This document shows, piece after piece, positions 1 through 11,185 of a stretch of DNA of 11,185 bases. Position 1 is the first letter of the stretch. The number at the start of each line of letters is the position of its first letter. The notes under the pieces were generated by a model. That model did not search any database. It had not been told where the DNA came from and saw only the letters and a list, made by a program, of their open reading frames with translations. The DNA comes from an uncultured bacterium (GTDB lineage: Bacteria; CALINM01): contig CALINM010000118.1 in the NCBI GenBank assembly GCA_938045315.1, positions 1 through 11,185 of the forward strand. The letters are read 5' to 3'. Made by a program: the position numbers and the translations under genes.

Positions 1-977
1 GAGGCGAGTCAAACGTCCAAGGAGCTACGGATCAAGGGTTACTTTTTGATATTTATCCTGGATATTTAAAAATTGTTAACTCAGAATTTAAAGATTTGAA
101 AACATATTTAGAGAAGTATACCCCTAAATACTCAGATCCTAGGAGTGCAAACTGGTGGCAAAACTATCCTAAATATTTTATAAGTTTTATGACTTATCAG
201 AAAGGCACTCAAGTATCGGGTTTTGCCCTTCTTCAAGCAGATGGTTCAACGGCGTGTGGTAACTGGCTATATTGTCAAAGCTACAATGATAAGGGAAATA
301 ATATGGCGAGAAAGGGACTTGATGATCCCACAGGGTTAGGGCTTTACTCAAACTATTCGTGGTGCTGGCCAGTAAATAGAAGAATTCTCTACAATAGGGC
401 TTCAGTTGATTTAGAGGGAGAGCCCTTTGATCCCGAAAGGCCAGTTATCAGGTGGGATGGCAAAAAATGGGTTGGTGATGTGCCGGATGGGCCATGGCCA
501 CCAATGGCAGATGATAAGAATGGTAAATATCCTTTTATAATGAAAACAGAGGGAATGGCGTATATATTCGGTCCCGGTCTCAATGATGGTCCATTTCCCG
601 AGCATTATGAGCCTCTTGAATGTCCGGTGGAAAGAAACTTAATGTCTGGCCAGCGTGTGAATCCTGTAGCCGCATTTTTTGAAGCAAAGGGAACGAAAGA
701 TGTTTTTGCCACATGTGATCCAGGATTTCCATATGTTTGTACAACTTATAGAGTTACTGAACACTGGCAAACAGGGGTAATGACGAGGAGGATAAAGCAC
801 CTTCTCGAAATGCAACCCCAGTTATTTGTTGAAATTGGAACGGAGCTTGCAAATATAAAAAAGATAAAATCGGGTGATAAAGTAAAAGTTGTAACAATAA
901 GAGGACAGGTAGAAGCTATTGCTATTGTAAGTAAGAGAATTTCAGCATATCAATTGGGTGAACAAAAAATACATTAA
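1..977 (+). CDS. Formate dehydrogenase-N type alpha subunit, 5' partial, ending at a premature stop
   Basis: This is the C-terminal part of the molybdopterin catalytic subunit of a periplasmic, membrane-associated formate dehydrogenase, which oxidises formate to CO2. The frame is open from base 3 with no start, so the gene begins outside the window; the TTG at 96 lies inside conserved sequence and is not a start. The first residues read GESNVQGATDQG, a family motif of the FdnG/FdoG/FdhA group. WPVNRRILYNRAS (around codon 128 of this fragment) and the C-terminal dinucleotide-binding domain with TEHWQTG and LFVEIGTELA also fit the family. The Fe-S cluster, the catalytic Cys or selenocysteine and any Tat signal would lie upstream and cannot be seen. 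The frame stops at TAA 975-977, about 46 codons before the family's usual end, and the missing tail follows in the same frame. No beta or gamma subunit gene follows. The family call is very secure; whether the protein is functional is uncertain. Confidence 0.9.
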   Translation, partial: GESNVQGATDQGLLFDIYPGYLKIVNSEFKDLKTYLEKYTPKYSDPRSANWWQNYPKYFISFMTYQKGTQVSGFALLQADGSTACGNWLYCQSYNDKGNNMARKGLDDPTGLGLYSNYSWCWPVNRRILYNRASVDLEGEPFDPERPVIRWDGKKWVGDVPDGPWPPMADDKNGKYPFIMKTEGMAYIFGPGLNDGPFPEHYEPLECPVERNLMSGQRVNPVAAFFEAKGTKDVFATCDPGFPYVCTTYRVTEHWQTGVMTRRIKHLLEMQPQLFVEIGTELANIKKIKSGDKVKVVTIRGQVEAIAIVSKRISAYQLGEQKIH

Positions 978-1118
978 GTTGGTCTTCCATTCTTTTTTGG
1001 TTGGTTAACACCAAAAGGAGCTGGTGATTCTGCTAATTTACTTACCCCAACTGTAGGTGATGCAAATACGGCAATTCCAGAGTCAAAAGCATTTATGGCA
1101 AATATTGAAAAGATATAA
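978..1118 (+). pseudogene. In-frame C-terminal tail of the formate dehydrogenase alpha subunit, beyond the stop codon
   Basis: Directly after TAA 975-977 the same frame stays open for 46 codons to TAA 1116-1118. It encodes VGLPFFFGWLTPKG, SANLLTPTVGDANTAIPESKAFM and a final NIEKI, written here in pieces. These match the usual C-terminus of FDH-N alpha subunits: a (Q)VGxPxHxGW block, then a LTPxVGDANTxxPE(T/S)KAF block. The residue at the stop is typically Gln in the HQVG context, so one C-to-T change (CAA to TAA) would explain it. The tail has no start codon or ribosome site of its own. It is best read as the lost end of the upstream gene, or as reachable only by readthrough. Confidence 0.85.
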
Positions 1119-1119
1119 A

Positions 1120-1150
1120 AATAAGGGGCTTTTTTAGCCCCCTATTTTTT
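1120..1150. terminator. Bidirectional intrinsic terminator between convergent genes
   Basis: GGGGCT at 1125-1130 pairs with AGCCCC at 1136-1141 across a five-T loop. An A-rich stretch precedes the stem and a run of six T follows it (1145-1150). It works as a rho-independent terminator for the plus-strand formate dehydrogenase gene and, read in reverse, for the minus-strand redox operon, whose last stop codon lies at 1149-1151. It sits two bases after the second stop of the formate dehydrogenase frame (1118), so the original gene end was 1118, not 977. Confidence 0.85.
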
Positions 1151-1625
1151 ATAAAAGCTTATCAATCATAGCTTTCAGTTCTTTTGATTCCACATATCCT
1201 TTTAGATTTATGATTAACTTACCATTTTTATCATATAAAAAGAGCTGTGGCACCGCATCAATATTAAATGTTGTGTTAAGCTCTGAGGTTGTAAGAAACA
1301 CAGGATAATTAAAACCCATTTGTTTTGAGAAAGGTGCCACAGCTTCTTCTCCATTTTCATCTACGCTTATGCCTATAATTATAAAATTTTTGTCTTTATA
1401 TTCCTTTGAAATGGTTATTAGCTCAGGTATTTCTATTCTACATGGTGGACACCAAGTGGCAAAAAAGTTTACCAAAACAACTTTGCCAGAGTGGGACTTT
1501 AGAATATTGTTAAACTCTGCGAGTGTAAGTTGCTTGAATTGACCAGATGATTTAACTATTTCTTCTTTCTTCTCGCATCCTGAGAAAATTAAGATTAATA
1601 ATAGGATATAAATAGCTCTTTTCAT
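1149..1625 (-). CDS. TlpA/ResA-like thiol-disulfide oxidoreductase lipoprotein
   Basis: This 158-residue protein is a thioredoxin-fold redoxin predicted to act in the periplasm, anchored by lipid. A short basic start and hydrophobic stretch (residues 2-15) end in a lipobox-like IFSGC, with Cys17 as the likely lipidated residue. The active site is WCPPC at residues 58-62, within VNFFATWCPPCRIEIPEL, a classic TlpA/ResA signature. The cis-proline loop is VPQ (Pro126), and the IIGISVDE strand is also typical. Such proteins reduce disulfides, for example in cytochrome c maturation; the partner here is unknown. Its ATG overlaps the stop of the upstream Fe-S gene as ATGA (1622-1625), indicating translational coupling. 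This suggests that electrons for the WCPPC pair could come from the Fe-S protein, which is inference. The family assignment is secure. Confidence 0.92.
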   Translation of the reverse strand: MKRAIYILLLILIFSGCEKKEEIVKSSGQFKQLTLAEFNNILKSHSGKVVLVNFFATWCPPCRIEIPELITISKEYKDKNFIIIGISVDENGEEAVAPFSKQMGFNYPVFLTTSELNTTFNIDAVPQLFLYDKNGKLIINLKGYVESKELKAMIDKLL

Positions 1626-2506
1626 ACTAAATTCTCCTTTATGACTTTTTGTTGTTCTTTACCCACAAATTCTACGGATATAGCTCCATATTTACATGAT
1701 GTAGCATAGCATTTAAAGCACCTTATACAATTTAGTTGATTTGCCCCCTCGTAAAATTTGAGATGCATAGGACAATCTCTAAAGCATTGGTTGCATCTCA
1801 CACACTTTTTATCATCGTGCCTCATTCTTACTATGCTGATTTTATTAAAAAAGGAATAAAAACCGCCAAGGGGGCATATTGTTCTGCAAAAGGGTCTTCT
1901 GATAAATACCATTGCTATAAGAATAATAATAAGTACTATTAATTTATTGTAAAAAAGAACACCTATTAACCTTCTCAAAGAAGGGTCTAATAAAGTCATT
2001 GGTATTCCTGCTTCTAATGTGCCAGCAGGGCAAACAAATTTACAAAACCAGGTCATTCCATATCCAAATTGATCAATAACAACAAGGGGTAATAAAATTA
2101 CAAAGAAAAAGAGAAAAAAGTATTTACCATATTGGGTCCAGGATGGGATATTTATTTTTTTTGATGGAATTTTATGAATTAATTCTTGTAAAAAGCCGAA
2201 AGGACATAACCATCCGCAGGGAAATCTTCCAACAAGCATCCCAATTGTTCCTAAGAAGCCAAAAATGTAAAGCCCTATATGAAATTTAAAGTTTTGTAGA
2301 GAAATTCTTATGGAAGCAAAAATTGTTTGTAAAGAACCAATGGGGCATGCCCATATTGCAGCAGGGCAAGAATAACAATTAAGGCCTGGAGCACAGAAAG
2401 ATTTAAGTTGACCTTGATAAATTTTACCGCTAAAGATAAAACCAAAGTAGGAATTGTTGATAAATGTAATCGCTGTTTGTATATATCTTCTTAAGATATT
2501 TATCAT
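1622..2506 (-). CDS. NapH/YccM-like 4Fe-4S membrane polyferredoxin
   Basis: This 294-residue integral membrane protein (from ATG 2506) is predicted to carry electrons across or along the inner membrane. It has hydrophobic segments near residues 11-27, 78-95, 127-147 and 186-203. Pairs of CxxxCP motifs sit near the membrane: C97/C101 (FPCGWLCPFG), C155/C159 (FCKFVCPAG) and C207/C211 (FCRTICPLGG). The N-terminal Cys group is C38, C44, C47 and C54. Two C-terminal ferredoxin-type clusters are C235/C238/C241/C245 and C260/C263/C266/C271; the second has four rather than three residues before the last Cys. This layout is that of NapH, YccM and related quinol- or ferredoxin-linked proteins. A TTG at 2530 would add eight residues, but ATG 2506 overlaps the upstream small gene's stop as ATGA and is preferred. 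The gene is coupled by ATGA overlaps on both sides. The exact electron donor and acceptor are not evident. Confidence 0.88.
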   Translation of the reverse strand: MINILRRYIQTAITFINNSYFGFIFSGKIYQGQLKSFCAPGLNCYSCPAAIWACPIGSLQTIFASIRISLQNFKFHIGLYIFGFLGTIGMLVGRFPCGWLCPFGFLQELIHKIPSKKINIPSWTQYGKYFFLFFFVILLPLVVIDQFGYGMTWFCKFVCPAGTLEAGIPMTLLDPSLRRLIGVLFYNKLIVLIIILIAMVFIRRPFCRTICPLGGFYSFFNKISIVRMRHDDKKCVRCNQCFRDCPMHLKFYEGANQLNCIRCFKCYATSCKYGAISVEFVGKEQQKVIKENLV

Positions 2507-2643
2507 CCTATACCTATACAACTTAGACAAATTTTGATGGCTTTTTCTAAAACAGGGATGTACTCTTTACAGTTTATCCCAATTATAAAAAGAGCTAAAA
2601 AGAATAAAAACAAAAAATAGGGGAAAAAAAATCTAAATTTCAT
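2503..2643 (-). CDS. 46-aa membrane peptide with CLSCIGIG terminus (CD1871A-type CXXC protein)
   Basis: This small gene runs from ATG 2641-2643 to TGA 2503-2505 on the minus strand. It encodes one very hydrophobic segment (about residues 4-23, rich in Phe and Leu), a short polar linker (NCKEYIPVLEKA) and a C-terminal KICLSCIGIG ending exactly at the stop. The ending ICLxCIGIG is the hallmark I recall of the CD1871A family of CXXC-containing small proteins, known from clostridia and others and of unknown function. Its stop overlaps the start of the NapH-like gene as ATGA, so the reading frame, start and coupling support each other. The CXXC (Cys39, Cys42) would sit just after the membrane helix and could exchange thiols with the TlpA-like protein or receive electrons from the Fe-S protein; this role is inferred. 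There is an extra Cys at position 25. No Shine-Dalgarno sequence precedes the ATG. Confidence 0.8.
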   Translation of the reverse strand: MKFRFFFPYFLFLFFLALFIIGINCKEYIPVLEKAIKICLSCIGIG

Positions 2644-2650
2644 ATAATTT

Positions 2651-2678
2651 ATTATAATGAATATATATATTATTGCAA
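2651..2678 (-). promoter_or_regulatory. Candidate sigma70-type promoter of the redox operon
   Basis: Read on the minus strand, TTGCAA (2678-2673) is followed by a 16-base spacer and a perfect TATAAT (2656-2651). Only seven bases separate the -10 box from the ATG at 2643, so transcription would begin at or within a base or two of the start codon. That would give a leaderless message, in keeping with the missing ribosome site. The background is very AT-rich, so a chance match is possible. Confidence 0.45.
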
Positions 2679-2693
2679 ATTAATATGATCTAA

Positions 2694-3590
2694 TTATTTT
2701 AAAACTTTTTTCAAAGCCTCTGAAATATGAGGTACATCAAACTTAAAACCAAGATCCAATAGCCTTTTTGGTATAACCCTTTGACCCCTAATTGAATATT
2801 CTGCGAATTCCCCTAAGGCTAACCTTACTGCAAATTTTGGGATAGGAAAAATAGCAAAAACACCGAGAGCCTCAGCAAGAGCCTTTGAAAAATCTTTATT
2901 CCTTACCGGGTTTGGAGAAGTTATATTAAAAGGCCCCTCTAATTCTTGTGAATCCAATATGTAAAGATAAGCCTTAATTAAGTCATCTATATAAATCCAT
3001 GAAAACCACTGTTTCCCATTTCCTATGGGGCCACCGGCATACATTTTAAAAATGGGTATAAGTTTTTCTAATATCCCTCCCCCTTCACCTATAACGAGAC
3101 CAAAACGAGTAATTATAACCCTTGCTCCCTTTTCTTTTGCTTTTAAAGCTTCACTTTCCCAATCTTTTGCAACGCTTGCTAAAAAGTCATTACCTGGAGG
3201 GAAGGATTCGTCTATAATCTCATCATCATGAAATCCATAATAACCTACAGCAGATGTACTAATTAGTGTGAAATTCTTTTTTGATGGCAATGCTTCTACT
3301 ATATTTCTGGTCGCTACTACCCTACTCTCTCTAATTCTTTTTTTTACTTCTTCGTTCCATCTTTGTCCTATTGTTTCCCCCACAAGGTTTACTACCAAGT
3401 CACACTCTTTAATGAAATTTTGCCAATTACCAGGATATATGGGATTTCCTTCAATATATGTAATACTTTCTGAATCAGTTTTACCTATTTTTGAACGCGT
3501 TAGTATATATAACTTATGCCCCTTATCTATCAATGCTTTTGTTAATTTTTTGCCAATAAAACCAGTCCCTCCTGTGACAAAAATTTTCAT
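2694..3590 (-). CDS. TIGR01777/YfcH-family NAD(P)-binding epimerase-like protein
   Basis: This 298-residue extended short-chain dehydrogenase/reductase-like protein is probably cytoplasmic. The Rossmann dinucleotide-binding motif GGTGFIG is at residues 7-13. VNLVGETI (67-74), RWNEEVKKRIRESRV, STSAVGYYG (111-119) and TRFGLVIGEGGG (161-172) are typical of the TIGR01777 group (E. coli YfcH, cell-division-inhibitor SulA-like annotations). The C-terminal part with RVIPKRLLDLGFKF matches the DUF1731-type end of the same family. Length is normal for the family, and the substrate of these proteins is not established. The ATG at 3590 is preceded by a GGGGGG ribosome-site-like run (3595-3600 on the plus strand) at proper spacing. 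The gene diverges from the glycan cluster and is separated by 50 bp from the redox operon downstream, which seems to have its own promoter. Confidence 0.9.
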   Translation of the reverse strand: MKIFVTGGTGFIGKKLTKALIDKGHKLYILTRSKIGKTDSESITYIEGNPIYPGNWQNFIKECDLVVNLVGETIGQRWNEEVKKRIRESRVVATRNIVEALPSKKNFTLISTSAVGYYGFHDDEIIDESFPPGNDFLASVAKDWESEALKAKEKGARVIITRFGLVIGEGGGILEKLIPIFKMYAGGPIGNGKQWFSWIYIDDLIKAYLYILDSQELEGPFNITSPNPVRNKDFSKALAEALGVFAIFPIPKFAVRLALGEFAEYSIRGQRVIPKRLLDLGFKFDVPHISEALKKVLK

Positions 3591-3626
3591 TTAACCCCCC
3601 TTTACAATTTTATATTTTTAAAACTG

Positions 3627-3632
3627 ATTATA
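3627..3632 (-). promoter_or_regulatory. Possible -10 box for the TIGR01777 gene
   Basis: The minus strand reads TATAAT here, about 36 bases before the ATG at 3590 and upstream of a G-rich ribosome site. The corresponding -35 would lie inside the start of the divergent GT2 gene and is poor (TTCTTT-like). The 57-bp divergent gap (3591-3647) must hold promoters for both directions; I see no convincing plus-strand pair. Confidence 0.3.
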
Positions 3633-3647
3633 TGTTAAGATTTTACC

Positions 3648-4592
3648 ATGAAAGAACGTAAATTGCCATTTGTTACAATTGTTATTCCTGTAAAGCCTGG
3701 TTTAACCCCCGATGCAATTAAAGCTATAAAAAAAATAAATTATCCTAAGGATAAAATAGAGGTTATAACTGTATACGGAAGAAATCCTTCTAAACAAAGA
3801 AATGAGGCAGTGAAGCTTGCAAGAGGAGATATAATATATTTTCTTGATAATGATTCTATGCCCGAAAAAGATACTCTAATGAAGCTTATAGTGCACATAA
3901 AAGATGATGTTGTTTTAGCAGGTGGACCAAGCATCATGCCAGAGAAACTACCTGTTAAAGCCTTTGTATTTGGGAAAACACTAGAATCTTTTTTTTCTAC
4001 TGGGCACTCAAGAGCAAGGTATAGAAAGATTGGAGATGTAAGATTTACAGATGAAAAAGAAATTATATTATGTAATATGGTGATGAAGAAGGATATTTTC
4101 TTAGAATTTGGTGGTTTTAACGAAAGATTATATCCCAACGAAGAAAATGAATTGATGGATAAACTTAAACATTCTGGTTTTAAGATGATTTATGATCCCC
4201 ATGCTACAGTGATAAGAATGCCAAGAAAAACACTGATTTCCTTCATAAAACAAATTTTTAATTACGGAAGAGGTAGGGGAGAACAGACAGTATTTTATCC
4301 TAAGAGTTTTAATTTATTTAATTTTGCACCACTAATTTTTTTGTTGTATTTATTGTTTTCTCTATTTTATGGAGGATATTTTTTTATTCCCTTGATTTTT
4401 TACTTTGTTATATTAATTCTTGATTGCCTGATAAAAATAATCAAAAGTAAGGACATAAGGTATATATTTTTGCCTATCACCACTTTTATACTACATATAA
4501 CCTATGGGGTAGGCCTTGTTTATGGTCTTCTGAAAGCACCATTTAAAAAAGTAAAAAATGGTGGGTTAAATATTGAGTATGTCAAAGTTTAA
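3648..4592 (+). CDS. Membrane-anchored family 2 glycosyltransferase
   Basis: This 314-residue GT-A fold enzyme transfers a sugar from a nucleotide- or lipid-activated donor in surface-glycan synthesis. The N-terminal strand VTIVIPVKPG (9-18) opens the nucleotide-binding domain. IIYFLDNDSMP carries the DxD-like metal site DND (67-69), NMVMKKDIFLEFGGFNE (143-159) is the usual GT2 acceptor-side block, and NEENELMDKL (164-173) holds the acidic catalytic-base region. A QxxRW-like position is taken by YGRGRGEQ (206-213). The C-terminus has hydrophobic segments at about 226-262 and 272-296, so the enzyme is held at the cytoplasmic membrane. It begins the cluster, 57 bp from the divergent gene. Its 3' end overlaps the STT3-like gene by 14 bases, which suggests coupling. 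No strong ribosome site is visible before ATG 3648. The sugar specificity cannot be told. Confidence 0.88.
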   Translation: MKERKLPFVTIVIPVKPGLTPDAIKAIKKINYPKDKIEVITVYGRNPSKQRNEAVKLARGDIIYFLDNDSMPEKDTLMKLIVHIKDDVVLAGGPSIMPEKLPVKAFVFGKTLESFFSTGHSRARYRKIGDVRFTDEKEIILCNMVMKKDIFLEFGGFNERLYPNEENELMDKLKHSGFKMIYDPHATVIRMPRKTLISFIKQIFNYGRGRGEQTVFYPKSFNLFNFAPLIFLLYLLFSLFYGGYFFIPLIFYFVILILDCLIKIIKSKDIRYIFLPITTFILHITYGVGLVYGLLKAPFKKVKNGGLNIEYVKV

Positions 4593-5346
4593 TGAAAAAG
4601 CGTTTTTGATTCTTTTTGTTCTTATTGGCTTAATTATAAGATATTTGCCGTTTTTTAATGAGTTAAAAGAAAGCCCTATCTTATTTTATCAGCCCGATAA
4701 TCTATACTATGTAAGGCGTGTAATGACTATTTTGAATGATTTCCCTAAAGTCCCAAGATTTGACTATTATTTGAACTTTGCTGAAGCAGTTGATTTTCCA
4801 AGCCCGCCATTTTATCCATTTTTTTTAGCATTTGTATCATGGATAATTTCACTGGGTAAGGCAAACTTACATATTGTTGAGCTTGTAACATCGGGTGTTA
4901 CTGCTATTTCTGGTTCTTTAATATGCATACCAGTCTATCTAATATCTAAAAAAATTATGAGTAATAAATATGCTTTGATGGTATCTTTTATATCTGTTTT
5001 TATGCCCCTTCATTATTGGTATACAAATGCGATAGACGGTGATCATCATGCATTAGAAAGTCTTATGGCTTTATTTTTGTTTAATTCTTTTATGGATGTA
5101 TATAAAGAAAATAACTTTAAAGATATTACAAAGTTTGTCTTATGCTTATTGATAATTTTTTTATTATGGCAGGGAGCTATTCTATACGCGGGAATAATTG
5201 TTTTATACGTCTTTGGATACACTTTGTTGTATTCAAGAGACTATAAAACTAGTAGGTATTTGGGGTTTTCAATAGTTTTTTTAAGGAAGTACCTGTTAAA
5301 ATTTTGTATACCCCCTATTCAATTAGTAAAGGACAGAAAAACTTAA
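4579..5346 (+). CDS. Truncated STT3/PglB/AglB-type oligosaccharyltransferase (probable broken gene)
   Basis: The 255 residues match only the N-terminal third of an STT3-type GT-C enzyme, which moves a lipid-linked glycan to Asn. Visible features are a first membrane helix (8-24), the first external loop with an acidic site near QPDNLYYVRR (D40), a FPSPPFYPF block, and the second acidic motif IDGDHHALE (152-160), which corresponds to the family's DxD/DHHxxE site. Hydrophobic helices run from there to about residue 234. Family members usually have over 600 residues with a WWDYG catalytic-pocket motif after the last helix; none is present. From about residue 232 the frame reads LRKYLLKFCIPPIQ, which is an out-of-frame reading of a different gene's tail (see 5283-5396). 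ATG 4579 is chosen; TTG 4573 is an in-frame alternative. It overlaps the preceding GT2. It is very likely inactive. Confidence 0.75.
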   Translation: MSKFNEKAFLILFVLIGLIIRYLPFFNELKESPILFYQPDNLYYVRRVMTILNDFPKVPRFDYYLNFAEAVDFPSPPFYPFFLAFVSWIISLGKANLHIVELVTSGVTAISGSLICIPVYLISKKIMSNKYALMVSFISVFMPLHYWYTNAIDGDHHALESLMALFLFNSFMDVYKENNFKDITKFVLCLLIIFLLWQGAILYAGIIVLYVFGYTLLYSRDYKTSRYLGFSIVFLRKYLLKFCIPPIQLVKDRKT

Positions 5347-5396
5347 AGGCCATAAATATATTGATTCATATGTTAAAGAGGAGGTTTTTTGCTTAA
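5283..5396 (+). pseudogene. Remnant C-terminus of a deleted family 2 glycosyltransferase
   Basis: In a frame different from the truncated STT3 gene, 37 codons read KEVPVKILYTPYSISKGQ, then KNLKAINILIHMLKRRFFA and a stop at 5394-5396. This resembles the last segment of GT2 enzymes that sit directly before DUF2304 genes, whose ends typically read (W)KEVPVTIRYTxYSxxKGQ followed by an amphipathic helix. The frame is closed upstream by TAG 5253-5255, so there is no start. Its stop overlaps the DUF2304 start at 5389, as expected for an original GT2-DUF2304 pair. It is best explained as what remained after a deletion joined it to the STT3 gene near the T7 run at 5276-5282. Confidence 0.65.
5375..5384 (+). 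promoter_or_regulatory. Strong ribosome binding site for the DUF2304 gene
   Basis: AAAGAGGAGG lies four bases before the TTG at 5389. It fixes the start at this TTG, since there is no ATG near it in the frame. The site lies inside the GT2 remnant's coding frame, a sign of former translational coupling. Confidence 0.7.
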
Positions 5397-5727
5397 ATAT
5401 CAGATTTTTTTTGGAATCATAGTATTTCTTATAATTTTGAAAAATATCTTTGCGTATAGGAAAAGAGAACTAAAAGCTAACAAATTTATCATTTCCTTTC
5501 TTTTCTGGTTATCGGTGCTTTTGGCGATAATTTTTCCTGAATCAACAAACAAGATGGCCCATTTTTTTAATGTTACCAGGGGGGCAGATTTTTTTATTTA
5601 CATCTCCATCATAGTAATTTTTTATTTGTTATTTAGGATAAACCAAAGGCCAGAAAGTATGGAAGCGAATATTACCAAAATAATAAGAGAGATAGCTCTT
5701 CATAAGGGTAATGAAAAAAATAAATAA
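5389..5727 (+). CDS. DUF2304 family small membrane protein
   Basis: This 112-residue protein has three hydrophobic helices (about residues 3-20, 34-51 and 67-84), then a charged C-terminal tail that looks helical (ITKIIREIALHKGNEK). The layout, with FPESTNKMAHFFNVTRGADFFIYISI in the middle (roughly 49-74) and LLFRINQRPESMEANITKIIREIAL after it, matches DUF2304, whose members sit next to GT2 glycosyltransferases in polysaccharide and glycolipid clusters. Function is unknown; a role as a membrane partner of a polyprenyl-phosphate glycosyltransferase is inferred from context. It uses TTG with a strong ribosome site. Its natural partner GT2 appears to be deleted upstream, but another GT2 with membrane helices follows at 5766. 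Confidence 0.8.
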   Translation: MLKYQIFFGIIVFLIILKNIFAYRKRELKANKFIISFLFWLSVLLAIIFPESTNKMAHFFNVTRGADFFIYISIIVIFYLLFRINQRPESMEANITKIIREIALHKGNEKNK

Positions 5728-5741
5728 ATATTTTTAAAGTT

Positions 5742-5765
5742 AAGGAGTTATGATATCTTAAAACT
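5742..5765 (+). promoter_or_regulatory. Displaced ribosome site with a three-codon leader ORF
   Basis: AAGGAG (5742-5747) lies 18 bases before the only usable start of the GT2 gene (ATG 5766; the frame is closed by TGA 5751-5753). Between them is ATG ATA TCT TAA (5750-5761), a Met-Ile-Ser mini-frame repeating the first three residues of the real protein. AGTT (5746-5749) could pair with AACT (5762-5765) and bring the ribosome site close to ATG 5766. Which reading holds is not decidable from sequence. Confidence 0.35.
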
Positions 5766-6695
5766 ATGATTTCAATTGTTATACCGCTTTTTAATGAAGA
5801 GCTAAGTTTACAGCTTCTTTATGAAAGGATTTGTAGTGTTTTTAAAGAAGATGTGGAGTTAATTTTTATTGATGATGGGAGTACAGATGGAAGTCTTCAA
5901 GTTCTTGAAAAAATATCATCAAGAGATAATAGAGTAAAAATCATATCTTTTAGAAGAAATTTTGGCAAGTCAGCTGCATTGTCAGCGGGATTTAAAAAGG
6001 CATGTGGGGATATAATTGTTACTATGGATGCTGATTTGCAGGATCAGCCTGAAGAAGTACTAAAACTTATAGACAAGTTACAGGAGGGTTATGATCTGGT
6101 AATCGGCTGGAAGTATCCCAGATTAGATCCTATAACGAAAAAATTCCCATCAAAGGTAATAAATAGTCTAACATCTTTTTTTACAGGTCTTAAAATTCAT
6201 GATATGAATAGCGGGCTTAAAGTGATGAGAAAAGAGGTAGTTGAAGAAGTTCCACTTTATGGCGAACTTCACAGGTATATGCCTCATTTAGCCCATATGA
6301 AGGGTTTTAAAGTTACAGAAATGAAAGTCAAGCATATGGAAAGAAAGTTTGGGAAAAGTAAGTTTGGTGCTAAAAGATTTTTATCAGGGATCTTTGATTT
6401 ATTAACAATTATTTTTTTGGGAAAGTTCGGGAAAAAGCCCCTTCATTTTTTTGGACTTTTTGGTTTGATTTTATTTTTAATAGGTTTCTGTATAAATATT
6501 TATATTGCTTATTTAAGATTTAAGTATAGCAGTATTCTTGGTAGGCTTCCTTTACTTCTGTTAGGGATTTTAAATATGATTATTGGTATACAGTTTATTT
6601 CTATGGGATTGATAGGAGAATTACTTACAAGCTTTTACGTAAAAGAAAAAGAATATTCTATCAAGAGGGAAATTAATTTTAAAGATTCTCAGTAA
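5766..6695 (+). CDS. GtrB/DPM1-like polyprenyl-phosphate glycosyltransferase (GT2)
   Basis: This 309-residue enzyme probably moves a sugar from a nucleotide donor onto a polyprenyl phosphate at the inner face of the membrane, supplying a lipid-linked sugar for glycan assembly. The GT-A domain starts with ISIVIPLFNEE (2-12). DDGSTDGS (36-43) binds the nucleotide, RRNFGKSAALSAGF (63-76) is a family hallmark, DAD LQDQPEE (88-97) is the metal site, and HDMNSGLKVMRKEV (145-158) is the usual acceptor-side block. KFGKSKFG (194-201) and two C-terminal membrane helices (about 226-248 and 260-282) match GtrB/ArnC/DPM1-type enzymes of about 300-330 residues. The start is fixed by an upstream in-frame stop and the MISIVIP opening. 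It lies 38 bp after DUF2304 and 19 bp before the FAD enzyme, so it is probably in one transcript with them. The exact sugar is unknown. Confidence 0.92.
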   Translation: MISIVIPLFNEELSLQLLYERICSVFKEDVELIFIDDGSTDGSLQVLEKISSRDNRVKIISFRRNFGKSAALSAGFKKACGDIIVTMDADLQDQPEEVLKLIDKLQEGYDLVIGWKYPRLDPITKKFPSKVINSLTSFFTGLKIHDMNSGLKVMRKEVVEEVPLYGELHRYMPHLAHMKGFKVTEMKVKHMERKFGKSKFGAKRFLSGIFDLLTIIFLGKFGKKPLHFFGLFGLILFLIGFCINIYIAYLRFKYSSILGRLPLLLLGILNMIIGIQFISMGLIGELLTSFYVKEKEYSIKREINFKDSQ

Positions 6696-6714
6696 TAAAT
6701 GACAATTATCAAAT

Positions 6715-7821
6715 ATGTTAGAATTTAATATTGCTATAATCGGTTCAGGTGTGGTTGGCTTATCATGCGCCTACTATTTATCCCAATTTTTTCAAGATAT
6801 TCTTGTAATAGAAAAAAATGAAAGTTTTGGCTTGGAAACAAGCAGTAGAAATAGTGAGGTTATACACAGCGGTATATACTATCCAGAGAACTCTTTGAAA
6901 GCTAAATTTTGTGTTAGAGGTAGACTACTATTATACGAATTTTGCAAAAAGTATGACATTAATCATAGAAAAACAGGTAAGTTAATTTTAGTTTCTAATG
7001 AAGAAGAGGAAAAAGAGCTATTTAATATATTTGAAAGGGGAAAAAGGAATGGTGTGGAGGAAATAGAAATTATTGATTCATCATATATAAAAAAAATTGA
7101 AAAAATGGCAAAAGGCAGGTGGGCAATATATTCTAAGGAAACTGGTATTATTGATTCCCATGGGATGATGAAAAAATTGTATCTCCTATCGAAGGACAGG
7201 AAAGTCTTATTTGCATTCAATCATAAGGTAATTAAGATAGATAGAGTAAATAATTTATACAAGATAACTACATCATTTGGTGAAAAAATTATGGTTAAAT
7301 ATATTATAAATGCTTCAGGGTTACATGCAGATCATGTTGCAGAAATGATGGGTATTGATATTGATAAAAAGGGCTATAGACTTGCTTATTATAAAGGAGA
7401 TTATTTTTATTATACAAAGCCATCATGTGTTCAGAGACTTATATATCCCATACCCCATGCAGATTTAAAGGGATTGGGTATACATATAACAATAGATTTG
7501 GGTGGAAGAATGAAGGTTGGGCCAGATGTATACGAAGTAAAAAAAATTGATTATAATGTTGATTTGAGTAAGAGGGATTTATTTTTTGAAAAGGCTTCTT
7601 TACTTATTGATGGATTAGATAAAGATGCTTTAATGCCAGACATGTCTGGTATTAGACCGAAAATAAAGAGTAGTGGCATCAAAGATTTTATTATTAACGA
7701 AGAAGGTGGCTCAGGTTTAAGGGGAGTAGTAAATCTTATAGGCATCGAATCACCAGGGCTAACTTCATCTCTCGCTATTGGTGAGTATGTAGCAAATATC
7801 ATTAAAGGACTTGAGAATTGA
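6715..7821 (+). CDS. L-2-hydroxyglutarate oxidase-like FAD-dependent oxidoreductase
   Basis: This 368-residue protein belongs to the DAO/GlpD-like FAD enzyme fold. The dinucleotide-binding motif is IIGSGVVGLSCAYYL (8-22), with the acidic ribose-binding residue in VIEK (E33). SSRNSEVIHSGIYYPENS (43-60) is the LhgO/L2HGDH signature, including the His in IHSGIYY. GLHADHVA, YYKGDYFYY, GRMKVGPDVYE and the C-terminal ESPGLTSSLAIGEYV, which completes the FAD site, also fit. LhgO homologues oxidise L-2-hydroxyglutarate to 2-oxoglutarate, passing electrons to quinone or O2. Here the gene sits inside a glycosyltransferase cluster, so a different 2-hydroxyacid or a sugar-acid substrate is possible. It is coupled to the next gene by a TTGA overlap (7818-7821). 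No ribosome site is clear before ATG 6715. The fold call is secure; the substrate is not. Confidence 0.85.
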   Translation: MLEFNIAIIGSGVVGLSCAYYLSQFFQDILVIEKNESFGLETSSRNSEVIHSGIYYPENSLKAKFCVRGRLLLYEFCKKYDINHRKTGKLILVSNEEEEKELFNIFERGKRNGVEEIEIIDSSYIKKIEKMAKGRWAIYSKETGIIDSHGMMKKLYLLSKDRKVLFAFNHKVIKIDRVNNLYKITTSFGEKIMVKYIINASGLHADHVAEMMGIDIDKKGYRLAYYKGDYFYYTKPSCVQRLIYPIPHADLKGLGIHITIDLGGRMKVGPDVYEVKKIDYNVDLSKRDLFFEKASLLIDGLDKDALMPDMSGIRPKIKSSGIKDFIINEEGGSGLRGVVNLIGIESPGLTSSLAIGEYVANIIKGLEN

Positions 7822-8930
7822 GGGTTTATTACTTTGGCACCTTTGAAAAAGATTATTCAAGAAACATAATTTTTGTTGATGCTATGAGAAGTGCAGGAAT
7901 AGATGTGGTAATTTTGAATAGGGAAGTTAAAGAAGAAAATGCTTTAAAATATAAACAATTTAGTAATTTAATCAAATTAGGGGTAAAATTTGTCAGGGCC
8001 TATTTATACCTTTTTGTTCAGTTATTAAAAATTAAAGATTCAAAGTATTTATTTATCGGCTATCCTTCACATCTTGATGTTATTTTTTTTTACCTCCCAG
8101 CAAAGCTAAAGGGGATGAAAATTTTTTTTAATCCCCTTGTATCTTTATATGACACTTTTGTGCTGGATAGAAAATTTTTTAAAGTAAATTCAATCCTATC
8201 AAAAATATTTTATATCATTGATAAGCTTGCGTTTTGTCTTTCAGATGTTATCTTTATTGACACAAGAACGCACAAAGAATTTATTGCTAATCTTTTTAAA
8301 ATAGATGAAAAAAAATTTAGAGTCGTACCTGTGGGTTCAATGAAAGAGTTTTTCGAGTGTAAGATCGAAAGGGTCAAAAAAAAGAATACTTTTACAGCTC
8401 TTTATGTGGGTAAATATATACCACTTCATGGTGTAGAAATAATTGTTAAATCAGCAAAAATTCTGGAAGGAGAAAATATACAGTTTATTTTTGTTGGTAA
8501 AGGCCAGTTGTATAAAAGTATAAGAGAGATGGTAGATCAACTGGGTATAAAAAACATTGAGTTTATAGAATGGGTTGATAGGGGTGAATTAAGACAATTG
8601 ATTAAATCCTGCCATGTTGTCTTAGGAATCTTTAAAGGTGATGGTAAGGCAATGAGAGTTGTGCCCAATAAAGTGTATGATGCTTTAGCCTGTGGTTCGC
8701 TTGTAATCACTGCAAATACGCCTGCTGTAAGAGAGTATTTTAAGGATAAGGAGGAGCTTATTTTGGTTAAACCTGATGATCCGCAAGATTTAGCTAAGAA
8801 GATACTCTGGGTAAATGCCAATGGGAATGAGGGAAGTAAAATTGCAGAAAGGGGGCAAAAAAAATTTTTTCAAATTGCTTCTTTTGAAGTTCTGGGAAAT
8901 ACATTAAAGGAAATAATTCGGGAGACCTAA
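7818..8930 (+). CDS. GT4 family glycosyltransferase
   Basis: This 370-residue GT-B fold enzyme is likely cytoplasmic and peripheral to the membrane. The C-terminal nucleotide-sugar domain begins at about residue 190 with TALYVGKYIPLHG (193-205). FIFVGKGQLYKSI (223-235) and VVLGIFKGDGKAMRVVPNKVYDALACGSLVITA (267-299, here one continuous block) form the donor site. The usual first Glu of the E-x7-E motif is not clear, but the VYDALACG stretch and TPAVREYF (301-308) fit the GT4 group. A hydrophobic stretch in the N-terminal half (58-70) may touch the membrane. The start is TTG 7818, overlapping the previous stop (TGA 7819-7821), with AAAGGA (7804-7809) at good spacing before it. Its stop shares one base with the next start (TAATG), so the genes are co-translated. 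The sugar and acceptor are unknown. Confidence 0.87.
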   Translation: MRVYYFGTFEKDYSRNIIFVDAMRSAGIDVVILNREVKEENALKYKQFSNLIKLGVKFVRAYLYLFVQLLKIKDSKYLFIGYPSHLDVIFFYLPAKLKGMKIFFNPLVSLYDTFVLDRKFFKVNSILSKIFYIIDKLAFCLSDVIFIDTRTHKEFIANLFKIDEKKFRVVPVGSMKEFFECKIERVKKKNTFTALYVGKYIPLHGVEIIVKSAKILEGENIQFIFVGKGQLYKSIREMVDQLGIKNIEFIEWVDRGELRQLIKSCHVVLGIFKGDGKAMRVVPNKVYDALACGSLVITANTPAVREYFKDKEELILVKPDDPQDLAKKILWVNANGNEGSKIAERGQKKFFQIASFEVLGNTLKEIIRET

Positions 8931-10066
8931 TGTCGAGAAGCATTGCAATAGTAACTTCTACTTACAAAAATATAACGAGTGGAGTTGGAACTTATGCAAA
9001 TATACTTGTTGACGCTTTGATTGAGTCGGGCAATAAAGTTTATATTATCAGTCCTGATTGCGATGAAAAACTTCCCTATTTTATAAAAGTCAAAACTCCA
9101 AAAATTTCTTTAACACCTAATAGATGGTTTGAATTGTCAATTAAATATTCCCAAATTTTAAAAAGATTAGAAAACAAAGTTCAGATTGTTCATTTTCTTG
9201 ATGCCAGGGAAGCACTATTTTTTAGAAAACAGAAAGATATATTTTTGTTAGGCACGGTACATGATACTTATTCATGGGATTTACAATCCCAGAGTATTCT
9301 AAAAAGGCATTTCTTTGATTGGAAAAAAAGGTTGATTTATTATTACTTCCTTCATAAATTTGAAAAAAATGCTTATAAAAAATTTGATTTGTTACTATCC
9401 AACACAGATTATGTAAAAGAGAGACTTCATCATTTTTATGATATTCATGAATATAAGGTAAAAACTGTTCATTTGCCCGCTCCCATGGAAATAGTGAACC
9501 CCGCTTCCTATAACAAAATAGAGCTTAAAGATAAATATATCATTAGTTTTGTGGGAGGGAATTTTCAGAGGAAGGGTTTAATTAGGTTAATCGAGGCAGT
9601 TAAGGAGTTAAAAAAGGAAGGATATAACTTTAAAATAGTTGTTGCAGGCAAAGATAAAAACCAGAAACTCATAGAAAAATGGATGAAAGAGAGACGTCTA
9701 AATGATATTGTGGAATTTAAAGGGCATTTACAAAGGGATGGGATAAAAAAAATTATGATAGATAGCGATATATTTGCTATGCCTTCTATTACAGAGGCTT
9801 TTGGACTTGTTTATTTAGAGGCCATGGCTCTGGGAATTCCAGTAATAGGTACAAAAAAAGGTGGGGTTAAAGAGATTATTAATGATGGAGTTAACGGTTT
9901 TTTATGTGATCCTGAAAATATTAATGATATAACTGATAAAATAAAAAAATCTTTAAATCAAGAAATTAGGAAAAAAATAATAGAAAATGGTTTCGAAGCA
10001 GTAAAAAAATTCTCAAAAAAACGCTTTATAGACGAGATGTTAAAGGTTTACGAGCATATGGGTTAA
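8930..10066 (+). CDS. GT4 family glycosyltransferase
   Basis: This 378-residue GT-B enzyme is a retaining-type glycosyltransferase of the GT4 (WecG/RfaG-like) kind. The N-terminal domain has the glycine-rich loop SGVGTYANIL (17-26), and LLGTVHDTY (106-114) is the usual acceptor-domain strand with its His. The C-terminal domain starts near 203 with YIISFVGGNFQRKGL (203-217). FKIVVAGKDKNQKL (234-247), then MPSITEAFGLVYLEAMALG (284-302), contain the E-x7-E donor motif (E289, E297), and GGVKEIINDGVNGFL (311-325) is the classic tail block. Length is standard. The ribosome site GGAG (8921-8924) lies five bases before ATG 8930, inside the previous gene's end. It is the last clear enzyme gene of the glycan cluster; the next gene follows after 55 bp. 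Sugar specificity cannot be read. Confidence 0.93.
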   Translation: MSRSIAIVTSTYKNITSGVGTYANILVDALIESGNKVYIISPDCDEKLPYFIKVKTPKISLTPNRWFELSIKYSQILKRLENKVQIVHFLDAREALFFRKQKDIFLLGTVHDTYSWDLQSQSILKRHFFDWKKRLIYYYFLHKFEKNAYKKFDLLLSNTDYVKERLHHFYDIHEYKVKTVHLPAPMEIVNPASYNKIELKDKYIISFVGGNFQRKGLIRLIEAVKELKKEGYNFKIVVAGKDKNQKLIEKWMKERRLNDIVEFKGHLQRDGIKKIMIDSDIFAMPSITEAFGLVYLEAMALGIPVIGTKKGGVKEIINDGVNGFLCDPENINDITDKIKKSLNQEIRKKIIENGFEAVKKFSKKRFIDEMLKVYEHMG

Positions 10067-10121
10067 ACTTTTGGCGTTACAAAAAATTTATTTTCTTTAA
10101 TAAAAAATTAGCTATAATTTT

Positions 10122-11185
10122 ATGCCTTTGTTTATTATTATTCTATTATTTATAACCGCACCATCCCTTTTGTTAGCTCAGGTTCCTATGAAAATTAAGG
10201 TAAATAATTTTGAAAGTTCAGAAACCTATACAATTGCAGTATATGAAGGTGGTAATGTGTGGTTAAATAATGAAAGAGATAAATTGTACTATGATAATGG
10301 TAAAGAGTTGGTAGTTTACAAATTGGAAGGCAGAAAAATACAGGAAATAAGCAAAAATTACTTTCCTGCTCCTCATATAAATACTGATAATTTTTCAGCT
10401 CACAAAATACTCAAAAACACATGGTCATTTGCTTTGGAGGAGAAGGTTTCATCATATTTAATGGATTCCAGAGGAGAAAATTTTTTCTTGGCTGATAATG
10501 CTGGTTATCTCTATTTTTATGATATTAAAAATAAAGTTTATAGAGGAAAGTTGAGACTTAGCTCTAACCCTATAAAAATAATAAAAGTTCTGAATAAGGG
10601 GAATCTAATTCTGGTTAATCAGGGATGTGAGATTATTTTAGTAGAGAGGGTTAAGATACCATTTTTTTCTTTTTTACAGGATTTAAGAAGTTTTTATAGG
10701 GTTTCAAAGGTGTTAAAACTGGAAGCAAACTTTGTGTCAAGGGTAATTCCTGATAGGGATCAAAAATTGATAGGTATAATTGGGGATCATAAAAATGCCT
10801 TCATAATTAAACTACCAACTTTAGAAGTAATAGGAAAGTTTTCTGAAGGTGGTTATATAAGGTATGCTGAATTTTTAAATAGTAAAACAATACTTTACTC
10901 AGTGACTACAGCGCTAACTAAATTGGATAATCCATTCAATATTGAGGCACATATGACAGCATTAGCACATTTTTTTGATAGAACAGGGATAACTATACCA
11001 TCATACTCTGGAAATTTTTTATTGAGATTTGAAAACAGGAAAGAATTACGTTTATACAATGGGGATCCCCTAAAGTTAATTGTTGATTTAGGTGATTTGA
11101 TAGAAAAGGAAGTGGAAGTTACATTTTCTCAAGATGACAGAACCCTGATTTTTTTTCATGGGGATAAAAATAGATTTGCTTTTTA
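10122..11185 (+). CDS. Exported protein of unknown function, beta-propeller-like, 3' partial
   Basis: The frame is open from ATG 10122 to the window edge (354 codons and two bases) without a stop, so the gene is cut by the window. The first 20 residues are a hydrophobic signal-like stretch ending in LLLAQ, suggesting export and cleavage near residue 20, although the usual basic residues before it are absent. The rest alternates short beta-strand-like segments with loops, such as FFLADNAGYLYFYD, RVIPDRDQKLIGIIG, GYIRYAEFLNSKTILYS and VTFSQDDRTLIFFHGD. This resembles repeated blades of WD40/TolB/YVTN-type propellers, but no definite motif is seen. I recognise no family. It begins 55 bp after the glycan cluster in the same direction, possibly in the same transcript. 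A start further down (ATG 10188) would lose the signal. No ribosome site is visible. Confidence 0.6.
   Translation, partial: MPLFIIILLFITAPSLLLAQVPMKIKVNNFESSETYTIAVYEGGNVWLNNERDKLYYDNGKELVVYKLEGRKIQEISKNYFPAPHINTDNFSAHKILKNTWSFALEEKVSSYLMDSRGENFFLADNAGYLYFYDIKNKVYRGKLRLSSNPIKIIKVLNKGNLILVNQGCEIILVERVKIPFFSFLQDLRSFYRVSKVLKLEANFVSRVIPDRDQKLIGIIGDHKNAFIIKLPTLEVIGKFSEGGYIRYAEFLNSKTILYSVTTALTKLDNPFNIEAHMTALAHFFDRTGITIPSYSGNFLLRFENRKELRLYNGDPLKLIVDLGDLIEKEVEVTFSQDDRTLIFFHGDKNRFAF

Follow-up and report, generated by a model that had tools for sequence, protein, structure and literature searches.

TlpA/ResA proteins are reductants, and many anaerobes have extracytoplasmic TlpA-type reductants without having DsbD/CcdA. 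What, then, reduces them? The question is raised by an 11,185-nucleotide stretch of DNA from an uncultured bacterium (contig CALINM010000118.1; the whole stretch is called the window below), in which three genes lie on the minus strand in the order membrane peptide, NapH-like polyferredoxin and TlpA-like lipoprotein (Table 1). Based on sequence comparison we propose, with a probability of about 0.65, that these genes specify one transmembrane reducing system in which Fe-S clusters and a thiol/selenol adaptor would do the job of CcdA/DsbD. The coupling through two ATGA overlaps, as described in the original prediction, is indeed present, and relatives from the same genus and family (L003, L005) keep the three-gene order.

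Table 1. Features of the three-gene locus, with positions counted from the first nucleotide of the window.
Feature	Position	Strand	Basis or remark
46-aa CD1871A-family membrane peptide	2643..2503	-	46-codon ORF MKFRFFFPYFLFLFFLALFIIGINCKEYIPVLEKAIKICLSCIGIG; predicted N-in, single TM; C-terminal CXXC-GIG
CXXC codons C39-L-S-C42 of the peptide	2518..2529	-	C39-equivalent is UGA (candidate Sec) in 9 homologues
ATGA overlap peptide/NapH-like	2506-2503	-	sequence
NapH-like polyferredoxin	2506..1622	-	294 aa, 18 Cys; PF12801 match, Cys conservation
Extra four-Cys motif C38-x5-C44-x2-C47-x6-C54	2345..2395	-	predicted outer face (charge distribution)
Inner CX3CP pair C97/C101	2204..2218	-	invariant in 84 homologues
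Outer CX3CP pair C155/C159	2030..2044	-	C159 invariant; C155 is Ser in 11/122
Inner CX3CP pair C207/C211	1874..1888	-	invariant in 84 homologues
Cytoplasmic 2[4Fe-4S] ferredoxin domain, eight Cys	1694..1804	-	Fer4 matches; all eight Cys invariant
ATGA overlap NapH-like/TlpA-like	1625-1622	-	sequence
TlpA/ResA-like lipoprotein	1625..1149	-	158 aa; PF00578, PF08534; ResA-like solved relatives
WCPPC active-site Cys C59/C62	1440..1451	-	sequence

A TATAAT at 2651-2656 lies some 8-13 nt 5' of the peptide ATG. The two nearest relatives have it at a comparable distance, and a Shine-Dalgarno sequence is not evident; together this suggests a leaderless transcript. Elsewhere in the window, the C-terminus of a formate dehydrogenase-N alpha subunit (3-1118) is broken by a TAA at 975-977, past which the frame runs on with 46 codons of the expected C-terminus (VGLPFFFGW...NIEKI); this may reflect an assembly error, a pseudogene or a real truncation. 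At 4573-5727 a 257-aa membrane ORF ends in an early stop, and a second, separate membrane ORF of 112 aa comes after it; by eye the first resembles the N-terminus of an STT3/PglB oligosaccharyltransferase (no Pfam match).

With 37.5 bits the peptide lies above the curated cutoff of 32 for NF040920, the NCBIfam model for the CD1871A family, and it is a short membrane protein with one TM segment and a C-terminal CXXC, so that the match suggested earlier from its terminal ICLxCIGIG signature holds. The family was also said to be without a described function: the literature searched contained no mention of CD1871A or NF040920, searches for TlpA together with a polyferredoxin, NapH or a selenoprotein brought up nothing on the three-gene module, and no Pfam model covers the peptide. 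Between the window and the homologue from the same genus dN is 0.16 and dS 1.49 (dN/dS about 0.11), which speaks indirectly against an untranslated frame; since the gene order is also kept in genus and family, the sequences indicate a real gene under purifying selection. No loss of the CXXC or the C-terminal GIG was found: G22, C39, C42 and G44 are invariant across 90 aligned members, with the proviso that in the named loci (see below) the pattern used for the search already demanded part of this conservation, a restriction that does not apply to our HMM searches for CD1871A. The positive-inside charge pattern places the CXXC outside. Weak CD1871A matches at L009, L010 and L105 have no NapH gene beside them and were set aside.

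The second protein matches the Fer4_5 model PF12801 with 71.5 bits (cutoff 22) and combines CX3CP motifs, TM helices (three clear ones and a weak N-terminal one) and a cytoplasmic 2[4Fe-4S] domain. It reaches only 50 bits against TIGR02163, the model for NapH proper (cutoff 213), and is therefore named NapH-like only. Sixteen of its eighteen cysteines are kept throughout the homologues examined in full, C38 and C155 each being dispensable. In the extra motif C44, C47 and C54 are invariant in 122 homologues, while C38 is absent in three of these and also in the phylum of G080. Judged from this conservation and the charge distribution, we infer that the sixteen cysteines fit four [4Fe-4S] clusters, namely two in the ferredoxin domain, one on the inner side (C97/C101/C207/C211) and one on the outer side (C44/C47/C54/C159). 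An AlphaFold model of a chain read through in frame from the peptide into NapH (L074, a modelling device only) reached a pLDDT of 80 and a pTM of 0.76 with a confident NapH part, which supports a stable NapH-like fold; confidence is about 53 at the CXXC end and the model shows no clear docking of the CXXC, so that direct contact between peptide and NapH-like protein is only presumed. A structure search found no solved relative of the membrane part. The window's genome and that of a relative in the genus also hold a second NapH-like paralogue (L163, L164), in which Ser replaces C155 and an NCWSCP motif is present; the copy in the relative carries an in-frame TAA.

The third protein has a lipobox (FSGC) and a WCPPC motif, and scores above the cutoffs of PF00578 (61 bits) and PF08534 (57 bits). 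By its AhpC-TSA/Redoxin domain, CXXC and predicted lipidation signal it belongs to the TlpA type; since it scores 79.7 bits against the ResA model NF002854 (cutoff 170) we name it TlpA/ResA-like only.

To what extent do the three genes belong together? The original prediction expected NapH-like and TlpA genes to recur beside the peptide, and they do. A scan of named genomes gave 80 loci from Clostridia, Treponema and other Spirochaetes, Coriobacteria, Poribacteria, Acidobacteriota, Deltaproteobacteria and others. A NapH-like gene adjoins the peptide gene in 79 of these independent loci, which argues against chance (in the remaining one, L063, a single opposite-strand gene separates the two). 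In 61 loci a same-strand TlpA gene is found no more than 2.5 kb away (35 upstream, 26 downstream; active site CxxC in 54 and UxxC in 7), and 19 loci have none in that range; given one or a few TlpA-type matches per roughly 3-Mb genome, a nearby TlpA would be expected by chance in about 1% of loci or less. In the phylum of G080 the peptide gene overlaps TlpA and NapH is not adjacent; all seven genomes have a gene of the same NapH subfamily at another location. Two Clostridia carry NapH and TlpA fused in one ORF (581 aa in L103, 730 aa in L104), in both cases adjoining a larger membrane protein that ends in ICTECIGLG. In these larger proteins (L103:3001-3882 and L104:3001-3819) the CD1871A sequence forms the C-terminus, and no Pfam model matches them.

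The TlpA link weakens in Desulfobacterota: NapH adjoins the peptide in 34 of 35 loci, whereas a TlpA is near in only five (four of them without CXXC), although many of these loci have flanks of only 1.5 kb. NapH is thus linked more tightly to the peptide (79/80 and 34/35) than TlpA is (61/80 and 5/35). Together with the existence of NapH-TlpA fusions, this might suggest that the peptide belongs to NapH as a subunit with a structural or cluster-ligating role, its CXXC being no thiol carrier, and that NapH reduces TlpA directly. We regard this as unlikely in view of the selenocysteine variants of the peptide.

In nine homologues from three groups the codon for the first CXXC cysteine is TGA: L102 in Clostridia, L138-L144 in Desulfobacterota, and L018 in G104, a genome from the phylum of G026 (the other copy in G104 has the same peptide as L019, a Poribacteria locus). 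Past the UGA the frame runs through the conserved tail (SCIGIG, ECIGIG or SCIGVG; CIG[IV]G) to a stop. SECIS-like hairpins with a GGG/GGGU apical loop lie 23 and 18 nt past the UGA in the two cases that were scored, and the other seven show a matching stem and loop. SelB was found in eight of the nine genomes (G104, G230 and six of the seven Desulfobacterota) and was not found in G704. All nine peptides are therefore candidate selenoproteins by UGA, tail and hairpin, with SelB except in G704. The seven UxxC partners among the TlpA proteins also come with hairpins; UxxC thioredoxin-fold proteins are already known. Selenocysteine normally marks a catalytic redox residue, and its presence at the first cysteine in three groups argues against a purely structural peptide, even though Sec also occurs near metal sites, as in hydrogenases and HdrA (PMC9312934). 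Both scored hairpins fall inside the bacterial SECIS spacing of 16-37 nt (PMC13188914).

Near four of the Sec peptides (L138, L140, L141 and L143) the TlpA-like proteins lack a CXXC, and at two of these loci (L138, L140) the gene after NapH is multihaem-cytochrome-like. A pairing of Sec in the peptide with loss of C155 in NapH was considered and rejected: NapH proteins with C155S accompany Cys peptides as well (L137, L145, L149), and L102 combines a Sec peptide with a retained C155.

The original prediction further stated that DsbD/CcdA is lacking. This is true for the window, where no locus protein matches PF02683, but the genome encodes a CcdA elsewhere (G000:C53:5077-5697, PF02683, E 2e-26). 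A route through peptide, NapH and TlpA would therefore be additional to CcdA in this organism, and not exclusive. As a DsbD/CcdA-independent route the proposal finds its support in the distribution over other genomes: 38 of 54 CD1871A genomes from many groups have no PF02683 match. Among 216 Clostridia, CD1871A scores above the cutoff in 35, all with a TlpA-type match, and CcdA/DsbD occurs in 9 of these 35 against 101 of the 181 CD1871A-negative genomes (p 0.0015; counts ignore phylogeny). The 137 Clostridia with a TlpA-type match divide into 87 with CcdA only, 26 with CD1871A only, 9 with both and 15 with neither, showing that the two systems tend toward mutual exclusion in TlpA-positive genomes (p 2e-10, phylogeny again being ignored). 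The TlpA model also catches peroxiredoxins, and six of seven inspected matches in the genomes with neither system proved to be peroxiredoxins, not TlpA. Among the matches listed, 76 of 82 CD1871A-negative genomes have a TlpA no more than 3 kb from CcdA, and in 20 of 28 genomes TlpA is equally close to CD1871A (3 kb at most).

The presence of CcdA in the window's genome, together with the Desulfobacterota loci that often have no TlpA (two inspected ones having the cytochrome-like gene beside NapH), might indicate that CcdA serves TlpA here while peptide and NapH feed another envelope acceptor, for example cytochromes. This seems quite improbable, since the CcdA is flanked by its own two thioredoxin-like genes, the TlpA gene shares an ATGA with NapH in the window and sits next to NapH in relatives, and several genomes hold separate TlpAs, one beside each system.

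Summarizing these lines, the recurring neighbourhood, the fusions, the replacement of Cys by Sec and the complementary distribution make a conserved three-part module with a redox CXXC, and its role as an alternative to CcdA/DsbD, well supported at the level of sequence. For the relay that was predicted from Fe-S protein to CXXC peptide to WCPPC lipoprotein, the module and the redox CXXC thus stand, whereas the order of steps, like the electron direction, the cluster assignment, the donor and the client, is what we infer. The NapH-like protein would take up electrons at its 2[4Fe-4S] domain from a low-potential donor in the cytoplasm, either ferredoxin or, where present, quinol. The electrons would then cross the membrane via the cluster on the inner CX3CP pairs to the outer-face cluster, which would reduce the CXXC disulfide of the N-in peptide. 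The first cysteine of the peptide (or Sec in some species) would attack the CXXC disulfide of the TlpA lipoprotein, and this in turn would reduce envelope clients; no recurring client was seen among the flanking genes of homologous loci (65 proteins).

Electrons could also flow the other way, from envelope thiols via TlpA and peptide to NapH and on to quinone or ferredoxin, giving disulfide formation as in DsbA/DsbB. Sequence cannot tell the direction, yet TlpA/ResA proteins act as reductants, and both in its distribution and in its position beside TlpA the module stands in for CcdA, a source of reductant, which makes the reverse flow very doubtful. NapH-like proteins as such have been proposed to partner either reductases or oxidases (PMC8238504).

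The proposed outward route resembles CcdA/DsbD (PF02683) with TlpA/ResA in that reducing power crosses the membrane to an extracytoplasmic TlpA-type thioredoxin, the TlpA gene is adjacent, and both matches can share one open frame. The difference is that CcdA/DsbD forms an all-thiol relay from cytoplasmic thioredoxin, whereas the module consists of an unrelated Fe-S polyferredoxin and a CXXC peptide. With the membrane ferredoxins of NapH, NosR, PceC and flavinylated systems (PMC8238504) the NapH-like protein shares Fer4_5, CX3CP and the cytoplasmic ferredoxin domain and, by analogy, probably the movement of electrons across the membrane; unlike these it has no FMN domain, carries extra conserved outer cysteines, and has a CXXC peptide and TlpA as partners. 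If the proposal holds, a [4Fe-4S] cluster would be coupled to disulfide reduction of a thioredoxin-fold protein as in ferredoxin:thioredoxin reductase, though that enzyme is soluble and its catalytic domain is not among the Pfam matches of the NapH-like protein. By score and motif the peptide is a member of NF040920, a family that is here tied to the module and extended with Sec variants.

Overall, the module probably carries electrons outward in many anaerobes and reduces disulfides in species without DsbD/CcdA. We consider it reasonably likely that it represents an undescribed class of transmembrane thiol-reducing system, in which a polyferredoxin drives a thiol/selenol micro-protein that passes electrons to TlpA, replacing CcdA/DsbD; the micro-protein family was not found in the selenoproteome reviews PMC13188914 (by family name) and PMC9312934 (by motif). 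If true, such a ferredoxin-driven route would answer what reduces TlpA in anaerobes without CcdA (26 of the 216 sampled Clostridia have the CD1871A module and a TlpA-type match with CcdA absent), would give the uncharacterised CD1871A family a role, and would explain why the micro-protein and its polyferredoxin are hardly ever found apart. Thanks to the Sec variants, the reactive residue can be tested directly.
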